From contig PHBO01000004.1 in NCBI GenBank assembly GCA_002840645.1, forward strand, positions 62,001-126,000: 64,000 nucleotides of DNA. The letters are read 5' to 3'. Source of the stretch: Candidatus Cloacimonetes bacterium HGW-Cloacimonetes-3. GTDB lineage: Bacteria; Cloacimonadota; Cloacimonadia; Cloacimonadales; Cloacimonadaceae. Made by a program: the position numbers and the translations under genes. Under the pieces are notes generated by a model that saw only the letters and a list, made by a program, of their open reading frames with translations, had not been told where the DNA came from and searched no databases. This document shows, piece by piece, positions 1-64,000 of this stretch (positions are counted from its first letter, which is position 1; the number at the start of each line of letters is the position of its first letter).

Positions 1-274
1 CCAGAAATTGGTTTTTCTTGGCATAGGCATCATCGAGAATGATGATTTCAACTTTCTCAATATCCTTGCCGCCACCGCCGCCGCCTGAACTACCACCACC
101 GCCCTCCCCTTGCGAGAAATTAAGCGCAACTAAGGCAACCTGTGATATCACCACAAACATCAACATAAATGGTATGATGGTGAGGAACAGGTTCATGATT
201 GGCACCAGGTTTGGTTCCTGGGGCGCAGTCTGTGCCTTTTGTTGGCGCATTGCGGAAGGCCGATAACGTGCCAT
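1..274 (-). CDS. ExbD/TolR-family biopolymer transport protein (3' end beyond window)
   Basis: This is the N-terminal 91 codons of an ExbD/TolR-type protein; the rest lies outside the window. The product starts MARYRPSAMRQ, is cytoplasmic and basic for about 25 residues, and then has one membrane helix (about residues 26-50, rich in I, L, M, F and V). A Gly/Ser-only linker (about residues 54-66) and the start of the periplasmic domain follow. That is the ExbD layout: a short cytoplasmic tail, one TM segment and a periplasmic domain. ExbD proteins couple the proton-motive force to an envelope protein together with ExbB. The start codon is 3 bases past the stop of the upstream ExbB gene, so the pair is surely cotranscribed. 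The usual TM aspartate is not obvious here; the helix carries an N-terminal asparagine instead. Confidence 0.82.
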   Translation of the reverse strand, partial: MARYRPSAMRQQKAQTAPQEPNLVPIMNLFLTIIPFMLMFVVISQVALVALNFSQGEGGGGSSGGGGGGKDIEKVEIIILDDAYAKKNQFL

Positions 275-277
275 GGC

Positions 278-1051
278 TTAATCCTTTATTGTGTTGTTAA
301 TTGTGTTGATTAATTTTACGCTAAATTCGTCGATGTCACTGATCAATTTGTTGGCTCTGGTAAACAGCCAACCTTTTATCAAGGTAAGTGGGATGGCAGC
401 AAGCAAACCAAGAGCGGTAGTTCCGATAGCAAGTCTGATACCGTTGGTAAGGGCAGCACCTTGGGCGGCACCGGTTAAGCCAGCCATAGCTGTAAAAGCT
501 TGCAGCAAGCCCCAGATTGTTCCTAAGAGTCCAAGATAAGTGGCTATCTGAGCAAGGGTATCAAACCAGAAAAGACCACCATCAAGATTATGCACGGTCT
601 GAAGCACAGATTCTTCTAATGAGTTCTGCACAGATTGGCTTAGCTCAGCACCTTTCTTACCACTCTTACGAGCTTCTTTAAAAATCATCAAGGCACTCCA
701 GAAGATGAAACCCATTGTAGTACCCTTATAGCTCTCGGAAATCTTTGCAGCTTCGTCTAACTGGTCGTTCTTAATGTAATTGCGTAGCTTAAGATAGAAC
801 TTACCTGCATCGATTTTTTCCTTACGATATAGCTGGTTCCAACGGGCTATGGCATACACGATACCGATGACAAAAACTAATAAGATCGGATACGCCCATG
901 TTCCGCTACTCATAAACACGGTAAATATGTTTAGTGATTCAGTGGCAGGGGCTGCCGCGGGTGCCGCAGCTTCTTCTGCAGCCTGGGCAAATAAGAAACC
1001 AAGGCTCATTAACAGTGTGATGACAATGAGGATGATATGTTTAGCTTTCAT
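278..1051 (-). CDS. MotA/TolQ/ExbB proton-channel family protein
   Basis: Membrane subunit of an ExbB/TolQ-type proton-driven motor. The 257-residue product has an N-terminal hydrophobic signal or TM segment (residues 3-23), an Ala/Pro/Glu-rich stretch, a TM helix near residue 50 and a cytoplasmic helical region. Two more TM helices follow near residues 160-215 with the Gly- and Thr-rich packing typical of the MotA_ExbB domain (GLLGTIWGL, AIGTTALGLLAAIPL). I chose the start at 1051 because AAGGAG lies just upstream and the ATG overlaps the previous stop as ATGA; a longer in-frame start at 1069 exists. ExbD follows directly. No TonB is visible in this stretch, so the likely partner is the large secreted TPR protein encoded upstream. 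Confidence 0.92.
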   Translation of the reverse strand: MKAKHIILIVITLLMSLGFLFAQAAEEAAAPAAAPATESLNIFTVFMSSGTWAYPILLVFVIGIVYAIARWNQLYRKEKIDAGKFYLKLRNYIKNDQLDEAAKISESYKGTTMGFIFWSALMIFKEARKSGKKGAELSQSVQNSLEESVLQTVHNLDGGLFWFDTLAQIATYLGLLGTIWGLLQAFTAMAGLTGAAQGAALTNGIRLAIGTTALGLLAAIPLTLIKGWLFTRANKLISDIDEFSVKLINTINNTIKD

Positions 1052-1326
1052 TTTGACTCCTTCAGCCATTTATTTAGTAGTGTTTCGCTATTCTCGCGCA
1101 TAGATTCTTTGTTAAAAGTGAAGTTATACACACCTGCTTTCTGATATGTATCTGATTTTTGCCTAAACTCATCAGAGGCTGGAATTAAAGCCTTTAGATC
1201 AATGGTAAATGCCTCCTTCTCAACATAGGACTGCACATTGCGAAATTCGCTTGCCGGTGCTGCTTGCGCCAACAAACCGCAAATGCTAAGTCCAAGGATT
1301 ACCAATAGTAGGATATACTTCTTCAT
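1048..1326 (-). CDS. small secreted protein of unknown function
   Basis: A 92-residue protein with a clear signal peptide (MKKYILLLVILGLSICGLLA, cleavage likely after AQA). The mature part is about 70 residues, charged, without cysteines or a second membrane segment. I recognise no family. It is locked between the giant TPR gene and the ExbB gene by ATGA overlaps on both sides, so it is probably made in step with them and works in the periplasm with that system. The mature part contains a predicted helical, Lys/Glu-rich C-terminus. Conservation of this small gene between the TPR and ExbB genes in relatives would support a structural role. Confidence 0.75.
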   Translation of the reverse strand: MKKYILLLVILGLSICGLLAQAAPASEFRNVQSYVEKEAFTIDLKALIPASDEFRQKSDTYQKAGVYNFTFNKESMRENSETLLNKWLKESK

Positions 1327-4300
1327 CGGATTTCCTCCTTACCTGCCTTAACAATCTTTACTGCCGCTATAAATCCACGATATTGGGTGGGGTTGGATAC
1401 AACAAACCTAATGGTGTTTTTACCCATCGTAACATGGCTTTTGTCTATGGTGACCTGAGATGAATAAACTTGGAATGGATCTGAATCGTAATCCATAGCA
1501 AGCTCTGCAGCTATCTCGGTGCCATTTATGAACACAGACGCACTGCTCGGTGCTACAAGATCAATAAGCCCTTCTTTAAATTCAGTATCAAGGTTGAAGT
1601 CAGCTTCAAAAGTAACTGTGTTAATCTGTGCTTCTTCTTTGATCCAAATTGGTTTGGCAAGAGTGTTTTCCATGCCATCTATCATCTTGGGATCAATGCC
1701 AAAATTGGGAGCGATTACCGCGGAAGTAGAACGAGACAATCCGGATTCAGAAGCGGTCTGTATAGTTCGCCAATCCGTTCCGGAATAGATCATTACAGTC
1801 TCGGCAGGGATGGAATCTGATAATAGCTTTCGATCAGTAAATACTTGGAGATTCATATAAAGCTTTTGTGCCTCAGGGCTTGTATTTAGAGCTTTGATCT
1901 CAACCAGGTTCTGTCCATCTGCCCAAGCTTCTTTAGGTAACAGATACGCGTAACGGGTAGTTACAGGTTTTCCGGCTTCCAAAGTATCGGTAGGCACCAC
2001 TCTTGGAGTGATCTCTGTACCATTTAGGATAATATCTATATCGAAGGGATAAACTACCTGCAACAGAGCAAGTTCAGGAGCAATCTTTGCTGTGACCATT
2101 CTGGATAGAGTAAGTTCTTTTCCGGCGGGTATAGCAACCAACCCAAGATTAACTCCCTTCGGAGACTTAGCACTCTGTAAGCTAAGGTTTGAAACAGCAC
2201 CTTCAATTTTTTGCACCCAACTCTGGTTTAGGGCATATTCATCAGTCTTATAATCAGGTACCGATTTCCATTCTTGAAGTTTGGATAAGCTTCTCTGAGT
2301 GTATATGTCTGTGTAGCCAGCCATCTGATAGAGATTATATACATTTAAATGAATCGTGTATTCGGCATTCGTAAGATCACTGTTCTGCTGGTAGGCAACC
2401 TGATTAATCAGAGCGGTGAGAGCATCTCCCTGATGTTGTTGTCTGAACCCCGCAGCTTCAGTGCTGGTTTTTATATAATAGCCTACTTGTGTGTTTATTA
2501 CACTTGCTCCTCTTTCGTAAAGACGGGCAATCAAGTTCTGTGCTCTTAATCGACGAGCGTTACCTATTTCAAATTCTGATTTATTCGCTTGGTCTAACAG
2601 CTTTGATACTTTCGCTACTTCAGCATTCACGGTAGCTTTAAAATTAGGTATTCTGCGATTCCCTGCTACAAGATTAGTCTGCCATCTGGTGTTCACGTTT
2701 ACAGAAATCAGGCTTGCGGGGGAAGCTGTAAGAATACTTGATTTATCAAGGGAGCTGAGTTGGTTGTCGAAGTTACGCAAGTATGCAACACGTTTCTGGA
2801 TATTGTCATATTCAGATTGTACCGCTGCAAAATATGCATATTCTTGTTTGGTGTTAAAGGTAAGCCCCTCACGAATATATGCTGCTTCTACTTTTTTGTA
2901 CTCGTCACGGTACTTGAAAGCAGATGCATAATCCAAGTTCTTGTAGGCAATGTCAAAAGCTGACCACAGTTTGTATAACTTAACGTCTGCAACACGCTTG
3001 TAACGCACAGACTGAGTCTTATCTTTGGTAAAAATCGCTTTAGCAAACTGCTCAAACTTCAGCGTGTCGCCTTTAGTATAATAATCGTCTGCAATGTATT
3101 CCATAAAAGGTATGGTTTGGTTATGATTGGGATAGAGAACGATAAACTGGTTCATAACCTCCAACAAGCGAGTATCATTCTTGGCTTGCTTGAAATTCAC
3201 AATTGCGCTAAGCATCAAGGCATCAGGAGTTACATCGCCGGTATTGATTGTCTTTGCCTTGGCTTGATCATGAAGGACAAGATAAGCCTCCGCAGCATCA
3301 GAATTATTTCCTGATGATTCCTGTGTCTTTACATTAGATATCGTAAGGTCATAGGCTTGTATGCTGCTTGGATACTTGGTTACAAATGAGTCCTTGATTG
3401 ATTTCGCTTTATCGATATTCTTCATCATGGAATCAGCTTCTGCAATACGCCATGCAGTGTAGTAATAAGTGTACACTTGCTCTACATCTGTCTTGGTTCC
3501 GGCTACTTCCAGCAGAAGATCGATTGCTTTCTGATATTCCTTTGCTTTCACATAAGATTCATGGGCTGTCCATCTGAGTGCCTGAATGAATTTCTCTTCG
3601 CCCACAGGAAGTTCATCTGCAAGGCGTAAACGTTCTGTAGCGGCAAAAACGTAGTTCTTATCGCGTTCGGCGGCTTCATAACTTAGTTGTATTTGTGCAA
3701 TGATACTATCTTTTATAGCTTTCTTTTCTTCCGGTGTTTGTGCGAAAGCAAGAGTCTTTCGATAGTACATCTCTGCACTTGCATGGTTTTTGGCGTTATG
3801 AGCCATGGTTGCGAGTTTCCCATATATATCAAACTTGCTGCTTGTGCCGATAATAGCCTCTTGTTCAAGAGCCTTGAGATAAAGGGCAGTAGCTTCTGGG
3901 TACTTTTCTCGGGAGTATTGAATATCTGCAAGATTCAGTAATATAGTGATGGCTTCTTGGTCACGTTCAGGTGTGCGGAACTTCTCATTGCGCATCACTT
4001 CAATGAACCGTAAGGAATTAGAGCTAAGCATCACAAACAAATCGTCTTGATTTGCAGGAGTTCCGGGAACAGCTACAAAACCTGGTTCACCATAACGATT
4101 GTTAAGAAGGTTGAAGATATTGTTTGCATATGTGTATGATAAGCCTTCGTGCAAGAAGAAATCCACATCTTCAGGATATGTTTCATTATACTTATGTAGG
4201 TTTGAAATTGCTTGCATGTAGTTTATGGGCAGATTTGTTTTCTCTGCCAATGTCGTGCTGAGAATTAGGATAGATTTCTCATTCTGTTGCTGCCAAGCAG

Positions 4301-7151
4301 TAAGAGATTCACCGTGTAGCTCAACAAAACCACCGAAACGGTTCATATGGGCTTTATACAAGGCGAATTTCTCTTCGGACGGGTTCTCCGTGAACTCGAT
4401 GTACAGCCTCTTTCCACGTTCCTCGTAAGCTTTCTTAATTACTGCAAGTTGTGGGGCTATGTTTTTGTCTTTATTCGCTGCATACCAGTCAGAGTCCTTG
4501 CCATAATTGTCAATAATGTTCAAGTATATTTCCTGGCGGGCAAGTCCGAAGTCTTTGCCGTCACGCAGATTCCTGGATTGGCTGGCATATATGTACAGAA
4601 TTGAGTCCAAAAGGCTGGGGTTTTCAAGTGCGAGCGGACTCAGGTTTATTTTAAGCCAAATGAAGTCCACTGCTTGCAGGGATGCGTCTAAATCGAACTT
4701 ATTCTTAGTCGCAACATCTAACACGCGACTGATTATCTGCGAGTTATTATAGCCGGCAAAGATGCTTTGCAACTCCGCAACGCCTTTTGCTTTAGAGGAA
4801 AAATCCATACCATCCATGGCTATAAGGCAATAAGCGATATTCTTTACGGCATCATCTTTGTAGTCTTGAACAAGTACAGGATCTGTGATCAGTTTGTTTT
4901 CAATGGCATTAAGAAGGGAAAGGAAATCTGCCATTGCCAGCTTGAGATCAGCTTCTTTAGCAGTATTCAGCCTTAACCAGCCTCTTTGATAAATTGCGTC
5001 ATACTTATATTTACTGTCGGGGTTAGCTATTATCTCGTCGAAATAATTAACAGCCAAAGCATAAAAACGGGCAGGATCATCAGCATCTGTTGCAAGGTAG
5101 TAGTTTATTAATCCCAAGCGATATAAGGACTCTTCGTAGTAAGGTGAGCTTTTGTAATTGTCCACTATCTCCTGGTAAGCGCTAATGGGCTCTGCAAAAT
5201 CAGAATACTTGTAACGGCTGGCGTCGTCTAAGGATAATGCAGATGCATTAAGTTCGTAAAACCGATCCTTGTTGCTATCAATCTGATTGCGCTTAAGCTG
5301 GCTGCTTATGAATCCAATATTATAGAGTGCAGCGTCTTTATAATAGAAATTCGGGTCAATCTGAACCACTTTGCGGTAGCTATCCAAAGCTATCGATGGG
5401 GCATTAAGATTAACAGCGTATTGCAGCTCAGCAAGATTATAGTATAAATCAGCTTTATTCACAAGGAAGTTACCATCAGGCTGTTCAATAGCTTGAAAAT
5501 CAGGGTGAGAAGCCAGATAAGCCTCAATATCAATAATTAACTGACGTTTTTCGTTCAATATTCCTGTTTGCAGTTCTGTCAGTTGCGCAACTGAAAGCAC
5601 ATCTTTCTTGGCTAAACGTGCCGTTTCCCGGGCACGAAGATTCCGGTAGTTTAGCTGCAATTTTATAAACTCGATATTGGATAGCATATCGCGGACGTTA
5701 TTGCGAATAGGCTCATTACGTTCATCATTATCTGCTGTAAGAGCTACTTGTGTACCCATTCTGCTAACAATATCCTTGCGCATCTGAGCGTTGAAGATAT
5801 CTTTTGCGTCCGTTTCAAAGAAATCTTCCAGTTCGGCAATTTGCATATCAAGATCTTTCTCATCTGCGTTCAAGGCATAATACTCGTTCAAAATAGCTTC
5901 AAATATTTGCTCTTGGATATCGCTGGAGTGTTTGCGGGTTTCAAGATAAGTACTTTTCCTAATCTGCAGATCAGTTCTTTTCTCAGAGAATTCCCCACGC
6001 CTTTGCTTAAGCTCGCCGATATAGGGAGCTAACTGAGGATCAGCGATACTTGTGTCCAACTCCGAGATGATTTGGTCGTACACTTCTATATTCTTTTCAA
6101 TATCGTATAAGCGTTTCATCTCCATATCGCTATAGTCTTTATCCTGCAATGTGGGATCATTTGCCAGGAAACGTTCATACTGACGCTGTAATATCACGTC
6201 CATAATAGTAATCTGTTTTGTGTAAGAATCTGAGAATTGCTTCACTATCTGAAGTTTTTCATAGTATTCAGCAATGATTCTATCTGTATTTTGATCGTTG
6301 TTCAGGTACTCTGTTAAGGTGCTTTTCAGCCCGTCAAGCATACCCATTTCTTCTTTATGAAGACGCACTACAGCGTTTAGATAGATTATTCCTTTCATCG
6401 CTATGAGCTCGTTGTAAACGCTTGTTAGCTCTATTCTAATGCCATCTATTTGGGATATAACTTTGTCATATTCAGCTTTGGTCGGAGTTTTAATAAAGGG
6501 ATTCAAATCAATAGTCTGAACCTTGCCAAGTATAGTATGCTTATTTGGCAGAATCCGGTTCATTATGATGTCTCGGTTTTGATTGTAACTTTCCAACGTG
6601 GTCAATACGTTTTCAAATTCGCCATCCTCAGCACTCATTTCAGACCAAATATACAAATACGTTGGGTAGTAGCGGTCAATATTGTAGTTCTCGAAAATGA
6701 TAACCTGCAAGAAATCCTTGGCAGCTTCACGATTATTACTCTGGAGGTAGCTAATCATCTGCTCATAAAGTACAAGGTTAAGCATTTTTCTTGCATCTTC
6801 GTTCAGTTTGGTTTTCAGCAAGGAATTGAAGGAGTTGATTGCTCTTGTGTTTTCTCCCATTCTTGCGTAGAAATGCCCAAGTAAATAGATAAAATCATTC
6901 TGATCCATAGTATTGAACAGACTACCATATTTTGCCAGAGCTTGATCTGCAGCGACGGGATCAGATTCCATCATGCCGGGAAGTGTGTCAATTAGAAAGT
7001 CTTTGGCTGTTTCTCTGATAAGCTGTTTTTCATCAGCTATCATCTTTAGCAGTTCTTCTTTATATTGGTCTTGCGATTGCTGCGCTTGTAATGAGGACAA
7101 CATACCTACCGCTAAGACAAGGAGTACTAAAACTCTAAAATACTTTTTCAT
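1323..7151 (-). CDS. giant secreted tetratricopeptide-repeat protein
   Basis: A 1942-residue exported protein. The signal peptide (MKKYFRVLVLLVLAVGMLSS) is followed by TPR-like helical repeats, a long coiled-coil-prone section (about residues 230-560, rich in Glu, Lys, Leu and Ile) and many more TPR units (about 590-1450, with recurring A-Y-x-G and Y-P spacing). The C-terminal 350 residues look like beta-sandwich, with two jelly-roll-like segments that each contain NGTEI. I took the ATG at 7151 because it begins the signal peptide; a GTG at 7163 is in frame. It heads an operon with a small secreted protein, ExbB and ExbD. I infer a periplasmic or outer-membrane-facing scaffold moved or energised by the ExbBD motor. 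The exact function is unknown. Confidence 0.85.
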   Translation of the reverse strand: MKKYFRVLVLLVLAVGMLSSLQAQQSQDQYKEELLKMIADEKQLIRETAKDFLIDTLPGMMESDPVAADQALAKYGSLFNTMDQNDFIYLLGHFYARMGENTRAINSFNSLLKTKLNEDARKMLNLVLYEQMISYLQSNNREAAKDFLQVIIFENYNIDRYYPTYLYIWSEMSAEDGEFENVLTTLESYNQNRDIIMNRILPNKHTILGKVQTIDLNPFIKTPTKAEYDKVISQIDGIRIELTSVYNELIAMKGIIYLNAVVRLHKEEMGMLDGLKSTLTEYLNNDQNTDRIIAEYYEKLQIVKQFSDSYTKQITIMDVILQRQYERFLANDPTLQDKDYSDMEMKRLYDIEKNIEVYDQIISELDTSIADPQLAPYIGELKQRRGEFSEKRTDLQIRKSTYLETRKHSSDIQEQIFEAILNEYYALNADEKDLDMQIAELEDFFETDAKDIFNAQMRKDIVSRMGTQVALTADNDERNEPIRNNVRDMLSNIEFIKLQLNYRNLRARETARLAKKDVLSVAQLTELQTGILNEKRQLIIDIEAYLASHPDFQAIEQPDGNFLVNKADLYYNLAELQYAVNLNAPSIALDSYRKVVQIDPNFYYKDAALYNIGFISSQLKRNQIDSNKDRFYELNASALSLDDASRYKYSDFAEPISAYQEIVDNYKSSPYYEESLYRLGLINYYLATDADDPARFYALAVNYFDEIIANPDSKYKYDAIYQRGWLRLNTAKEADLKLAMADFLSLLNAIENKLITDPVLVQDYKDDAVKNIAYCLIAMDGMDFSSKAKGVAELQSIFAGYNNSQIISRVLDVATKNKFDLDASLQAVDFIWLKINLSPLALENPSLLDSILYIYASQSRNLRDGKDFGLARQEIYLNIIDNYGKDSDWYAANKDKNIAPQLAVIKKAYEERGKRLYIEFTENPSEEKFALYKAHMNRFGGFVELHGESLTAWQQQNEKSILILSTTLAEKTNLPINYMQAISNLHKYNETYPEDVDFFLHEGLSYTYANNIFNLLNNRYGEPGFVAVPGTPANQDDLFVMLSSNSLRFIEVMRNEKFRTPERDQEAITILLNLADIQYSREKYPEATALYLKALEQEAIIGTSSKFDIYGKLATMAHNAKNHASAEMYYRKTLAFAQTPEEKKAIKDSIIAQIQLSYEAAERDKNYVFAATERLRLADELPVGEEKFIQALRWTAHESYVKAKEYQKAIDLLLEVAGTKTDVEQVYTYYYTAWRIAEADSMMKNIDKAKSIKDSFVTKYPSSIQAYDLTISNVKTQESSGNNSDAAEAYLVLHDQAKAKTINTGDVTPDALMLSAIVNFKQAKNDTRLLEVMNQFIVLYPNHNQTIPFMEYIADDYYTKGDTLKFEQFAKAIFTKDKTQSVRYKRVADVKLYKLWSAFDIAYKNLDYASAFKYRDEYKKVEAAYIREGLTFNTKQEYAYFAAVQSEYDNIQKRVAYLRNFDNQLSSLDKSSILTASPASLISVNVNTRWQTNLVAGNRRIPNFKATVNAEVAKVSKLLDQANKSEFEIGNARRLRAQNLIARLYERGASVINTQVGYYIKTSTEAAGFRQQHQGDALTALINQVAYQQNSDLTNAEYTIHLNVYNLYQMAGYTDIYTQRSLSKLQEWKSVPDYKTDEYALNQSWVQKIEGAVSNLSLQSAKSPKGVNLGLVAIPAGKELTLSRMVTAKIAPELALLQVVYPFDIDIILNGTEITPRVVPTDTLEAGKPVTTRYAYLLPKEAWADGQNLVEIKALNTSPEAQKLYMNLQVFTDRKLLSDSIPAETVMIYSGTDWRTIQTASESGLSRSTSAVIAPNFGIDPKMIDGMENTLAKPIWIKEEAQINTVTFEADFNLDTEFKEGLIDLVAPSSASVFINGTEIAAELAMDYDSDPFQVYSSQVTIDKSHVTMGKNTIRFVVSNPTQYRGFIAAVKIVKAGKEEIR

Positions 7152-7204
7152 AACCCCGCTCACTTGTTATTCACTTCTAAAAACCAGTTTGTGATAAACC
7201 GAGC

Positions 7205-7240
7205 TAAAACCAAGATAGGTTGTAAACAGCCTATCTTGAA
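7205..7240 (-). terminator. probable intrinsic terminator after the barrel gene
   Basis: Bases 7211-7238 form a 9-bp perfect stem (CAAGATAGG with CCTATCTTG) that can extend inward to a TAAA loop. Read on the minus strand it is followed by GTTTT, a short T-run. It sits about 75 bases after the stop of the barrel gene and before the TPR operon start, so it would separate the two units. The T-run is weak. Confidence 0.45.
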
Positions 7241-7311
7241 TTTCACTCTACTATTCATTTGGAAGTATGAATCTTAAAACCTACACATCACAAACATGCA
7301 GTTTCAATTAA

Positions 7312-8487
7312 TTAAGGTTTTTTAAGTTCTTGAATCCACTTCCGAAGATCGTCTAAGGCTTTCTGGGCGTTCTGACGCTCTAACCTCAGAGCTTCAAGTT
7401 CTTTTAAAAGGTCGCGAACTTCAGGTGACAGCTCTTTGTAGGCAGAGCTTCCGGGAGTAACCAATCCGGGAGTCTGTAGTTCGGTTGGAGACAATACTAC
7501 AACCTCTGTACCGGTGGTACCGGGAGGAACTACCACAACACCTGTACCAGGTGTTTCCGTTCCTGATGGGGGAATTGTGATGTCCGTTACGATAGGGGTG
7601 GGCACATCGCCAACATCAACGACATCCGTGCCACCGATATCAGAATCAAGCGCATAGCGGCTCAAATCGGGGCGGCGTTTGGTGTCTGAATACTTATCGA
7701 ACAGGTAGGATAAGCCAAAAGCTATGCGAAGGTTGTCTTTATAAATGGTATCTTTGGCAAGGTCTTCGATTGCTGCCATACCAACTTTTGCACCAAAGTT
7801 CTTGTAGCTGTATTTGATACCTACATTAAAATCCTCACCATCGAACTCACCCTGCAAGGCAAGATCGCGAAGTGGGGACATCTCAACTGAGGTAAAAAAG
7901 CCGTTAAAAATACGCGCTCTGGGAGCCTGTCCTACAAATCTATTCGATCCGAATCCGGCATTGAACATCCAGGGGATTCCGGCAAAAACCGCTTGCTTCG
8001 ATGCCACTGCGTAGGGGGAAAAGTATTCATAAGCATCGGCATCAGGGTGCTCGCTGAAATTGTCTCCGGTGGTTTGGTACTGTGCGCCGTGCTGGGGCAT
8101 GGGAGAAAACACATTGTCTATACCAACGGATATCTGAGGAATCCGCAGGGATTCTTCAATGATCTTGGCTTTCACATTCATGAAATAAACCAGACCGTCC
8201 AGCTTAGTATTGTCCCCTGCGAAGATACCAAGCTCCACACGGTTAAATAGCCCAACGCCAACCATGCCATAGGGAAAGAAACCCTTAGATGCATCTTTGG
8301 CGTCCTGAGTCATAGGTCTTGGAGCTACTACATCACGATAGTAGCCTACCATCAGGATTTCAGCAGCTCTGTGAGGTAAAACATAAGCATCAGGGGTGCG
8401 TAGCATCCCCAGAGTTTGAAACGGTGCAGCTTCAACTATGCCAAGCATAGCCGTAAGCAGTATTAAGCTAAAAATAACTTTTTTCAT
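7312..8487 (-). CDS. outer-membrane beta-barrel protein, YjbH-like, with coiled-coil tail
   Basis: A 391-residue exported protein. The signal peptide is MKKVIFSLILLTAMLGIVEA. Residues of about 25-270 alternate polar and hydrophobic positions with Gly and aromatic girdles, as in outer-membrane barrels (for example VGVGLFNRVELGIFAG and EDFNVGIKYSYKNFGAKVGM). The pattern resembles YjbH-type exopolysaccharide-associated barrels, but I am not sure of that assignment. A Pro/Thr/Val-rich linker (about 285-345) and a C-terminal coiled coil (about 350-390) follow. I chose the start at 8487 because GGAGG lies 5 bases upstream; the GTG at 8499 overlaps that site. The gene has its own promoter (8528-8556). 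The coiled coil could bind the adjacent TPR/ExbB system. Confidence 0.7.
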   Translation of the reverse strand: MKKVIFSLILLTAMLGIVEAAPFQTLGMLRTPDAYVLPHRAAEILMVGYYRDVVAPRPMTQDAKDASKGFFPYGMVGVGLFNRVELGIFAGDNTKLDGLVYFMNVKAKIIEESLRIPQISVGIDNVFSPMPQHGAQYQTTGDNFSEHPDADAYEYFSPYAVASKQAVFAGIPWMFNAGFGSNRFVGQAPRARIFNGFFTSVEMSPLRDLALQGEFDGEDFNVGIKYSYKNFGAKVGMAAIEDLAKDTIYKDNLRIAFGLSYLFDKYSDTKRRPDLSRYALDSDIGGTDVVDVGDVPTPIVTDITIPPSGTETPGTGVVVVPPGTTGTEVVVLSPTELQTPGLVTPGSSAYKELSPEVRDLLKELEALRLERQNAQKALDDLRKWIQELKKP

Positions 8488-8527
8488 ACTTCCCTCCACC
8501 TTTCGGTGTTCTTTCTAATCATGATTC

Positions 8528-8556
8528 ATTAATCTCATTGACATTAATTTCGTCAA
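8528..8556 (-). promoter_or_regulatory. sigma70-type promoter of the barrel gene, with a divergent -35 box
   Basis: On the minus strand TTGACG (8556-8551) and ATTAAT (8533-8528) are spaced 17 bases apart, about 40 bases before the ATG at 8487. A plus-strand TTGACA at 8538-8543 lies inside the same stretch and would serve yraN, giving a TTGAC-N9-GTCAA arrangement. The plus-strand -10 is poor. Confidence 0.55.
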
Positions 8557-8571
8557 GCTTTTTCTTGGTTC

Positions 8572-8958
8572 ATGAATGAACGCTCCAAGCTTGACTTATT
8601 TAAAACCGGTGAGGATATCGCCGCGAAGCATCTTGCAAGCAATGGTTATGTTATTGTTTGCCGTAACTTCAGGATGCGTTGCGGTGAAATAGATCTCATC
8701 GTAGAAAAAGATCAACACTTAATCTTTGTCGAGGTTAAAACTCGAACATCACACTCTATGGCTACTGCATTGGCATCCATCTCAATTGGAAAACAAAAGA
8801 AGATTACCAGAACAGCACAAGAATATATTAATCTGAACCAGCATTATAGCAAGCACTATTTTCGCTTCGATGTGATTGTTGTATTTCACAATAAGGTATC
8901 AGACACATTCTCGGTTCAGCATTTAAAGGATGCTTTTTATCCTGTAATGGATTATTAG
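8572..8958 (+). CDS. yraN: YraN/UPF0102 family endonuclease-like protein
   Basis: A 128-residue protein of the UPF0102 (YraN) family, which has a restriction-endonuclease-like fold. The conserved elements are in the expected order: G-E-x-x-A near residue 13, the GEIDLI block near residue 38 and FVEVKTR near residue 53, which supply the acidic and lysine residues of the PD-(D/E)xK-type site, then a Gln/Lys helix. Length matches the family. The ATG at 8572 has no strong ribosome-binding site, but no better in-frame start is seen. It is a lone gene, divergent from the barrel gene and convergent with the GWxTD gene. Family members are widespread, are often found near rnhB and are poorly understood. 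Confidence 0.9.
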   Translation: MNERSKLDLFKTGEDIAAKHLASNGYVIVCRNFRMRCGEIDLIVEKDQHLIFVEVKTRTSHSMATALASISIGKQKKITRTAQEYINLNQHYSKHYFRFDVIVVFHNKVSDTFSVQHLKDAFYPVMDY

Positions 8959-9000
8959 TCTGGAGATGCAGGCACGTTATCCTTGCTCGAATCGTTATAG

Positions 9001-9060
9001 CATTACGCATGAATTACGCATCCCATCCGTATTTCATGCGTAATGCATAAGTAATTCAAT
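9001..9060. repeat. palindromic repeat family A, copy 1
   Basis: A hairpin element between the convergent yraN and GWxTD genes. ATTACGCATGAA pairs with TTCATGCGTAAT (12 bp) and, after one mismatch, TACG pairs with CGTA, leaving a loop of about 9 bases. The tail continues GCATAAGTAATTCAA. The same core recurs at 31161-31220 and 45341-45390. Confidence 0.8.
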
Positions 9061-9088
9061 CATGCTCCGAACTATATAAACGAGCGAA

Positions 9089-10426
9089 TTAGTTATCTAA
9101 CCTGCTTTCGTCGAAGTCCGTACCAATAAAACGCATCCAATCAGGATCAGAATTTTCCAGATCGTCATTATCGGCATAAATCAGCCGGTAGTTACCATTC
9201 ATCTGGATATCCACAAAAATATAGACAGCTTTATTACCGGTAGAGTATTTCCAAATCTGATAGTCTTTGCGAACGAAGCGGCTTTGATCGGTACTAACGT
9301 CTCTGTCAATATCGTCAGCAGCACCGTTTCTGATGTATATTCGTCCCATATCCGAAGTCCACCCCGGCGACAGGTGGCCAAAATATCTATTGCAATAGTC
9401 CACTCGTTCCTGCACCAGGCTCATAATGCTTTTCACATCTCGCTTGGTGCTGTTTGCCATATTCACCCAGAATTGAGTAGCAAAACGCTTCTTCTTCTCT
9501 ATGCTGAATCCTTTCCAGTCCGCCGGCATCCTGTTTCCCATGAAATAGCGCATTAGCTCGTATTCATCATCAGGATTGGTGAATAGAGTCACAAATTCCT
9601 CTGCATCTTCCAGAAGAACGAATTCAAAGGTTCTAGTCTCAGTTATTTCTCCACTCTGGAGAGTTACGGTGCCGTTGTATTTGCCAAGGGCTAATTCTGC
9701 GAGGGGGATTTTCAGGCTGAAGCTCTCGCTCGGCTTTTCAGGCAGGTAGTCCTTATATTCGTCCATAATTATCAGCGAATCTTTTTCCAGAGATAGATTT
9801 AGCAGATTGCTGCCGTTGGCAATGCCCTGGTTATGATAAGCTTCCAGAAACAGATATACATTATCGTTGAGACTGCGATTTATCAGTATCGACGGCTCAG
9901 GACGGTATAAAACGTTTTTACGGTGAAACTTGGCGAGGAATTGCAGGGTGTCCGGGCGCACTTCACTATTCAACTCCAGATCGCTTAGGATGGCGGTGGG
10001 GGGGAGCTTTTGCACCGGGAATTGCCAGGAAAAGCTCTTCTGCGAATTTACATCAATAGCCGAGAACTTCAGCAGGGACGCAGAATTGTCCAGTACAAAG
10101 CTAAGCCGGTTCAGGTAAGTCTTTTGCCTGGAGCTTGCATCCGCTTTGTTACTAATCCCGATATTGTCGGTAACATCTTGTCTGATGCTTACGCTATCAC
10201 CATGCATGAATTCCACGCTGACATTAACAGCGGCAAAGTAGCCTCCATCACGGGCAACGAACACCAAGTTACGGTAGGGTATCTGATAATCCACCAATAG
10301 CACTGTATTTTTGTCTTTGTCCAGGAAACGGTTGTAGTCCAAAAACATGTTTAGGGTGTTTTCGGCAAAGCCCCATGCGAAACAAACGCATGCAAGGCAT
10401 AACAGGATTCCCTTCTTAATACTCAT
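9089..10426 (-). CDS. GWxTD-domain secreted protein (second of a pair)
   Basis: A 445-residue exported protein with a signal peptide (residues 1-22, ending CFAWGFAEN) and a beta-rich middle region. The C-terminal GWxTD domain includes PGWTSDMGRIYIRNG, preceded by the helical stretch with WVNMANSTKRDVKS. GWxTD domains are found in secreted proteins of Fibrobacteres, Cloacimonetes, Acidobacteria and related phyla; their role is not established. Its start overlaps the stop of the upstream GWxTD gene by 11 bases, with AAGGA upstream of the ATG. The two proteins share layout but are too different to be a recent duplication. A palindromic repeat lies downstream. Confidence 0.85.
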   Translation of the reverse strand: MSIKKGILLCLACVCFAWGFAENTLNMFLDYNRFLDKDKNTVLLVDYQIPYRNLVFVARDGGYFAAVNVSVEFMHGDSVSIRQDVTDNIGISNKADASSRQKTYLNRLSFVLDNSASLLKFSAIDVNSQKSFSWQFPVQKLPPTAILSDLELNSEVRPDTLQFLAKFHRKNVLYRPEPSILINRSLNDNVYLFLEAYHNQGIANGSNLLNLSLEKDSLIIMDEYKDYLPEKPSESFSLKIPLAELALGKYNGTVTLQSGEITETRTFEFVLLEDAEEFVTLFTNPDDEYELMRYFMGNRMPADWKGFSIEKKKRFATQFWVNMANSTKRDVKSIMSLVQERVDYCNRYFGHLSPGWTSDMGRIYIRNGAADDIDRDVSTDQSRFVRKDYQIWKYSTGNKAVYIFVDIQMNGNYRLIYADNDDLENSDPDWMRFIGTDFDESRLDN

Positions 10427-11531
10427 CTTCTTTGTTCCTTAACGTGTATAATCCAAAGCCCTTTGTGTCGGCGAAGATAAACTCACGATCTTGCTTGTAA
10501 TACGTCCATATTATGTTCGGATAACGTCCTAAAGGATATGTTTCAGATACAATTTCATCCGGTTCGCCATATTTGATGAAGATTCTTCCGCGGTCGGAAT
10601 TCCAGCCCTTCAGCTTCTTATGCACGGTGAACAGCTCGTCCGCTCTCAAGACTCTCTGGTAGAACTTCTCCCGGTTTTCATTGCGTACGGTTCCGGGGCT
10701 GGGATCGTTCACCTTCCAATAACCCTCTATTGCCGATAAATACTTGTCTTCAGGAATGTTGCGCAGTACCTGCCACTCATTTTGGGTAGCTACATAGCGC
10801 AGTTGAGTCATCTGATCTTCCGGGCTGTAACGAAGAGAATATGAGTACCAAGGTGAAAACAGGAATGGATCCATCATGTATCGAATGTTATTCTCGTAAA
10901 GAGTGAACTTCAGGTGGCTATCTGATGTTTCGCTAAGAAAGGGCTTCAAGTCTATCTGGATTGGGCTTTGCGGGTTGGTTAAACGCATGCTGTTATTATC
11001 TGTATGGATCATAATACTATCCAAAGCAATAGAGTGGCTAAGGTTTAAGGTCATTTTATCTACAGAATCTATTATGTCTGCAATGCTGTTTGGGATATAA
11101 GAGATTCCTTCTCGTTCCACAATCAACCAGCATTGTCCTATCTCAGTGAAGGCGGGGCTAATCTCAAAAGACTTCTTAAATGTCCTTTTATCACCCATGA
11201 CTTTGTTCTTCAGCTTGAATTCGGCGGTGTAGGTTCCGGCACTAAGGCTTGTGGCAAATCTTAGCGGGATTGCTGTTTCTTGCAGCCAGGTTTTACTTGG
11301 GACTATCAAGCTCTGTTCAAAGTTTGCAACTTGCTTCTTGCGCGAGTTCCTAATGACTATTGAAACATTGTATTCCGCGTTGCTGTTTCCCTTGGCAAAG
11401 TTCAGAGAGTTGTAGGGTATAACTACCCAGAAATCTACTCCGGATTCGTAGTGCTCATAGATTACCTCCTGAGCGGAAACAGCACAGTAAGCAATCGCTA
11501 TTAATAAAGCCAAACTAAGCGTTTTTAGCAT
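10416..11531 (-). CDS. GWxTD-domain secreted protein (first of a pair)
   Basis: A 371-residue exported protein. The signal peptide is MLKTLSLALLIAIAYCAVSA. A beta-sandwich-like region follows (about residues 25-240), and the C-terminal GWxTD domain (about 255-371) carries KGWNSDRGRIFIKYGEPDE and a closing YYKQDREFIFAD. The motif here is GWNSD, a small departure from GWxTD. The gene overlaps the end of dnaE by 17 bases, with GAGGAT about 10 bases before the ATG, and is followed by a second GWxTD gene in the same unit. Secretion and pairing suggest an envelope or extracellular complex. The link to dnaE is positional only. Confidence 0.86.
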   Translation of the reverse strand: MLKTLSLALLIAIAYCAVSAQEVIYEHYESGVDFWVVIPYNSLNFAKGNSNAEYNVSIVIRNSRKKQVANFEQSLIVPSKTWLQETAIPLRFATSLSAGTYTAEFKLKNKVMGDKRTFKKSFEISPAFTEIGQCWLIVEREGISYIPNSIADIIDSVDKMTLNLSHSIALDSIMIHTDNNSMRLTNPQSPIQIDLKPFLSETSDSHLKFTLYENNIRYMMDPFLFSPWYSYSLRYSPEDQMTQLRYVATQNEWQVLRNIPEDKYLSAIEGYWKVNDPSPGTVRNENREKFYQRVLRADELFTVHKKLKGWNSDRGRIFIKYGEPDEIVSETYPLGRYPNIIWTYYKQDREFIFADTKGFGLYTLRNKEDEY

Positions 11532-14500
11532 TTGTAGTTATCCTCAACTGAAAGTCAATTCTCTCTTTTTCCAGCCAACCCAGCACCTCATTATTGGGGA
11601 AGATCAGCTTACGGGATTCCAGCAGGTAGCTATTCAAGTCCTCGGATTGAACCTGGGTTTGTAGCTTAAATCCGCCCGGATGTGCCTTTGTCCACTTTCC
11701 TATCTCATTCAGGAAGCCCTTTTTAATCTGCTCGAAGTTCAATAATATCTTCAGCTCGCCCTTCAATACAGTGGGAAGATCTTCAAAGGGCACGATTGCT
11801 TGGGGCATAACCCGCAAGATGCCGTCATCGTTGCCGTTAAAGGTGCTTTTGCTCCCTATGATAAAATACACTTTACCGGGGAGCAGGGTACTGAAGTGCT
11901 GCTGGTAATCGCGGTTGAATAATGGCACCTCGAACTTTCCGCTTAAGTCCTCAAATTCCACAAAGGCAATCGGATTACCTTTATTATCCTTTTTCTTGGA
12001 GATAGAGCTTACTATGCCCGCTAGCATCAGGTCTTCGTGAGACCTGCTCTTGCCGGTTTGGGAATTGGCATTAGTGAGGTTCTTAATCAGGCTGCGGTAC
12101 TCAAACAGCGGATGTCCGCTCATATAGAAACCAAGAACTTCCTTCTCTTTATCCAGCTGGTGCAAATAGCTCCAATCCTGCACCGGAGGCAGAGGTGGGT
12201 AGTAATCCGCATCGCCGGTTTCATCACTGATGAGATCAAACAACGTGGTTTGTCCCTTCTTGCGGTCGCGTTGTTCCCCGCTGCTAAAAGTTAAGGCTTG
12301 TTCAATCACTGCCCATTTCTGAGCGCGTGAGCCTTCCAGTTCGTCCATGGCACCGGATGCAATTAAGCTTTCCAGCACAGTCTTATTTACGGAAGAGCTA
12401 TCCAAACGGCTGCAAAAGCCAAAGATGTTCGTATATGTTCCCGTAGTTTCCCTATCTTCGATAACTGCCCGCATGGCGGATTCGCCGAGGTTCTTTATTG
12501 CCCGCAAGCCAAACAGGACTTCCTTGCCATGCACGCTGAATTCGCTATCACTTCGGTTAAGATTGGGCGGGATAATCTTTATTCCCATGCCTTTGCAAAC
12601 TTCAATCTTATTGGGTATCGCGGAGGGATCATCTTCCAGAGACAGCAGCGCAGCCATGAATTCCACCGGGTAGTAAGCCTTAAGATAAGCGGTCTGATAA
12701 GCTACCAGGGCATAACAGGTGGCATGTGACTTATTAAAGGCATATTCAGCAAAATTCAGCCAATCCTTCCATATCTTTTCTATAGTAGCTTCCGGCACAT
12801 TATTTGCCTTTGCACCCTCCACTATTTTATCATGATACTTCAGCATCAGATCGAGGTTCTTCTTACCCATGGCTTTTCGCAGCATATCGGCTTCACCACC
12901 GGATAAGCCGCCCATTTCCCGTGAAATGCGCATCAGTTGTTCCTGATAAACCGTTACCCCATATGTCTCTTTTAAGGTTGCTTCCAACATGGGATGGTCA
13001 TAAACCACCTTTTCCTTGCCATGTTTACGGGCGATGAAGCTATCTATAAAGCGCATGGGTCCCGGTCTGTACAAAGCCACCATAGCAATCAGATCCTCAA
13101 ACCTGTTAGGCTTCAGGTCTATCAGATATTTGCGCATACCGTCCGATTCAAACTGGAATATGCCGTCAGTTTCGCCTTTACCAAGCAAGTTGAACACTTT
13201 CTTATCTTCCAGCTTAAGGCTGCGGATATCGATGTCCACATTCTGCGATTGCTTCACCAGGTCTATAGTCTTCTGGATAAGGGTAAGCGTTTTTAAACCC
13301 AGGATATCCATCTTCAACAGCTTCAGGTCGTCCAGCCATTTGCCTTCATACTGCACCAGATTAACGTTGTCGCCATCTTTTTGGATGCTTACTGCTAAGG
13401 GGACATAATCGGTCAAATCCCCGGGGGCAATCACCACTCCTGCAGCATGGATACCGGTTTGGCGCACCAAGCCTTCCAACACTCTGGAATGAGTAAAGAT
13501 GCTCTGGTAAAGGTCGTTCTGGTTTATTAAACTACTGAATTCAGGATGCTTGGAATAGGCTTCATCCAGGCTTTTCACATTGCCGGGGATGGTTTTAGTG
13601 ATAATGTTAGCTTCCGAAGCCGGTACGCTAAGCACTCTGGCTACATCCTTAATCACCGATTTCGGCCCTAAAGTACCAAAGGTAACAATCTGGGTAACGC
13701 TGTTTCTGCCAAAGCGTTGCACAATGTAATCTATCACCTTTGCCCGTCCCTGGGCACAAAAGTCTATATCTATATCGGGCATACTGATACGGTCGGGATT
13801 AAGAAACCGCTCAAAAAGTAAGCCATAGCGCAGCGGGTCTACAAGTGTGATATCAAGCAAATAAGCGATTATACTTCCTGCAGCAGAGCCACGCCCCGGA
13901 CCCACAGGTACATTCTGCTTACGGGCGTTATCGATGATATCCTTCACCACTAAGAAATAGCCATTAAAGCCCATTCTGTCTATCACGCCAAGCTCGTATT
14001 CGATGCGCTGGCTAACCTCTTCAGGCATGTCGGGGTACTTCTCCGGTGCATGTTCAAAGCACAGGTGGCGCAAGTATTCGCCCATGGTGTTAAACTCGGG
14101 CGGAGTTTCCACCTTGGGTAGGAGGAACTTATCATAACGCAGTTCCAAATCTATTCTTTCGGCTATTTTTAGAGTATTGCTGTAGGCTTCCGGGACTTCT
14201 GGGAATATCTGCTGCATTTCTTCAGGGGATTTAAAGTATAGCTGTGTGGTAGGATAGCGCATTCTGCCGGGGTCATTCAATTGCTTTCCGGTTTGGATGC
14301 ACAGCAGGATATCGTGCGCTTCGTTGTCGCTTTGGTGCAGGTAGTGGCAGTCATTGGTAAGCACCATGGGGATGTCCAGTTCTCTTGCCAGGGCAATCAG
14401 GCGCGGGGCAACAGCTTTCTCGGATTCCAGCTTGTGATCCTGCAATTCTATATAGTAGCGGTCTCCAAACAGCTCTTTATACCATAATGCAGCTTCCGTA

Positions 14501-14958
14501 GCTTGTTTCATGCGGTCGTTCAGGATAAGCGAGGGTATTTCGCCCTTCACACATGCGGAAAGGCAGATAAGCCCATCGCTGTATTCTGTCAAAAGCCGCT
14601 TAGAGATACGCGGTTTGTAATAAAAGCCGTCGATATAGGATTTGGAAGAGAGCTTCATTAGATTTTTATAGCCGGTGTAGTTCATGGCAAGCAGAATCAA
14701 GTGATGACGGCTATCGTTCTTGCTTTGCGGGTCTGCCAGATCGCTGCTGATGATGTAGGCTTCGATGCCGATTATGGGCTTGATTCCTGCTTTGCGGGCG
14801 TATTTGTAGAAGTCTATCACCCCGAACAAATTGCCGTGATCAGTTATGGCAACTGCGGGCATATTCATCTCCACCGCCAGGTCAACCATTCTGTCCACCC
14901 TGCAAGCACCGTCTAACTGACTATATTGCGTGTGATTATGCAAATGTACAAAGGACAT
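11515..14958 (-). CDS. dnaE: DNA polymerase III subunit alpha
   Basis: The replicative polymerase catalytic subunit, 1147 residues, in the usual DnaE1 size range. It opens with the PHP domain (FVHLHNHTQYSQLDG, then AITDHGNLFG). The polymerase core has GPGRGSAAGS near residue 355 and PDIDIDF near residue 394, which supplies catalytic aspartates. The fingers include the YRPGPM block and the AYNKSHA-like FNKSHATCYALVAYQTAYLKAYYP. A helix-hairpin-helix and an OB fold follow toward the C-terminus. The start is supported by GGAGAGAAG just upstream. It leads a unit with two GWxTD-protein genes that overlap its 3' end. A TTGACA box lies at 15010-15015 on the minus strand. Confidence 0.97.
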   Translation of the reverse strand: MSFVHLHNHTQYSQLDGACRVDRMVDLAVEMNMPAVAITDHGNLFGVIDFYKYARKAGIKPIIGIEAYIISSDLADPQSKNDSRHHLILLAMNYTGYKNLMKLSSKSYIDGFYYKPRISKRLLTEYSDGLICLSACVKGEIPSLILNDRMKQATEAALWYKELFGDRYYIELQDHKLESEKAVAPRLIALARELDIPMVLTNDCHYLHQSDNEAHDILLCIQTGKQLNDPGRMRYPTTQLYFKSPEEMQQIFPEVPEAYSNTLKIAERIDLELRYDKFLLPKVETPPEFNTMGEYLRHLCFEHAPEKYPDMPEEVSQRIEYELGVIDRMGFNGYFLVVKDIIDNARKQNVPVGPGRGSAAGSIIAYLLDITLVDPLRYGLLFERFLNPDRISMPDIDIDFCAQGRAKVIDYIVQRFGRNSVTQIVTFGTLGPKSVIKDVARVLSVPASEANIITKTIPGNVKSLDEAYSKHPEFSSLINQNDLYQSIFTHSRVLEGLVRQTGIHAAGVVIAPGDLTDYVPLAVSIQKDGDNVNLVQYEGKWLDDLKLLKMDILGLKTLTLIQKTIDLVKQSQNVDIDIRSLKLEDKKVFNLLGKGETDGIFQFESDGMRKYLIDLKPNRFEDLIAMVALYRPGPMRFIDSFIARKHGKEKVVYDHPMLEATLKETYGVTVYQEQLMRISREMGGLSGGEADMLRKAMGKKNLDLMLKYHDKIVEGAKANNVPEATIEKIWKDWLNFAEYAFNKSHATCYALVAYQTAYLKAYYPVEFMAALLSLEDDPSAIPNKIEVCKGMGIKIIPPNLNRSDSEFSVHGKEVLFGLRAIKNLGESAMRAVIEDRETTGTYTNIFGFCSRLDSSSVNKTVLESLIASGAMDELEGSRAQKWAVIEQALTFSSGEQRDRKKGQTTLFDLISDETGDADYYPPLPPVQDWSYLHQLDKEKEVLGFYMSGHPLFEYRSLIKNLTNANSQTGKSRSHEDLMLAGIVSSISKKKDNKGNPIAFVEFEDLSGKFEVPLFNRDYQQHFSTLLPGKVYFIIGSKSTFNGNDDGILRVMPQAIVPFEDLPTVLKGELKILLNFEQIKKGFLNEIGKWTKAHPGGFKLQTQVQSEDLNSYLLESRKLIFPNNEVLGWLEKERIDFQLRITTNAKNA

Positions 14959-15009
14959 CTCTTCTCTCCAACTCTATCTTAAAAGTAAGGAATCATGGTA
15001 GCGTTTATT

Positions 15010-15015
15010 TGTCAA
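15010..15015 (-). promoter_or_regulatory. TTGACA -35-like box before dnaE
   Basis: A perfect TTGACA on the minus strand, 52 bases before the dnaE ATG. At 17 bases the -10 position reads TTCCTT, which is poor; TACTTT lies a few bases further on. It is listed because the same lone box occurs before many units in this window. Confidence 0.4.
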
Positions 15016-15092
15016 AGGATATCTGTATTCATTTACCGATATTGGCCTCGTGTGGGGATTGATATAAACAATCCCTCACTAACTGCATGCAG

Positions 15093-15158
15093 CCTTGCTT
15101 GCAGCTATAATCCTTCCCATAACCCTCCCGTATCGCGATACGGGAGGGTTATGGGAGA
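15093..15158. repeat. palindromic repeat family B, copy 1
   Basis: A perfect 42-base palindrome (15115-15156), 21 bp per arm with TCG/CGA at the centre, preceded by CCTTGCTTGCAGCT. The same lead-in and an imperfect form of the palindrome recur at 52451-52515. It lies between divergent dnaE and the YD-like protein gene. The flanks of the two copies differ to the right of the hairpin, which marks that end of the element. Confidence 0.82.
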
Positions 15159-15248
15159 GTTACCCGCGGACTCCGAGAAATATCCTGCTTGACAGTAAAC
15201 TAATTGATGCAATTATCGTCGCCACATATAAAAATGTACGAGGTATGA

Positions 15249-16097
15249 ATGAGAAAACGCTTTATACTAATGGGATTGTTTATATTTACTGCCATGCTGT
15301 TTGCTACTGTTCCCCAGACGGATCTGCAGAAAGAGCTGCTGCAGGGAAAGGTGAAAGCCATATCTAAGGTTTACAATACCACTGTTTTGGAAACCACCAC
15401 CTATAATCCGCAGGGCAATCTGGAATCCATTGTGGTACTGTTTGAAGGCGAAACCCACTACACTTATGATTCCAAGGGGAGGCTTGTTTCCTATGTAGCC
15501 ACAGACGCGGACAGTTTGTTTTCATACGGCACTTACAATACTTACGATGCCTCAGGCTTACTGCTAATTTCGGAAAGCAAGGATACCTTCGGCAATGACA
15601 TAGGGAAGTATGAGTATAATGCCAAGAAGCAGATAACCTGGGTTAAGCATTACTTCGGAGATAATAGCTTCTTCATGGCTGAAGAGTATATATATGACTC
15701 CGCCGGCAACAATATCCGCATGAATAGCTACGACGAGAACATGAAGCTATGGGCTTACACATTGAGTACTTATGACAAGAACAACAAGCTGGTGGAAAAG
15801 CAGGAGTTTAATGCATCCGATCCCAAAATACCGGAAAAAGCATTCAAATACAATGCCGATGGTAGGATGAGCGAAGAGACCAGGTATTACAAAGGCGCAC
15901 CGGACACCAGGATGGCAGTAAGCTACGATAAATACGGCAATATAACCATGGATGAAGTGTATTTCTACAAAAAAGCCAAAACCAATACCACCACATTTAC
16001 TTACACCTATGACAAACAGGGTAACTGGCTTACCCGGGAAGAACTGCGCGACGGCAAGTTTAATATGAAAGATGTTCGGGAAATAACGTATTATTGA
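15249..16097 (+). CDS. secreted protein with YD/RHS-like tandem motifs
   Basis: A 282-residue exported protein. The signal peptide is MRKRFILMGLFIFTAMLFAT. The mature part is built of short repeating units of the form Y-x-Y-D-x-x-G-x-L, for example YTYDSKGRLVSY, YEYNAKKQITWV, YIYDSAGNNIRMNSY and YTYDKQGNWLTREE. This resembles YD (RHS) repeats without the toxin-carrying core of full RHS proteins. Such repeats form beta-shells or bind carbohydrate; the function here is unknown. The start at 15249 has GAGGT 4 bases upstream. Immediately downstream is a decayed second copy of the N-terminal half. It is a single-gene unit. Confidence 0.75.
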   Translation: MRKRFILMGLFIFTAMLFATVPQTDLQKELLQGKVKAISKVYNTTVLETTTYNPQGNLESIVVLFEGETHYTYDSKGRLVSYVATDADSLFSYGTYNTYDASGLLLISESKDTFGNDIGKYEYNAKKQITWVKHYFGDNSFFMAEEYIYDSAGNNIRMNSYDENMKLWAYTLSTYDKNNKLVEKQEFNASDPKIPEKAFKYNADGRMSEETRYYKGAPDTRMAVSYDKYGNITMDEVYFYKKAKTNTTTFTYTYDKQGNWLTREELRDGKFNMKDVREITYY

Positions 16098-16131
16098 GCA
16101 AGTACCTAAAGAGGTAAGATAAATATAACCT

Positions 16132-16353
16132 ATGCTTAACGGGTTTCTTTTTGTGCCTGTCCCTGATGGCAGCCCTCAGGACGAACTGGCAGAAAGATAT
16201 GCTGCATAGCAAAGTGGAAAGCTTTACAACTACGGAAAGAACCAACAAGGCTACATTACATCCATCACTTATGGTGGCGAAGACAGCTCTGGAGGTGACG
16301 CGGTGTATAGTTATGATAGAGGGATAAGAATTATTGTCAGGGCAGGGAACTAA
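16132..16353 (+). pseudogene. decayed duplicate of the YD-like protein gene (N-terminal part)
   Basis: Two reading frames together recover a homologue of the upstream gene's first 75 residues. Bases about 16136-16227 give GFFLCLSLMAALRTNWQKDM and then LHSKVESF, matching the upstream signal peptide and QTDLQKELLQGKVKAISK. After a frame change at about 16228 the reading continues NYGKNQQGYITSITYGGE and then AVYSYDRG, matching the upstream YNPQGNLESIVV and THYTYDSKGRLVS. A GAGGTAAG sequence near 16110 could be its old ribosome-binding site. The copy is frameshifted and truncated at the cyclic-nucleotide-domain gene, with which it overlaps by 4 bases. Confidence 0.72.
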
Positions 16354-16778
16354 GTTTTAACGGTTATCATCCCCACAAACTTGTCGCTAAGCTGTAGATT
16401 AAGGGCGGCAAACACTTTGCCTGCCAGTTCGGGTCTTGCTTTCAGGAGTGTGCATAGCTTGTCGTAGGGTAATATGTCCGCTTCAATGTCGGTTAACGCA
16501 ACCACGTTAGCCGTTCTGCGGGTGGGGATTATAAAGTTCATTTCACCAATCAGGTTCCCCTCGTTTATCCTCGCAACTTCAAGGGTGCTTCCATCGGCTT
16601 CTTCTATGCGGATGGATACGCTGCCCTTTTCCAGGCAGATAATATCCCGGCTGCGGTTTCCAGCTTGTATGATAGTCTCTTCCGCACGAAAGCTGTAGGA
16701 TACTGCAACCTCTTGTAACAGTTTAATTTCATCTGCATCCAGGAAGCAATACAGGGGGTGAGTGTTTAGTTTATGCAT
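16350..16778 (-). CDS. stand-alone cyclic-nucleotide-binding (cNMP) domain protein
   Basis: A 142-residue protein consisting of one cNMP-binding beta-roll domain of the Crp/Fnr effector type, with no DNA-binding helix-turn-helix. The features are the early helix (LYCFLDADEIKLLQEVA), the core ICLEKGSVSIRIEEADGS and the phosphate-binding-cassette region GNLIGEMNFIIPTRRTANV. The cassette has the G-E-[ILM] of cAMP-binding proteins and an Arg pair. A C-terminal helix follows. It is the last gene of the ABC transporter operon and overlaps the other cNMP gene by 8 bases. I infer a signalling partner of the transporter. The ligand cannot be read from sequence. Confidence 0.86.
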   Translation of the reverse strand: MHKLNTHPLYCFLDADEIKLLQEVAVSYSFRAEETIIQAGNRSRDIICLEKGSVSIRIEEADGSTLEVARINEGNLIGEMNFIIPTRRTANVVALTDIEADILPYDKLCTLLKARPELAGKVFAALNLQLSDKFVGMITVKT

Positions 16779-17205
16779 GCTCTTCTCTAATATGTGTTAC
16801 GTGGATTATTTTCAGGCATAGGCTATCGTTCAGGGCGGCTTGTATCCTTGCCCCATTCTCCGGTGTGGCAGACATGAATTTCTCCAACGTTGCGAAGCTG
16901 ATTTTAAGAATCAGGCTGTCATAATAAGCACGGAGAGTGTATAAAGAGGCGGTTCCGTCAGTAAAACATGCTTCCCCGGATATCTCTCCCGGGTGGACAT
17001 AGCCGATAATCCTTCCCGCGGGGCTAACTATTTCAAGCTCGCCGCTTACCAGTATTACAATGTATTCAGGTCTGGTGCCGTGATGGAAAACGCATTCACG
17101 GGCAGAGACAGTTTGGCTTACGGCTTCCTTCATCAAAAAGGCGGTCGATTCATCACTAAGGTATTTGAAGAGGTCTGTTTCTTGGCTGCGTATGTAGATA
17201 TTCAC
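16771..17205 (-). CDS. stand-alone cNMP-binding domain protein, divergent paralogue
   Basis: A 144-residue single-domain cNMP-binding-like protein with no helix-turn-helix. It has the beta-roll pattern (ECVFHHGTRPEYIVILVSGE, then PGEISGEACFTDGTAS). The cassette reads G-E-x-x-G-E-A but lacks the Arg-Thr-Ala of the neighbouring paralogue, so nucleotide binding is less certain. I chose the GTG at 17205, which has AAGGGG upstream, lies 11 bases after the transporter stop and gives a length equal to its neighbour. A longer GTG start at 17247 would overlap the transporter gene. It sits between the transporter and the second cNMP gene. Confidence 0.78.
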   Translation of the reverse strand: MNIYIRSQETDLFKYLSDESTAFLMKEAVSQTVSARECVFHHGTRPEYIVILVSGELEIVSPAGRIIGYVHPGEISGEACFTDGTASLYTLRAYYDSLILKISFATLEKFMSATPENGARIQAALNDSLCLKIIHVTHIREEHA

Positions 17206-17216
17206 TTCAAACCCCT

Positions 17217-20200
17217 TTACCGAAACCAAAAACGTAAACGCAACCAAGTTATTGCACTAAACAAGAAAATCATGAGCAGAGATACGACAATATCCAGCTT
17301 GAAGGTGTCCATCTCCTTGCCAAAAACCATAATGCGATGCGACAGAAAGATGTTTCGTCCCTGGTTCAGGTAATCCCCATGGGCGAGTTTAACCGTAGTT
17401 TGGAGAAGTTCATTGCTGTGGAAGGCTTCAGGATGCGTATCCAGAAAGCGGTTGTGTACGTTCACGTCTGCCATGTATTGCTGATAACTGCGTGACGTAT
17501 CCCGGGCATTCTCCACGAAGTGCTTCTTCTCCAGCTCCACAAGGTTCAGCCGTGCGGATGCTACAGTCCAGCCCTCATACAGCCAGCGGGATGGAACAGT
17601 TTGGCAGAATTCCGGTATCTCGCTTCTGAGGTTGATGCGTAGCGCAGTGTTCATTTCTGCAAAGCGGATAACTGCTCCGCTAAACATGATCTGGGGGATG
17701 ATGATAAGCGGCAGGATGTTCACTATCGCACTGCGGTCTTTTATCACGCTGGAGAACAGCAAACCCATGCTGTAGCCCATTATCCCGCTTAGTAGCAGGA
17801 AGATGCTTTGCGGCAAGAAGCAGCCTCGCATTCCCAGAACAAATGCAGAAATGTAGTAATACAGCACAACCTGCACGGCTGTCATGAAGAATAATACGGC
17901 ATGCTTGGACATTAGCTGGCACAGGGCAGAGATATTCAGTTTCATTTCCCGTTGGAGGCTTCGCTTTTCTCCCAAGATGTCATCTATGCTGTTTGCCAAG
18001 CCGATAAAAATGAAGATAATCACGGAGATAAACCCGAAGAGCATGGAGTTCTGGTTCTTGAAGAAACTATAGGGCATTTCATCCGGAACTCCGCGCAAAA
18101 CAAAGGCAGTCAGCAACGCTAACAAGGGTGCTACCAACAAGGTCATCAACAGGTTTATCTTGCTGCGAAGCTTGTTCTGAAAGTTGCGGCAGGTAAGCAG
18201 CCAGAGATTGCGGATGCTGAAATGGATGCTTACCTTGGGAGCATTAGCTTTAGTCTGAGCATCAATTTCCTGCAGATCGCTGCTTTCCATAGCCTTGCGG
18301 AAGCCATGGTCACGGAACTTCTGCTCCCAATACTCAGGCGGGAAGCGTCTGTTTCCATTGAAGTCCGGTGTTTCGACAAGGTCGTAAAAATAGTCAGGCA
18401 TCAGCAGATCACGTTTCGATTGTAGGGCTTCGTAGCGTTTCCCGCTTAGGCTAAGTTCCTCGTCGAAGTAAGCGAACACTTCTTTGCTATCCCCAAAGTA
18501 AACCTGGCATCCACCTTTGTCCAGCAGCAGGACGCGGTCGAAGGCTTTGAAGACTGTGGCATTGGGTTGGTGGATGGTGCAAAGGATAATCTTGTTTTGT
18601 TCTTTCAGGTCGCTTAGGAACTCAGCTATGTTCTCGGAATCCTTGGAAGACAGCCCGCTGGTTGGCTCGTCCAGGATGATGATAACCGGGTTTAGCACAA
18701 GCTCCAAAGCGATGTTCAGCCTGCGCCGCTGACCTCCGCTCAGCTTTTTATTCAGCACGTCACCCACGATCATGTTTCGCTGCTCGAACAGCCCCACGCT
18801 CCGCAGCAGGTTTTCTATCCGGGTGCGTATTTCTCCCTTGTTTTTCAAGTTTGGCAAGGCAAGCTTAATGCGGTAAAGCAGATTTTCATAAACAGTCAGG
18901 TTAGGGAACAGCAGATCATCCTGAGGAACATAAGCAATGTGTTTCTGGAAAAAGGAGAAATTACTCCCGAAATCCATGTCGTCTATTCTTATGCGGCTGC
19001 GGGTAGCCTTTATATCCCCCAACAGCACTTGCAACAAGGTGGTTTTCCCGCTTCCGCTGGGTCCCATAATTGCCATCATACTGCCCTTAGGAACCTTGAA
19101 GTTTATGTTGGAGAGTGCAGTTTTACCTCCGGGGAAGCAATGTGAAATCTCCTGTACACAAAGTTCGCCAATCCGGATAGGAATCTCGATAAGCTCCCAA
19201 TGCCTGTTGATAATATAGTTTGCGCCACCAATGCTGAGGATGTCCTGATTCAGCAGGAAGCTCTGAGTTTCCTTTGCCGGCAAGCAATTTATAAATATAT
19301 CAGTGACGGATAGATTCCGCACAAAAAGCTGATCTTCCGTGTAACAAAAATGCATGAGGGCGGAAGATGTAAGCTCTTTTTGAGTAAATAGTCCCTGTTT
19401 ATCCCGGCAAAGATAGTAGTCACCGTTTTGCTTCTGTAGTTCTTCACTAAATACGTCGCGGGTAAGTATATCTATCACCGCTCCGGGGCAAGAGGGCAAG
19501 AGAACTTCATCCAGGCCAAGCTCTTTCCCCGGGATATATTTATTCTTAGAGACCAGATAAAACTTGCGATTTCGGCATTGCAGCTTAATGCCGGTAACCG
19601 GGCAAGCGAAATCCAGAGCTTTGTTGCCAAGGTTATAGATATACCACAGGTCTTTGGTTCGCAGGCGGATATCACCTGCCAAACCGGGCAGGATGATGAT
19701 GCTTTCTTCCTTCAGCCTGTGCAGCAGGTGATTTGCCAGCTTGCGCTCTTCGCCCCCAGTAATAATGCGGCATGGCTGCGAAGCATCGCTAAGATCAGGG
19801 TAAAACAAAAGCAGTGCCTCTATCATAATGAAGACAAACCTGCAATTGCCATTTGCCCCTTGGAATTTGAAATCTGCCCCGTGAGGTGCCCAGACCATGG
19901 AATTGTGCAGATAGCTCTCGGCATTGTTGGTTACCGCTGCGGGGAAGTCTATAGCTTCAACTTTGCCTTCCATAAGGTCGTAAATGGAATCCAGAGAGCT
20001 AACCTCAAGGCGGAGCAGATCAGCAAGCTCCACTATTTCCAGGCTGCCCAGCACGTTTATCTTGCTGCGGTCGTGATAGGCAAGGGTTATCAGATTCAGG
20101 ATTATCTTACTGCGGTCGGCAGTGCTTAAGTGTTGGTTCAGAAAGTTTGCCGCTTCGCGGATGGAGATTGCTCCCTGTCTTGCTTGTTCCAGCTTGTAAA

Positions 20201-20384
20201 GCGGTATATCATTGCCAAACATAGAGTGCAGGATACGGTCTATAAAATTCAGCTCTTCGCCTTTCAGTCTGGCGGTTTTAGCCATGTATAGATACAGGGA
20301 AACCACCGCAGTAAGCAGCTTATCCATAATCTCCGAATCTGCTTTGCGGTTTTGTTTTCTTAACTGCTTAAACAGTTTTAGCAT
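17217..20384 (-). CDS. ABCG-type ABC transporter with N-terminal TerB-like helical domain
   Basis: A 1055-residue fusion. Residues 1-140 are helical and resemble TerB/DjlA-N domains, and 150-400 is a mixed region of unclear family. The ATPase at about 405-640 has Walker A GPSGSGKT at 441-448, the LSGGQ signature at 548-552 and LDEPTSGLSS at 571-580. Residues of about 740-1055 form an ABC-2 type permease with six or so membrane helices. The ATPase-then-permease order matches ABCG/White half transporters, which usually dimerise. Two stand-alone cNMP-domain genes follow within 12 bases, so export may be controlled by a small-molecule signal. The substrate is unknown. A palindrome lies inside the putative promoter spacer about 115-135 bases upstream. 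Confidence 0.88.
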   Translation of the reverse strand: MLKLFKQLRKQNRKADSEIMDKLLTAVVSLYLYMAKTARLKGEELNFIDRILHSMFGNDIPLYKLEQARQGAISIREAANFLNQHLSTADRSKIILNLITLAYHDRSKINVLGSLEIVELADLLRLEVSSLDSIYDLMEGKVEAIDFPAAVTNNAESYLHNSMVWAPHGADFKFQGANGNCRFVFIMIEALLLFYPDLSDASQPCRIITGGEERKLANHLLHRLKEESIIILPGLAGDIRLRTKDLWYIYNLGNKALDFACPVTGIKLQCRNRKFYLVSKNKYIPGKELGLDEVLLPSCPGAVIDILTRDVFSEELQKQNGDYYLCRDKQGLFTQKELTSSALMHFCYTEDQLFVRNLSVTDIFINCLPAKETQSFLLNQDILSIGGANYIINRHWELIEIPIRIGELCVQEISHCFPGGKTALSNINFKVPKGSMMAIMGPSGSGKTTLLQVLLGDIKATRSRIRIDDMDFGSNFSFFQKHIAYVPQDDLLFPNLTVYENLLYRIKLALPNLKNKGEIRTRIENLLRSVGLFEQRNMIVGDVLNKKLSGGQRRRLNIALELVLNPVIIILDEPTSGLSSKDSENIAEFLSDLKEQNKIILCTIHQPNATVFKAFDRVLLLDKGGCQVYFGDSKEVFAYFDEELSLSGKRYEALQSKRDLLMPDYFYDLVETPDFNGNRRFPPEYWEQKFRDHGFRKAMESSDLQEIDAQTKANAPKVSIHFSIRNLWLLTCRNFQNKLRSKINLLMTLLVAPLLALLTAFVLRGVPDEMPYSFFKNQNSMLFGFISVIIFIFIGLANSIDDILGEKRSLQREMKLNISALCQLMSKHAVLFFMTAVQVVLYYYISAFVLGMRGCFLPQSIFLLLSGIMGYSMGLLFSSVIKDRSAIVNILPLIIIPQIMFSGAVIRFAEMNTALRINLRSEIPEFCQTVPSRWLYEGWTVASARLNLVELEKKHFVENARDTSRSYQQYMADVNVHNRFLDTHPEAFHSNELLQTTVKLAHGDYLNQGRNIFLSHRIMVFGKEMDTFKLDIVVSLLMIFLFSAITWLRLRFWFR

Positions 20385-20493
20385 ACAACCCTAAGACAGG
20401 TTCGATACTTACGCTTTCTGTAGTTTGAAGCAATAAACACATTAGCAAAATGCATACTTAATCCCCAAATTAAATATATAAACTCAGTGGATG

Positions 20494-20522
20494 AATGTTT
20501 AATTGGCACATTAAACTGTCAA
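20494..20522 (-). promoter_or_regulatory. promoter with internal palindromic operator before the ABC transporter operon
   Basis: TTGACA on the minus strand (20522-20517) is followed at 17 bases by AACATT (20499-20494), a weak -10. The spacer is almost filled by an inverted repeat, GTTTAAT-N6-ATTAAAC (20497-20516), suited to a dimeric regulator blocking the promoter. The distance to the ATG is about 110 bases, leaving an AT-rich leader. Confidence 0.45.
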
Positions 20523-20606
20523 GCTCAATCTCGGCAATTGGCATCCACAGGGTTGCTTACCTGCCCGAATACCTCTATCAAACCCCACTCATTCCCCTCT
20601 TTGTGG

Positions 20607-20633
20607 GCAATGGGTGGGCAATGATAGGGCAAT
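20607..20633. repeat. short dispersed repeat C, copy 1
   Basis: A 27-base stretch (AATGGGTGGGCAATGATAGG at its centre) that matches the reverse complement of 45320-45346 at 25 of 27 positions. It contains internal GGGCAATG repeats. It lies directly upstream of the truncated transferase remnant and may mark the break point. Confidence 0.6.
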
Positions 20634-20652
20634 GCTCCCCCGCAAGCTGTAG

Positions 20653-20904
20653 CACTCCGACGGGCAACCTCTGCTGGAGATAGATAACCGGGAGTTTCTG
20701 AAGGGTGCATTCCCCCATATTCAAAGCGGGAAGCAACTGCCAGAAGCTATTGCCACAGCCCTGAATCCCAGCCCCGAGATGAAGCTAAAGGCCGATGAAT
20801 ACAGAGACAAGTACTTCAACAAGCTGGACGGAAAAGCAAGCGAACGCTTCGTAAGTAAAATGGAGCAATTATACCGGGAGGGTGGACATGAAAATGGTGC
20901 ATAA
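20653..20904 (+). pseudogene. C-terminal remnant of a CDP-glycerol glycerophosphotransferase-like gene
   Basis: An open frame of 83 codons with no start codon near its left edge ends in TAA at 20902-20904. It reads PLLEIDNREFLKG at first, then QLPEAIATALNP, then YRDKYFNKLDGKASERFV. The DGKASER ending and the preceding 'ELxxAIxxAL' helix are typical of the C-terminus of CDP-glycerol glycerophosphotransferase family proteins; the complete relative at 23146-24207 ends in DGHAGFRAAQEI. A stop codon and a dispersed repeat sit immediately upstream, so the 5' part has been lost. The next gene starts 3 bases later, which suggests the two were once an operon. Confidence 0.65.
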
Positions 20905-20907
20905 AGC

Positions 20908-21612
20908 ATGAAGGCAGTTATTATCGCCGCAGGATTTGGCAGCAGGCTGTGGAACCTTAGCAATCAGGTTCCTAAAACGCTGCTTCCTTATGGCAAGGGA
21001 ACGATACTCTCCACCATTATCGGGCAACTGGTAGCTGCAGGAGTTACGGAGCTTGGCATAGTGCTTGGGTTCAACCAGCAGGATATCAGAGCCTATCTTG
21101 CCACGCAGAGTTTTGGTATTCCGATAACGCCTATTGAGAACCTGGAATGGGAAAAGGGCAATGCCCTTTCGGTGTATAAGGCAAGAACCTTTGCTAATGG
21201 AGAGTCCTTTATTCTCTCTATGTCCGACCATCTGGTGCGGGTGGAGGCATTACGGAAGATAGTGGATAGTCCGCTTGATAGTAATCTGTTGTTGGTGGAT
21301 ACCAATGTAAAGGATAATTTCGATCTGGATGATGCCACAAAAGTACAAACTGAGGACAACAATATCGTGTCCATAGGTAAAGAAATAAGCGGCTATGATG
21401 CTTTGGATTGCGGGATATTCAGGCTGGAAGCAGATTTCTTCCCGGCGGTTGAGCATGCAGTTGCCAAGGGCATCGAATCTATCAGTGGAGCGATAACAGA
21501 GCTAATAAATAATAAGCGCATCAAGGTAGTAAAGCTATCAAAGCCACAACAATGGATGGATATAGATACACCTGAGGCATATGAATATGCCCAAGCTTCT
21601 TTTATACTTTAA
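20908..21612 (+). CDS. nucleotidyltransferase (sugar- or phosphocholine-type NTP transferase)
   Basis: A 234-residue enzyme of the NTP_transferase superfamily that activates a sugar-1-phosphate or similar phosphate with an NTP. The signature loop is at the N-terminus (MKAVIIAAGFGSRLW), then PKTLLPYGKG with the conserved lysine. The metal-binding MSDH is near residue 110 and a C-terminal W-x-D-I-D-T-P-E-A-Y closes the protein. The lone short form without a hexapeptide-repeat tail is like LicC/CTP:phosphocholine or HddC-type enzymes. A CDP-glycerol transferase remnant lies directly upstream, which hints at a CDP-activated polyol or choline substrate. The exact substrate is not determined. Confidence 0.85.
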   Translation: MKAVIIAAGFGSRLWNLSNQVPKTLLPYGKGTILSTIIGQLVAAGVTELGIVLGFNQQDIRAYLATQSFGIPITPIENLEWEKGNALSVYKARTFANGESFILSMSDHLVRVEALRKIVDSPLDSNLLLVDTNVKDNFDLDDATKVQTEDNNIVSIGKEISGYDALDCGIFRLEADFFPAVEHAVAKGIESISGAITELINNKRIKVVKLSKPQQWMDIDTPEAYEYAQASFIL

Positions 21613-21676
21613 GACAGACTTGTGGTGTCCCACTGATTAACATGATTCATAACATAAGAACCTTGGAGATAAAGGA

Positions 21677-22411
21677 TCAGCTCTCCAACTTTTGCCGGAT
21701 TACCCATGCTGCTGCCATCATGCCCATTATCGCAGGCATATAGCTGATAGAGCCTATGGTTTTACGCTGGCGTCCGCGGGTGATGATCAGTTCATCCGGG
21801 CTTTCTATATCTTCATCCGGTTTACATGGAAGCTCGGAGGAATACACGCAGGGGAAAGTACCGCGGATACCACGCCTGCCTAAGAACTTACGCACCCGGC
21901 GGGCAAGGGGGCAGTTATGGCTTTTATCGATGGTGGAGAGGTGAATCTTGCCGGGGTCGCTACGGTTACCTGCGCCCATCACGGCGATAAACTGGCGGTT
22001 TTCGCGGACTAAATACTCCAGCATACCAATCTTTGGTCCCAGGCTGTCTATTGCGTCTATGATATAATCTGCGCCGGCAAGCAGTTCCGCACGGTTGTCC
22101 TGATCTATAAAGGCTATGTGGCAAGTTATCTGTGCCTGAGGGTTAATATCCAGTATTCTTGCCTGCATCACTTCCGTCTTGGGCTTACCAATGCTGGAAT
22201 GCGTGGCGATTACCTGGCGGTTCAGGTTGCTGGAACCTACCGTATCGAAATCTATCAGAACAAACTTACCGATACCGGCACGGGCTAAGGCTTCGGCAGC
22301 ATAACTGCCAACTCCACCTAAACCTACCACCGCAACGGTTGTTTGGGATAGTTCTGCCAGTGCTTCGCTGCCGATAAGCAATTCTGTGCGGGAGAAATCG
22401 GTTGTTTGCAT
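21677..22411 (-). CDS. tcdA: tRNA threonylcarbamoyladenosine dehydratase
   Basis: A 244-residue E1-like enzyme of the ThiF/MoeB superfamily, TcdA (YgdL/CsdL) type, which cyclises t6A37 of ANN-decoding tRNAs using ATP. The nucleotide-binding GLGGVGSYAAEALARAG is at residues 30-46, then VLIDFDTVGSSNLNRQ, the ATP-binding arginine region, and DAIDSLGPKIGMLEY. The tail PCVYSSE and the C-terminal hydrophobic helix are also family features. It is the last gene of a five-gene minus-strand operon, 6 bases after tatD. Confidence 0.92.
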   Translation of the reverse strand: MQTTDFSRTELLIGSEALAELSQTTVAVVGLGGVGSYAAEALARAGIGKFVLIDFDTVGSSNLNRQVIATHSSIGKPKTEVMQARILDINPQAQITCHIAFIDQDNRAELLAGADYIIDAIDSLGPKIGMLEYLVRENRQFIAVMGAGNRSDPGKIHLSTIDKSHNCPLARRVRKFLGRRGIRGTFPCVYSSELPCKPDEDIESPDELIITRGRQRKTIGSISYMPAIMGMMAAAWVIRQKLES

Positions 22412-22417
22412 AGCCTT

Positions 22418-23149
22418 TTAGTTTTTAGCCCATAGAAAACGTGCACTTACTGCTTGCATACCAAGCAGCCTGGGCACACTTATTCCGCTGAGGGCAGAGC
22501 ATTTCTCTACTACATCGATCAGGCGCAACAGGGGGTTACTCTCACCTTCATGAACGTAGTATTGGGTGATGTCTGTTTCAAATAATATGCGTTTATGGTT
22601 CAGCATGGCGGTAAGCAAATCCAGCTTTTCTTCCTTTAAAATACGAGAGCTGATGCTGAACACAGCCTCGAGCCTTTTAAGCTGCAAGAAGCCTTCTGTA
22701 GAGCCTGCATAGCCATGCACCAGATAGGGCAGGGGGTATTGCTTAAGGGTTTTGTATGCCTCTTCCTGGTGCCCCACTATGTGTAAAACCACGGGTAAGC
22801 GGTAATCTGCAGCCAGTTCCAGCTGTTGCACAAACTCTTTTCGCTGCACTGCAATTTCGGGATTGCCATTATCCAGCCCAATCTCACCTATAGCCCAGAT
22901 GCTCTTTTCATCGCACAGTTTCTTTAGGTCTTTCATATCCAGATCGCACTCGTCGAAGTTAGGGTGAATACCTGCACTGAAAATAATGCGGGAATCCGGA
23001 TGCTGTAAGTGCCAGGCTACTTCACTTTTACGCAGGGCGGAAGAAACAAAGCGGGTGATTCCTTTGGCTTCTGCTTCATCAAGCAAGGGTTCGAGGGCTG
23101 TGATGTCCGCCAAATTGGCGAGGTGACAGTGGGCATCAATTATACTCAT
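22418..23149 (-). CDS. TatD-family metal-dependent hydrolase
   Basis: A 243-residue TIM-barrel hydrolase of the TatD DNase family. Metal ligands appear in order: DAHCH near residue 5, the GIHPNF block, AIGEIGLDNG (the conserved Glu), HIVGH and a late ETDITQ in place of ETDAP. The family is associated with 3'-5' exonuclease or general phosphoesterase activity. GLDNG differs from the common GLDYH, so specificity may be shifted. The ATG overlaps the upstream transferase stop as ATGA, and tcdA follows after 6 bases. Confidence 0.88.
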   Translation of the reverse strand: MSIIDAHCHLANLADITALEPLLDEAEAKGITRFVSSALRKSEVAWHLQHPDSRIIFSAGIHPNFDECDLDMKDLKKLCDEKSIWAIGEIGLDNGNPEIAVQRKEFVQQLELAADYRLPVVLHIVGHQEEAYKTLKQYPLPYLVHGYAGSTEGFLQLKRLEAVFSISSRILKEEKLDLLTAMLNHKRILFETDITQYYVHEGESNPLLRLIDVVEKCSALSGISVPRLLGMQAVSARFLWAKN

Positions 23150-24207
23150 GGTTTAAGCTCCGGTAATAAGTTAATAATCTCTTGGGCAGCACGAAATCCG
23201 GCATGCCCATCCAAAGGGCTAATCAGTTTGGTGATAACTTTGGTGCGTGCAGGGGCGGTCTGAGTTGAAGTATTGAGCGCTTCAGTGATGGCTGAGCGCA
23301 GTTGGGAGAAGGTGTCTATGCGGATGGAAACGCTCTTGATAAGCTCTATCACATCATCCATGGTGCGCTTCGTGGCATCGATGCTGAAAGTGATGATGGG
23401 GCGGTTTACGATGCAGAATTCGGCGATGAGGCTATTGGTGTCGCCGATACACACATCGGAGATTAACAGATAGGGATAGATATCCATGGCATCAATGTAA
23501 TGAATGCCCGGCAGATTGGCAAGGTGATTACGGTAAAAATTGCTCATCCGCGGGTGCAGCGTAACCAGTATATTGTATTCAGGGACAAGGGATTGCAGCT
23601 TATCGTACCACTTGTGTACTGCGCTCATCCCGGAGCCATCCCAGGTGGAGGAAAAAAGGATAGTGGCTTTGTGGTTGTCCAGCTTAAGGGTGTTACGCAG
23701 TTCGGATAGCAGTTCCGGAGGGTAGGAATCATTGAAGAGGGTATCGCTTTTGGGGTAGCCAATTGCTTTCACAGGCTTGGCACCCAGAGCTTGCAAGCGT
23801 GCTACATCGTGGGAACTGGTCATTAGGTAGCTATTGAACAAATTGTAGTAATATGCCTTGGGAAAGCGCTTGAAATTGTATGCACCATGCTCCAGCCCAA
23901 TCTTGATGATGCTTTTCACCGGGTATTTCCAGGCGGCATTGCGAAACATAATCACCCCATCCGGGAAGCAGAAAGGGTACAGGTATATCTTGGCGGAGTG
24001 ATCCAGCATGGGCTTCAGTTTGGGAATGATAGCTTTGCTGCTCACCACAATATCCAGCGGGGCAAGGTGCGGGCGGATGTTGCAAAAGATAAAGTAATCG
24101 AAGCAGTCCTCTACATGCAGAAGATACTGCTTTTTAGGGCGGAAAAGCTTGGCGAGCTTCCAGATAAGGTTGTAAGGAAGAAATGAGAAGTAGTAGGTAT
24201 AAACCAC
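23146..24207 (-). CDS. CDP-glycerol glycerophosphotransferase-like protein
   Basis: A 353-residue protein resembling the CDP-glycerol:glycerophosphotransferase (TagB/TagF-like) family with a GT-B fold. Supporting segments are IIKIGLEHGAYNF (the conserved H-G before the domain join), AIGYPKSD, ILFSSTWDG, ILVTLHPRM, ISDVCIGDTNSLIAEFC (an equivalent of D-x-x-S-x-x-x-E) and the terminal DGHAGFRAAQEI. I took the GTG at 24207, which has AGGGG 8 bases upstream. In Gram-negatives such enzymes may add glycerol- or ribitol-phosphate to surface polysaccharide. It lies between the waaF-like gene and tatD in one operon. Confidence 0.78.
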   Translation of the reverse strand: MVYTYYFSFLPYNLIWKLAKLFRPKKQYLLHVEDCFDYFIFCNIRPHLAPLDIVVSSKAIIPKLKPMLDHSAKIYLYPFCFPDGVIMFRNAAWKYPVKSIIKIGLEHGAYNFKRFPKAYYYNLFNSYLMTSSHDVARLQALGAKPVKAIGYPKSDTLFNDSYPPELLSELRNTLKLDNHKATILFSSTWDGSGMSAVHKWYDKLQSLVPEYNILVTLHPRMSNFYRNHLANLPGIHYIDAMDIYPYLLISDVCIGDTNSLIAEFCIVNRPIITFSIDATKRTMDDVIELIKSVSIRIDTFSQLRSAITEALNTSTQTAPARTKVITKLISPLDGHAGFRAAQEIINLLPELKP

Positions 24208-24222
24208 TAATAGCCCCTAACT

Positions 24223-25248
24223 CTAAGCAGGGAAACTGGCAATAACTGCATTCAACACTTGCTCTGCACTTACCAATTTCATGCAGTTATGGTGTTTAAG
24301 CGGGCAGGTGTTAGCTCCATGACTACCGCAAGGACGGCAGTTTAGATCAACCTCAAAAACTATGTCTCCGCTTCGGTAGGGGAAATAACCTATACGCTGA
24401 ACTGTAGGTCCAAAGATAGCATAAACCCTGGTTTGTACTGCATTGGCAATGTGAAGGGCACCGCTGTCGTTGCAGATCATAAGCTGGCATTGGGCGATTA
24501 CTGCTGCGCTCTCCAGGAGGTTGGTAAGCCCTGCCAGATTAAGAACCGCAGCATAGGGAGCATCAAGCAAAAGGGCTGTTTCGATATGGCTGCATTTCTG
24601 TTTATCGGCTTCTGCTCCGATCAGCACGATGTTATAGTCCCGGGCAGTTAGTTCCTTGCACAGCTCTGTGTAGGATTCCAGTTGCCAGCATTTGGTAGCC
24701 CAGATAGAGCCGGGAGCGATGGCAATGGTAGTTCTGGCGGGTAAGGAGCTAAGCAAGTTTTTTGCTTTGGCAATATCCGCTACAGAAGGGAAAAGTTCCG
24801 TCTGCATGGGGAAATCCAAAGGGCTAAGCAGCTTTAAGAGCATAAGGTTTTTGTTTATTTTATGCATATTATCTGGGTGCTTAATTTTGTCTGTAAGCAA
24901 CCCAGGAAACAGGCTGCGGTTAAAGCCGATGCGGCGCGGAATACCGCTTAGCCACAGCAGCAGGTGTGTTCTACCGGAACTGTGGGGACTTATCACCAGG
25001 CTATACTTATTATTTCGTAGCAGGTGAAGCATTCTAAGCATGGAAATTATGGCATTATTGCGCTTGGCAAAAGGGATAACTGTCCTGATATGAGGGTTGT
25101 TTTCCAACAGTTTCACCGCAGCAGGAACAACCAGCACATCAATGCTGGCATCGGCGTTTAGCCTGTGAACAGCACGGATCAGCGGTGTAATAAGGATCAC
25201 ATCGCCAATGAACGCCGTCTGAACTATCAGGATTCTTTTATTTTCCAT
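24223..25248 (-). CDS. lipopolysaccharide heptosyltransferase, glycosyltransferase family 9
   Basis: A 341-residue GT9 enzyme, WaaF-like, that transfers heptose from an ADP-heptose donor to the LPS inner core. The N-terminal ILIVQTAFIGDVILITPLIR is the family's opening motif. The donor domain has IAPGSIWATKCW (the substrate-binding APGS and K-x-W), then CNDSGALHIANAV and YAIFGPTVQ. A late segment with three or more cysteines (CRPCGSHGANTCPLKHHNC) is typical of heptosyltransferase II. The enzyme acts on the cytoplasmic face of the inner membrane. It overlaps the upstream glycosyltransferase gene by 22 bases. Confidence 0.9.
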   Translation of the reverse strand: MENKRILIVQTAFIGDVILITPLIRAVHRLNADASIDVLVVPAAVKLLENNPHIRTVIPFAKRNNAIISMLRMLHLLRNNKYSLVISPHSSGRTHLLLWLSGIPRRIGFNRSLFPGLLTDKIKHPDNMHKINKNLMLLKLLSPLDFPMQTELFPSVADIAKAKNLLSSLPARTTIAIAPGSIWATKCWQLESYTELCKELTARDYNIVLIGAEADKQKCSHIETALLLDAPYAAVLNLAGLTNLLESAAVIAQCQLMICNDSGALHIANAVQTRVYAIFGPTVQRIGYFPYRSGDIVFEVDLNCRPCGSHGANTCPLKHHNCMKLVSAEQVLNAVIASFPA

Positions 25249-25997
25249 AAGCGGTGATATTTATACCAAGTTCCCCAGGCAGTGGTTTTGCATAAGTTAA
25301 AGCCGTGGATGCCATCCAGAAAGCCGCCTTTCAATAGATACATCTTAACAAATGTGAAGGCACCCCGTACAAGTGCTTTAGCAGGATTGGAGGTCTTACC
25401 CTGGCTTTTCAGCTTCTGCGCTCCCAGGTCGCCATAGCGGGTCATCTTGGTAATATGCATCTCTTTAGTGGGGTAGGTGTGATGGTGAATGATTCCTTTT
25501 AGCATGCCCAGGGAACCTGTGCTAACAATCGATTCATGCACCACGGCATCGTTAAATCCGCCTTGGTTGCGGTTATACAATCTGATATGGGTTTCATTCT
25601 GCCACCCGCAGTAGTTTATTCTTTTACCCAGGTAGTAAGACTTGGTATTCGCTCTGTAGGCACTATGGGTGAAGCCATTATTGCGCAGAAAGTTTATCTC
25701 GTTAATCAGCTCCGGGGAAGCAATCTCATCTGCATCAAGGGAGAACACCCAATCGTTTGTAGCATAAGTAGCAGCTCTCTGGCGTGCTTTGCCAAAGCCT
25801 TCCCAAGCTTCCAGATGGTACACCCTAGCACCGATCTCCCGGCATATCTCCGCAGTGGCATCTGTAGAGCCGGTGTCCAGCACCACAATCTCATCTGCCC
25901 AGGTTGCCGAAGCAAGACAAGGGCGGATGTTCTTGGCTTCGTTTTTTACTATCATAACTACGGAAACCGGTGTGTAGCTTGCTTTCTTGAGAGCCAT
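25227..25997 (-). CDS. glycosyltransferase family 2, WaaE-like
   Basis: A GT2 enzyme of about 256 residues with the LPS-core WaaE/KdtX pattern. It begins PVSVVMIVKNEAKNI, then EIVVLDTGSTDATAEIC with the donor-binding D-x-G-S, then WVFSLDADEI with the DxD metal-binding motif. INYCGWQNETHIRLY and a helical tail follow. I prefer the ATG at 25997 with AAGGGG upstream; an in-frame ATG at 26018 with AAGGAA upstream is also possible and adds seven residues. It is the first gene of the LPS-core/tatD/tcdA operon, reading away from the plus-strand glycan operon. Confidence 0.88.
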   Translation of the reverse strand: MALKKASYTPVSVVMIVKNEAKNIRPCLASATWADEIVVLDTGSTDATAEICREIGARVYHLEAWEGFGKARQRAATYATNDWVFSLDADEIASPELINEINFLRNNGFTHSAYRANTKSYYLGKRINYCGWQNETHIRLYNRNQGGFNDAVVHESIVSTGSLGMLKGIIHHHTYPTKEMHITKMTRYGDLGAQKLKSQGKTSNPAKALVRGAFTFVKMYLLKGGFLDGIHGFNLCKTTAWGTWYKYHRLWKIKES

Positions 25998-26054
25998 TAT
26001 CCTTACCCCTTTCTTCATTCTAACGTATTCCTTGTTTGTTCATACAGCCATTAA

Positions 26055-26117
26055 TGTCAAGCGAAAAAGCCAAGTTGTTTTGAACTTGACAAAAGCAGTG
26101 CCGGTAAAATATATGAT
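26055..26117. promoter_or_regulatory. divergent promoter region between two glycan operons
   Basis: TTGACA occurs on the minus strand at 26060-26055 for the WaaE-like gene. It also occurs on the plus strand at 26086-26091 for the GT2 gene at 26236, followed at 18 bases by TATATG. Nothing coding is convincing between 26019 and 26235, although an open frame extends across it. Confidence 0.5.
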
Positions 26118-26235
26118 AACGCAATATGCAAGTGATATTATCGGGTTCATTGGTAGATATACTGTTTTAGCAGATTGTGCCCGATATCCTTGTTTAAGGC
26201 ACTTCGAACCCCACCTAATTAGAGGATACAAAGAT

Positions 26236-27180
26236 ATGAGAATCAGTGGTTTTTCTTTTGTGCGCAACGGAGTAAAGTTGTATTATCCAATTGTGGAAGC
26301 GATAAAGAGCATCCTGCCTATTTGTGATGAATTTGTGGTTGCAGTTGGCAAGGGAGATGAGGACGACGATACCAGAGAGAGAATTGCCTCTATAAACGAT
26401 CCTAAGATTAAGATTATCGATACCGTTTGGGATCCCCAATACTGCAAAAGGGGAGCGATAAACAGCTGGCAAACCGATATCGCCATGAAGGCTTGCAGCG
26501 GAGACTGGCTGTTCTATTTGCAGGCGGATGAAGTGGTGCATGAAGCTGATCTTCCCATCATCAAAGCAAGATGTGAAGAGCTTCTAAATGATGAAGAAGT
26601 GGAAGGGCTGCTGTTCAGCTACAGGCATTTTTGGGGAGATTATCAGCATTACCACACTGGTCACGGGTGGTATCCCTACGAAATCCGCATCGTGCGCAAC
26701 CTTGCCAAAATACATTCTTACCAAAGTGCCCAATCCTTCCGCTATTTTGATGTTTACGAACACCCCCGCCAGGAAACCAACACACGTAAGCTACGGGTTG
26801 CCAAGGTTAATGCCCGCATATTTCATTATGGCTGGGTGCGTCCACCTCATCTGATGCAAAACAAGCGCAGGGCTTTGGATTCTGTGCATTGGGGCAGAGA
26901 TAAAGCGGAAGAATACTACAAAAAAGCTCCCCAGTACTTTGATTATGGTCCCCTGGACAGGCTGGGGCAATACCGTGATACCCATCCCGCCGTGATGGCA
27001 GAGATGATAAAAGAAATGAACTGGAGCGATAAATTGCAGTTTAGCGGCAAACCCAATCCCTTCCGCACACCTCATAAGCACGAGATACTGAGGGTTAGGT
27101 TGTTAAGCTGGTTCGAGCGTAACCTTAATGGCGGGAGACAGCTTGGCACATTCAAAAACTATCACTTGCTGAATAGATGA
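26236..27180 (+). CDS. glycosyltransferase family 2
   Basis: A 314-residue GT2 enzyme that starts MRISGFSFVRNG. The N-terminal domain has CDEFVVAVGKGDEDDDT and the DxD-type WLFYLQADEVVHE. GHGWYPYEIRIVR follows, and later FHYGWVRPPHLMQNKR, which is common in GT2 proteins of surface-glycan loci. I placed the start at 26236, preceded by AGAGGAT; a frame open upstream to 25987 has no family similarity. It is the first gene of a five-gene plus-strand glycan operon, and its stop overlaps the next start as ATGA. Donor and acceptor are unknown. Confidence 0.87.
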   Translation: MRISGFSFVRNGVKLYYPIVEAIKSILPICDEFVVAVGKGDEDDDTRERIASINDPKIKIIDTVWDPQYCKRGAINSWQTDIAMKACSGDWLFYLQADEVVHEADLPIIKARCEELLNDEEVEGLLFSYRHFWGDYQHYHTGHGWYPYEIRIVRNLAKIHSYQSAQSFRYFDVYEHPRQETNTRKLRVAKVNARIFHYGWVRPPHLMQNKRRALDSVHWGRDKAEEYYKKAPQYFDYGPLDRLGQYRDTHPAVMAEMIKEMNWSDKLQFSGKPNPFRTPHKHEILRVRLLSWFERNLNGGRQLGTFKNYHLLNR

Positions 27181-28016
27181 CTATCAGCCTTATTATACCT
27201 GTTTACAATCGCTTAGCCTTACTTGAGAAGTGTCTGCTGGCGATTAGCAAGCAAGTGCTGTGTCCCGATGAAATTATCCTTAGTGATGATGGTTCTACCG
27301 AGGATATCAAGGGATTCTATGCCAAGCAGAAACAGGCAAGCAGCATACCCATGAAGCTTGTAAGGCAGGAACACACTGTGTTCCGGGCTGCCAGAGTGCG
27401 CAATAATGGCGTTTCTGTTTCCAGGGGAGATTTACTTGTGTTTATCGATCAAGATATCATCATCCCTCCTCTTTACATCCAAACAATTGCGGATAACATG
27501 CTTACGGGAAGATTCTTAAGCGGCTACCCGGTGCGATTATCAGCAGCACAATCCGAAGCGATAGACCATGAAGTGATAGAGAATTGCAATTTTATAACCA
27601 AGCTCTTGCCGGCGCAACAAGCCAAAATTCGCAGCCAATTCCGCAAGGATTATTTGCACTACCTTTTGTGCCGCTACGCTAAAATCGGAGTTCATGGTGC
27701 CAAACTGCGGAGTGGAGTGGCTGCCATAAACAAAGTGGACTATGTGAAAGTGAATGGATATGATGAGAACTACGAGGGCTGTGGAGGTGAGGATGACGAT
27801 CTTGGCAGGAGGTTATTAGCCATAGGTAAAACAGGCTATAACTTTGTTCGCACCCATATTCCCTTACACTTGTATCATAAGCCAAACTATCAAAGCCTCC
27901 AAGGTGATATGCATAGCTACTTCTCAAAGCGAAAAAAGGAAGTAACGCGTCACAACTACCGCTGTGAGAAAGGCTTTGATGCCCCACGGGATGATATCGA
28001 GGTGTTTGGTGAATAA
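27177..28016 (+). CDS. glycosyltransferase family 2 with GT7-like C-terminal domain
   Basis: A 279-residue enzyme that begins MTISLIIPVYNRLALLEKCL and has the D-D-G-S motif at ILSDDGSTED and the metal motif DQDIIIPP. The C-terminal part carries GCGGEDDDLGRRLLAIG, the mark of the galactosyltransferase (Glyco_transf_7C) extension found in chondroitin-synthase-like and capsule enzymes. It overlaps the previous gene by ATGA and the next by 8 bases. It probably elongates a polysaccharide by adding a hexose or hexosamine. Confidence 0.88.
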   Translation: MTISLIIPVYNRLALLEKCLLAISKQVLCPDEIILSDDGSTEDIKGFYAKQKQASSIPMKLVRQEHTVFRAARVRNNGVSVSRGDLLVFIDQDIIIPPLYIQTIADNMLTGRFLSGYPVRLSAAQSEAIDHEVIENCNFITKLLPAQQAKIRSQFRKDYLHYLLCRYAKIGVHGAKLRSGVAAINKVDYVKVNGYDENYEGCGGEDDDLGRRLLAIGKTGYNFVRTHIPLHLYHKPNYQSLQGDMHSYFSKRKKEVTRHNYRCEKGFDAPRDDIEVFGE

Positions 28017-29199
28017 ACCGGAAAGAATAGCCGGGTATCCCATCTTCCTGATAGGGGTATTGGCTGATAAGATTAAGAAGCAGCACAACCCCTCCCGCTT
28101 GTTTTTCTTTATTCCTCATTATCATACGGGCGGTGCAGAGCAGGTGCATGTGGATATCTTGCGCGTGTTTGCCAAAGAGCGTCCGCTGGTGGTGATAGTA
28201 AACAAATCGCACAACGATTACCACAAAGCTGCCATGCGGGAGTGCGCAGAAGTGGTGGAGATTGGCAAGTATTACAACAATCAAAACAGGTTCTTTGTGA
28301 AGAACTTCTTTCTGGGCTATTATACTTCTCTTGTAAAACGGCATCAGGGTGCTATCTTAATAAGCTCACTGTGCAGCTTTCTCACGGATCTGAGCTCAAC
28401 AGTAAAGGATACCTTCAAGATAGATATTATTCATGGATATTGTGGTATAAACCCCAAAATTCATATCAACCCCACCCCTTATCTTGACCGGCGGGTGCTG
28501 GTTTCACATAATGTACACGAGGGCTTGCTTGCTATGTATGATGCATGGGGAGTGGACCCTATGTACAAAGAGCGTTTACGCGTGATCCACAATGCCGTGA
28601 AAGTGGAAGATCAGTTGCCCGAAAAGCAAATCGGCAAGGAGATCAAGGTAGTGTTTATCGGGCGGAACTCGCACGAGAAGCGTTACCATCTCTATGAGCA
28701 AATTGCTCTTAGCTGCAAGCAACAGGGTTTAGCCATACAGTTTTTCAGCATTGGCAATTTTAGCTCCAGCCAAAATATCACCTGCTTGGGAGAGATTCGC
28801 ACACGGGAAGCAATATATCAGGCTTTACAGGATTTTCATATGCTTATCCTGTGCTCCAATTCCGAGGGATTCCCGCTGGTGATCTTAGAAGCAATGGCAT
28901 GCGGTTTAGTTCCCCTTTCCACCGCAGTTGGCGGGGTGGCAGAAATGATTAGTGAGGGGGAAACAGGGAATTTGATCCAATCCGAAGCAGAGGATGAAAT
29001 AGTTAGCGATTTTGTAAGCCATTTGCAAGCCTACGCACAAGCTCCGGAGCTATTGCAAAAGGTGGGTAGAGCTGCTTATGAGCGGGTGAAGAGCGAATTT
29101 AACTACCGTGTGTTTGGTAGCAAATACCGCGCCTTGATAGAAGAAGCACGTGAGGAAATTGCTTCCCGGAAGAGCAATCCGCAGGACAAAAAGCACTAA
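28009..29199 (+). CDS. glycosyltransferase family 4
   Basis: A 396-residue GT-B enzyme. The N-terminal half has FFFIPHYHTGGAEQVHVDIL, the glycine-rich acceptor loop. The C-terminal half has VVFIGRNSHEKRYHLYEQ and the donor-binding SNSEGFPLVILEAMACG, including the E-x7-E signature. I chose the GTG at 28009, which has GAGGT 5 bases upstream and overlaps the previous stop by 8 bases; the frame is open to 27964. It lies third in the plus-strand glycan operon. Donor sugar unknown. Confidence 0.88.
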   Translation: MNKPERIAGYPIFLIGVLADKIKKQHNPSRLFFFIPHYHTGGAEQVHVDILRVFAKERPLVVIVNKSHNDYHKAAMRECAEVVEIGKYYNNQNRFFVKNFFLGYYTSLVKRHQGAILISSLCSFLTDLSSTVKDTFKIDIIHGYCGINPKIHINPTPYLDRRVLVSHNVHEGLLAMYDAWGVDPMYKERLRVIHNAVKVEDQLPEKQIGKEIKVVFIGRNSHEKRYHLYEQIALSCKQQGLAIQFFSIGNFSSSQNITCLGEIRTREAIYQALQDFHMLILCSNSEGFPLVILEAMACGLVPLSTAVGGVAEMISEGETGNLIQSEAEDEIVSDFVSHLQAYAQAPELLQKVGRAAYERVKSEFNYRVFGSKYRALIEEAREEIASRKSNPQDKKH

Positions 29200-29211
29200 A
29201 GTATTACTTAT

Positions 29212-30132
29212 ATGAAACCCGCATTAAAGATAGATTTCATAGATTTCTGGAAAACACTAAACAAGACAGACAACTACTTCTACCGCTTGTTAAGCAGCCA
29301 CTACGAGCTTTACATCAGCGATAAACCTGATATTATCTTCTACTCCGTGTTTGGCAAAGAACACCTACGCTACAAGTGTCCGCGCATCCTGTATTCAGGC
29401 GAAAATGTAGGCGCAGATTTCACGGAGTGCGACTTTGCCTTCACGGGTGATTTTAACCCCGATCCCCGCCATTACCGGCTGCCATATTATGCCATCTGCT
29501 ACACGCCGGAAGAGTTTGTGATGCCTGTTTATGATGCAGAAGCGGAACTAAAATCCAAGCAAGGTTTCTGCAGTTTTGTGGTTTCCAACCGCGGGGGACG
29601 GGTACGAAACCGTTTTTATGATCGCTTGGCAGCATACAAGACAATAGCATCAGGCGGCAGATACCGCAACAATATCGGCTCTCCCGTACCAGACAAAGCA
29701 GCGTTTATCCGCGATTACAAGTTCTCCCTTGCCTTTGAAAACCGTTCCTATCCCGGTTATACCACCGAAAAGATCGTGGAGGCTTTTATCTCGCACACGG
29801 TGCCGATCTACTGGGGTAACCCTCTAATCCATAAAGAGTTCAATCCTGATGCCTTCTTAAATTATCACGCTTTCCCCAGTGAACGAAAGTTCATAGAATA
29901 TATCAAAGAAGTAGATAATAACGACGCCCTCTATTTGCAGCACCTGCAAGCGTACTGGTGCCATGGGAACCGCCTGAACCCGCAGTTTCTGCCGGAAAAC
30001 GTAGGTGCGTGGCTTGTTAAGTGCATAGAAAGCCCCATAAAGCCCATAGCCTGCCAGCCAAGAACCCTCACCCATTATATTAACCATAACCTACATCGTT
30101 TAAAGAAAAACATCCGCAGGCGTAAATGGTGA
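29212..30132 (+). CDS. alpha-1,3-fucosyltransferase-like, glycosyltransferase family 10
   Basis: A 306-residue GT10 enzyme. The C-terminal motif block is clear: KFSLAFENRSYPGYTTEKIV followed by VPIYWGNP, which matches the GT10 'FEN...TEK...P-V-x-x-G' donor-binding signature for GDP-fucose. The N-terminal acceptor half has ILYSGENVGADFTECDFAF. The tail is basic (KKNIRRRKW), as in bacterial fucosyltransferases that sit at the membrane. A GDP-fucose pathway (gmd, fcl) is encoded 1 kb downstream on the other strand, which supplies the donor. The gene follows the GT4 gene by 12 bases. Confidence 0.9.
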   Translation: MKPALKIDFIDFWKTLNKTDNYFYRLLSSHYELYISDKPDIIFYSVFGKEHLRYKCPRILYSGENVGADFTECDFAFTGDFNPDPRHYRLPYYAICYTPEEFVMPVYDAEAELKSKQGFCSFVVSNRGGRVRNRFYDRLAAYKTIASGGRYRNNIGSPVPDKAAFIRDYKFSLAFENRSYPGYTTEKIVEAFISHTVPIYWGNPLIHKEFNPDAFLNYHAFPSERKFIEYIKEVDNNDALYLQHLQAYWCHGNRLNPQFLPENVGAWLVKCIESPIKPIACQPRTLTHYINHNLHRLKKNIRRRKW

Positions 30133-30178
30133 TGCAGTCCTGTAAGACGATCTAATCATATCACATTAAGGAGTTCTA

Positions 30179-30943
30179 ATGGTTCTAAAACTGTGTAACC
30201 TGATAAGATCCTACCGGCTTAAGATTAATGGTGTTCTGCACATTGGTGCCCATTATGGCGAAGAATATGATACTTACAAGGAATGCGGTATCAGCAAGAT
30301 GTATTTTTTCGAACCGCTTCCAGATAACTATCAGCATCTCTTGGATAATATCAGGAAAGATTTTCCTTCATTAGTGGGCTATCCTCAGGATTTGGACATT
30401 GTCGATGCACAACATAATCTGCATATAAAAGCTCTAAATACAGCGCTTGGCAATAGCACCGGAGTTCTGCCCATGTATGTGGAGACCGCCAATCAATCTC
30501 AATCCAGCTCTCTGCTAAAGCCAAAGAAGCACTTGGAGCAGTATCCTCACATCACTTTCGACCAAAAGACCGACGTGTCTCTAACAAAGCTGGACAATCT
30601 GAAAGTGGACGCTATCTACAACATGATTAACATTGATGTGCAGGGCTTCGAACTGGAAGTATTTAAGGGTGCTAAAGCAACTCTAACAAAGCAGATAGAC
30701 TATATATATACAGAAGTGAATCGAGATGAATTGTACGAAAACTGTCCCATGATTGAAGAGCTTGATACTTTCTTGGCAGACTTAGGCTTCATCCGCGTGA
30801 TCACAGATTGGATCGGCAATACCTGGGGGGATGCTCTTTACATAAAGCGCAATCTTGCCCCAAGTTCATTAGTGCTAAAGTTTATCCGTTTCAAGTTCTC
30901 TAAGCGCGGGAGAAAATTGCTCAAAGTATTTCTTAAGAGCTAA
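30179..30943 (+). CDS. FkbM-family methyltransferase
   Basis: A 254-residue SAM-dependent methyltransferase of the FkbM family, which O-methylates sugars and other hydroxyls. The SAM-binding start is GVLHIGAHYGEEYDTYKECG with MYFFEPLP, then MINIDVQGFELEVFKGA and IYTEVNRDELYENC. The start has GGAGTTCTA upstream. It is the last gene of the plus-strand glycan operon, so it probably caps or decorates the glycan, possibly methylating a terminal fucose (inference). The C-terminus is basic. Confidence 0.87.
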   Translation: MVLKLCNLIRSYRLKINGVLHIGAHYGEEYDTYKECGISKMYFFEPLPDNYQHLLDNIRKDFPSLVGYPQDLDIVDAQHNLHIKALNTALGNSTGVLPMYVETANQSQSSSLLKPKKHLEQYPHITFDQKTDVSLTKLDNLKVDAIYNMINIDVQGFELEVFKGAKATLTKQIDYIYTEVNRDELYENCPMIEELDTFLADLGFIRVITDWIGNTWGDALYIKRNLAPSSLVLKFIRFKFSKRGRKLLKVFLKS

Positions 30944-31263
30944 AACAGAGTAGGTAGATAACAAACAAGCAATTTCGTGGATTCTCAAGCATAAATTAGC
31001 TTTACTCAAGTATCCAGCCGGCTGAAGCCAGCGTTCCGGTCTATGTGCAATGGTCTTTAGGGGGGGTGCTATAAACGTGTATAAAGAGACACATGAGTTG
31101 TTTACTATGGTGAACTACTCAGCTATCAGAAAGAACCTTGCCTGATAAAACTAACTTAGAAATACGCATGAATTACGGATCGCATCCGTATTTCATGCGT
31201 AATGCATAAGTAATTGAAGCAAGTGCATTGCCGGGGAAAAGTTGTCCGGAAGGCAGCAGCTAA
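30944..31263. other. non-coding convergent junction with REP-like hairpins
   Basis: Bases 30944-31263 lie between the convergent FkbM and fcl genes and hold no convincing gene. They contain a short GC-rich palindrome (CCGGCTGAAGCCAGCG near 31018-31033), of the kind often found as a scattered repeat. Family A repeat copy 2 is at 31161-31220. A run of seven G lies near 31062. Confidence 0.6.
31161..31220. repeat. palindromic repeat family A, copy 2
   Basis: TACGCATGAA pairs with TTCATGCGTA, and inside it TACGGAT pairs with ATCCGTA around a CGC loop, so the inner stem is better than in copy 1. The tail GCATAAGTAATTGAAGCAAG resembles the other copies. It lies between convergent operons. Confidence 0.8.
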
Positions 31264-32298
31264 TTAACGGTTTAAGTACCAATTATAGGTGCTGATTAGC
31301 CCATCATGAAGCTCAGTTTTAGCCCGGAATCCTATCTCATTTAGTTTGGTGACATCCAACAGCTTTTTGGGTGTGCCATCCGGCTTGGAGCTATCCCACA
31401 GGATTTCGCCTTTGTAGCCAACAATATCCTTTATCAAAACAGTTAGCTCCTTTATGCTGAGATCCTTGCCGGTGCCGATGTTCAGCGCAGTTTCACCGGA
31501 ATAATGTTGCATCATAAACAGCAGGGCTGCGGCAAGATCATCCACATATAAGAACTCCCGAAAGGGTGAACCACTGCCCCAAAGTGTAAGCTGAACTTTA
31601 TCAGCTTGCTTGCTGATGCCAAATCTTGTTAGCGCAGTGCTGATATCTTCGTTTGGGGCGATGCTGTTATCTGCTTTCAAATCCATTTCCAGCGCGGGTA
31701 TATCACCATTTTGCCAGCATTTGGCTAAGTGCATCTTACGCATCAAAGCCGGTAGAACGTGGGAATTATCAGGGTGAAAGTGATCGTTTATACCATACAG
31801 ATTGGTGGGCATGGCAGAGATAAAATCGCAACCATACTGCTTGCGATAGTGCTGCACCAGTTTTAATCCGGCGATTTTCGCCAGCGCATAGGCTTCATTT
31901 GTGGGCTCCAGCGCTCCGGTAAGCAAGTATTCTTCCTTAATTGGTTGGGGGCACAGCTTGGGGTAGATGCATGATGAACCTAAGAAAAGCAGCTTTTTGC
32001 AGTGGTTTTTATAGGCTGCATCAATCACATTTACCGCCATCATCAGGTTTTGGTAAATGTACTCCGCAGGATAAAGGCTGTTTGCCAGAATCCCGCCCAC
32101 TTTCCCGGCGGCATGCAGCACGTAATCCGGCTTTGTTTCGGCAAAAAAAGCCTGCACTTCTGCTTGGTTGGTTAAATCAAGTTCGTTGTGGGAGCGCAAG
32201 ATAAGATTAGTGTAGCCATTGGTGCTTAAACAGCGTACGAGGGCAGAGCCAACCAGCCCTTTATGACCGCTGATGTAGATTTTACTGGATAATTCCAT
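31264..32298 (-). CDS. fcl: GDP-L-fucose synthase
   Basis: A 344-residue short-chain dehydrogenase-type epimerase/reductase that turns GDP-4-keto-6-deoxymannose into GDP-L-fucose with NADPH. The N-terminal Rossmann loop is [16 protein letters not shown]. Then come [19 protein letters not shown] (catalytic Ser) and the YxxxK pair in [11 protein letters not shown], followed by MPTNLYG. I chose the ATG at 32298, preceded by AGAGGG, which begins [12 protein letters not shown]; a longer frame start at 32337 exists. It overlaps the end of gmd by 17 bases, giving a complete GDP-fucose pathway from GDP-mannose. Confidence 0.95.
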
Positions 32299-33337
32299 GC
32301 TCAATTTCCCTCTTAGCAAGCTTCCAATCGGCTTCAACCATAATCTTCACAAGTTCATGGTAAGTAACCTTTGGCTGCCAGCCAAATTCCTTCTTTGCTT
32401 TGCTGTAATCGCCCATCAGGATATCCACTTCGGTGGGGCGATAGTAAAATGGGTCTATCTCCACTATTATCTTGCCGGTTTTGGCATCTATACCCTTTTC
32501 GTTATCGGCTTCACCTTTCCAAACGATATTGATATCAAGCTCCTGGAAGCAAAGCTCTATAAACTCACGCACGGTGTGCGTTTCATTGGTGGCGATCACA
32601 TAATCGCCGGGTGTATCTGCCTGCATCATCATCCACATAGCCTCCACATACTCCGGGGCGTAACCCCAGTCACGCTTGGAATCTATGTTTCCCAAGTGCA
32701 GCTTATCCTGCAAGCCTGCTTTTATGCGTGTGGCAGCGCGGGTAATCTTGCGCGTTACAAATGTCTCTCCCCTTCTGGGAGATTCATGGTTGAAGAGGAT
32801 GCCATTAGAGGCAAAGATGCCGTAGGCTTCGCGATAGTTCTTTACAATCCAATAGGCGTATAGCTTGGCTGCGGCATAAGGGCTGCGCGGATAGAAGGGA
32901 GTTGTCTCGGATTGGGGTACTTCCTGTGCCAAGCCATATAGCTCGCTTGTGGAAGCCTGATAGAACTTTGTGGGGATGCCGGTTTCCTTTATCGCATCCA
33001 AGATGCGCAATACCCCAATGGCATCCACTTCTCCTGTGTATTCCGGTACTTCAAAGGACACTTTTACGTGGCTTTGGGCTGCCAAATTGTAGATTTCATC
33101 CGGCTGGGATTTCTCCAGAATGCGGTTTAGGTTGCTGCTGTCGGTAAGATCGCCGTAATGCAAAAACAGGCGTGTACCGGCGGTGTGGAAATCTTCCAGA
33201 ATATGGTCGATACGTCCGGTGTTAAAGCTGGAAGCACGGCGTATAATGCCATGCACTTCATAGCCTTTTTCTAATAGTAGCTCGGCGAGATAAGAGCCAT
33301 CTTGACCTGTGATACCGGTGATTAGAGCTTTTTTCAT
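32282..33337 (-). CDS. gmd: GDP-mannose 4,6-dehydratase
   Basis: A 351-residue NAD(P)-binding dehydratase for the first step from GDP-D-mannose to GDP-L-fucose. The Rossmann loop is [20 protein letters not shown], then [16 protein letters not shown]. Catalytic Thr/Ser-Glu are in QASTSELYG, and YxxxK is in [28 protein letters not shown] and [13 protein letters not shown] are hallmark segments. The ATG at 33337 has AAGGAT 6 bases before it; the longer frame to 33388 overlaps the upstream gene and is not family sequence. fcl follows and overlaps. Confidence 0.96.
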
Positions 33338-33339
33338 GT

Positions 33340-34404
33340 TTAATCCTTGAATTGGGGTTTTATAGCTAAACACAGCAGGTATATCCACTTGCGTGCAGAG
33401 AGGTTTAAGCCTTTATCCCAAAGCCAATAGTAGCCCTTAGAAGCTAATATCTCTTTGATCTGGCTTTCCAGCATTGCTTTTGCCTCGTGATACCAGGAAT
33501 TGCTGTGATTACGTTTTTTAAGTTCTATAAGCATCTTCAGGTGCAATCGCAGCAGAAGTCGCCTTTCGCTTGGCTGTGAAGTGGTTTGGCTGTAAAATAT
33601 ACGATAAGCCCGGATTAGATGTAGCACCCTTACAATTTCGGCTTTGTTCTCTGCGCTAAGATCATAAAGGGCTTTGGCTTCTTGTAGGCTGATGTTGGCG
33701 TTAACGAGTAACTTTGCAGTATTGGCTAACACCTGATAAGTGCCTTGTAACAGCTTGTTACTTGCCTGCCCCGAGTAGCTGATGGCATGTGTGCGCCAGT
33801 AGCTGAGGAGGTGGGGAATGAACGCCAGCTTGCCTTGCTGCATTATTCGGGTGTATAAGTCCATGTCCTCGGCACAGGTCATAAGGGCATCATAACCCCC
33901 TGCTTCGAGGGCTGCACCGGTGCGAAACATAACCGTTGAATGCGCAAAGCAATTGCCTGTGGACATTCTCCAGCGTAATTCAATGTCGCTTGTCGGCAAG
34001 GGTTGGGACAGGTTTAATACCCGGCTTGTTTCATCTACTATCGCATAGATGCCGCCTACTAAAACTACCTCGGAATGGCTGTCTAAGAACTCCACTTCCC
34101 GTTTTAGCCTATCCGGTTCAGAATAGTCATCTGCGTCCAGGATGGCAACATACTCTCCCTTGCAATAGCCGAGGGATACGCTTCGCAGGTGTGCCACACC
34201 TTTGTTTTCTGGAAGAGCTATCAGTCTTATACGCGGGTCTTTCTCTGCGAATTTACTTATCAGTTGCCTGCTCTTATCCGTGGAGGCATCGTCAAACACC
34301 AGCACTTCAAAATCCTGATAAGTCTGCTTTAGCATTGAATCCAAACATTCGCTTAAGTAGCGCTCATTATTGTAATTGGCTACTATCACACTTACTTTTG
34401 GCAT
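33340..34404 (-). CDS. glycosyltransferase family 2
   Basis: A 354-residue GT2 enzyme. It begins [20 protein letters not shown], then [15 protein letters not shown], and [16 protein letters not shown] supplies the Dx[20 protein letters not shown] fits the 'E-D' catalytic-base region. The C-terminal half is helical and Leu/Lys-rich. It lies between the GT11 gene (1-base gap) and gmd (2-base gap) in the minus-strand glycan operon. Donor unknown. Confidence 0.88.
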
Positions 34405-34405
34405 T

Positions 34406-35344
34406 CTACATCCGTATCCATTCAGGGGGGATTAAGCCGTCTGCACAGGGGTTTGCACAGGTATCTGCCAGCCATTGCCTGGGGGCTATCACTATCTGTG
34501 CCTGCTTATCGGCAAGCCATGCTCCCCACCAACTGTAAGAACTATTGGTTATAATGTGATGCCTGCAAAGCGACATCAGATACATATCCGTAGCAGATGA
34601 AGCAGTATCCGGCTGGATAAAAGTATGGGGGTGGGGAATTGGGAACTCATTGATACACCAATTAATATCATCAGAAAACACCAGGAAATGAGCTTCAGGA
34701 ACCGCCTCCACGATGTGTGCCATGGCATTGCTGTAATATGTGGCAGAATAAAGATTGTGCACCGCAGCAGCATGGGGATTGCTGATGTAATCCCCGCGTC
34801 TTATATGTAGTGCTACGCAAGTGTGGCTCTTTATTAGCTGTGTGGTTTGCAGTTGCTTCCCGGTTAGCGGCTTGTTTATCCGAAAGGCGGCAGTAAGCTC
34901 CTCGCGTAAATGCTCTATATACCTGTAGCTTTGCCAGTATCCATCCAGATACAAAGAGTTACTTTTGTTGAGGCTATCAAGCATTTCATCGTCATACATA
35001 TAAAAATGCTTTTCCTTTACTATCTTGAAGTGTGGTTTCCTTAGCAAGGCAGCCATAGCCTTATCCAGAAGCGTCTTTGTCCTAAATGGCAGCTCATCCG
35101 GCATAGCGATATCCGGATTAAGGTTAAGGGAGCTAAGCTCATAGCTGCGCTTGGTATCAGCCGTGGGGGTGGCTGCGAAGTAAGATAAATCTAATTTTAG
35201 GGCTAAGCCAAGTGCTTTTGCCACAGACAAGCCAAAGGCATACTGAAACATCTGGTTTCCCAGCCCGCCCCAGAGCTTCACAATTACAAGCTTTTCTTTC
35301 CTCTTTGGGTGTTGCTGGGGCTTGAGCATCATGAGAGGCAACAC
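34406..35344 (-). CDS. alpha-1,2-fucosyltransferase-like, glycosyltransferase family 11
   Basis: A 312-residue GT11 enzyme. Motif I is IVKLWGGLGNQMFQYAFG near residue 20. The donor-binding H-x-R-R-G-D-Y is in VALHIRRGDYISN, followed by FLVFSDDINW and NSSYSWWGAWL, all in the family order. The start is uncertain: GTG at 35344 and ATGs at 35332 and 35329 are all in frame, none with a good ribosome-binding site. It would add fucose from GDP-fucose made by the two genes downstream in the same operon. Confidence 0.9.
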   Translation of the reverse strand: MLPLMMLKPQQHPKRKEKLVIVKLWGGLGNQMFQYAFGLSVAKALGLALKLDLSYFAATPTADTKRSYELSSLNLNPDIAMPDELPFRTKTLLDKAMAALLRKPHFKIVKEKHFYMYDDEMLDSLNKSNSLYLDGYWQSYRYIEHLREELTAAFRINKPLTGKQLQTTQLIKSHTCVALHIRRGDYISNPHAAAVHNLYSATYYSNAMAHIVEAVPEAHFLVFSDDINWCINEFPIPHPHTFIQPDTASSATDMYLMSLCRHHIITNSSYSWWGAWLADKQAQIVIAPRQWLADTCANPCADGLIPPEWIRM

Positions 35345-35364
35345 AAAGATACTAACCAGCCTGC

Positions 35365-37284
35365 TTAATGGGCTCCGCTTTGGATGTTGTACAGATGCCG
35401 GTAACGTTCGCAGGTTTTAAGCAGCTCTGCATGGCTGCCTTGCCCTACGATTCTTCCCTTTTCCAGCACCACGATCTGATCTGCTTTCAGGACGGTGGAT
35501 AAACGATGGGCGATCATTATCACGGTGCGGTTACGGGTGGCGTAATCTATGGCTTCCTGCACCTTGTGTTCGGAATCGGTATCAAGAGCTGAGGTGGCTT
35601 CATCAAAGATAAGGATGGGCGGATCGGCAACCACGGCACGGGCGATGCAAAGACGCTGCCTCTGTCCCCCGGATAAATCGGAGCCTTTATTGCCAAGCAC
35701 TTCATCGTATTTATTGGGTAGTTCCTGGATAAATTCATCGGCATTGGCGATCATCCCTGCAGCTCTAACCTGCTCGTCAGTAACGGCTTCATGGCTGCCG
35801 TAGGCAATGTTTTCCCGCACTGATTTGGTGAACAGCACAGAATCCTGCGTAACCACGCCAAACAAACGGCGCAGATCATCCAGCTTAATCTTCCTGATAT
35901 CGATGCCATCCACCTTGATGCTTCCTTCATGCACTTCGTATAGCCGGTTAGTAAGGTTGGCAATGGTAGTTTTCCCACCTCCGCTGGCACCTACAAAGGC
36001 TGTTTTGCTACCCTTGGGTATCACCAGTGAGAAGTCTTTGATAACAGGTTTGCCCTCTTTGTAATGAAAGCTAACTTTATCGAACTCAAGGGCGTGATCA
36101 AAGCTAACCTTAGACACCGCATCATCACTGTCTTTAATGCGGGATTCAGCGTTCATAACTCCGGCAATTCTATCCAGGGATACCATAGCTTTCCGAATCT
36201 CGGTATAAACCTGAGTTAGCACCTTAAGCGGATGCAGCATGGAGAACAGGGCGAACAGAAATGCAGTAAATTCACCCAGGCTAAAATTGGCACTTGGGTC
36301 AAGAATCATGTTGCCACCTATGATCATCACCAAGATGCCTGTTATAGCTGTGTTTAGCTCCGAGATAGGTGTGTTTAGGGCACTGTAATTCTGAGACCTG
36401 CACCACAATTGGGCGTGGCGGCTGTTTATTTTGTTAAAGCTATCTATTTCGTGTTCTTCATGCCGGAAAGCCTGCACTATTTTCATGCTGTTGAGTATCT
36501 CTTCCACATGGGAGAACAGGGAGGAAAGCTGTTCCAGGATACGCTTGGCATATTTCTTCAGCTTTTTACCCAGCATACTGATCACGATGGAAAACAGGGG
36601 CAGCACAATAATGCTGTATAACATCAGCTTACTGTTTAGTTTCCATGCTATTATGGCGAATACAACGATGGTGGTAAGTTCCCGCAAGGCATTTATAAAC
36701 TGCTTCAAGAATTGATCGCTAACCACCTCAACATCGCTCATCATGCGCACTAAGGCATCTCCCACCCGGTTCTTGCTGAAGAAATCAAGAGATTGGCTTA
36801 AGTAGCGGCGAAACATGAAGCTGCGGATGTCTCGAACCGTTCTTGCCCTTAGTGTGTTGAACAGGATGTTATTCGTGAAACCGAACAGATTCTTCAGGAT
36901 AATGGCGCAGAAAACAAAGATGCACAGAACATATAACAGGGTTATAGAACTGGTTTGCAGCATCAGGGTTTTGGTACTTTCCCACAGTGGGCTATAATTC
37001 TGAAGGCCGCTGATAAAACCGCCACTGGCGGAGAAATGCCTGCTCAGCATCTCGGCAGCAGCAGCTGAGAAGCCGCTCCAGTCTGTATATAGGACATTTA
37101 CCTTATTTTGATTGAAAACATAGTCGAAGAGGGGAATAATGAGTGTTATGCTAATTCCGTTAAAAAAGGCAAAACCCATCATCGCTGTAATACCGGTTAC
37201 TAAGTATATCCAATAATGCAGCATCATTTTGTAGATAAGAATGATGTTGCTAAATCTGCTAATGGGTTTAGGGCTATCTATCAT
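35365..37284 (-). CDS. MsbA-like ABC transporter (lipid or oligosaccharide flippase)
   Basis: A 639-residue ABC half-transporter with six membrane helices in residues of about 25-330 (type I exporter fold), then an ATPase. Walker A is GASGGGKTT, the Q-loop lies near TQDSVLFTKS, the signature is DLSGGQRQR and Walker B is ILIFDEATSALD, with H-loop IAHRLST. The type is MsbA or a sugar-lipid flippase. I chose the ATG at 37284 preceded by TAGGT; the frame is open to 37335. It is first in the minus-strand glycan operon, so it probably flips LPS or a glycan-lipid made by that locus. Confidence 0.9.
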   Translation of the reverse strand: MIDSPKPISRFSNIILIYKMMLHYWIYLVTGITAMMGFAFFNGISITLIIPLFDYVFNQNKVNVLYTDWSGFSAAAAEMLSRHFSASGGFISGLQNYSPLWESTKTLMLQTSSITLLYVLCIFVFCAIILKNLFGFTNNILFNTLRARTVRDIRSFMFRRYLSQSLDFFSKNRVGDALVRMMSDVEVVSDQFLKQFINALRELTTIVVFAIIAWKLNSKLMLYSIIVLPLFSIVISMLGKKLKKYAKRILEQLSSLFSHVEEILNSMKIVQAFRHEEHEIDSFNKINSRHAQLWCRSQNYSALNTPISELNTAITGILVMIIGGNMILDPSANFSLGEFTAFLFALFSMLHPLKVLTQVYTEIRKAMVSLDRIAGVMNAESRIKDSDDAVSKVSFDHALEFDKVSFHYKEGKPVIKDFSLVIPKGSKTAFVGASGGGKTTIANLTNRLYEVHEGSIKVDGIDIRKIKLDDLRRLFGVVTQDSVLFTKSVRENIAYGSHEAVTDEQVRAAGMIANADEFIQELPNKYDEVLGNKGSDLSGGQRQRLCIARAVVADPPILIFDEATSALDTDSEHKVQEAIDYATRNRTVIMIAHRLSTVLKADQIVVLEKGRIVGQGSHAELLKTCERYRHLYNIQSGAH

Positions 37285-37329
37285 ATGTTTACCTATAAAA
37301 AAAGCCAGCCTCAGCCAGCAATAAAAAAG

Positions 37330-37406
37330 TGGCACGCCCTAAGGGACTCGAACCCCAAACCTTCTGATCCGTAGTCAGATGCTCTATCCAATTGAGCTAA
37401 GGGCGC
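37330..37406 (-). tRNA. tRNA-Arg (anticodon ACG)
   Basis: A complete 77-base cloverleaf read on the minus strand. The acceptor GCGCCCT pairs with AGGGCGT with one G-U, the D-arm contains AGCTCAATTGGATAGAGC, and the anticodon stem CTGA/TCAG encloses the loop CTACGGA. The T-arm is GGGGTTCGAGTCCC and CCA is encoded. Anticodon ACG reads CGN arginine codons after A34 editing to inosine, which implies a TadA-type deaminase elsewhere. TTGACA lies at 37447-37442, but the -10 position is poor. Confidence 0.97.
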
Positions 37407-37470
37407 ACGCTTGAAGCCACACTCTTAAAAGGGCATATTTTTGTCAATCAAAACTTGCTAATGCTTGGCT

Positions 37471-37502
37471 GATGAAGTGATGAGGTGATAAAGTGATGAG
37501 GT
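37471..37502. repeat. four tandem 8-base repeats
   Basis: The unit GATGARGT occurs four times in a row with one or two changes (GATGAAGT, GATGAGGT, GATAAAGT, GATGAGGT). It lies in the gap between tRNA-Arg and the pseudokinase gene and does not code. Confidence 0.7.
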
Positions 37503-37542
37503 GTGTATTTTGAATGTCACTGTAAATATATGAGGCTAACAA

Positions 37543-39573
37543 TCAGTTTTGCACGCTACGAACTACCCTAAACCCGATATATGCACTCTTTGTATATGGC
37601 TTGGCAAAACTGCGGTTTGTAACCCGCATTTCGGAAGAGCTGTGATACCAGCTTCCGCCCCGGATAACCTTATCCGTACCTGTTTCTGCTCCCTTGAAAA
37701 GATCGGGAATACGGTAAGAATAGAGAGCATACCAGTTCCAAACCCATTCGTACACATTGCCGCTAAGGTCATATAAATCCAAGCTATTAGGCTTTTTCTT
37801 GCCTACGGGGTGGCTGTGTGCTCCACTGTTTCCACTGTGCCAACCAAGATCATCGGCGTTGTTTCCGCCGCTGTAAGTGCTCATATCCACCGGCATTCCT
37901 GCTCTGGCTGCGGATTCCCATTCAGCTTCGGTAGGTAAGCGATAGCCATCAGCATTAAAATTACAGATCACTTCGGTATCAAAATAGTCGTAACAAACAC
38001 GGAAGCCGTCTTTGAGGCTTTTGGCGTTGCAGAAATCTATCGCATCATAGAAGCTGACACTCTCCACAGGATAGTCTTTGTCCTTGTTTTGGGAAGGATT
38101 GGCAGAGAATACCATCATCCATTCTTCCTGGGTGATTTCGGTAGCACTGATGTAAAATGGAGCAAGCCTCACTGTTATCAGGGGGAATTCATCGTCATCG
38201 GCAAGCGGAGCAATGCTGCCCATCACTAATGTATCTGCTGGCATAAGAACCATTTTTATAGGTCTGTTGGCTTCGATGGGATTCGAGGTTGCTTCTTCCA
38301 CTGCCATGCTATCTGCCGGGAGGTTAAACTTGGGTCTGGAGCTAAACACAAAATACTTCAAAACAGTAAACACCAATACAAGCAACGACATCCACAACAA
38401 TGTCTTAAAAGTCTTGGAGAGCTTTTTATTATCTATAGCATCAGGCAACTCTTTTCTTCGCATTGGCTGTGCCGAATACATACTTTGCCTTGGTGCAGCA
38501 GGTTTGGCAGGAGGTGCCGCCGGTTCCATCACCCGAAACTGCGTTTCGGGAAGGGGCACAGGGATATCCGGTTCCGGTTCTGGCTCAACTGTCAATTCTT
38601 CTATATCAGCAACAACAAGGGAGGGTTCCGGTTCCAGAACGAACAGCTTAGGCTCAGGTTCAAGTACGAAAGGTTCAGGTTCCGGTTGGGTAGCAAGGAT
38701 TGGTTCTTTCACCTGCACTGGAGATTCTTCAGGAACATCAGCTGGCATTGACGATCCCTGCGAAGATATAGCATCCAGCATCTCAGCAGCAGACTGAATG
38801 CGCTGATGAGGATCCAGTTTCAGGCAGTTCAGGATTATCCCATATAGCCAATCCGGCATCTGCACGTTCAATATTTCCGGCATAATAACTGCCCGGCACA
38901 AGCTTTGCTTCTTCTGCTGAACCGAGCCAAGGCTGTAATCTATGCGCCAGGGCATCACTTTGCAGATGCATAAATACATGATTACGGCTACAGAATAGAT
39001 ATCCGAAGCAGGCAGCTCGATACCTGCCTGGAAAAGCTCCGGGGCTATGAAAAGTATGGGATGGAAATCAAAATCCTCCTGTTCTCCATGCATCCAGGCA
39101 GCTTTATCCTTGCCAAAGCCGATTATCTTGATGTGATTTTCTTTTGTAACCATCAGGTTATGCGGGTTCAGGTTTAGATGCCTGATTCCCATGCTGTGAG
39201 CGTGCACAAGGGCTTCCAAGATATCCATGAACCACCCAATAACGGTGTCCATGTCCAAGGGAGAGGAAGCTTGTTTCAGGTAACCGGCAAGAGATATTCC
39301 GGGAATGTATTCCCCAATCAGGAAGGCTCCACCTGCATTACCGGCACTTTCATAACAGGTGCGGATGTTGGGGTGCTTAAGGGTAGTACACGCTGCTGCC
39401 TCAGCAAGAAGTGAATGGATCAGCTCGTTGTCTTTGCTGCGGATGGGATCAGGAGTCTTGATTAGCACTTCTTTGCTGCTATCATATTTCGTAGCGAGGT
39501 ACAGACTGAACCTGCGCGAACGGTGGATGCTTTCCAGCACCTGATAGCTGTTTAGGGATGTGGCTTCACTCAT
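37543..39573 (-). CDS. pseudokinase fused to a membrane segment and an FGE-like (SUMF1) domain
   Basis: A 676-residue membrane protein. Residues of about 8-270 have the Ser/Thr kinase fold: K39 is in the VLIKTPD strand and the C-lobe is complete. The catalytic HRDLKPxN is HLNLNPHN (132-139), so Asp is Asn134 and Lys is Asn136, and DFG is GFG (152-154). Phosphotransfer is therefore unlikely. A Pro/Glu-rich stalk (280-365) and one TM helix (390-411) follow. Residues 438-674 are an FGE/SUMF1-like domain (GYRLPTEAEWESAARAG, GNVYEWVWNW, VIRGGSW), which lacks the paired cysteines of active FGE near its end. Topology suggests cytoplasmic kinase fold and periplasmic FGE fold. hutI is coupled upstream by an ATGA overlap. 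Confidence 0.88.
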   Translation of the reverse strand: MSEATSLNSYQVLESIHRSRRFSLYLATKYDSSKEVLIKTPDPIRSKDNELIHSLLAEAAACTTLKHPNIRTCYESAGNAGGAFLIGEYIPGISLAGYLKQASSPLDMDTVIGWFMDILEALVHAHSMGIRHLNLNPHNLMVTKENHIKIIGFGKDKAAWMHGEQEDFDFHPILFIAPELFQAGIELPASDIYSVAVIMYLCICKVMPWRIDYSLGSVQQKKQSLCRAVIMPEILNVQMPDWLYGIILNCLKLDPHQRIQSAAEMLDAISSQGSSMPADVPEESPVQVKEPILATQPEPEPFVLEPEPKLFVLEPEPSLVVADIEELTVEPEPEPDIPVPLPETQFRVMEPAAPPAKPAAPRQSMYSAQPMRRKELPDAIDNKKLSKTFKTLLWMSLLVLVFTVLKYFVFSSRPKFNLPADSMAVEEATSNPIEANRPIKMVLMPADTLVMGSIAPLADDDEFPLITVRLAPFYISATEITQEEWMMVFSANPSQNKDKDYPVESVSFYDAIDFCNAKSLKDGFRVCYDYFDTEVICNFNADGYRLPTEAEWESAARAGMPVDMSTYSGGNNADDLGWHSGNSGAHSHPVGKKKPNSLDLYDLSGNVYEWVWNWYALYSYRIPDLFKGAETGTDKVIRGGSWYHSSSEMRVTNRSFAKPYTKSAYIGFRVVRSVQN

Positions 39574-40829
39574 GCTTCATCTGCGCTGTAAATGCATTTA
39601 CCCATTTTGTAAACTTTGCTTAGGTTCGAAGAGCCAAAGTGGTAAGGAAGGAAGTTCAGGCTGGGTATGTCCCAAATACATAAATCCGCTTGCTTACCTG
39701 CTTCCAAAGAGCCGAGCTTTCCTCCGCGGTTCACCGCATGCGCCGCATTGATGGTGGAGGCGATTAAGGCTTGTGCAGGGTTCATGCCCATTTGCAGGCA
39801 GGCAAGGGTCATGGTGAAAGGCATGGAATCGCAGTTACAGCTTCCGGGGTTGTAATCCGTGGCAATGGCAACGGGCAAGCCCTGAGAAATCATATCCAAT
39901 GCCCGTGCATAGGTCTTGCTGCGCAGGGAGAATAAGGTCGCGGGCAAGAGTACGGGTATCACTCCTGCTTTATGCAGAGCAATTATACCCGCATTGCTGG
40001 TAGCACCAAGGTGATCGGCTGAGACACAGCCAAGCTCTGCTGCAAGTTCTGCTCCGCCGATGGGCTCAATCTCATCCGCGTGCATTTTAAGCTTCAAGCC
40101 GTGGTCACGCGCGCACTGAAGTACTCTGCGGGATTCGTCTATGCTGAAAACATGTTCTTCGGTGAAGATATCGCAAAACTCGGCAATACCCTGCTCTGCA
40201 ACTGCAGGGATCATCTCTTCGCACAGTATCTTAAGGTAAGCTTCGTGGTCGTTTTTATACTCTGCGGGGTATTCGTGCGCTCCCATAAAAGTGGGGATGA
40301 TGTCTATAGGCAGTTCGTTGATAAGGCGTTTTATTACTCTAAGCTGCTTCAGCTCGCTCTTTGTATCCAGACCGTATCCGCTTTTAGCTTCGATTGTTGT
40401 GGTTCCCTGGCTGATCATTTTTTGTATCCTGCGTGCAGCCAGTTCAAACAGCAATTCCTCGGAAGCATCACGGGTACTGGCGATAGTGGAGCGGATTCCT
40501 CCGCCTGCCCGGGCAATCTCAACATAGCTCTTGCCGGCGATGCGCATGGCGAATTCGTCTTCGCGGGTATGCACAAAGATTGGGTGAGTGTGGCAATCTA
40601 CAAAGCCGGGGAGCACAACTTTATCCTTTGCATCAATTACCACGCTGCTTTGAAACCGTAGATTGATATCCGCACTATTACCAAGCGCAAGTATCAGCCC
40701 GTCTTTTATGGCGATGGCTGCATCTGTTACCATGCCAAGGGATTCCATCTCTTTGCCGCTGCGGGGCTTATTACTGCCAACCAAACTAATTAGGCTGCCT
40801 ATATTGCTAATTATCAAATCTGCCGTCAT
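39570..40829 (-). CDS. hutI: imidazolonepropionase
   Basis: A 419-residue metal-dependent amidohydrolase that opens the imidazolone ring in histidine degradation, giving N-formimino-glutamate. The metal-binding H-x-H is in FVDCHTHPIFVHTREDEF. The family loop GGGIRSTIASTR, KMHADEI (the late His and Glu) and ATDYNPGSCNCDSMPF are all present. The size is normal. GGGAG lies upstream of the ATG. No hutH, hutU or hutG is seen nearby; the gene is paired instead with the pseudokinase-FGE gene. This fits an amino-acid-fermenting lifestyle. Confidence 0.95.
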   Translation of the reverse strand: MTADLIISNIGSLISLVGSNKPRSGKEMESLGMVTDAAIAIKDGLILALGNSADINLRFQSSVVIDAKDKVVLPGFVDCHTHPIFVHTREDEFAMRIAGKSYVEIARAGGGIRSTIASTRDASEELLFELAARRIQKMISQGTTTIEAKSGYGLDTKSELKQLRVIKRLINELPIDIIPTFMGAHEYPAEYKNDHEAYLKILCEEMIPAVAEQGIAEFCDIFTEEHVFSIDESRRVLQCARDHGLKLKMHADEIEPIGGAELAAELGCVSADHLGATSNAGIIALHKAGVIPVLLPATLFSLRSKTYARALDMISQGLPVAIATDYNPGSCNCDSMPFTMTLACLQMGMNPAQALIASTINAAHAVNRGGKLGSLEAGKQADLCIWDIPSLNFLPYHFGSSNLSKVYKMGKCIYSADEA

Positions 40830-40881
40830 GTGATTTTCTCCCTTTGATACTGCTTGGCAAGCTGCATAATAAGCATTATTT

Positions 40882-40887
40882 CGTCAA
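40882..40887 (-). promoter_or_regulatory. TTGACG -35-like box before hutI
   Basis: TTGACG on the minus strand (40887-40882) lies 53 bases before the hutI ATG. The spaced -10 position reads CAGCTT, so the assignment is tentative. The surrounding TTGACG-AAATAATG matches the box before the barrel gene at 8556 (TTGACG-AAATTAATG). Confidence 0.4.
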
Positions 40888-40904
40888 GCCTTTTTTGGTG
40901 GATT

Positions 40905-40946
40905 AAAGAAAAAAGCATCCACCGGCATTATGCCTGATGGATGCTT
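40905..40946 (-). terminator. intrinsic terminator of the DUF1292 gene
   Basis: Read on the minus strand, AAGCATCCA pairs with TGGATGCTT around an inner GGCATAATGCC hairpin, followed by TTTTTT (complement of 40909-40914). It is 19 bases after the stop of the acidic DUF1292 protein gene and separates it from hutI. Confidence 0.9.
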
Positions 40947-40964
40947 GATAAGGGTGCTGATTTA

Positions 40965-41315
40965 TTATTCGTTTTCGGGGATATCCAGATCAGCCTCTTC
41001 GGCACTGAATATCTCGTCGAACTTATCGGCTACGGCGTTGTATTCAGCGTCGTCTTCGATGATGCTAAGCTCAAGGCTGTCATCCACTTCTTCAAAACGA
41101 AGGATGTCGTACTCCACGGAATCCATTTCGGATAACGCAACGTATTGCTTGCCTTCGTGTTCGATGATGTTCAGGACGTTAAAATCCTTCTGTGTACCAT
41201 CTTCCATATCCAGGGTGATGATGTTGGATTCGCAGTTGCAATCGTCTTCGCCACACTCACAATCGTGATCGTGATCTTCACCACAGTTGCAGTCTTGTTT
41301 TTCTTTATCTGTCAT
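40965..41315 (-). CDS. acidic DUF1292-domain protein with Cys/His-rich N-terminus
   Basis: A 116-residue, strongly acidic cytoplasmic protein. Residues of about 8-30 are packed with Cys, His, Asp and Glu (CNCGEDHDHDCECGEDDCNC), a likely metal-binding head. Residues 32-100 match the DUF1292 pattern (ITLDMEDGTQKDFNVLNIIE, then YVALSEMDS). The ATG at 41315 has GGGAGATTATC upstream; an ATG nine codons earlier is possible. DUF1292 proteins are common in Firmicutes and anaerobes and have no known function. It is a single-gene unit with its own terminator. Confidence 0.85.
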   Translation of the reverse strand: MTDKEKQDCNCGEDHDHDCECGEDDCNCESNIITLDMEDGTQKDFNVLNIIEHEGKQYVALSEMDSVEYDILRFEEVDDSLELSIIEDDAEYNAVADKFDEIFSAEEADLDIPENE

Positions 41316-41545
41316 GATAATCTCCCATACTTTTTTTGCCACGATATCGAAGGGGGTGATTCTGGCAAGCTAAATCTTTGCAAACAAGGTAAACAAGCCT
41401 GAAAATTAAGCACCCCAAAATAGCTTTAGATTGGTAAAGCAGATATAGCGGCAGCCAAGTTTCTTAGTTACAGTAATTAGGCGAGCATTGCAGCAGGAGT
41501 GGATTCATGGATAAAGACGGATTTAGGTTTGTTTAGGAAAAGTTA

Positions 41546-41551
41546 TTGACA
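41546..41551 (+). promoter_or_regulatory. TTGACA -35-like box before butyrate kinase
   Basis: TTGACA lies 58 bases before the buk ATG. At 17 bases the -10 is GAGCCT, so the match is poor. The rest of the 41316-41608 gap holds no gene of note. Confidence 0.35.
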
Positions 41552-41608
41552 GTTTTAAGCGGTTTAAAGAGCCTGCAAGAAAATAAATACTACCCTTCTG
41601 GAGGAGAA

Positions 41609-42688
41609 ATGACTTATCGTGTGCTCGCGATAAACCCCGGTTCCACATCTACCAAAATCGCTGTTTTCGATGACAATACACCCCTATTCGAGAAAACCCT
41701 GCGCCACGATCCTGCTGAATTAGACAAGTTCGGTGGCATTATTGAACAGTATGACTTCCGTAAAAACTTGGTGATGGAAGCTATGGCGGAGAATAACGTC
41801 TCGCCCGAAAGCCTGCATGCCGTGGTAGGCAGAGGCGGTTTGGTGCGTCCCGTAAGTGGAGGAACCTGGAAGATATGCGAAACCATGCTGAATGACCTTA
41901 AAGACCCCACCAGATGGGGACGGATTCATGCTTCCAATCTTGGTGCTTTCATAGCCAAAGCAATCGCCGATCCGCTGAATATTCCTTCTTTTATAGTTGA
42001 TCCGGTGGTGGTGGACGAGTTTGATGATATTGCCCGCATCTCTGGCATCCCGGAGATTGAGCGTAAAAGCCTGCTGCATGCCCTGAACATACGCTACATC
42101 GGGCGTTTGCTGGCTGCGGAGCTTGGCAAGGACTACAGTGAAGCCAACCTGATCGGCGTGCATATGGGTGGAGGTATCTCCGTGGCTGCCATCAAAAACG
42201 GCAGAGTTGTGGACGTGAACAATGCGCTTCTGGGTATGGGACCATTCTCTCCGCAAAGAGCCGGTGCCTTGCCGATAGGAGACCTGATTGATATGGCATA
42301 TTCAGGTAAATATACCAAGAAAGAGCTGAGTAACTACCTCTCCAAAGCAGGCGGGATGATGGCTTATCTGGGCACAGACAGCGGTATCGAGGTGGAAAAG
42401 CGCATCAATGCCGGAGATGAATATGCCAAAAAGATACACAACGCCATGTGCTATCAGGTAGCCAAGGAGATAGGTGCGTGCGCCACAGTGCTTGGAGGCA
42501 AGGTGGATGCCATATACATGAGCGGTGGCTTGGTGTTTAATGCGAGTGTGGTGGATTTTATTCGCGATAGAGTCGGATTCATTGCTCCGCTTTACATTTA
42601 TCCCGGTGAGAAAGAAATGGAAGCACTGTCTCAGGGCGGTGTTCGCGTATTAAGCGGACTTGAGCCGGCACTGGAATACCCTTATTGA
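41609..42688 (+). CDS. buk: butyrate kinase
   Basis: A 359-residue acetokinase-family enzyme that interconverts butyryl phosphate and butyrate with ADP/ATP. The N-terminal VLAINPGSTSTKIAVFDD is the phosphate-binding strand pair. VGRGGLVRPVSGGTW and GVHMGGGISVAAIKNGRVVD are hallmark blocks, and AEKxxx-like KEIGACATVLGGKVDAIYMSGG follows. The length fits butyrate or branched-chain-acid kinase. I chose the ATG at 41609, preceded by GGAGGAG; the frame is open to 41546. No phosphotransbutyrylase gene lies next to it. The stop overlaps the next start as TTGA. Confidence 0.94.
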   Translation: MTYRVLAINPGSTSTKIAVFDDNTPLFEKTLRHDPAELDKFGGIIEQYDFRKNLVMEAMAENNVSPESLHAVVGRGGLVRPVSGGTWKICETMLNDLKDPTRWGRIHASNLGAFIAKAIADPLNIPSFIVDPVVVDEFDDIARISGIPEIERKSLLHALNIRYIGRLLAAELGKDYSEANLIGVHMGGGISVAAIKNGRVVDVNNALLGMGPFSPQRAGALPIGDLIDMAYSGKYTKKELSNYLSKAGGMMAYLGTDSGIEVEKRINAGDEYAKKIHNAMCYQVAKEIGACATVLGGKVDAIYMSGGLVFNASVVDFIRDRVGFIAPLYIYPGEKEMEALSQGGVRVLSGLEPALEYPY

Positions 42689-44370
42689 AAAATAGCCTTT
42701 GGCTACTCATATTAATAGTATTAGCGCTGGGGAAACTCAGCGCTGAAACTTGGACTGTGCTTGTTTACATGGCTGCGGATAATAACCTGTCGCAGCAAGG
42801 TATCTTAGATATAAACAGCATGGAAATACCAGTCCAGCCTGAAGGCTTGAACCTGATTGTGCAAGCTGATTTCCCCGGAGGAGCAAAGCGATACAGAATA
42901 CAGCAGGATAGCTCGCCTACCGTTACTTCGCCTGTTATAGGCAATATGGGGGAGATAGACAGCGGAGACTATAATACCCTGAACAGCTTTATCAACTGGG
43001 GCTTTGGTGCTTATCCCGGGGATAGGAAGATGCTGGTGATCTGGTCGCATGGGAATAGCTGGTATAAAGGCAATGACACCAAGTGGATCTGCCCGGATGA
43101 CGGCAGCGAGAACCTGATAAGCGTATATAACGGCGAACTTGCTATGGCTTTGGCAAACATACCACATCTGGATATTCTGCTGTTCGATGCATGCAGCATG
43201 CAAAGCATTGAAGTGCTTACCGAAGTGTATCAGACGGCGGATTATGTGATTGGCTCGGCTGATCTGGTGCCGGTTAACGGCTTCCCATACGAGACTATCA
43301 TCCCCTTGTTTAGCAGCGATATAGATATTATTGTTAACCAAATCCCCTTACTGTATGTGGAATCCTATCTACCTTGGGGAGATATAAACACCGGGGGACA
43401 GTATTGGACAACCACTTGCTCTACGATTGCCACTGCTGCTATAAGCGCGTTTGTTAATGAATTCAGAGCTTTTACCTCCATATACTTAACTTACGGAGGG
43501 AATTTGCTTAGTATCCGCCAGCAATGCTACAGCATGAATGATGGCATGGCAGACGTAGACATGAGGGATTTCCTTACCAGGGCTTCAGGAGCAGAATCTG
43601 GAGGAATAAGGACAAAGGCTGCAGAACTGAGGGTAATGTGGGACAACATGGTTGTTAGCAGCACTTACACAACACCCCAGCCGCAAACAAACATCGGCAC
43701 CGGCGCATTGTGGTTCCCGGATTTCAGGCTGAATTTTACCTGGGGATGGGAGCGTTACAGCCACTTGAAATTTGCTAGGACACAATGGCTTAGTGTAGTG
43801 AATCATGCCTTGGGAGACGATATTCCGCCTGATGCACCAATCTTGTTAAGTAAAAGCGTGGTGAACAACACCCTGATTTTGCATGTTCAAGCCCCCTCAG
43901 ATCCTGATTCGCTGCATTACCGTTTGTTGGTTATTGAGGGCACGCACACATATGGCTATAGTTTATATCCAAGTTACACTGATGGGACATTCATAGCTAC
44001 TGCTCCCATAACCATGTTTGGAAGCTATAAGGTGTTTGCCGTGGATCAAAGTTGGAACCGCAGCGCGGCTCTGGAAGGGGATTACAGCTTCTCGTCCGTA
44101 ACCGTTAGTCCCAACCCAATCCGCAATAAGAATCTTGCCACTCTGCACTGGCTTGCTGGAGAGGATGTTAGCGGTGCTTTATCCTTGGACATATTCAATC
44201 TGCGCGGGCAGAAAGTTCTATCCCGAGAGCTGGGAACTGTTAGCTTTGGTGCGGGCAGCTACCCTCTTTTTGCCGATGCAGAATTTAAGAACTTTCCGGC
44301 GGGCAGATACTTTATCCGGCTTTCGATGGGGACTAAACAATTTGCGCAAAAACTCATTATCTTATACTAA
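42685..44370 (+). CDS. clostripain-like (C11) cysteine peptidase with sorting-type C-terminus
   Basis: A 561-residue exported protein that starts at a TTG overlapping the buk stop (TTGA). The signal peptide is MKNSLWLLILIVLALGKLSA. The C11 domain has TVLVYMAADNNLS, the catalytic His in VIWSHGNSW (H122) and the catalytic Cys in LLFDACSMQS (C170), with GSADLVPVNGFPY following. The tail (about residues 475-561) reads VSPNP... LDIFNLRGQKVLSREL, then FPAGRYFIRLS. This is the Por/T9SS-like secretion domain or a FlgD-like fold. It is probably a secreted protease that cleaves after Arg or Lys. It is translationally coupled to buk, without an obvious metabolic link. Confidence 0.9.
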   Translation: MKNSLWLLILIVLALGKLSAETWTVLVYMAADNNLSQQGILDINSMEIPVQPEGLNLIVQADFPGGAKRYRIQQDSSPTVTSPVIGNMGEIDSGDYNTLNSFINWGFGAYPGDRKMLVIWSHGNSWYKGNDTKWICPDDGSENLISVYNGELAMALANIPHLDILLFDACSMQSIEVLTEVYQTADYVIGSADLVPVNGFPYETIIPLFSSDIDIIVNQIPLLYVESYLPWGDINTGGQYWTTTCSTIATAAISAFVNEFRAFTSIYLTYGGNLLSIRQQCYSMNDGMADVDMRDFLTRASGAESGGIRTKAAELRVMWDNMVVSSTYTTPQPQTNIGTGALWFPDFRLNFTWGWERYSHLKFARTQWLSVVNHALGDDIPPDAPILLSKSVVNNTLILHVQAPSDPDSLHYRLLVIEGTHTYGYSLYPSYTDGTFIATAPITMFGSYKVFAVDQSWNRSAALEGDYSFSSVTVSPNPIRNKNLATLHWLAGEDVSGALSLDIFNLRGQKVLSRELGTVSFGAGSYPLFADAEFKNFPAGRYFIRLSMGTKQFAQKLIILY

Positions 44371-44389
44371 AAAAAGGGCTTGGCTGTTT

Positions 44390-44496
44390 TGTGGATAACT
44401 TGTGGATAACTTTTGTGGATATCGCTCCACAAACACTAAGTACTTGCAATATGGACAAGTTAGAAATCAGGCTTTATCCACAGTAGATGTGGATAA
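44390..44496. promoter_or_regulatory. cluster of five DnaA boxes (candidate oriC or DnaA-titration/regulatory site)
   Basis: In a 173-base gap there are four perfect DnaA boxes and one near-perfect one. TGTGGATAA occurs at 44390-44398, 44401-44409 and 44488-44496. TTATCCACA, the reverse orientation, is at 44474-44482. TGTGGATAT at 44414-44422 has one change. The last two perfect boxes form an inverted pair with a 5-base spacer. Such density is far above chance. It could be the origin of replication, a DnaA-titrating site, or DnaA control of the SpoU gene. dnaA itself is not in the window. Confidence 0.8.
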
Positions 44497-44518
44497 GTGT
44501 GTAGATAGCTGATATAAT
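44488..44518 (+). promoter_or_regulatory. promoter of the SpoU methyltransferase gene, overlapped by a DnaA box
   Basis: TATAAT at 44513-44518 is a perfect -10, 25 bases before the ATG at 44544. The -35 position at 17 bases (44490-44495) lies inside the last DnaA box (TGTGGATAA), so DnaA binding would compete with polymerase. Confidence 0.6.
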
Positions 44519-44543
44519 ACAGGGTTACGAGAGGGGGATCATA

Positions 44544-45269
44544 ATGCCGAACTTAAGCCTTAGCATCGCCAGAATACATAGTCTTGCTAAACTTAAACAG
44601 AAGAAATTTAGAAATTTGGAACAAAAAGTTGTGGTGGAAGGGCGACGCACATTGCAACAGCTTGCCGACTGGGGGATTGTGCCGGAAGAATTGTACCTTG
44701 CCCAGGGAGAGCCAGCGCTGCCTGCTAAAGCGATTTACGATGTAACACCGGAGATAATGAACCGCATCTGTGATAGTGAATCACCTCCCGCAATCGCAGG
44801 CTTGTACCCTTTGCCCGAAGAGCGAAGCGTAAGCTTCCGTTCTGCTTTCTATCTGGATGGGATCAGTGATCCCGGTAATATGGGGACAATCTTCCGCATT
44901 GCGGCTGCATTTGGGGTGGATAGTGTGCTGCTTAGCACGGGCTGCTGCGAGCTTGGCTCTCCCAAAGTGATCCGTGCTTCTTTGGGTGCGGTTTACAAAG
45001 TACCTTTCCGGGTGTGTACTCCTTCTGAGCTTAAAGCCCTGGGAGCAACTGTAATCACTCTGGATATGGCGGGAAGCTTCGCTTTGCAGGATTATAAAGT
45101 GCCCCCATCTGCCTACATAATGGCACTTGGGGGAGAGGCGCATGGCTTGTCCTCCGCGATTAAAACCATGGCGGATGTGAGTTTGCGCATTGATATGCCG
45201 GGAGAAATGGAATCCCTGAATGCTGCCGTGTGTGCGGGGATTTGCGCTTTTCAGCTTTGCAGGAAATGA
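44544..45269 (+). CDS. TrmH/SpoU-family RNA 2'-O-methyltransferase
   Basis: A 241-residue SpoU-class (SPOUT) methyltransferase that probably methylates a ribose of rRNA or tRNA. The N-terminal substrate-binding part (residues 1-85) has EGRRTLQQLADW, as in RlmB-like proteins. Motif 1 is SDPGNMGTIFRIAAAFG (the N..GTIFR Arg). Motif 2 is GGEAHGLS and motif 3 is IDMPGEMESLNAAVCAGI, which form the knotted SAM site. The gene starts after a strong -10 and a DnaA-box cluster, with GAGAGGGGG upstream of the ATG. Downstream is a repeat-rich gap. Confidence 0.9.
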   Translation: MPNLSLSIARIHSLAKLKQKKFRNLEQKVVVEGRRTLQQLADWGIVPEELYLAQGEPALPAKAIYDVTPEIMNRICDSESPPAIAGLYPLPEERSVSFRSAFYLDGISDPGNMGTIFRIAAAFGVDSVLLSTGCCELGSPKVIRASLGAVYKVPFRVCTPSELKALGATVITLDMAGSFALQDYKVPPSAYIMALGGEAHGLSSAIKTMADVSLRIDMPGEMESLNAAVCAGICAFQLCRK

Positions 45270-45319
45270 GTTTGTAACTACTATTATCTATCCGTCTCAG
45301 GTATAGCTTTCCTGCATGA

Positions 45320-45390
45320 ATTGCCCTATCATTCCCCACCCATTACGCATCGCATCCGTATTTCATGCGTAATGCATAAGCAATTCAAGC
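45320..45390. repeat. palindromic repeat family A, copy 3, joined to repeat C copy 2
   Basis: Bases 45341-45390 carry the right half of family A (GCATCGCATCCGTATTTCAT, then GCGTAATGCATAAGCAATTC). The left arm is shortened and replaced by 45320-45346, which matches the reverse complement of 20607-20633 at 25 of 27 bases. The whole can fold as a large hairpin from GCATGAATTGC to GCAATTCAAGC. It is thus a mosaic of two elements. Confidence 0.75.
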
Positions 45391-45774
45391 AAGGAAGCCG
45401 GAGGAGTTAACAAGGAATGTTTGACTTTCGTCTGAAGCCTTAAGCAATTTACCTATATCTTTAGTGGCTCAGATGAGAGTTAAACTAAGTGTAGCACATG
45501 GTAGTGCATTGTAAAGCTTGGCATGCAGCACCTAACATGGGTGGGGCTATCTTTCGGTTGCCAAAAGCCGAGCTGGAGATCGGTTTCCTTCTTTGGGAAA
45601 TTATCTATGCTTACAAGTATCAAGACTCGTTTAACTCAAAAAAAAGCTGCTGTAAAGCGAGAAGTAAGGTTGATAGAGGGGGGCAGCTTTATCAAAGTAA
45701 AACGGGTACACACACGAGGCGTGTGTATTTGCCGCCTCCTTGGGCAAGCTTGCAGCGAAACTGAAAATGAGTAA
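45391..45774. other. unexplained structured intergenic stretch
   Basis: In the long gap before tdk I find no gene I can support. Several hairpins stand out. One is AAGCCGA/TCGGTTT (45565-45586) around GCTGGAGA. Another is AAAGCTGC/GCAGCTTT (45643-45690), which on the minus strand ends in eight T. A third pair overlaps: ACACACG/CGTGTGT (45710-45726) or, exclusively, GAGGCG/CGCCTC (45716-45738). A 55-codon frame from 45610 lacks a good ribosome-binding site and family similarity. Confidence 0.45.
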
Positions 45775-45780
45775 TTGACA
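45775..45780 (+). promoter_or_regulatory. TTGACA box before tdk
   Basis: A perfect TTGACA lies 63 bases before the tdk start. TATATT lies 24 bases beyond it, which is too far for a standard spacer, so this is only a tentative promoter. Confidence 0.35.
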
Positions 45781-45842
45781 AAATACGCCTTTTTCTGGTG
45801 TTGGTATATTGGGATTAAACACTTAACAGGAAGTGAGGAATT

Positions 45843-46403
45843 GTGAATATTATAAACCAGAAAACAGGCTGGATCGAAGTAATTTGCGGCAGTATGTTCA
45901 GCGGCAAAACCGAAGAACTTATCCGCCGGATACGCCGTGCCGAGTATGCCAAGCAACGTGTTTTAGTTTTTAAGCCGGTGATTGATGACCGCTATGATGC
46001 CAATAACATCGTTTCCCATTCGCAGATGCAGGCTCCGTCCATTCCCATAAATGAACCCAGCGAGATATATACCTATTTGCAGGACGATATTAAGATAGTT
46101 GCCATAGATGAGGCGCAGTTCTTCGATGAATCTATTGTTGGTATTTGTAACGACCTGGCGGATCAGGGTTACAGGGTAATTGTAGCAGGCTTGGATCAGG
46201 ATTTCAAGGGCGAACCCTTTGGTAGCATGCCTCAGCTTCTTTGCGTGGCAGAATACGTTACCAAGAACCTTGCCATCTGCATGAAATGCGGGAATCCCGC
46301 CAATCGCACCCAGCGTACCATTCACAAAGGCGAGCAGATACTGGTTGGCTCTACGGAAGCTTATGAAGCCCGCTGCCGCAATTGCCACGAGGTGCTGGAT
46401 TGA
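45843..46403 (+). CDS. tdk: thymidine kinase (type II)
   Basis: A 186-residue TK1-type thymidine kinase that phosphorylates thymidine with ATP. The P-loop is GSMFSGKTEELIRRIRRA, Walker B is VAIDEAQFFD, the lasso region has GLDQDFKGEPFGSMPQLL, and the zinc-binding pairs are CMKCG and CRNC. The start is GTG at 45843, preceded by GGAAGTGAGG. It heads a plus-strand operon with yggT, divIVA and punA, so nucleoside salvage genes bracket two envelope and division genes. Confidence 0.96.
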   Translation: MNIINQKTGWIEVICGSMFSGKTEELIRRIRRAEYAKQRVLVFKPVIDDRYDANNIVSHSQMQAPSIPINEPSEIYTYLQDDIKIVAIDEAQFFDESIVGICNDLADQGYRVIVAGLDQDFKGEPFGSMPQLLCVAEYVTKNLAICMKCGNPANRTQRTIHKGEQILVGSTEAYEARCRNCHEVLD

Positions 46404-46669
46404 ACTATCCCGGGTCGCTTTCCGGCACTGCCATGTACCTGCTGGTACGGGTGATCCAGATTTACAATCTGCTGATCTTTGCCAGAGTAATAGCATCCTG
46501 GGTTATACGTAATCCCGGCAATCCTATCTTTCACTTTTTGTATGAGATCACAGAGCCTGTATTGGCACCCATCCGCAAGATAATGCCCTCTATGGGGCTG
46601 GATTTGTCGCCGATTATTGCCTATATGATTCTGAACTTACTTTCCCGATTACTCGCATCGTTAATTTAA
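46400..46669 (+). CDS. YggT-family membrane protein
   Basis: An 89-residue integral membrane protein with two helices, residues of about 10-32 and 66-88. It carries the family pattern of an Arg at the end of helix 1 (FARVIASWVIRNP), then EITEPVLAPIRKIMPSMG and LDLSPIIAYMILNLL. I chose the TTG at 46400, which overlaps the tdk stop (TTGA) and has GAGGT 7 bases upstream; the ATG at 46433 lacks a ribosome-binding site. YggT proteins (YlmG in Gram-positives) are linked to division and membrane-protein placement and often lie beside divIVA, as here. Confidence 0.86.
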   Translation: MNYPGSLSGTAMYLLVRVIQIYNLLIFARVIASWVIRNPGNPIFHFLYEITEPVLAPIRKIMPSMGLDLSPIIAYMILNLLSRLLASLI

Positions 46670-46683
46670 GCAGGAGGAGAAAA

Positions 46684-47247
46684 ATGCCACTGTTTCCCAT
46701 AGATATTAAGCACCAGGACTTTTCCGGACAGATGTTCGGCTATAACAAAAAAGAGGTGCGCGCATTTTTAGACCAGGTTGCAAGTGAATTGGAAGAATTC
46801 CAAAAAAAACAGGATAAGGAATTCGCCCGCAGAGAACAGATGCAATACGAAGTGAAACAAGAAGCTATGCAAGCCGGAAGCGCAGTTGAAGACCTGAAAC
46901 GCAGAGAAGAACTGATCAGCCGGACGCTGGTGTTTGCCGAAAAGACCAAAGCAGATATCGTGGCTAATGCCCGCAAGGAAGCGGAGAACATTATCCACGA
47001 ATCAGAGATAAAAGCCAAACGGGCAATCCATGAGGCAAAGCAGTATTTAAGCGTGTTGGAACACCAGTATTTGCAGATGAAAGAGCAGAAAAGACAGTTC
47101 CTGATGCAGTTCAGAGTGGAGCTGCAAAGCTTTCAGGATAGAATTGGCAAAGACCCGCTGCTCAGCAAGGATAGTGAACTGCAGCTTGATAGCGAATTCC
47201 GTCAGATAAAAGAAGATATCGTCCCCAAACAGGAGAATAAGCCCTGA
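46684..47247 (+). CDS. DivIVA-domain protein
   Basis: A 187-residue cytoplasmic coiled-coil protein. Residues of about 4-45 match the DivIVA N-terminus that binds membranes (PIDIKHQDFSGQMFGYNKKE, then VRAFLDQVASELE). A long coiled coil follows (about 45-160, rich in Glu, Lys, Gln and Ala). GGAGGAG lies upstream. DivIVA marks curved membrane or septa and recruits division or cell-wall factors. Finding it in a Gram-negative lineage beside yggT repeats the Gram-positive ylmG-divIVA arrangement. Confidence 0.88.
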   Translation: MPLFPIDIKHQDFSGQMFGYNKKEVRAFLDQVASELEEFQKKQDKEFARREQMQYEVKQEAMQAGSAVEDLKRREELISRTLVFAEKTKADIVANARKEAENIIHESEIKAKRAIHEAKQYLSVLEHQYLQMKEQKRQFLMQFRVELQSFQDRIGKDPLLSKDSELQLDSEFRQIKEDIVPKQENKP

Positions 47248-47264
47248 TGTTAAAGGAAAATAAG

Positions 47265-48089
47265 ATGACAAGTATAAACGAAACTGCCGCTTGGCTTAAA
47301 GAGAAACTGCCCCAACAACCTAAGTTTGCTGTGATATTAGGCACAGGCTTGAGCGATATGGCAGAAGCATTCCCTGAGCTTTGTAAGATACCCTACACTG
47401 ATATCCCCGGCTTTGTAAGCAGCACCGCGCCGTCTCATAAAGGCTTTTTGGTGCTTGCTGAGGTACATAAGCAACCGGTGCTGTTTTTACAGGGTAGATT
47501 TCACTATTACGAAGGCTATGCCATGCAGCAGGTTATCTTTCCTACCAGAGTACTGGCTGCACTGGGAGTAAAGGCTTTAATTGTGACCAATGCTGCGGGT
47601 AGTTTGAGGCAGGAGCTTCCTCCGGGAGCAATTGTACAGCTAACCGACCACATAAACTTTATGGGCACAAACCCGCTGATCGGGCATAATGATGAGGATT
47701 TGGGAGAGCGTTTTCCCTCTATGAACCAACCCTACGATCCGGACTATCGCTTGTTATGCGATGAGATTGCCGCTACGCAGGGGATCACAACCCACAAAGG
47801 CGTTTATCTTGCAGTTACGGGACCAAGCCTGGAGACAAAAGCCGAATGTGCTGCCTTCGCAAGCTGGGGCGCAGATTTGGTGGGCATGTCCACCGTGCCG
47901 GAAGTGATCACCGCACGTCACGCAGGCATGAAAGTGCTGGCATACTCTATTGTTACCAATTACAGCAACTTATTTCACGAGCAGGCTCACTCTCAGGAAG
48001 AAATACGGCATCATGCAGGTATTTCAGGATATCAGCTTAAAAACATCCTGGCAGAGTTTATTCTTCAGGCATCGCATAAATTTCATTGA
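47265..48089 (+). CDS. purine-nucleoside phosphorylase
   Basis: A 274-residue PNP of the trimeric (PNP/MTAP, PunA) type, which splits purine nucleosides with phosphate. The phosphate-binding start is FAVILGTGLSDMAE, then VSSTAPSHKG, LFLQGRFHYYEGYAMQQV, IVTNAAGSLRQ, the purine-binding VTGPSLETKAE and the catalytic VGMSTVPEVITARHAGM. I chose the ATG at 47265, which has AAAGGAAAATAAG upstream; an ATG at 47247 that overlaps the divIVA stop is also in frame. It is the last gene of the tdk operon. Purine salvage complements thymidine salvage by tdk. Confidence 0.95.
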   Translation: MTSINETAAWLKEKLPQQPKFAVILGTGLSDMAEAFPELCKIPYTDIPGFVSSTAPSHKGFLVLAEVHKQPVLFLQGRFHYYEGYAMQQVIFPTRVLAALGVKALIVTNAAGSLRQELPPGAIVQLTDHINFMGTNPLIGHNDEDLGERFPSMNQPYDPDYRLLCDEIAATQGITTHKGVYLAVTGPSLETKAECAAFASWGADLVGMSTVPEVITARHAGMKVLAYSIVTNYSNLFHEQAHSQEEIRHHAGISGYQLKNILAEFILQASHKFH

Positions 48090-48091
48090 CA
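48086..48091 (+). promoter_or_regulatory. TTGACA box before the DksA-like gene
   Basis: TTGACA overlaps the punA stop codon. TATTAC lies 15 bases further on (48107-48112). The DksA-like start is 64 bases downstream. Confidence 0.4.
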
Positions 48092-48155
48092 TAAGTTGCG
48101 GGATCATATTACTTGGCTATTCTCATTATTTTAACTATGGAGCAAGGAGACATAG

Positions 48156-48557
48156 ATGACCGTTTTGAAACTGACTGCTGAGCAACTTAAGCACTACGAG
48201 GAGCTTATCCTTAAGGAACTCCGCGAAAGTGTTAGCTATATCGAGAATATAAATAAAGACCAAAGCATCGGTGCACGCGAAAGCAGCGGTGATCTCTCCA
48301 GCTATGCATACCACCAGGCAGATCAAGGCTCCGATACTAATTTGATGGAACAAACTGTGATGTTGATGGAGGGCGAAAGGGAGAAGATTCGCTTGCTGAA
48401 TGATGCCATGCGCCGCATTGCGGATGAGACTTACGGTGTTTGCGAGATGTGTGGAGACTTGATCCATGAATCCCGGCTGGAAATAATACCCTATGCCATC
48501 TATTGCTTCGATTGCAAGGAAAAGATGGAAGACAAGAAGAGGCGGCAAAGACGTTGA
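48156..48557 (+). CDS. TraR/DksA-family zinc-finger protein
   Basis: A 133-residue protein of the TraR/DksA family with a helical N-terminal half (residues of about 5-85) and the C-terminal zinc finger: YGVCEMCGDLI then IIPYAIYCFDCKEKM, with four cysteines as CxxC-N17-CxxC. The acidic D-x-x-D tip needed for DksA action on RNA polymerase is not plain; ADQGSDTNLMEQTVMLM has D-Q-G-S-D, as in the YteA/YocK-like subset. GGAG lies 9 bases upstream. lspA follows with a TTGA overlap, a frequent neighbour pair in bacteria. Confidence 0.88.
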   Translation: MTVLKLTAEQLKHYEELILKELRESVSYIENINKDQSIGARESSGDLSSYAYHQADQGSDTNLMEQTVMLMEGEREKIRLLNDAMRRIADETYGVCEMCGDLIHESRLEIIPYAIYCFDCKEKMEDKKRRQRR

Positions 48558-49117
48558 CCACACCTCTTACAAAGCTAAAGATAGCCCCTGCCGGCTTCAT
48601 AATGATGCTTGTTTTGGTATTGGATCAGCTTAGCAAGTCTTTAGTTCGCTTGTATATGGACATGCATCAAAGTATTCCTTTGTTAAAAGACCTCTTTGGG
48701 GATACCTTCATGCTTATCCATGTTCAGAATACCGGAGCAGCATTCTCGCTTGGCTTTAATAATGACCTTATAAACCGGATATTCTTTATCACCGTAACCA
48801 TTTTTGCCTTAGGCTTCATAGTTTACTTACTGCGTCGCAGCCAACATCGTATTCAAGTAGTCTCATTTGGCTTTGTATTAGGTGGTGCATTAGGCAACTT
48901 GGTTGACCGCATTATCTATGGTGGCGTAACCGATTTCTTCAGCGTAGATTTCCCTGATTTTATCATGCAGCGGTTTCCAATCTTCAATGTGGCAGATAGC
49001 TCTATTTTTATTGGTGTGTGCCTACTTGTGATTGATATGCTGTTCATCAAGGATGTCCCCGAATCAAACCCGGAACCCGAAACCCCCTTACCCGAAATTA
49101 CTACCAAGGAGATATAA
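48554..49117 (+). CDS. lspA: lipoprotein signal peptidase II
   Basis: A 187-residue aspartic peptidase of the inner membrane that removes signal peptides from lipoproteins. It has four membrane helices. VQNTGAAFSLGF, GGALGNLVDRIIYGGVTDFF and FPIFNVADSSIFIG contain the conserved N, G and two catalytic Asp residues. I chose the TTG at 48554 (TTGA overlap with the DksA-like gene); the frame is open back to 48503 but those residues are the other gene's shadow. The C-terminal tail is Pro/Glu-rich and longer than usual. Confidence 0.93.
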   Translation: MTTPLTKLKIAPAGFIMMLVLVLDQLSKSLVRLYMDMHQSIPLLKDLFGDTFMLIHVQNTGAAFSLGFNNDLINRIFFITVTIFALGFIVYLLRRSQHRIQVVSFGFVLGGALGNLVDRIIYGGVTDFFSVDFPDFIMQRFPIFNVADSSIFIGVCLLVIDMLFIKDVPESNPEPETPLPEITTKEI

Positions 49118-50572
49118 ATGAAAGGTGTAGTTTTACTTTTTATAGTCCTCGTTCTTAGCGCAGGACTTTCAGCTCAGGTACTCACCTGTCGTCAGATACA
49201 GGAACCTACCGATGGAACTGCCAACTCCCCGTATATGGGTGTGGCGGTGCAGGTACGTGGAATTGTTACCGCGATAAAACCCGGAAGCGGCTTCTATCTT
49301 GGCGATGCTCTTAGTGCCACTGATGATGGCAGATGGAGCGGACTATTTGTCTTTAATAGTGCTCTTAGTAATACTGTGTTGATGGGAGATATGATCCGTG
49401 TAAGCGGTACCGTTATTGAGTATAACAGCGTTACTCAGCTACAGTCTGTTACCGCTAACTACGTGGAATCCCCCGGAAACCCAGTACCTGTGAGCAACGT
49501 TACCACAGCGGCACTTCCCTATAACAACAGCATGTCTGAGGCATGGGAAGGCGTGATGGTTCGTTTTAACAACGTTAAGATAAAGACATCGTTTAATCTG
49601 TTCGGTCAGTTCCAAATTGCTGATGCAGATGTAGCAGGCGTTGCTGATTCCAAGACTGATGATTATTTCTACCGACATCCTTCCTCTGAGATTGTTATTG
49701 GAGATGTGTGGCACCAGATTCAAGGTATTGTGGATTATACTACTACAGATGGCTACAAAGTGAACCCCCGTAACGCAGCAGACTTGATTAAGGTAGATGA
49801 CATCTTTGCCAGCAAAATCTCCATTCAAGGAGTTAAGGCAGCTTTGGACGAAACCATCTCAGTTGAAGTTAAAACCACCAAGTTACTTTCTGCATGGAAT
49901 GTTACCCGTTATAGCATGACACTTCAATTGGATGCCTCTCTTGTGCGTTTTATGGGCGTGGATTATAGTGGCACTCTTACTACTTCGAATCCTACAGTTA
50001 CTGTTCTCGGCAATGCAATTACAATCACATACAATCCTACTCCTGCCACAGTTATGGTTGCACCTGAGGGTGAGAATACCTTAATTAAGCTACTGCTGGA
50101 GCCAAGAGCCTATGGAGTGGTTCCGATTGTAATAAGCAGCTTCACTTATAATGACAATGCCATCACCAACTTCCAGAATGGTAGCCTATCTGTAATCATA
50201 GACGAATTCAAAGCCTATATGGATGTTTACACCAAAGATACCTCCGGTAGAATCTCTGAGCAGAACATCTTTGATCCCTCCCAGGGGCAGAAAATCTGGA
50301 TTGAATACGGCACCAAAGGCGGTTTCCTTGCCCGCACCGTAATCCGCATTTATGATGCCCAGGGCAGATTGGTTTCCACTCCCCTTAATCAGAATTTCAC
50401 AGGTTTAACCACCGTCCAGCAAATTGACGATTTTGAATGGAATGGCAGGGACGGTGCCATGAACCTTCTTCCTCCCGGATTGTATTATTGCCACATGGAA
50501 GTTGCAAACCGGAAAACTGGTGCCATTGCCCGCACGGTGCAACCCATCGTGATTAAGTCCCGTCTGAAGTGA
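49118..50572 (+). CDS. secreted OB-fold / cohesin-like / FlgD-like protein
   Basis: A 484-residue exported protein. The signal peptide is MKGVVLLFIVLVLSAGLSAQ. Residues of about 30-230 resemble an extracytoplasmic OB fold (VQVRGIVTAIKPGSGFYLGD, IRVSGTVIEYNSVTQLQ). Residues 235-365 resemble a cohesin-type beta-sandwich (ISVEVKTTKLLSAWNVTRYS). Residues 370-484 are a FlgD-type Ig-like domain (ARTVIRIYDAQGRLVS, then FEWNGRDG and LLPPGLYYC). There is no catalytic motif. The ATG directly follows the lspA stop, with GGAG upstream. It is probably an extracellular or outer-membrane assembly protein next to a PorV-like barrel. Confidence 0.82.
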   Translation: MKGVVLLFIVLVLSAGLSAQVLTCRQIQEPTDGTANSPYMGVAVQVRGIVTAIKPGSGFYLGDALSATDDGRWSGLFVFNSALSNTVLMGDMIRVSGTVIEYNSVTQLQSVTANYVESPGNPVPVSNVTTAALPYNNSMSEAWEGVMVRFNNVKIKTSFNLFGQFQIADADVAGVADSKTDDYFYRHPSSEIVIGDVWHQIQGIVDYTTTDGYKVNPRNAADLIKVDDIFASKISIQGVKAALDETISVEVKTTKLLSAWNVTRYSMTLQLDASLVRFMGVDYSGTLTTSNPTVTVLGNAITITYNPTPATVMVAPEGENTLIKLLLEPRAYGVVPIVISSFTYNDNAITNFQNGSLSVIIDEFKAYMDVYTKDTSGRISEQNIFDPSQGQKIWIEYGTKGGFLARTVIRIYDAQGRLVSTPLNQNFTGLTTVQQIDDFEWNGRDGAMNLLPPGLYYCHMEVANRKTGAIARTVQPIVIKSRLK

Positions 50573-50580
50573 GGTGAAGC

Positions 50581-51423
50581 ATGAAAAAGTTAATTATAAT
50601 AAGCCTGATCCTGATCCAGTCCGTCCTCCTCTTAGCAGTGTTCGACGATTACCAGCCCTCTGCCAGAGCGCGGGGAATGGGTAATGCCTACACCGCAGTT
50701 GCCGATGATGCGAATGCCCTGTTCTACAATCCTGCAGGATTAACCTCCACCAGATATGGGGTTAAGTTTGGATTTGCTAATCTCTTTAATCAAGAGTTTT
50801 CCGAATACAAGACCCTTGCTTTGGGCGCACAGCTTCCTGCCAAGCTTGGCACAATAGCTGTGGGTGCCCGGGTGTTGGATGTGGATTTCGAGGATTTCAC
50901 TCTGATGAGTGAACAAGTTTGGAGCATTGGCCATGGCATTACACTGATTAAGGATATTCATTCTGAGATCAGTTTTGGTTATGTGGGTAACTTCTACAAT
51001 CTTTCCATGAATGGGGAAGAGGATGATACTGCCATCGGGTTGGATGTTGGCGTGCTTGCGTTATTGCATGGCAGAACAAAATTCGGCTTTTCCGTAACCA
51101 ACATAAACAAAGCCAAGATGGGACGAGAGAACCAAATAGATTTGCCGAACAAGCTTGCGCTGGGAATTTCCTATACACCTTATGACAGGGTTACTACCAG
51201 TATTGAGATAAAGAAGGACTTTGCCCACGAAACCGAGTTCATGGGTGGAGTGGAAGCCCGTATCTTCGAGCCTCTTGCCCTCCGTTTTGGAGTTCATCAA
51301 AACCCTGCTACTTACAACGCCGGTGCCAGCTTCTATATCGAAAACATAGAAGTGGATTACACTTACACGCATCATTCCGTGCTTGAAGGTACGCACTATT
51401 TCAACTTGGGTTACAAATTTTAA
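50581..51423 (+). CDS. PorV/PorQ-like outer-membrane beta-barrel protein
   Basis: A 280-residue outer-membrane barrel. The signal peptide ends in LLAVFDD. The start ARARGMGNAYTAVADDANAL, followed by FYNPAGL, is the signature of FadL-like PorV/PorQ (UPF0164) barrels. Alternating strands follow, ending in HYFNLGYKF with a C-terminal aromatic. In type IX systems PorV shuttles cargo proteins, and the C11 peptidase in this window ends in a sorting-type domain, so a link is possible. The full T9SS is not in the window. The gene starts 8 bases after the previous stop and AGGTGAAG precedes it. Confidence 0.85.
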   Translation: MKKLIIISLILIQSVLLLAVFDDYQPSARARGMGNAYTAVADDANALFYNPAGLTSTRYGVKFGFANLFNQEFSEYKTLALGAQLPAKLGTIAVGARVLDVDFEDFTLMSEQVWSIGHGITLIKDIHSEISFGYVGNFYNLSMNGEEDDTAIGLDVGVLALLHGRTKFGFSVTNINKAKMGRENQIDLPNKLALGISYTPYDRVTTSIEIKKDFAHETEFMGGVEARIFEPLALRFGVHQNPATYNAGASFYIENIEVDYTYTHHSVLEGTHYFNLGYKF

Positions 51424-51444
51424 TCCATGTGGGGGATTTTTATT

Positions 51445-51723
51445 ATGGCAAAAGCATTTAGCCGTTTCATCCCAGCCTTCATTCCTCTCATTTTCGAGGT
51501 TATGCGTCATTTCAAACGTGATACAAACCACAATATAGCCATAAAGAAGAATGACAAGACTCAAGACAAACTGGGTACTCTGGAGCACCTGTTAGTGCGT
51601 CTGGAGAAGAAAGTGCAGTTGAACCGCGAAGTGTATATCAAGAGCTTTAATCAGCTTAGAATCTGGCTTGCGATAAATTCCATTCTGTTGATTGCCATTG
51701 CCGTGAAGCTGTTCTTCTATTAA
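51445..51723 (+). CDS. small membrane-anchored coiled-coil protein
   Basis: A 92-residue protein with no recognised family. Residues of about 45-60 form a short Leu/Lys coiled coil (LEHLLVRLEKKVQLN). A single hydrophobic helix (about 72-91) ends at LFFY, giving a C-terminal tail anchor. I chose the ATG at 51445 with GGGGG 9 bases upstream rather than the ATG at 51427. The N-terminus is basic and amphipathic. It is the last gene of the unit before an intrinsic terminator. Confidence 0.7.
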   Translation: MAKAFSRFIPAFIPLIFEVMRHFKRDTNHNIAIKKNDKTQDKLGTLEHLLVRLEKKVQLNREVYIKSFNQLRIWLAINSILLIAIAVKLFFY

Positions 51724-51747
51724 GAATCATAAGATTAAGTAATACAG

Positions 51748-51776
51748 GGGTGGGAGAAATCTCACCCTTTTTGTTT
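51748..51776 (+). terminator. intrinsic terminator at the end of the lspA-porV unit
   Basis: GGGTGGGA pairs with TCTCACCC (one G-T) around a GAAA loop, followed by TTTTTGTTT. It is 25 bases after the stop of the small anchored protein gene and before tpx. Confidence 0.93.
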
Positions 51777-51846
51777 GCCCTTATGTTTGCATTCTTTGTC
51801 ACTATGCTTATCTTCTTGAGTAAAGAGACAATTAGGAGATATTAAA

Positions 51847-52347
51847 ATGGCTAAGCTAAAACTACACGGCAACCCCATAAATACTAACGGTAGTCTGCCC
51901 CGCATTGGGAGCAAGGCAAAAGAATTCATCCTTACCGATAACAAGCTACAGGATCATACATTAGCAGATTTCCAAGGCAAGAAGATACTGCTGAACATAT
52001 ATCCTTCCATAGATACGGGTGTGTGCGCCATGAGCGTGCGCAAATTCAATTCCGAAGCCGCCAAGACACCCCGGACAGTGGTTCTGGGGATATCCCGAGA
52101 CCTCCCCTTCGCTCTGGGCAGGTTCTGTGCAGCTGAAGGGATAGACAAGCTATTCACTCTTTCCGAGCTTAGAAGTCATGATTTTGGCAAGGCTTACGGA
52201 CTGGAGATTGTGGATGGTCCCATGGCGGGTTTGCTTGCCAGAGCGGTTGTGATTATCAATGAAGAAGGCAAGGTAATCTATCGGGAATTGGTGGAGGATA
52301 TTGTTCAAGAGCCGGACTACAAAGCCGCATTAAAAGCACTTAAATAA
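51847..52347 (+). CDS. tpx: thiol peroxidase (atypical 2-Cys peroxiredoxin)
   Basis: A 166-residue peroxiredoxin that reduces hydroperoxides with thioredoxin. The peroxidatic Cys60 is in NIYPSIDTGVCAMSVRKFN and the resolving Cys94 is in SRDLPFALGRFCAAEGI, the normal Tpx pair. The C-terminal ARAVVIINEEGKVIYREL strand is also typical. AGGAG lies 7 bases before the ATG. It is a single-gene unit after a terminator, and gives oxidative-stress protection to an otherwise anaerobic-looking organism. Confidence 0.96.
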   Translation: MAKLKLHGNPINTNGSLPRIGSKAKEFILTDNKLQDHTLADFQGKKILLNIYPSIDTGVCAMSVRKFNSEAAKTPRTVVLGISRDLPFALGRFCAAEGIDKLFTLSELRSHDFGKAYGLEIVDGPMAGLLARAVVIINEEGKVIYRELVEDIVQEPDYKAALKALK

Positions 52348-52655
52348 GGTTATCATAGGTTCATTTTCATTCTTAGCTGCTAACATAGCTTCTTAACAAG
52401 AAGAGTTGTTCATATGCACTATATCTTTGCATAGCAAACTCTGTATTCTACCTTGCTTGCAGCTCATAACCTTCCCATAACCCTCCCGTATCGGATATGG
52501 GAGGGTTACGGGAAGTATACGGCTATATATCAGGCTAAATCCATGTCGGAAGTAAGGGGCAATATCAGAATCGAACTGCATGGCAGGATGCATAATCCCA
52601 GAGGGAGCACAGATAATGCCAAGCCACTCGATATGAAAGAGAGCTTTATACTTTG
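52348..52655. other. convergent intergenic region with family B repeat
   Basis: Between tpx and the metallopeptidase gene I see no supported gene. The family B palindrome (52451-52515) lies in the middle. Right of it a 60-codon open frame is present but lacks a start with a ribosome-binding site and resembles no family. Confidence 0.55.
52451..52515. repeat. palindromic repeat family B, copy 2
   Basis: The same lead-in as copy 1 (CCTTGCTTGCAGCT) is followed by CTTCCCATAACCCTCCCGTA. The pairing arm contains GGGAGGGTTACGGGAAG with two G-T pairs. It lies between the convergent tpx and metallopeptidase genes and could act as a bidirectional terminator. Confidence 0.8.
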
Positions 52656-55403
52656 TTAGTAACCAATTCCCAACATTAAGTCTATAAAAGATTTACCTTC
52701 TCTGTCGTATCCAGCTCTCACTCCGATATTCATCATTCCCTGGAAGGCAGCACCTATTTCGGCGATCAGTTCTACTCCATAAGAGTAATGAGCAGCGGCT
52801 TCGGTGTTGTAACGAGGCAGTGCGGCATCAAAGAACAGCCCGCCGGATATATCTTCCAGGTATATTTGCGGACTCCAGTTACCTTCTCTCACCTTATACA
52901 GGGGGTGGTAAAGGGTGTTACGGATGGTAATACCCTGGTTGGCGGGCAGTTCGTCCGCATAGCCGCGCAGGGGATAAAATACTTCGTCCGTTTCGGCATC
53001 GGGATCGTAAGCTATATTAACGGTGCTATTTAGCTCGGAGTGAGTTGTGGCTTGTTGCCGGAAACTAAGCTGTCCTTGCCAGCCCAGGCGATTGCGGTTG
53101 GAAGACAAATTCTCTTTATCCTCCCAAACCAGTGAATTGTAAAGCCCCAGTCTGCCGCCTGCCCATGATAGGCTGTTATTGATGTAAGGGCTTACAATCC
53201 GTCGTTCGTAAGCATCTCTGGCAATATAGCGGATTCCACCAACTATGGAATTCAAACCAAAATTCGCCCGCTGATAAAGGGTGGCGTATTGATTCAGGGT
53301 CAGGCTGCCGCCATCTATATTGGACACTTCTATCTGCTGATGTAAAGGGCGGAAGAAGCTGTTTTGCAGGGCAAATTCCACATTTGTCTTGCTTCGGTAG
53401 GTGTCATAATAGCCCGTCAACTGCCACTGAGGGAAGTCCCCCACCACATCGTTACCAACTAATATCGCACCAATAGACAAGCTGTCGGTAGTACCTTCAA
53501 GGATGGGCAGATGCAGCATGCGTGGCATCAGCAGGTGCAATACGTTATCCATATAGGTGCCTTGCTTGATGTTATAGGTATCGATGGCTTCATTCCAGGT
53601 GGCTGGAACAGGCGAGCCGTCGCTTTTTGTCGCCAAAGAAGAAGCTGCGGGTTTGGTAGCCGCTCCGCTGTATGCAATACGCTGGAAGGGGGGATTATCG
53701 TAGGCTTTTTGGGGGATAGAGTATGGCTTCAGGATCAGTGTATCTGTATAAATATCCAGTCCATCGCCATTAACGGAAATAAAGTAATCCTTCCCTTGTG
53801 GAGTTTGCACGGGAGTGCGGATATCAGATATGCCGCCAAATCGGCTGCATGCGCCGGTGGTAAGGTTATACTGATAACTGCCAGTGCTGCCGTCGTAAAC
53901 CGCCGCAAAACTGATGATCTCACCGCTGACGGCTGTCATAACCTCCCAGCTGGGAGTGTCTATGATGGGTACAAGCTTTTTGGCTGCGATATCCAGTTCG
54001 AATATACTGCTGTTCTTCCAGTAGTCCTTGGCATTCACGAAGATGCGCTCACCATCCACAAAGATGCCATGGATAAGCTTGGTGGTGCTGAACTGCTCAG
54101 TTGTCACACCTGTGGTGGGATCGAACCTCTTTATAATTGAGCTTTGGTAATCGGGCATGTCCTCTGCCAGCAGCAAACTGCCGTCCGGCAAGGGAGAAAA
54201 AGCTCGAATCAACCCTTTGCACAGCACCTTGCGGTTACTGCCATACAAATCTGCACTCAGGATTTCGGTTACAAAGCCATAGCCATCGTTTTCTGCGTTG
54301 GCAAAGCCGCGTTGAACCTGATTGCGCGAGTAGTATATCTTATCATTGGCAATTTGAAATCCTGCAGGAAACTCTGTACTTTGTTGGATGATAAAGCGTG
54401 ATTTGTTGGTGGTGGGATCCAGCCGGACAATACCATTATGGTAAATGCTGGCTCCGGGTCCCGTTTTATCTGCCTTGCTCGCTATGTAAAAAAGCATGTC
54501 ATTATGGCTTTTAAGCTCGCTTTTATTCCAGCCGGAGTAAGTGCTGCGCTGTTGCGGCATTTGATAAGGCTTGGCTTTCTCGCTATTCTGCCAATCCTGC
54601 CACAGAACTTCCAGGGGTTTGCCATATGTTCGGGCAAAAGCACCGTTCAGAGACAGGGACGGCATCGCCGCATTAGTGTAAGATTCCACGCGGGAAGAGT
54701 TATCATGGTATAAAGTGGCAAACTTGTCTTCGCCATAAGTGCGGGCAAGATAGCTGTGAAAGCTGCCTCCAAACACATAGTAATGGGCGAGGGGGGTATC
54801 GGAACTGTAATATGCTGCCTTGGTTAGAGATGGCAGCCTGTTCTCTTTTGCCAATGCAGAGATTATTGATGTGTAATAACCGCCATTTAGCCTGCCTGAC
54901 GTGGGAGAAAGCTGGCTTTCGCCATATACCGTGATACCTTCTGTCATCCACATGGGCTGATGGAGCTGAACATACAGAAGATTGCCGAATATCTGCCGCA
55001 TAAGCTGGGGAACACCGCTGTCGTTGGTCATTTGCAGCATGTGAATATACTCGTGCGGAGCAACCATCTGCGTCCAATCGTCACAAACGGATAGCTCGTC
55101 ACTTGTAGGAGGGTAACGGAACAATGCAATTTGGTTTCCAACAGGATTGGCATACCCGTTTACCAGATTGCCGATGTCTTCCAGCTTAACTGCTGTGCGG
55201 GGGTGAGTGTTACCTGTAAGTTTCTCCACGTATGGACGGTAGTACTCCATGGTCTGCATAGCTGCCATGGCTTCGCTTTCCATTCCGGGCTGATAGAATA
55301 TCTTAAAATTACGGTTGGATAGTGTATTCCAGTTCGTCCAGGCACATAAGCCTATAGGAATTATGCAGAATAGGATAATGGAGATTATCGCGGGATGCTT
55401 CAT
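52656..55403 (-). CDS. secreted zinc-metallopeptidase with beta-propeller and C-terminal outer-membrane barrel
   Basis: A 915-residue exported protein. After a signal peptide (residues 1-20), the first 280 residues hold a gluzincin-type site: HEYIH at 117-121 (HExxH) and MWMTEGITVYGE, with Glu155 as the likely third zinc ligand. The Peptidase-MA fold is likely. Residues of about 290-640 form TolB/WD40-type propeller blades (SGWNKSELKSHNDMLFYIAS, LRAFSPLPDGSLLLAEDMPD). About 660-915 is aromatic-rich with barrel-like strands and ends at MLGIGY. The ATG at 55403 has GAGAGG upstream. It may cleave or display proteins at the cell surface. Its substrates are unknown. Confidence 0.85.
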   Translation of the reverse strand: MKHPAIISIILFCIIPIGLCAWTNWNTLSNRNFKIFYQPGMESEAMAAMQTMEYYRPYVEKLTGNTHPRTAVKLEDIGNLVNGYANPVGNQIALFRYPPTSDELSVCDDWTQMVAPHEYIHMLQMTNDSGVPQLMRQIFGNLLYVQLHQPMWMTEGITVYGESQLSPTSGRLNGGYYTSIISALAKENRLPSLTKAAYYSSDTPLAHYYVFGGSFHSYLARTYGEDKFATLYHDNSSRVESYTNAAMPSLSLNGAFARTYGKPLEVLWQDWQNSEKAKPYQMPQQRSTYSGWNKSELKSHNDMLFYIASKADKTGPGASIYHNGIVRLDPTTNKSRFIIQQSTEFPAGFQIANDKIYYSRNQVQRGFANAENDGYGFVTEILSADLYGSNRKVLCKGLIRAFSPLPDGSLLLAEDMPDYQSSIIKRFDPTTGVTTEQFSTTKLIHGIFVDGERIFVNAKDYWKNSSIFELDIAAKKLVPIIDTPSWEVMTAVSGEIISFAAVYDGSTGSYQYNLTTGACSRFGGISDIRTPVQTPQGKDYFISVNGDGLDIYTDTLILKPYSIPQKAYDNPPFQRIAYSGAATKPAASSLATKSDGSPVPATWNEAIDTYNIKQGTYMDNVLHLLMPRMLHLPILEGTTDSLSIGAILVGNDVVGDFPQWQLTGYYDTYRSKTNVEFALQNSFFRPLHQQIEVSNIDGGSLTLNQYATLYQRANFGLNSIVGGIRYIARDAYERRIVSPYINNSLSWAGGRLGLYNSLVWEDKENLSSNRNRLGWQGQLSFRQQATTHSELNSTVNIAYDPDAETDEVFYPLRGYADELPANQGITIRNTLYHPLYKVREGNWSPQIYLEDISGGLFFDAALPRYNTEAAAHYSYGVELIAEIGAAFQGMMNIGVRAGYDREGKSFIDLMLGIGY

Positions 55404-55445
55404 GATGTTACCTCTCAAAGTGCTGGGTTCAGGCAGATGCTTATA

Positions 55446-56339
55446 CTACGAAGGATGGTTGGAATCTAATTCTTCGTTGCGGATTCTTTCCTGCAACAAA
55501 CGCAGGATGGGGTTGAAGCGGGTGATGTACTTCTTTGCCAGATTCAGGCTGGCTTTTGCGCCGGAAGTATCGCCTTTATGTAGCTGAAGCCGGATCAGTT
55601 CTTCATATATCCCGCTGATATATGGGTTAATTTCACGGGCGCGAAACAGCAAAGCAATGGCTTTATCATTCAGTCCTATCTTACTGGCTGCAACGGCAAA
55701 GCTGGTTAGGTGATCAGGACTGTTTATAGGGCTGAGAACTTCATATTCTGCAAAGCAGTGGTAGGCTTTTAGCCAGATGCCTTTTTTACTGTGCACCACG
55801 GCAGATAGCAGCAAGAGCTGACGGTGCCTGCCAAATCTCTTTTCGGCTATGGAGATTACTTTATACGCTTCGTCATAGTTCTGAATGCGCAGGTATTGCT
55901 CTATCAGCAGGAAATAGATGAAGGGGTTATCTGTTAGTACTTTCAGGATTTGATGGATCACGGTGATGCTTTCCTTGTAGGAGCCAAGAAATGCTAAGCC
56001 CAGTGCTTTGTTGTAAAGCACTTCGGGAGGAGGATCATCTATCTGGTTAAAGTACGTTATGGCAATCTGGTATTCGCCGGTAGCAAAATAGCAATTGCCG
56101 ATTAAATACAGCAATTGCTTATCTTTGGGGCGAAGCGAAATGGCTTCCTGATAAAAGGTTAAAGCTTTCTCGAAGAGCTGCCTCTCCAGAAAGATATTCC
56201 CCAGATTCATCAATATTTGCATGTTCTTGGGATGCTCTTGCTTTGCCTGTTCCAGAATGTGCACCGCATGTATCCAATTGGTTTTCACCAAGGAATTAGC
56301 TCTAAGCAGCAGGTTATTTAGCTCTGTTTGATTCATCAC
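55446..56339 (-). CDS. TPR-repeat protein
   Basis: A 297-residue cytoplasmic protein made of tetratricopeptide repeats, for example MQILMNLGNIFLERQLFEKA and LLYLIGNCYFATGEYQIAIT, with the 34-residue W/L-G-Y-A-F-P pattern. There is no signal peptide. It overlaps the tricorn-like protease gene upstream by ATGA and lies 42 bases before the metallopeptidase gene, so all three may be one unit. TPR proteins are scaffolds; the partner is not determined. The last 15 residues are charged and polar. Confidence 0.85.
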   Translation of the reverse strand: MMNQTELNNLLLRANSLVKTNWIHAVHILEQAKQEHPKNMQILMNLGNIFLERQLFEKALTFYQEAISLRPKDKQLLYLIGNCYFATGEYQIAITYFNQIDDPPPEVLYNKALGLAFLGSYKESITVIHQILKVLTDNPFIYFLLIEQYLRIQNYDEAYKVISIAEKRFGRHRQLLLLSAVVHSKKGIWLKAYHCFAEYEVLSPINSPDHLTSFAVAASKIGLNDKAIALLFRAREINPYISGIYEELIRLQLHKGDTSGAKASLNLAKKYITRFNPILRLLQERIRNEELDSNHPS

Positions 56340-59300
56340 TTCAGCTCTTTCAACAGCTCCCGAACTGCGCGCTCTAACTGGGGATCGCGTTCTGCAATCA
56401 CGTCTTCCGGCAGGTTTTCCACAATAATGTCCGGCATTGCTCCTGTCCCTTCCATATTGGTGCCATCCAGCTTATACCAGCCCGAACCGGGCATCCGCAT
56501 GGAGGATCCATCCAGCAAATCATATTGCCAGGTTCCGATCACTGCACCGCTGGAGGGCATACCCACAACTTTACCGAGCTTAAGCTCCTGATACACTGTG
56601 GGGAATATCTCGCCATCACTAAAGGAATCCTGGTTCACCAGAACAATAGTAGGTTTGTCCCAGGCACGGCGAGGCTCAGCTCTTTGCACCCGGCTGAGGT
56701 TGCGGCTGGTGGAATAGGCATATCGCTTCTTTTGCAGCAGGGAGATAATCTGATCGTGGATGTGCCCGCCATAATTACCACGCACATCTATCACCAAAGC
56801 ATCTTTATCGAAGTTATCTCTGAACAGCTCGGAATAGAACTTGTTCCAGTCCTCGCCACCCATTGCCTGAATGTGGATATAGCCAAGCTTTCCGTTGCTA
56901 AGTTTATCCACCAAAGCCTTGCTCCGCTCGATATTGTTAGAGTACCACATCGCCCGCGCCTGAGAGAAACTAAGCCCGGTAATCACAGCCTCAACGGGTA
57001 CTTCATTCTGCACCAAGCTAAGCTTAATCTTCTTTCCAATCTTTCCTGCAAGCAGGGAATCTATGGGTGAATGAGTAGTGATCTTTATTCCATCGATGTG
57101 AGTAATCAGCTCTCCACCCTTCAGTTTGTATATCGTTGCCAGGCGAGAGGTTGGGTACACTCTTCCGAGTTTAATGCCTTCTGCCACAATGTCTTGGTAA
57201 TCGATCTCGGCACCAAGATAGGCACTGGGGTTATAGTATCTTCTATCATCCTGACGAGGGTAGAAGCCTGTGTGCGAGGCATTCACATCGCCGATCATCT
57301 CATCCATGATTGTGGCTATATCGTTGATAGAGCGTGCTTTTTCCACATAGGGACGGTAGAGCTCATATTGCTTTTTCCAGTTCTTGCCGTGCATATCGGG
57401 ATCGTAGAAATTCTCTCCAAACGCACCCCATGCTTGCTCAAACACTCTGCGGTTCAGCGTGGCTTTGTCATATTGGTATTCAAGCTCCACCCCAATTTCT
57501 TTGCGGGCAGAGTTGGCAAGATTATAGGATTTCAGTTTAGAGCCGTCCAGGTAGTATATGGCACTCCCCACGGTAAAGTAATTGCTGGCATCCTTACCAA
57601 AGCTGAATTCCTCTTTTGTGTTCTTGCCGTATATATTGGCTTTCTTCAAGTAGCTGTTTTTATCATCTGCTGTGGTGTGCTCAATGTAGTAGAAAGTGCT
57701 GTCATCTATCGCTGATAACACCGAGACATAACCTTCCGGAAATTGGATTAAGGGGTAATACCTTTTGTCCAAACCTTCCCACACAATATCAAGCTTAATG
57801 GGTTCCGGCTCTGTTGCTTCAGGTTTCACTTCTTCTTTGGTTTCTTCCTCGCCTTCCACAATATCTGTCGACAATTCTTCTCCGCTTTCTTCCGGCTTCA
57901 CTTTGGCGGTATCTTTCACAGTAGGCTCGGGAGCGAATATCTCTTTCCAATTGTCTTTATCCAGTTCAAATTCATCTCTGGGAACCAAATCCAGACGGTA
58001 GATTGCTCTGCCGCGGCTAAGGAGAATGGACTTGTTATCAGGCGTCCAGATCAGGGAACTCATCCAGGAATCATCTGCGATCAACTTGCGGTTTTCCCCG
58101 GTTTCCACATCGTATAAATAAAGCTCTCGGATGTAGCTGTCATCCCGGATAGTGCCATAAACGGCATGTGTTCCAGCTTTGTTAAAGGCAAAATTAGTGG
58201 ATACTGCCCAAGGGGTTATTATCGGGCGGATATTCACAAAACCGGAATCTGCAACGGCTATTTTCTTTCCCCGCTCATAATCGTTGTATAGTATTGCCCA
58301 TCTGCCTTTGCTGTCCTTGTAAAAATCTTCCACGCTTAGGCTGTCGGAACCAAACCAATCTACCTGTTGCACGGTAAACAGCGAATCTGCCGTTACAGTA
58401 AACAGTCTGTTCTTACCATCCACTAATCTGCTGATAATAAGCTTGCGCTTGTCCACAAACTGCATGGAATTAGCTGCAGAGTGGTCAAAGGTTATCTGTT
58501 TTGGCTCGCCGCCTTTTCGGGGCATCAGGAAGCTATCATATTTATAATTGAAGCTCACCAGCATCTCATCGGGAGATACGGCAAACAAATCAAACTCGTT
58601 CTTCATCTTGGAGCGGACAGTAGTGTCCTGCCAATCATCCGATGCCAGATCTATCTGTAGTTTATTTATTAGATTCCCTCCAATTCTGGTGGGGTCGTAA
58701 GTATAAAGCTCATCGAAAACTTCAAACACGATGCGGTCGCTACTGCGGGCAACACTGATATCGCGGGCACTGAACTGCTTCAGCTTGCTGAGGGTGAAGG
58801 GTTTTTTGAAGTTCAATTTTTCCACTCTGGTAAGCTGGAGCTGCTCTCCATCGGAAGCGCAATAAAATAGCGAATTGCTAAAGTGAGAGTAGCGGGGGTA
58901 AAGCTCGGATGTCTCTGTATTTGTTAGCTTTGTATATTTCTTAGTGCCGATATCCACCATCCACAATTCACCATTGGCGCTGCCACGATAGGCTTCGCGA
59001 TCAGAGTAACCACCCTGCTGATAGACAATGTTTTTGTTATCCGGAGATAGAGTTGCAAATCTATTGCCAATTTCGGCGATAAGCTCTGGACGGGTGCCAT
59101 CGATGGGGACTTTGTACAGAGACCAACCCCATTGCAGGCTGTGTTTTGTGCACAACAGATACTTGGAATCGCTGAACCAATCGGACACACCCATGTTTTC
59201 GCGGATTAGTACCTTTGCCTCTCCGCCCTCGGCAGGCATCAGATATATGTAGCTGCTTCCTTCGCGGTTCGAAGAAAAAGCAATCGTCTTGCCATCAGGA

Positions 59301-59515
59301 CTCCATTGCGGATTCCAGTTATCACTGGCGGTTTTGGTGATTCTACGCGGCACTCCACCTTTAAAAGGAACAATCCACAGGTCTGTGTCGTAAACAAAAC
59401 ACACTTGGGTTCCATCCGGCGATATTGCCGCATTATTCACAAACGCAGGCTCTACAGCCATCAATCCTGCAAGCCATAACAGGGCTAACAAGCTAATTAA
59501 AATGCTCTTTCTCAT
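56336..59515 (-). CDS. tricorn-like S41 serine protease
   Basis: A 1059-residue exported protease. After the signal peptide (residues 1-20) come two beta-propellers (about 25-330 and 340-530) with PDGT and SPDGK blades (WNPQWSPDGKTIAFSSNREG). A highly acidic insert follows (about 545-590), then a PDZ-like region (about 770-840) and the S41 core. The core has LVIDVRGNYGGHIHDQI, and the nucleophile Ser lies in NQDSFSDGEIFPTVYQ. GMPSSGAVIGT and the terminal GAMPDIIVENL complete the tricorn/CTP core. It probably degrades peptides in the periplasm or outside the cell. It is the first gene of the unit with the TPR protein. Confidence 0.92.
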   Translation of the reverse strand: MRKSILISLLALLWLAGLMAVEPAFVNNAAISPDGTQVCFVYDTDLWIVPFKGGVPRRITKTASDNWNPQWSPDGKTIAFSSNREGSSYIYLMPAEGGEAKVLIRENMGVSDWFSDSKYLLCTKHSLQWGWSLYKVPIDGTRPELIAEIGNRFATLSPDNKNIVYQQGGYSDREAYRGSANGELWMVDIGTKKYTKLTNTETSELYPRYSHFSNSLFYCASDGEQLQLTRVEKLNFKKPFTLSKLKQFSARDISVARSSDRIVFEVFDELYTYDPTRIGGNLINKLQIDLASDDWQDTTVRSKMKNEFDLFAVSPDEMLVSFNYKYDSFLMPRKGGEPKQITFDHSAANSMQFVDKRKLIISRLVDGKNRLFTVTADSLFTVQQVDWFGSDSLSVEDFYKDSKGRWAILYNDYERGKKIAVADSGFVNIRPIITPWAVSTNFAFNKAGTHAVYGTIRDDSYIRELYLYDVETGENRKLIADDSWMSSLIWTPDNKSILLSRGRAIYRLDLVPRDEFELDKDNWKEIFAPEPTVKDTAKVKPEESGEELSTDIVEGEEETKEEVKPEATEPEPIKLDIVWEGLDKRYYPLIQFPEGYVSVLSAIDDSTFYYIEHTTADDKNSYLKKANIYGKNTKEEFSFGKDASNYFTVGSAIYYLDGSKLKSYNLANSARKEIGVELEYQYDKATLNRRVFEQAWGAFGENFYDPDMHGKNWKKQYELYRPYVEKARSINDIATIMDEMIGDVNASHTGFYPRQDDRRYYNPSAYLGAEIDYQDIVAEGIKLGRVYPTSRLATIYKLKGGELITHIDGIKITTHSPIDSLLAGKIGKKIKLSLVQNEVPVEAVITGLSFSQARAMWYSNNIERSKALVDKLSNGKLGYIHIQAMGGEDWNKFYSELFRDNFDKDALVIDVRGNYGGHIHDQIISLLQKKRYAYSTSRNLSRVQRAEPRRAWDKPTIVLVNQDSFSDGEIFPTVYQELKLGKVVGMPSSGAVIGTWQYDLLDGSSMRMPGSGWYKLDGTNMEGTGAMPDIIVENLPEDVIAERDPQLERAVRELLKELK

Positions 59516-59602
59516 GTTCTATCTCCAATTATCATCTAAAATCTAACCTAATTTGTTTGCTGCACACACACATCTTCCCTGCTGCCCGAAGATAATCCGC
59601 CG

Positions 59603-59658
59603 GGGGTCTGACCATGATATCACCATGATAAGTCTCGGCGAGATCATGGTCAGATCCC
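59603..59658. repeat. long inverted repeat upstream of the tricorn-like gene
   Basis: GGGGTCTGACCATGAT (59603-59618) pairs with ATCATGGTCAGATCCC (59643-59658), 15 of 16 positions, around a 24-base loop. It lies between the FapA-like gene's stop side and the protease promoter region. It may act as a terminator or be a REP-like element. I find no second copy in the window. Confidence 0.6.
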
Positions 59659-59760
59659 GTTCGGCTCTGCTTCGATTAAGTAAGTAAGCATTAAGGGTAC
59701 AGCATGCAAGAAAAAAATACGCAGCAAGAAGCGTTCAATTATGACACAGTGATGCCAAAA

Positions 59761-61053
59761 TTATTCCTTTTCCAGAATTTCCAATCCCTGCTGCTGGTTT
59801 TTTATCTCGTAGGAGTGCTTCAGCACCCTGATAGAGACCGGAGGCATTACACTGCCGTGCACAATTATGCTCTTCCTGTCTTCACTTGGGCGATGCAGAA
59901 AAGTGTTTAGCTGTTCATCCAGTTGGGATTCACTTTGCTTTATCTTGATTTGCATCTCTGCTATGGCTTCCGCATTGGCATCGCTATCGTCTTTCAGATG
60001 AATCAGTTCGCGGGTCATTTGCATCAGCAGGGAACGATAAAAGGGGCTGATAGCTATCTCCAGTTCGGTGCTATTGCCATCAGGAGAACCGGCTTCCGCA
60101 ATGGAAATAGAGCCTCCCGCCTGGATGGTACCACCCTTAATACTGCTATCGTCGTGGCTTCCCAGAATATCACCATCGCAAGCAAGAGTGCAGTTTTCGA
60201 TACTGCCGGAAAAATTAAGCTGCTTAAGGCAGAGTATCAGGGAATCCTGCATACCCTTGCAGGACAGGTTGCCAAAAACTTTTACCCCTGGGGCGTTACA
60301 GGCGATAATCTCACCCTCAACATGCAAATCTTGGTTCACATACACAGTGGAAGAGTGCAAATCGCCCTTAATGTACAAATTGCCCCCACAAACAAGATTC
60401 ACGCAGGCTAAAGAACCCTGAATCACTATATCCAGAGGGCTACGTATTTGCGCATCGCCGGGGATATCCTCGCCGTTTATTACTAAGGTATCAAGTATGC
60501 AGATACGTCCTAATTCATCCAGATAAGGATATCCGGTTTTGTCCGCGATGAAATCACGATTGGCAGCAATGAAGCTGACATTTGTGCCGGAAAGGCTTTT
60601 TGCCTGTTCTTCGTCTATGGAACCGGGGTGGATAAGCTCGCCAAAGATATCGTAAATACTACCACCCTGCTCAAATAGATTGCTGGAATAATCCGCAACC
60701 ACCGCTCCGGCTTGAATGTAGCTAATCCGCTCTAAATCCATGAAGTTTATACCTGATGAAATATCTAAACGCAGATCAGGATTGAAGTGATAGCGAAGAG
60801 TGCATTCGCTTTCTTCCACATTACAAATAGCGATAGGGAAAGGAACATCGTATTCTTTTTCCAGAGAGTTCTCGCGGATGTGGCGGATAGCATCGTCAAA
60901 GCCGGTTTTTATCCCTGCTTCTTCAATCAGGGCAAGGATATCGGCTTCGTCTATCAGCTTACCGCTGCGTTTGATGGTCAGCCAGGCGGACATAGTGTCC
61001 TGCCGTAGCTCCAGCACAAGGTTGCCGGCTTTGTTGGTGATTACTTTATTCAT
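59761..61053 (-). CDS. FapA-like DUF342 protein
   Basis: A 430-residue protein with the DUF342 (FapA) arrangement: an N-terminal alpha/beta region (about 1-160), then a right-handed beta-helix-type polymer-forming domain (about 200-335), and a coiled-coil C-terminus (about 345-400). In the beta-helix the repeats read INGEDIPGDAQIRSPLDIVI, then LVCGGNLYIKGDLHSSTVYV and VEGEIIACNAPGVKVFGNLS. There is no signal peptide, so it is cytoplasmic. FapA-type proteins bind polar membranes or cytoskeleton-like structures; the function here is unknown. It overlaps the pgeF-like gene by 8 bases and lies last in the hslU unit. Confidence 0.87.
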   Translation of the reverse strand: MNKVITNKAGNLVLELRQDTMSAWLTIKRSGKLIDEADILALIEEAGIKTGFDDAIRHIRENSLEKEYDVPFPIAICNVEESECTLRYHFNPDLRLDISSGINFMDLERISYIQAGAVVADYSSNLFEQGGSIYDIFGELIHPGSIDEEQAKSLSGTNVSFIAANRDFIADKTGYPYLDELGRICILDTLVINGEDIPGDAQIRSPLDIVIQGSLACVNLVCGGNLYIKGDLHSSTVYVNQDLHVEGEIIACNAPGVKVFGNLSCKGMQDSLILCLKQLNFSGSIENCTLACDGDILGSHDDSSIKGGTIQAGGSISIAEAGSPDGNSTELEIAISPFYRSLLMQMTRELIHLKDDSDANAEAIAEMQIKIKQSESQLDEQLNTFLHRPSEDRKSIIVHGSVMPPVSIRVLKHSYEIKNQQQGLEILEKE

Positions 61054-61735
61054 GGATAATTCCCACCAGGTTTATTTGACGGTTATGGCTGCCATCGCGC
61101 CGGAAGGAATGGTATTCCGGGCTTTCGAAAGTGCAGTCGCTTATGTTATCGATATTTCTAAAAGTGATGCCTGCCTGTATCAGCTGCTGGAAGATGCCTT
61201 TGCGGATGTCTATATGGCGGTGTAGCTCGGTTGCGGGATCCAGACCCATGGCGGATAAGCTGTCATTGTATTCGCTGTAAATAGCTTCGCTAACCTCATA
61301 ATGCTTATGGCAGATGCCGGCACCGATGTAGGCGCAAATGTCTTTAACTTCGCTTCCGTAGTGCTCCTGCATCAATTGTACTGCCTTACCGGCAATGTTC
61401 TTGCGGGTGCCTTCCCTGCCGCTGTGCAGTGCGGATACAACCATACGCTTGTTATCCATCAGGATTATGGGAGTACAATCCGCAGTGCGGATAAGCAGGA
61501 ATTGATTTGGGATATTGGTTATAAAACCGTCCACAACAGGTATCTGAGGCTTATCGCCAAGCCCTGCTCCACAATCTTCCTCACGACAAAGATGCACAAG
61601 ATCAGAATGGGTTTGGTCGGCAATTACCAGGCGGGAAACGGGGATTACTCTGCCATCAAGGATAAAATCTTTTTGCTCGTGCATCAGGCTGCGGTAGTCC
61701 GGTACTTTTTTGCCAAGATGAAAGAAAATCTTCAT
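61046..61735 (-). CDS. YfiH/PgeF family (laccase-domain) protein
   Basis: A 229-residue member of the multicopper-polyphenol-oxidase-like family (PgeF, peptidoglycan editing or purine nucleoside phosphorylase activity). The pattern is present: ADQTHSDLVHL (His), LLIRTADCTPIILMD (Cys) and the second His in VVSALHSGREGTRKNI, then IGAGICHKHYEV. The usual H-A-G-W-R-G is H-S-G-R-E-G, so one Trp is lost, but the zinc-type Cys/His set can be kept. No copper-laccase motif is needed. It overlaps the MFS and FapA-like genes, in an operon with hslU. Confidence 0.88.
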   Translation of the reverse strand: MKIFFHLGKKVPDYRSLMHEQKDFILDGRVIPVSRLVIADQTHSDLVHLCREEDCGAGLGDKPQIPVVDGFITNIPNQFLLIRTADCTPIILMDNKRMVVSALHSGREGTRKNIAGKAVQLMQEHYGSEVKDICAYIGAGICHKHYEVSEAIYSEYNDSLSAMGLDPATELHRHIDIRKGIFQQLIQAGITFRNIDNISDCTFESPEYHSFRRDGSHNRQINLVGIIHE

Positions 61736-63039
61736 GTACGCACCAACTCTGCTGGTAAGGGTTTTATGCGGTAAACATCTGTATTCTTGCTCATAACCAG
61801 CATGCGCATGATGCCCCGGGTAAATTGGGGAACAAGCCGCAAACTATTTAGCGACCAAAGGAAGCAAATACCGGCACAGATAAGCAAGGCGTAACGAGCA
61901 CCTAAACGGCTGGAAATGATACCTACCATTAGGCTGCCAAAGGGTGCCATACTGTTGAAAGACATGGTGTAAAGACTAATAACCCTGCCGCGCATAGAGT
62001 CCGAGACTGTGCTTTGGATAAGGGTGTTGGTGGTTGCCATGGTCATCATCATGGAAAATCCGATGAAAAGCATCAGGAACATGCTGAATGCAAGAGATAC
62101 GGAAAAGGCAAAAACAACAAGTGCCATACTGAAACTCAAGCCCACAATGATGAGGCGGAGAGCCATACCGCGGATGTTCTTGCGGGAGGCAAGGAACATA
62201 GACCCTGTTAAAGCACCTATACCGGCTGTGGACATCAACAAACCTTGTGTGCCGGAATTGCCGTGCAGGATATCCTTGGCAAACACAGGCATAAGCGTGG
62301 CGTAGGACATACCAAAGAGGGTGTAAACCGCCAGATTGCTTACCAGCATGCGGATAGGAAAGCTGTGCCAGGAATAACGCCAGCCGGCAATGATCTTCTT
62401 AATGGTAGATTCACTTTGCTTGGGAATGGCAGGATAGCTGATGCGGATGAAGAATAGGGAGATAATTACCGGTATGTATGAGATAGCATTGATAGCAAAG
62501 CACACACCTTCACTGAACATAATAATAAGGAAACCACCCACTGCCGGACCAATAAGTCTGGCACCGTTAAACATGGCAGAATTCGTGGCTATGGCATTGG
62601 GAATCATGCTGCGCTTAGCAACTAAATCCATCACAAAGCTTTGGCGGATGGGGGCATCTATAGCTTCGATAACACCCTGAATCATAGCCATTATCAGAAT
62701 AGGATACTGCACGTTTTTGTTAATAACCCCGGTAAGCACTAAAATTGCAAGTACAGAGGTCTCTAAGAAAAAGGCGGTTTGGGTGATAATCATTATGTGA
62801 TGCCTGTTCCATCTGTCTGCCCATGCACCGGCAAAGGGACTGATAAATACTGAGGGAATCATGGAAAGAAAGCTAACCAAACCGAGCAGAAAGGCTGAAC
62901 CCGTAAGGCGGTATACAAACCACCCCATCGTAGTGCGCTGTATCCAGGTGCCGATTAAAGAAACACCCTGCCCCATAAAGAATATGCGGTAGTTGCGGAT
63001 AGTAAGCGAAACGAACAGGCTCTTAAGTTTACTGAACAT
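61732..63039 (-). CDS. MFS transporter, EntS/MFS_3-like exporter
   Basis: A 435-residue major-facilitator protein with twelve predicted membrane helices. The N-terminal RNYRIFFMGQGVSLIGTWIQ and the early AGAWADRWNRHHIMIITQ (the loop 2-3 signature D-R-x-x-R/H) are typical of the EntS/enterobactin-exporter-like MFS_3 subfamily. MSFNSMAPFGSLMVGIISSR near the C-terminal half is also characteristic. It lies 2 bases after hslU and overlaps the pgeF-like gene as ATGA. The substrate is unknown. Confidence 0.9.
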   Translation of the reverse strand: MFSKLKSLFVSLTIRNYRIFFMGQGVSLIGTWIQRTTMGWFVYRLTGSAFLLGLVSFLSMIPSVFISPFAGAWADRWNRHHIMIITQTAFFLETSVLAILVLTGVINKNVQYPILIMAMIQGVIEAIDAPIRQSFVMDLVAKRSMIPNAIATNSAMFNGARLIGPAVGGFLIIMFSEGVCFAINAISYIPVIISLFFIRISYPAIPKQSESTIKKIIAGWRYSWHSFPIRMLVSNLAVYTLFGMSYATLMPVFAKDILHGNSGTQGLLMSTAGIGALTGSMFLASRKNIRGMALRLIIVGLSFSMALVVFAFSVSLAFSMFLMLFIGFSMMMTMATTNTLIQSTVSDSMRGRVISLYTMSFNSMAPFGSLMVGIISSRLGARYALLICAGICFLWSLNSLRLVPQFTRGIMRMLVMSKNTDVYRIKPLPAELVRT

Positions 63040-63041
63040 GT

Positions 63042-64000
63042 TTACAGGATAAAGCGGGAAAGGTCTTCGCTCTCAATTACGGGGGTTAAGCGCTCAGATA
63101 CCATTTTCTTGGTTACCTTAACGCTTGAAAGGGTTTGCGATGGCATTTCAAATAAATATTCGTCCAACAAGGCATTCATGATGGTATGCAGACGCCGTGC
63201 CCCGATATCTTCCATCTTTTCGTTGGCAAGGGCGGCAAAGCGGGCAATCTCTTTTACTGCATCTACATTGAATTTCAGTTCCACCCCTTCACTTTTGAAG
63301 ATAGCACGATATTGCTTGGTAAGAGAATTTTCCGGCTCGGTTAAGATACGTTCAAAATCACCCTGCGTAAGGCTGTTCAGCTCAACGCGGATGGGGAAAC
63401 GCCCTTGCAATTCCGGGATAAGATCAGAAGGTTTGGCAGTATGGAATGCCCCTGCTGCTATAAAAAGGATGTGTGAAGTATCAATCATGCCATGCTTGGT
63501 GGGCACTTTGGAACCTTCCACGATGGGTAGCAGGTCTCGTTGTACACCGCTGCGGGAAACATCTATGCCGCCTTGTTTGTCGGTGGTGGCAATTTTATCT
63601 ATCTCATCAATAAAGATAATACCGTTTTCTTCCACGCTTTGCTTGGCAGTTTCGGTAAGCTTTTCTTTGCTTACCAGGCGGTTTATCTCGCGGTCTGTAA
63701 AACTCTTTAGTGCTTTGGATACGCTGGTGTTGGTCTTGCGATTAGCCCCCCTGCCGGGCATGAAGCTAGCGAACATCTCACTGAAATCTATATCCAGCAT
63801 TTCCATATTCGGGCTGGGCATTACCTCAAAAGAGGGAAAGCCGTCAAACTCGGCTTCAATCTCAATCTCTTTTTCATCCAGAGAGCCTGAAACAAGCTTC
63901 TGACGCATTTTCTCCCGGCTCCGCTGGTAACGGATTGTTTCCGGTGAATCCGGGGCTTCACTCCCTTTTTTTGTGCGTTTACCGCGGGGAATCAATACAT
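63042..64000 (-). CDS. hslU: ATP-dependent protease ATPase subunit HslU (5' end beyond window)
   Basis: The C-terminal 319 codons of HslU, the AAA+ unfoldase of the HslVU protease. The Walker A part lies beyond the window. Visible are the tail of the I-domain (acidic, with MLDIDFSEMFASFMPGRG), Walker B NGIIFIDEIDKIATTD, the sensor DTSHILFIAAGAFHTAKPSD with the Arg finger in ELQGRFPIRVEL, the sensor-2 IGARRLHTIMNALLDEYLFE, and the conserved C-terminus with LSRFIL that docks into HslV. The frame is open to the window edge, where VLIPRGKR matches the HslU 'ILDVLIP' segment, so the gene is cut by the window rather than broken. The MFS gene follows 2 bases after its stop. Confidence 0.95.
   Translation of the reverse strand, partial: VLIPRGKRTKKGSEAPDSPETIRYQRSREKMRQKLVSGSLDEKEIEIEAEFDGFPSFEVMPSPNMEMLDIDFSEMFASFMPGRGANRKTNTSVSKALKSFTDREINRLVSKEKLTETAKQSVEENGIIFIDEIDKIATTDKQGGIDVSRSGVQRDLLPIVEGSKVPTKHGMIDTSHILFIAAGAFHTAKPSDLIPELQGRFPIRVELNSLTQGDFERILTEPENSLTKQYRAIFKSEGVELKFNVDAVKEIARFAALANEKMEDIGARRLHTIMNALLDEYLFEMPSQTLSSVKVTKKMVSERLTPVIESEDLSRFIL

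Follow-up and report, generated by a model that had tools for sequence, protein, structure and literature searches.

To our knowledge, detailed accounts of chromosomal loci that convert DnaA between an ATP-bound and an ADP-bound form come only from Escherichia coli and its close relatives. A literature search on replication control in Cloacimonadota, which was of partial coverage, returned nothing relevant. PMC10380432 and PMC4245941 describe what defines datA and DARS. In datA, DnaA boxes are placed around an IHF site and the spacing is important, and DARS is characterized by a head-to-head pair of boxes, which is functionally essential (PMC10380432). The DARS2 core is limited to related gamma-proteobacteria (PMC4245941). 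The published positions of DARS1 and DARS2 are 17.5 and 64 min (PMC5295017), and the E. coli loci that were read from MG1655 agree with them: DARS1, at 17.52 min, is TTATCCACT-5-TGTGGATAA-3-TGTGTATTA, and DARS2, at 63.97 min, has the same spacers. Bacillus subtilis is described, in the accessible part of PMC13220808, as being without IHF, datA and DARS. It carries six DnaA-box clusters, and a phenotype in initiation appeared once all of them were removed (PMC13220808 and PMC5295017, accessible parts).

Layout of the DnaA boxes

The window, i.e., the whole stretch of DNA that was analysed, was 64,000 nucleotides long and corresponded to positions 62001-126000 of contig 30 of a Cloacimonadota genome (G000; 2.68 Mb, 32 contigs). 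An array of four exact DnaA boxes and one box with a single mismatch was found within 107 bp. The elements of the array are as follows, with the positions numbered along the window.

44390-44398, minus strand: DnaA box 1, TTATCCACA, exact; opens a tandem pair in 11-bp register
44401-44409, minus strand: DnaA box 2, TTATCCACA, exact; second of the tandem pair
44414-44422, minus strand: weak extra tandem box, ATATCCACA, one mismatch
44437-44462, two half sites about a dyad: putative IHF-type bend motif, roughly symmetric
44437-44449, minus strand: left half of the bend motif, TTGCAAGTACTTA, 7/9 consensus positions
44450-44462, plus strand: right half of the bend motif, TATGGACAAGTTA, 7/9 consensus positions
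44474-44482, plus strand: DnaA box 3 ('box I'), one partner of the head-to-head pair; TTATCCACA, exact
44488-44496, minus strand: DnaA box 4, 'box II', TTATCCACA, exact; 5-bp spacer to box I
44500-44508, minus strand: weak 'box III', TGTAGATAG on the plus strand; 3 bp past box II

The density of the boxes was compared with that of 150 windows simulated under a first-order Markov model. The simulated windows contained at most one exact box and at most three boxes with one mismatch or fewer per 110 bp, versus four and five in the array. The four exact and one near-exact boxes that the original prediction had placed in about 110 bases were thus located and exceeded the simulation, and the inverted pair that it described was present as boxes 3 and 4 (44474 on the plus strand and 44488 on the minus strand). 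Exact boxes occurred 82 times in G000, compared with 22 occurrences of the reversed pattern. Dense groups of boxes occurred three times in this genome, namely the array and two groups that flanked dnaA.

The head-to-head core in the window was TTATCCACA-5-TGTGGATAA-3-TGTAGATAG; its 5-bp and 3-bp spacers were the same as those of MG1655 DARS1 and DARS2, with a weak box III. The window copy of box III had two mismatches, and the consensus in the window's family was YGTAGATAA. The IHF site of DARS2 had a putative counterpart by sequence, and an IHF-like protein was encoded in the genome. As in datA, boxes flanked an IHF-type site at fixed spacing, and the distances differed from those of E. coli datA.

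Conservation in the window's family

A sequence profile search detected the array in 35 of the 37 genomes of the window's family, and the clusters that flank dnaA were among the matches ranking just below the arrays. The relatives were mostly draft metagenome assemblies, and the assemblies G002 and G006 contained neither the array nor the SpoU locus. The boxes were positioned at 0, +11, +84 (inverted) and +98, with a variation of about 1 bp across the family. The mean pairwise identity among 30 relatives was 0.95 for box 1, 0.99 for box 2, 0.89 for box 3 and 0.97 for box 4, whereas most of the gap between the boxes had values of 0.33-0.39; the value for box III was 0.59. The boxes were kept and their spacing was fixed while the gap diverged, indicating strong conservation of length with free sequence. 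Moreover, the SpoU homologues in the family were 43-55% identical to that of the window, yet the boxes recurred upstream of them. One of the observations that, according to the original prediction, would speak against it was that close relatives had lost the boxes; the boxes were retained instead.

The spacer between boxes I and II was 5 bp in about two-thirds of the arrays of the family, 6 bp in most of the others and 3 bp in one. The weak tandem box was kept only partly in the family, and a similar weak box was present at +22 in other families. In G016 (L021:2264-2391), the array was rebuilt: its six exact boxes all had the same orientation, and the inverted pair was absent.

The IHF-type bend motif

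A motif was derived de novo from the gap of 33 non-redundant arrays of the window's family. Gap columns 44-46 were CAR (C 24/33, A 30/33, R 28/33), and columns 51-53 were TTR (T 25/33, T 32/33, R 33/33). These columns matched the core that is conserved in the IHF consensus WATCARNNNNTTR, and the left side had the mirror half TAA....TG. The agreement of the half sites with the consensus reached 8-9 of 9 positions in relatives, compared with 7/9 in the window. Sixteen arrays of other families showed conservation at the equivalent columns, -35/-34 and -28 to -26 relative to the last box. When all registers were compared, the one starting at -38 from the last box ranked first in the window's family and in this independent 16-genome set, and the mirror at -50/-51 was among the next-best registers in both sets. 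In the sister family f13, it was the mirror half that scored best, weakly, and not the -38 register. In the first IHF test, the best match anywhere in the gap was compared with shuffles, and the difference was modest (7.5 vs 6.7); we take the register-based comparison as the decisive test for the putative site.

Two HU/IHF-family proteins were encoded in G000, one HU-like and the other IHF-like. The HU-like protein scored best as HU-beta. The IHF-like protein scored 96.9 bits as IHF-beta, 86.3 as IHF-alpha and 56 as HU, all of which were below the curated cut-offs. An IHF-type protein with one kind of subunit would be homodimeric, which would suit a symmetric site.

The array might act as a passive titration site for DnaA, as proposed for the B. 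subtilis clusters. This explanation is in line with the presence of high-affinity boxes away from the origin and has the B. subtilis deletion phenotype as a precedent. However, titration requires no fixed spacing, bend motif or head-to-head pair, and all three were conserved; hence, passive titration is considered unlikely. The datA-like titration site of the original prediction pointed in the right direction, and what was found is more specific, with an IHF-type bend motif and DARS-type geometry.

Neighbouring genes and the promoter-like site

The genes adjacent to the array and the promoter-like site in the window are as follows.

41546-42688, plus strand: acetate/butyrate kinase-family gene; part of the synteny block upstream of the array
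42685-44370, plus strand: C11 (clostripain-family) peptidase; usual upstream neighbour across the phylum, weak C-terminal sorting-domain match
44490-44518, plus strand: promoter-like site TGGATA-17-TATAAT, sigma70-like; TG before the -10, overlaps box 4
44544-45269, plus strand: SpoU/TrmH-type RNA 2'-O-methyltransferase, SpoU_methylase and MRM3-like substrate-binding domains; neighbour, outside the element

The array followed the kinase and C11 genes throughout the order and in family f13, and in two genomes without C11 it was located directly after the kinase gene. In the order-level genomes, the gene after the array was nadC, hisS or another, with C11 still upstream. The spacing outside the window's family was 0, +11 and +96/97. 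In f13, the first box was 8-10 bp past the C11 stop codon in 12/12 full-length homologues, followed by boxes at +11 and +96/97. Because the genes on either side of the array changed, the element has no fixed link to SpoU, nor a strict one to C11. In three genomes (L174:4664-5020, L058:9676-9981 and L175:346-663), the array and SpoU were separated by an ORF of 101-118 aa, and no Pfam match was found for the L174 copy.

DnaA control of SpoU had been suggested as the purpose of the array, which would then be a DnaA-regulated promoter of the methyltransferase. The array was directly upstream of SpoU in most members of the window's family, and the overlap of the last box with the -35 of a promoter-like site was present in the window as described. 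The -10, which had been called strong, fared less well: the promoter match alone was not significant because shuffles gave 0.8 such sites per 400 bp, and TATAAT at the -10 column occurred in the window only among 30 relatives. Furthermore, one group had the extra ORF between the array and SpoU, other families had nadC or hisS downstream, and the SpoU homologues outside the window's family mostly had no boxes upstream. Neither a conserved -10 nor a constant downstream gene was found; the SpoU promoter was rejected and is a very unlikely function of the array.

A further reading, in which the inverted pair acts as an RNA hairpin that terminates or attenuates transcription of the kinase/C11 operon, was also evaluated. 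The array was positioned past the C11 stop codon, and the inverted pair folded (z = -2.2). However, no T tract or terminator was found at the array, the array of most other families was present without the inverted pair, and the box sequences were conserved as DnaA boxes rather than as covarying stems. An RNA terminator was rejected, and its probability is regarded as slight in the extreme.

Relation to dnaA and the origin

The dnaA gene of G000 was located at about 77.2 kb of contig 4 (C4), which is another contig than that of the array. It encoded the single Bac_DnaA-domain protein of this genome, and hence no Hda-type paralogue was seen there. Boxes were found upstream of dnaA at C4:76853, 76864 and 76978 and downstream at C4:78516, 78619 and 78630. 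Both dnaA-flanking clusters (G000:C4:76853-78638) reused the tandem pair of the array in its 11-bp register. In G008, the one single-contig genome measured, dnaA started at base 1 and clusters of boxes were found at 1504-1626 and at 2246663-2246796; the array was located at 447171-447277, i.e., 447 kb or 0.199 of the genome from dnaA.

The GC skew of G008 was sampled from 20 stretches. The skew was mostly positive at 0-0.8 Mb and mostly negative at 0.9-2.1 Mb, and its sign was constant at 447 kb; some samples were off the trend, so the skew evidence is supportive and not decisive. In the window, no change in GC skew was found at 44.4 kb. The array had also been put forward as a candidate origin, and its dense boxes around an IHF-type site do resemble the oriC layout of PMC10380432. 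However, dnaA had its own box clusters on both sides, the array was not linked to dnaA, and the skew of G008 kept its sign at the array and switched elsewhere. The array was thus rejected as an origin, and there is hardly any likelihood that it is the chromosomal origin or a second one.

A dispersed repeat, TTCATGCGTAATGCATAAG, had three copies in the window (9033-9051, 31192-31210 and 45362-45380). Its 17-bp core had 46 copies in the genome with one mismatch or fewer, one of which was just upstream of dnaA (C4:76481).

The head-to-head pair elsewhere in the phylum

Of the 125 genomes of the phylum, 54 contained the exact head-to-head pattern and none contained the reversed control; the pattern almost always occupied one place per genome. 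This place was the array in the window's family (in G008, the array only) and the inside of a lamin-tail-domain surface-protein gene in most other families. The matches of the other families were rejected as the same array on account of their location in a coding gene. Outside the window's family, the C11-linked array usually lacked the inverted box I, so that the DARS-like core is elsewhere or absent there. The pair in the coding gene was located at the protein motif NLSTxxVDN (for example, L206:1501-1523; L211-L240, order-level relatives) and, in several genomes, near a NAD(P)HX epimerase/dehydratase gene. A further box, often a tandem pair in 11-bp register, was found 312/323 bp downstream.

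Because these matches were inside a coding gene, a codon test was carried out on homologues gathered by a protein search that was blind to the pattern. The box codons were nearly fixed (TTA 23/27, TCC 26/30, ACA 20/26, GTG 27/27, GAT 26/27 and AAC 23/25). The four 4- to 6-fold box codons had a top-codon share above that of 54 other such columns, with p = 0.0005 when the columns are treated as independent and relatedness is ignored. The fixed codons indicate that a constraint at the DNA level within the lamin-tail-domain protein gene is likely. The protein search yielded two homologues from the window's family, and the aligned one (G013) was without the motif. Together with the restriction of the pattern to the array in G008, this result indicates that the head-to-head pair changed its place between lineages.

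Proposed function

Comparison at the sequence level established the box geometry, the register of the IHF-type motif, the DARS-type core in the window's family and the independence from the downstream gene. The array, a short non-coding element, is probably a self-contained control locus for DnaA and IHF, comparable to datA and DARS and located away from the origin. DnaA would bind to the tandem boxes on one side and to boxes I-III on the other, and an IHF-like protein would bend the DNA at the central dyad. The centre of the dyad was 45 bp from box 2 and about as far, 42 bp, from box II, and such a bend may thus bring the two DnaA groups together. Their contact would alter the nucleotide state of DnaA, which in turn would time initiation at the origin next to dnaA. 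In the window's family, the head-to-head I-5-II-3-III core would favour ADP release, as in DARS, and ATP hydrolysis, as in datA, would be almost as likely. In rough terms, a DARS-like function is the tentative choice for this family; a datA-like function and, to the same degree, passive titration or another role would be somewhat unlikely. The layout of the other families, with tandem boxes, a bend and one box, appears closer to datA.

We propose, with slightly less than even confidence, that Cloacimonadota possess a DnaA-IHF nucleotide-switch locus that is ancestral and extends across the order, probably across the phylum, and that the DARS-type core was merged into it in the window's family; elsewhere, the pair would form a second module in the lamin-tail-domain gene under synonymous-codon constraint. 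If this is true, control of the DARS/datA type exists, or arose independently, far outside the gamma-proteobacteria, with a homodimeric IHF. The same geometry and a fixed IHF-type site in a distant phylum would mean that this control is much older or that the geometry was reinvented. Either outcome makes the rule of head-to-head boxes plus a bend directly testable with purified proteins.

Comparison with known systems

The array is similar to a bacterial oriC by dnaA in its consensus boxes and 11-bp tandem pair, which also flank dnaA in G000, but it is unlinked to dnaA and has no skew switch. It shares with the B. subtilis clusters the placement of DnaA boxes far from the origin, whereas a fixed bend-site geometry is not reported for those clusters in the accessible part of PMC13220808. 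The similarity to datA includes an IHF site flanked by boxes, the loop geometry and the intergenic location away from oriC (PMC10380432). However, the boxes of the MG1655 datA are at 2745 and 2907 of L180 and its IHF site is at 2810, whereas the array covers 98 bp overall, and datA has no DARS-type I-II-III core. The array is like DARS1 and DARS2 in that boxes I and II are head-to-head and 5 bp apart, a weaker box III follows after 3 bp, and the location is intergenic and off oriC. DARS2 is IHF-dependent (PMC4245941), and the array has an IHF-type motif; the candidate IHF sites of DARS2 are about 200 bp from box I, whereas the IHF-type site of the array is about 11 bp from it. Unlike DARS, the array has a tandem box pair beyond the IHF-type site and belongs to a phylum that is far from the gamma-proteobacteria.
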